A DNA stretch of 5,680 nucleotides from Candidatus Latescibacterota bacterium (GTDB lineage Bacteria; JAAXHH01; JABIQT01): the NCBI GenBank assembly GCA_018667995.1, contig JABIQT010000527.1, positions 1-5,680 of the forward strand, in the 5' to 3' direction. The notes below the pieces were generated by a model, which did not search any database, had not been told where the DNA came from, and saw nothing but the letters and a program-made list of their open reading frames with translations. Both the position numbers and the translations under genes were made by a program. Position 1 is the stretch's first letter; each line of letters opens with the position of its first letter. Below are positions 1-5,680 of this stretch, in pieces.

Positions 1-2
1 GC

Positions 3-272
3 GTCAAAACGTTCGCGTGCGGCGATCGCCACGAGGGAGAGTACAAGGAGGACAACCGGGAAGGGTATGGGACCTACCAGTGGAGCAACGGGGACACGTT
101 CGAAGGCACCTGGGCCAACGGGAAAATGTGCGGCGTGGGGGTGAAAAAGATGGACTCGGGAGACGTCTACGACGGGGAATGGGAAGACGATGCGGCGCAC
201 GGTTGGGGGATCAAGTACTTCAAGAACGGCGACAAGCACGAGGGGGAGTACCACCAAGACCGGCGGCAGGGG
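3..272 (+). CDS. MORN-repeat protein fragment, probably foreign to the rest of the contig
   Basis: This is an open frame entering from the left edge, so the true start is outside the window. Counting the codon at base 3 as residue 1, MORN units begin at residues 10 (HEGEY), 33 (FEGTW), 56 (YDGEW) and 79 (HEGEY), each followed by the usual G-x-G step. MORN repeats form extended beta-hairpin arrays that bind membranes or proteins; no catalytic domain is visible. The fourth unit holds only to about residue 90 (DRRQG), after which the frame loses MORN character and stops at 387-389. Nearly every codon ends in G or C and local GC is about 60% by hand count, against roughly 40-50% just downstream. 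The composition and repeat style suggest a protist or algal gene, although bacterial MORN proteins exist. The family call is firm; the origin is inferred. Confidence 0.8.
30..272 (+). repeat. Four tandem MORN units with a 69-bp period
   Basis: Units start at bases 30, 99, 168 and 237, exactly 69 bases (23 codons) apart. Each opens with an aromatic or His residue, then E/D-G-x-W/Y, and carries a G-x-G or D-x-R-x-G step eight to ten residues later. The repeat is clear in protein but diverged in DNA, so it is an old coding repeat and not a recent tandem duplication. The last unit is cut at the junction with the kinase sequence. Confidence 0.8.
250..272 (+). other. Chimeric junction between MORN and histidine kinase sequences
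   Basis: Over these bases the sequence reads well in two frames at once. In the frame of base 3 it continues the fourth MORN unit (HQDRRQG). In the frame of base 1 it gives TTKTGGRGTGLGL, the F-box/G2-box signature of histidine kinase ATPase domains. Upstream only the MORN frame makes sense; downstream only the kinase frame does. The frames differ, so no fused protein could be made without a frameshift. A short stretch shared by two source sequences is the simplest explanation, either as an assembly join or a microhomology recombination. Confidence 0.75.
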
Positions 273-888
273 GACTGGACTTGGGCTTGCAACGGTTCGG
301 CGCATCGTCTCCCAGAGCGGCGGCGCTATCAAGGTGGCGAGCAGCATAGGGGCCGGCACGACATTTTCCGTGTTTCTTCCTGTTCTTAAGACAAAGAAAC
401 TTTCCGTCGAAGATGAATCCGAATCGGATCTGTCGAAGATCGAAACAACATCCGCAGAATCCCATGTCAGTATGGAATTGCAGAAGATTGATATCGACGA
501 TCAGGCTGCTGAAAACTCTCGCACAGTTCTCGTAGTGGATGACGAGGAAGAACTGAGAATTGCGTTGCGGTCGGGCCTGGAACAGTCCGGATATATCGTT
601 CTGGAGGCCTCAAACGGAATAACGGGACTGGCCTGTCTGGACCAGAACGACGGAGGAGTCGACGTAATAGTAGCGGATCTTATCATGCCTCTGATGAACG
701 GCGTTGAGTTCGTCGAGCGGGTCCAGGCCGCCTATCCAAGCGTCAAGGTGATGTTCATATCAGGGGCGTCTAATATGTCGATTCTGGACACCTCGGAATT
801 TGATGATCCCATACCCTTACTCAAGAAACCTTTCCAGCTAACCACCCTGGTGCGTCGGGTTGGAGAATTGCTTACGTCCACAAGTTGA
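250..888 (+). pseudogene. Hybrid sensor histidine kinase, C-terminal remnant (end of HATPase plus receiver)
   Basis: The recognisable kinase starts at TTK (base 250) and runs through the G2 box GTGLGLATV and the closing strand GTTFSVFLP of a HATPase_c domain. Sensor, HisKA and the N and G1 boxes are missing because the MORN sequence replaces them. After an acidic, Ser-rich linker (~375-520) comes a complete receiver domain (~523-870): acidic pair D-D at 538-543, phospho-acceptor Asp at 676-678 in VADLIMP, the conserved Ser at 760-762 in MFISGAS, and Lys at 826-828 in KKPF. The receiver should therefore accept phosphate. In the intact gene this would be a hybrid kinase with a C-terminal receiver and no output domain. 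An in-frame ATG at 190 lies in the MORN sequence and is not a credible start. No clear terminator follows. The parent gene is probably intact in its own genome; here it is cut at the junction. Confidence 0.85.
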
Positions 889-985
889 GTAGTATCTGCG
901 GTGGCTCTCTACAACTGACGTTCAATTCCGGGTAATGATCATTCCAAACTAAGCTATTTTTCTGAATTCCTAAGGTTATCCCCGA
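889..985. other. Intergenic spacer after the kinase remnant
   Basis: No gene or clear terminator is visible. The one structured element is the 10-base palindrome AATGATCATT (934-943), upstream of the predicted promoter by about 40 bases. With the spacer repeat near 1394-1416 it shares the heptamer AATGATC, so it could be a regulator site, but the evidence is slight. Confidence 0.25.
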
Positions 986-1014
986 TTGATCTGATCTCGC
1001 TTTCCTGCTATTAT
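986..1014 (+). promoter_or_regulatory. Sigma-70-like promoter with extended -10
   Basis: TTGATC at 986-991 and TATTAT at 1009-1014 are 17 bases apart, and TG at 1006-1007 one base before the -10 gives an extended -10. A transcript would start near 1021, giving a leader of about 138 nt before the small ORF at 1159. The match is good by eye (4/6 and 5/6) but this is a prediction only. Confidence 0.5.
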
Positions 1015-1021
1015 TTGGACA

Positions 1022-1113
1022 GCTCACACATTTGGTGCATATCATTGGGTATCGATAACTCCTCCTCGAGTCATATCTTTTCGTTATCCGGATTTCTCTG
1101 TAAATGTGTGGGC
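1022..1113 (+). promoter_or_regulatory. Structured 5' leader of the small membrane peptide
   Basis: Bases 1022-1033 (GCTCACACATTT) pair with 1102-1113 (AAATGTGTGGGC): 12 pairs with one G-U wobble, starting one base after the predicted transcript 5' end. Inside it, GATAAC (1054-1059) pairs with GTTATC (1083-1088). The inner loop displays CCTCCTC (1061-1067), which resembles an anti-Shine-Dalgarno and could pair with the ribosome binding site at 1146-1152 (six of seven positions, one of them wobble). The arm 1104-1110 (ATGTGTG) can also pair with CACACAT at 1154-1160, over the start codon. It matches no riboswitch class I know. The function is inferred from pairing alone. Confidence 0.4.
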
Positions 1114-1144
1114 CAGAATCAGCTTCGTGTGGTGATCCATTTGC

Positions 1145-1153
1145 AGAAGGGGG
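1145..1153 (+). promoter_or_regulatory. Ribosome binding site fixing the start of the 29-residue peptide
   Basis: AGAAGGGGG lies five bases before the ATG at 1159. A longer in-frame reading from TTG 1015 (77 residues) has no such site and would begin at the promoter -10 itself, so this site is the main reason for choosing the short ORF. Confidence 0.6.
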
Positions 1154-1158
1154 CACAC

Positions 1159-1248
1159 ATGTCTCAACCTTCTACCGCAACTTTTTGGAAGGTCGCCGCT
1201 GGTACCGGACTGCTACTCCTGCTGGCCATCCTGCTAATAGGCAACTAG
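1159..1248 (+). CDS. Small single-span membrane peptide, 29 residues, function unknown
   Basis: The ORF reads MSQPSTATFWKVAAGTG, then a hydrophobic run (LLLLLAILLIGN) ending at TAG. A polar Ser/Thr-rich N-terminus, the amphipathic FWKVAAG turn and a stretch of about 16 apolar residues (12-27) fit a single membrane-spanning or membrane-inserted helix. It lies between an extended -10 promoter, a structured leader and a strong hairpin, so it appears to be a monocistronic unit of about 310 nt. This gene plan (short hydrophobic peptide, long structured leader, own terminator) resembles type I toxin mRNAs, but I found no convincing antisense promoter. It could equally be a stress or regulatory small membrane protein. 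I recognise no family. The hydrophobic codons are varied, which argues weakly for a real gene over a chance ORF. Confidence 0.55.
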   Translation: MSQPSTATFWKVAAGTGLLLLLAILLIGN

Positions 1249-1291
1249 CGGCTCCGTCCCTATTTGTGGTATCTACCAGTGTAGGTACGAT

Positions 1292-1331
1292 AGCAGAAGC
1301 CGAATCCGGACCACCGGATTCGGCTTCTGCT
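1292..1331 (+). terminator. Perfect 18-bp hairpin downstream of the small peptide
   Basis: AGCAGAAGCCGAATCCGG (1292-1309) and its exact complement (1314-1331) flank a four-base loop ACCA. The stem begins 43 bases after the peptide stop. Only GTTTGTG follows, so the U-tract is poor; the very stable stem may still end transcription or protect the 3' end of the mRNA. The same stem forms on either strand. Confidence 0.6.
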
Positions 1332-1504
1332 GTTTGTGCCGCAAGAAATCACCGCCTCGGGGCGGGAAATTATAGCTTGTGAAGCGATCAGCCGATCATT
1401 AGTTTGGCCAATGATCTCTTCTCACGCATTCAGTCGCCCCTCGGTGCCAATTCATGCTCCCACAGATCCTCCTTTGCACCTATCGAAGTTTTACCCGAAT
1501 CACG
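1332..1504. other. Intergenic region ahead of the M28 peptidase, with inverted repeats
   Basis: No convincing ORF, RNA gene or promoter was found here. A short hairpin CCGCC-TCGG-GGCGG sits at 1352-1365. A 7-bp inverted repeat, GATCATT (1394-1400) and AATGATC (1410-1416), has a 9-base spacer and could be an operator. The same heptamers overlap as a 10-base palindrome at 934-943. The promoter of the peptidase must lie here or upstream, but I cannot place it. Confidence 0.3.
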
Positions 1505-3301
1505 ATGCAGTCCTCCCACAGGATTCTTGCGAACCCTAAAAGTCTACGAAAAATACTGATAGCCACGATATTCTCATTGCAGATAGGCAACGCAGCCGTT
1601 GAAGCAGGTGTCGTGGATTCAACAACGTATCAGTTAGTTGATGGGGCTTTTAGTGGTAGTAGGGCTTTCGATGACGTAGCATACTACTCGCAGTTCTGGC
1701 GTATAGCCGGGGGGGAATCATTCGACGATTGTCTGGCTTATACTGTGGATCAATTGACGAGGGCAGGATTCAGCGATCAGCCCGGTGTACCGTCGGTATA
1801 CTGGATTGAGGAAGAGGACATAAACACCCCCGTCTGGACGCCTTCCCAAGGTGAACTCCGGGTTGTAAAGCCGGACAGGCAGTTACTGCATTCCTTCAAT
1901 GAAACACCCATGACCCTGTGCTTGAATTCCTTCACCACGGATGTCACTTCTGAGGTCGTTTTTGTGGGTTCGGGCACGCGCGCGTCAGACTATCGGAACA
2001 AAGACGTGAAGGGCAAGATCGTTCTGGGTCGAGGCGAACCTCGAATGCTCTACCGACGAGCAGTCGTGGAACGTGGAGCGCTGGGAATACTCTCGGGGTA
2101 CATTCAGGGCTACAACCGGCCAGACATGTTCCCTGATGCCATTCACTCGGGTGATATACCTTATGACCCGAGCCGAAAATCTTTCGGTATGATGGTATCC
2201 ACTAAGACGTTCAATTACTTTGCTCGGAGACTGCGGCAGGGAATGCAGGTTAGAGCCCAGGTGAAGATCAAGTCGTCCTTTGAGAAAGGGACGCGTAGGA
2301 CGCTGGTGGCAGAGATTCCAGGTGTAACAAAACCCGATGAGCGAATTGTATTGGTGGGGCATATTGACCACGAGAAACCTGGCGCAAACGACAATGCCAG
2401 CGGCTCAGCCACCATGCTCGAGATCGCCAGGACCATGAATTCATTGATAGAGCAGGGATCGTTGATGCCGCCCGGTCGCACCATCACCTTCCTCTGGGTT
2501 GACGAGTATGAGGGGACGACCTTGTGGATGAACCGAAATCCAGAAGCCCTTACTGCCGTTCAGGCCGTGTTCGTGGTGGATATGGTGGGCGAAAAAACCG
2601 AGATCACCGGTGGTCCGTTTCGCCTGGAGCGGATGCCAGATCCCTCCGCTATCTGGCTACGTCCTCCTGACGAACACACGCCTTGGGGAGCTGGCGCTGT
2701 AGACCGCACAGACATACGCGGCCACTACCTCAACGATTTCTTTCTCAGTGTCTGCCTTCAAAGAGCTGCAGCAACAGGATGGGACGTCCACACGAATCCG
2801 TGGGAGGGAGGGAGTGATCATGACCTATTCTTGAAGCGTGGACTTCCTGCGGTCCTGAGCTGGCACTTTCCAGATTATTTCTATCACACCAGTCTGGACG
2901 ATCTTGACAAGGTGGATCCGGATGAACTCAAGCACGTTGGTGTGGCTGTCTCGACCGCGGCTTTGACGTTGGCAAACGCAGATAATGCGACGGTTGGTAG
3001 AATGCTGGCTGATATCCAGGCGAGTGCTGAGATACGATTCGATGGTGAGGAGCGCAACAGTCGAAATGCTTTGCAGGCTGCGCGCGACAGTGGTGGGAAT
3101 GTGGCCACTCAATACGCCGAAGAGCAAGAGATACTATCGGCCTGGGAGCAGTGGTACGAAGAGACCTTTGAGAGTCTATCTCACGTGCCAGTGGAAGGAA
3201 TTAGTGCTGAAACACGTACTCTTGTCGAAGCTGCCAAAGCGAAAATCCAACAGCGATATGATGCCATTTTGAACAGTCTCAAACCGGACAACAGCGAATA
3301 A
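1505..3301 (+). CDS. Secreted M28-family zinc metallopeptidase with PA-like insert
   Basis: Numbering is from ATG 1505 (598 residues). A basic N-region, an apolar core (ILIATIFSLQIG, ~17-28) and a VEA|G site near residue 34 form a Sec signal peptide, so it acts outside the cytoplasm. Residues ~149-199 look like the PA domain often inserted in M28 enzymes. The catalytic region carries H286 (GHID), D296 (GANDNASGSA), E334 in VDEYEG, D359 (VVDMVG), the S-D-H motif near 437-439, and H461 (YHTSLDD). These are the co-catalytic zinc ligands and the general base of aminopeptidase-like M28 enzymes. The usual EE pair is D-E-Y-E here, so the bridging ligand is uncertain. A helical, Glu-rich tail (~485-598) extends beyond the core. 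An in-frame ATG at 1454 adds 17 residues and spoils the signal peptide; neither start has a good ribosome binding site. Substrate unknown; aminopeptidase or carboxypeptidase action is possible. Confidence 0.87.
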   Translation: MQSSHRILANPKSLRKILIATIFSLQIGNAAVEAGVVDSTTYQLVDGAFSGSRAFDDVAYYSQFWRIAGGESFDDCLAYTVDQLTRAGFSDQPGVPSVYWIEEEDINTPVWTPSQGELRVVKPDRQLLHSFNETPMTLCLNSFTTDVTSEVVFVGSGTRASDYRNKDVKGKIVLGRGEPRMLYRRAVVERGALGILSGYIQGYNRPDMFPDAIHSGDIPYDPSRKSFGMMVSTKTFNYFARRLRQGMQVRAQVKIKSSFEKGTRRTLVAEIPGVTKPDERIVLVGHIDHEKPGANDNASGSATMLEIARTMNSLIEQGSLMPPGRTITFLWVDEYEGTTLWMNRNPEALTAVQAVFVVDMVGEKTEITGGPFRLERMPDPSAIWLRPPDEHTPWGAGAVDRTDIRGHYLNDFFLSVCLQRAAATGWDVHTNPWEGGSDHDLFLKRGLPAVLSWHFPDYFYHTSLDDLDKVDPDELKHVGVAVSTAALTLANADNATVGRMLADIQASAEIRFDGEERNSRNALQAARDSGGNVATQYAEEQEILSAWEQWYEETFESLSHVPVEGISAETRTLVEAAKAKIQQRYDAILNSLKPDNSE

Positions 3302-3337
3302 GAGATTTCCCACCTATCACTGGAGCACCCAAATTGC

Positions 3338-3363
3338 CCTGCCGTTTCACGGCAGGATTTTTT
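3338..3363 (+). terminator. Factor-independent terminator after the M28 peptidase
   Basis: CCTGCCG (3338-3344) and CGGCAGG (3350-3356) form a 7-bp stem with loop TTTCA, followed by A and six T (3358-3363). It begins 36 bases after the peptidase stop. The T-tract overlaps the only plausible start codon of the next gene, so this terminator also sits on the next gene's initiation region. Confidence 0.85.
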
Positions 3364-4228
3364 GTGTAAAGGGGTTACTCAAACGGCTACGGGATTCATT
3401 TTTCTACTTCTTGCGACAGTGCTTGCCTCTGTCTTCGGTCTAGTCGTCAAGTCTGCGCAACATACCGGCCGGAATCCATTGGCCGTAGGTAGCATCAACT
3501 ACATGTTTGCCGGATTGGCGGGTGGGGCAATCCTGATACTTGATTCATCCTGGAACCCGGACTTGGCTACGATCCTTATAGGTGGAATTACCGGCGTTTT
3601 CTATGTAGTTGCATTCTGGTTCCTGGTGATCGCCGTGAAGCAGGGAGGCATAGCAATAACCATGGCCATCGTTCGTCTGGGAGTGCTTGTGCCCATTCTC
3701 TGCTCAGTATTCATATGGCACGAATCTCCGAGTATGATCCAAACAGTCGGAATACTCCTGGTTTGTCTGTCGTTGCCGTTCCTCAGTGTAGGCGTTTCTG
3801 GTAAGGACACTTCATTGGGCAGTACGGTCTGGCTGATCGGCGCATTGTTCGTAGCTACGGGATTTTGCCATTTATCTCCTAAGCTATTCCGCGAGGTGGC
3901 GCCGCAGGGTCAGGAGACGGTGTATCTCGCCTCGCTATTCGGGGTGGCTGGCCTGTTGAGTTTCCTCTTCATCAGACAGCAGGGGATCATACTTCAGCGT
4001 AGAGATTATGGTCACGGGATCTTGCAGGGCGCCTGCAATCTCCTTGCTACCTTTAGCCTTGCAATGACGCTGAAGTATCTGCCCGGTACCTTGGTTTTCC
4101 CGTTTACAAGTGCGGCGGGGGTCGCAATGACAACGGCTGCGGCCACCATCGTTTGGAAAGAGAAACTTGGCATTTACGCCTACGTAGGCATTGGGCTGTC
4201 CGTTTTGGCACTCATTCTGATCAATTAA
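3362..4228 (+). CDS. EamA/DMT-superfamily membrane transporter
   Basis: The 288-residue protein is almost entirely hydrophobic, with ten likely membrane helices at about 11-31, 40-60, 69-91, 97-118, 125-145, 153-172, 185-203, 215-236, 241-263 and 270-287. The two halves each end in the EamA pattern: WHESPSMIQTVGILLVCL (119-136) and WKEKLGIYAYVGIGLSVLAL (265-284). Such proteins export or import small metabolites across the inner membrane; the substrate cannot be read from sequence. The start is odd. The frame is open back to the peptidase stop, but the only reasonable initiator before helix 1 is TTG 3362, inside the terminator T-tract, with GGCAGG (3351-3356) five bases upstream in the hairpin's 3' arm. 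GTG 3419 would cut helix 1. A methyltransferase gene follows after 51 bases, suggesting co-transcription. Confidence 0.8.
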   Translation: MCKGVTQTATGFIFLLLATVLASVFGLVVKSAQHTGRNPLAVGSINYMFAGLAGGAILILDSSWNPDLATILIGGITGVFYVVAFWFLVIAVKQGGIAITMAIVRLGVLVPILCSVFIWHESPSMIQTVGILLVCLSLPFLSVGVSGKDTSLGSTVWLIGALFVATGFCHLSPKLFREVAPQGQETVYLASLFGVAGLLSFLFIRQQGIILQRRDYGHGILQGACNLLATFSLAMTLKYLPGTLVFPFTSAAGVAMTTAAATIVWKEKLGIYAYVGIGLSVLALILIN

Positions 4229-4266
4229 AAATCCGGCTGGGGTAGTAGACCAACCTTGCAAGCTAC

Positions 4267-4275
4267 GAGAGGGAG
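4267..4275 (+). promoter_or_regulatory. Ribosome binding site fixing the methyltransferase start
   Basis: GAGAGGGAG ends four bases before ATG 4280. The upstream in-frame TTG at 4256 has no such site and would place the Shine-Dalgarno inside the coding region, so 4280 is preferred. Confidence 0.65.
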
Positions 4276-4279
4276 CCCG

Positions 4280-5077
4280 ATGCCTTCCTGGTCCACTGTG
4301 CGAGACCTTCTTGATCGTTTGGAATCCGCAGGAATTCATCTCGATTGCCCACTGTCGCCTGAGATCGTCCCGGTCGAATGGGATGCGGTACCTTCGGAAG
4401 TGGGTCCTACGGGGGGAATGATGGAGGGACTGAGGGCCCAGCGCAAGCGTTGGCAGGTGGAGAACATAGTTCATATGCTCAGGGGGGTGGTGCGGCCTGG
4501 TTCCGTCATTGTTGATTTTGGAGCCAGTTCAGGTAACCTGGGTCTCCCGGTGGCTGCGTGTTTTCCGGAAAGCCAGGTCTATATCGTTGACAAGAAACCG
4601 CGCACCGTCGATATTGCCCGGCGCCGTATTGAACAATCTGGATTAAAGAATGTATCTCTGTATCCTGGATTCGTCCAGGAGGTCACATTTCCCTTTGAGA
4701 TAGGGATGGGACTGCATTTATGCGGTGACGGGACGGATCAAGCGCAGCAGTTGTGTCTGGAGCGAGGTGCCGTCTACGTAATGGCTCCCTGCTGCATAGG
4801 ATTTATCCAACGCAGCAGTCTACCGTATCCCCGCAGCCGCCTATTTGCGGACGTCTTGGATCGACAAGAGTATGATTGGCTGGCCAGCGCGGCAGACTGG
4901 ACTTGCCGAGACGAAAGTAGCGAGCAGCACGGGCGTGGAAAGCGGTGTATGGGATTCATCAATCTGGACCGAAACCTCGCTGCCGAAGAGGTCGGGTATG
5001 AGACCGCCCATTTTACCATGAATCCGTCGGACGCGACGCCCAAGAATGAGATTATCATTGGAAAACCGTCGCTGTGA
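4280..5077 (+). CDS. GSTCD-like SAM-dependent methyltransferase (Methyltransf_32 type)
   Basis: The 265-residue protein has a Rossmann methyltransferase core. Motif I is VDFGASSGNLG (78-88), and the acidic residue after strand 2 is D104 (IVDKKP). The rest matches the family that includes eukaryotic GSTCD and METTL25-like proteins: RKRWQVEN (~55-62) before motif I, LHLCGDGTD (145-153), APCC (169-172), YPRSRLF (~183-189) with AADW (~204-207), and KRCMGFINLDR (~221-231). The spaced Cys residues in HLCG, PCC and KRC are features of this family and may bind metal or shape the active site. The substrate is unknown; RNA or small-molecule methylation are both possible. There is no signal peptide, so it should be cytoplasmic. 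It follows the transporter by 51 bases and precedes a sugar kinase by 93. The family call is by motif recognition and fairly secure. Confidence 0.75.
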   Translation: MPSWSTVRDLLDRLESAGIHLDCPLSPEIVPVEWDAVPSEVGPTGGMMEGLRAQRKRWQVENIVHMLRGVVRPGSVIVDFGASSGNLGLPVAACFPESQVYIVDKKPRTVDIARRRIEQSGLKNVSLYPGFVQEVTFPFEIGMGLHLCGDGTDQAQQLCLERGAVYVMAPCCIGFIQRSSLPYPRSRLFADVLDRQEYDWLASAADWTCRDESSEQHGRGKRCMGFINLDRNLAAEEVGYETAHFTMNPSDATPKNEIIIGKPSL

Positions 5078-5170
5078 AAGATGTGGCATGTACCGTCAGG
5101 GCCATGATTTGAGAATGTACTCTAATTGCCCTTGTTTAGGGTAACGAGACCGGTTGGTCGAGGAGGAAAT
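5078..5170 (+). promoter_or_regulatory. Spacer with weak hairpin and strong ribosome binding site for the kinase
   Basis: TTGCCCT (5126-5132) and AGGGTAA (5138-5144) can form a 7-bp stem with one wobble, but no T-tract follows, so it is not a convincing terminator. AGGAGG (5161-5166) lies four bases before ATG 5171 and is a near-perfect Shine-Dalgarno. A TTGAGA at 5109-5114 resembles a -35 but lacks a partner -10 at proper spacing. Confidence 0.4.
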
Positions 5171-5680
5171 ATGCATTTCAATATCGATCAGTCTAAACGC
5201 GTCGTTGGTATAGGCAGTAACGTCGTGGACGTGATTTACCGTGTAAACCAGATCGCCGCCCAAGAGGAAAAGACCTATATCCTTCTGAATGAAGACGGTG
5301 CCGCTGTCAAGGAAGTGATTGGCGGTGTGACACTGAATCACCTCGCGTGGGCGAATTTACTGGGCCTTCCAACGGGGTTATTTGGTTTTCAGGGGGATGA
5401 TCGGTACGGATCTATGATTCGTAGTGAGATGGCAAGGCATGGAATCGACACTAGTGCCATTCAGGTCAAAGCGGGTGCACCATCCTCATTTTCGGTAGTC
5501 AATGTGGCCGTGGATGCCAATCGTGCTATTTACATGGCGCGCGCCCTTACCGGGACGACATCAGGCGGAGACATCGATGGTATTTTCGGGGATTATATCA
5601 GATCGGCGGGCATGGTTACCACGGAGATCTCGCAGTTGCCACTTGACGCGGTCATCGCGGTGTTGAAAATCGCCAAGGGA
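5171..5680 (+). CDS. PfkB/ribokinase-family sugar kinase, N-terminal part
   Basis: The frame is open for 170 codons and leaves the window with no stop; PfkB proteins usually have about 300-350 residues, so about half is present. The start is secure from AGGAGG at the right distance. Residues 11-20 (VVGIGSNVVD) form the first beta strand with the substrate-binding Asp. A short lid insertion (~30-49) follows. IGGVTLNHLAWANLLG (50-65) matches the GGxxxN substrate-binding signature. LFGFQGDDRYG (70-80) and RHGIDTSAI (89-97) are the next PfkB landmarks. The GxGD catalytic motif and ATP site would lie beyond the right edge. These kinases phosphorylate sugars, nucleosides or related alcohols with ATP in the cytoplasm; which substrate this one uses cannot be told. 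It probably shares a transcript with the preceding transporter and methyltransferase. Confidence 0.85.
   Translation, partial: MHFNIDQSKRVVGIGSNVVDVIYRVNQIAAQEEKTYILLNEDGAAVKEVIGGVTLNHLAWANLLGLPTGLFGFQGDDRYGSMIRSEMARHGIDTSAIQVKAGAPSSFSVVNVAVDANRAIYMARALTGTTSGGDIDGIFGDYIRSAGMVTTEISQLPLDAVIAVLKIAKG

Follow-up and report, generated by a model that had tools for sequence, protein, structure and literature searches.

MORN-repeat proteins (Pfam PF02493), represented by protist MORN1 proteins and by bacterial MORN arrays, are built of units of 23 residues that carry GxG and YEGEW-like motifs; GxG is described as a MORN motif (PMC7725318). The DNA analysed here has these features in common with them; unlike MORN-repeat proteins, it holds a fragment of about four units, the fourth of which is cut. 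Hybrid histidine kinases with a CckA-like C-terminal half, such as a paralogue in the same genome with the domain order receiver, HisKA, HATPase, receiver, provide the second point of comparison: the locus has in common with them the sequence TTKxxGxGTGLGLATVxxIVxQSGG, a linker and a C-terminal receiver, but in contrast to the paralogue the front half of its kinase is missing from the contig. The third counterpart is technical. Shared k-mers are a known cause of chimeric contigs in metagenome assembly (PMC7299287), and chimeric library molecules that arise at microhomologies are a recognised alternative (PMC8674242). Chimeric de Bruijn-graph metagenome contigs resemble the present case in that two unrelated coding sequences of differing frame and GC3 meet close to the end of a contig, over a short stretch common to both, and in that the assembly is fragmented; by its sequence, a library chimera would be indistinguishable from a contig joined by a k-mer.

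Overview of the locus

The window, i.e., the whole stretch of DNA that was analysed, is an entire contig of 5680 bases (C135). The host assembly is of the metagenome type (6.06 Mb, 1165 contigs, 85% complete, 4% contamination), and no SSU rRNA was found in the host genome. The join between the MORN piece and the kinase is best read as a chimera, formed through a shared k-mer of ~21-27 bases or as a chimeric library molecule (probability roughly 0.92); it most likely arose during assembly or library preparation and not by a biological process. The following features are all on the plus strand.

3..272, plus strand: MORN-repeat protein gene fragment of four units, 5' open at the contig end (Pfam MORN E 2.4e-15)
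250..272, plus strand: junction, a good fit both to MORN sequence (frame 3) and to the kinase ATP-lid/G2 region (frame 1) by score and motif statistics
250..888, plus strand: hybrid histidine kinase, C-terminal half only (TTK, G2 box, HATPase_c end, linker and receiver; from profiles), 5' truncated by the junction
190..888, plus strand: false gene call expected from ATG 190, in which 20 out-of-frame residues precede the kinase half
3..389, plus strand: false open frame in which MORN residues run into ~38 out-of-frame residues from kinase DNA

The MORN fragment

The MORN array occupies frame 3, with three full 23-residue units (21-89, 90-158, 159-227) and a fourth unit starting at 228 that holds the register up to the glycine codon at 270-272, after which GDW appears in place of GxG; the tandem pattern of GxG and YEGEW motifs that characterizes MORN repeats is present, and is broken in this fourth unit at 276-278. 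The passage of such an array into a kinase G2 box and receiver in another frame, as described in the original prediction, was confirmed by the Pfam profiles, which place MORN in frame 3 and HATPase_c and receiver in frame 1. The predicted fall in GC3 across the switch was also found: GC3 of 3-248 is 0.841, above all 4026 host coding segments of equal length that were sampled (mean 0.569, sd 0.062, maximum 0.780), and decreases to 0.537 in the first 82 kinase codons after the junction, while GC of 1-249 is 0.606 (P 0.016). The tetranucleotide comparison that had been proposed alongside was less useful; an order-3 Markov (tetranucleotide-type) composition places 1-249 inside the host range (P 0.14), a measure that fails to separate the piece from its host and is uninformative at such length.

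Within the host genome, the only MORN match is the window's own, and a MORN search of 15 genomes of the same order gave no match. The closest relatives of the MORN half were a Prevotella MORN array (40% identity, 82 bits) and protist MORN1 proteins, with identities of 45% and 39% across ~84 residues (85 and 80 bits). A search of both halves by protein similarity had been proposed as a guide to their best taxa: the kinase half matches a host paralogue, and the top bacterial and protist MORN matches are alike in score (81.6 vs. 85.1 bits), so that the MORN donor may belong to either domain of life. The MORN half had no match in phages, and in plasmids it matched distant bacterial MORN proteins only (~42% identity at best among the matches listed); a DNA search of plasmids with 1-900 yielded no match, scans of viral contigs had no match to either half or to the exact junction, and a MORN parent contig was not found. 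The fragment is apparently foreign to the host genome. Since the window is the whole contig, the MORN piece amounts to merely the first ~250 bases of that contig.

The kinase half

The kinase half reads in frame 1 as TTKTGGRGTGLGLATV from position 250 to a stop codon at 886-888. HATPase_c is matched at profile positions 63-109 of 111 only, followed by a receiver (Response_reg E 4.2e-18); neither N-box nor HisKA was found in the kinase half, and the window therefore lacks the HisKA and full HATPase_c domain that precede the receiver in a complete hybrid histidine kinase. The half is 39% identical to residues 511-700 of an intact 714-residue paralogue on contig C340, and its GC3 is 0.59 over the whole half; by both measures it is a normal C-terminal half for the host genome. 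Ordinary bacterial genes lie on its 3' side in the same orientation; they encode an M28 peptidase, an EamA transporter, a methyltransferase and, truncated by the right contig end, a PfkB kinase. Elsewhere in the same genome (G000), two histidine kinase HATPase matches (C41:2625-2948 and C257:929-1204) contain an in-frame stop (TAA and TGA, respectively); these are pseudogenes or assembly errors.

The truncated domain bears directly on the idea that a real MORN-histidine kinase fusion protein is masked by a frameshift sequencing error. Both frames are indeed open up to the junction, as such a fusion would have it; yet no single indel restores the kinase, which lacks HisKA, the N-box and the first part of the ATP lid, with HATPase setting in at position 63, and an indel does not explain an overlap that is good in both frames at once. 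Instead of one frame with a complete catalytic domain, the window has different frames and a truncated domain, and since the kinase begins in the middle of HATPase (63 of 111), a functional fusion would be impossible in any frame. A masked fusion can be dismissed with near certainty.

The missing front of the kinase

Among the kinases that a contig end cuts on their 3' side, a candidate for the missing front is found at the 3' end of contig C730 (L131, C730:5000-6341), where a receiver-HisKA-HATPase kinase of the window's subtype (...NARDAMPEGG...VRLDVEDAG) breaks off. Identity of this piece to the C340 paralogue is 40% across residues 303-494 and 25% across the first receiver. The C730 end (to residue 494) and the window half (511-700) tile the C340 protein with a gap of 16 residues, corresponding to ~47 bases because C730 still holds one base of the next codon. 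Of the relatives of the C730 kinase that were read through, the eight strongest (L134, L135, L138, C340, L011, L123, L124, L125) all had a C-terminal half of the window type and a tail of receiver length. An exact overlap between C730 and the window was not found. The C730 end offers the kinase half a plausible neighbour other than the MORN piece, and, judged by this tiling, C730 is likely the true left neighbour of window position 250; C730 and C135 are candidates for one hybrid kinase gene.

A different front half would be supplied by contig C178 (L065), where a 1757-residue Ser/Thr kinase-ATPase-GAF-histidine kinase on the minus strand runs out at base 1 with EPFF. In this variant of the chimera, the missing front (...IFEPFF) would end one base before the window's TTK; the adjacency has zero gap and is in frame, and a fit of such one-base precision would arise by chance in a few per cent of cases (a rough estimate). 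C178, however, encodes another kinase subtype: its relatives, when read through, continue as GTGLGL(S/A)...DI...H and have no receiver (10 of 10), nine of them stopping 54-68 residues past the motif and one at 31, unlike the window kinase with its ATV..IVSQSGG and receiver, to which C730 is the better fit. C178 was rejected as the front half on account of this subtype and is an improbable source; its break one base before the window's kinase motif is probably a coincidence, although two breaks at one conserved motif are odd. Among other contigs, C533 carries a receiver-HisKA kinase that is cut right after HisKA, and was set aside as a second candidate, weaker than C730 because of the long gap; C800 was rejected since its truncated HATPase, inspected by eye, resembles the start of mutL.

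The junction sequence

For the MORN side of the junction, scores were calculated with a position table derived from 34 other MORN units. The heptapeptide HQDRRQG (252-272, frame 3) scores 11.3 bits, next to a mean of 11.5 for true units; this score is reached by random host DNA at P 1.5e-5, and 16 real kinase genes, read with an identical frame offset, gave a MORN score of 4.0 at best. On the kinase side, the pattern TT[KR]xxG[RKQE], which stands in perfect register in the kinase frame, occurs once in 380,728 six-frame positions of host DNA (2.6e-6). These values bear out the earlier reading that ~23 bases at the switch are good family sequence in both frames. Since 250-272 fits both families far beyond chance, ~21-23 bases were probably common to both parents; the protein fit on both sides is what suggests this short shared sequence at the join. 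Its outer limit is given by the flanks: the kinase requires TTY at codon 247-249, which is AGT, and the GxG motif of MORN requires GGN at codon 276-278, which is TGG, so that the common stretch would span 27 bases at most (249-275).

Even with as many as 3 mismatches in 24 allowed, the junction sequence is unique in the host genome. A genome of 6 Mb is expected to share ~2,760 21-mers and ~172 23-mers by chance with 1e9 bases of other DNA. A live example of chance sharing at the 18-mer level is provided by contig C443 (L114), where positions 30-47, near a contig end, exactly match CCGTTTTTTACCACCAAG, the coding motif for kinase FFTTK, on the opposite strand of an apparent trpE. As a relevant contig, C443 was discarded; its exact match to CCNTTYTTYACCACCAAG is a chance match, opposite trpE when inspected by eye.

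Origin of the join

The two halves come from different genes, and frame and GC3 switch between them, with the Markov measure neutral. Nearly all of the tests that were run favour a chimera, and the combination of a ~250-base piece at the contig end, a second frame, a GC3 foreign to the host, a domain cut short and the fit of another neighbour makes it by far the likeliest reading. The original proposal that DNA of two organisms had been combined is supported by the contig-end position, the sole MORN match, the GC3 outlier, the start of the kinase in mid-domain, and C730. A fragment of a MORN gene from another organism would have been joined to the host contig through the ~21-27-base stretch that both parents share by chance, either along a de Bruijn-graph path across a short k-mer where coverage was thin near the end of the contig, or in a chimeric library molecule. 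The true gene to the right of the junction would be a hybrid kinase with the domain order receiver, HisKA, HATPase, receiver; the C730 end is most likely its missing front, with about 47 bases lost in between.

The same ~23 bases of junction homology would suit illegitimate (microhomology) recombination or transfer in a real genome, by which a MORN fragment came to lie beside a broken kinase, leaving a pseudogene, and the MORN piece is no outlier in Markov composition. Against such an event, MORN is the sole one in the genome and absent from the 15 same-order genomes, the piece of ~250 bases lies exactly at the contig end, its GC3 has not been ameliorated, and the kinase half has another fitting neighbour in C730 and shows no decay, its frame being open and its domains intact. 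Recombination would need a recent entry of MORN, a contig-end position by chance, and a coincidental fit of C730; it is highly unlikely, and equally so in the form of a real event in which a bacterial kinase gene recently acquired a MORN fragment of foreign, possibly protist, origin via the microhomology.

Read as a chimera, the C135 junction is of importance for quality control only, as an example of how a chance match of ~23 bases creates a convincing but false junction. Gene calls that start in 3-249 should be discarded, and the host lineage should not be recorded as having a MORN repeat. A call from ATG 190 had been expected to produce a false fusion protein; the call is indeed false, but it would not be a MORN fusion, as ATG 190 lies in the kinase frame and its 20 leading residues are nonsense and contain no MORN peptide.

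Other features of the contig

Downstream of the kinase half, a 29-residue ORF (1159-1248; MSQPSTATFWKVAAGTGLLLLLAILLIGN) has one hydrophobic, transmembrane-like segment and a purine-rich stretch upstream; among 14 genomes of the same order it had no clear homologue (best E 0.26). It is followed by a perfect hairpin of 20 base pairs with a 4-base loop at 1290-1333 (z -8.9 for 1250-1340), without a long T run behind it and without an Rfam match; the hairpin is likely a terminator or attenuator 3' of the small ORF.
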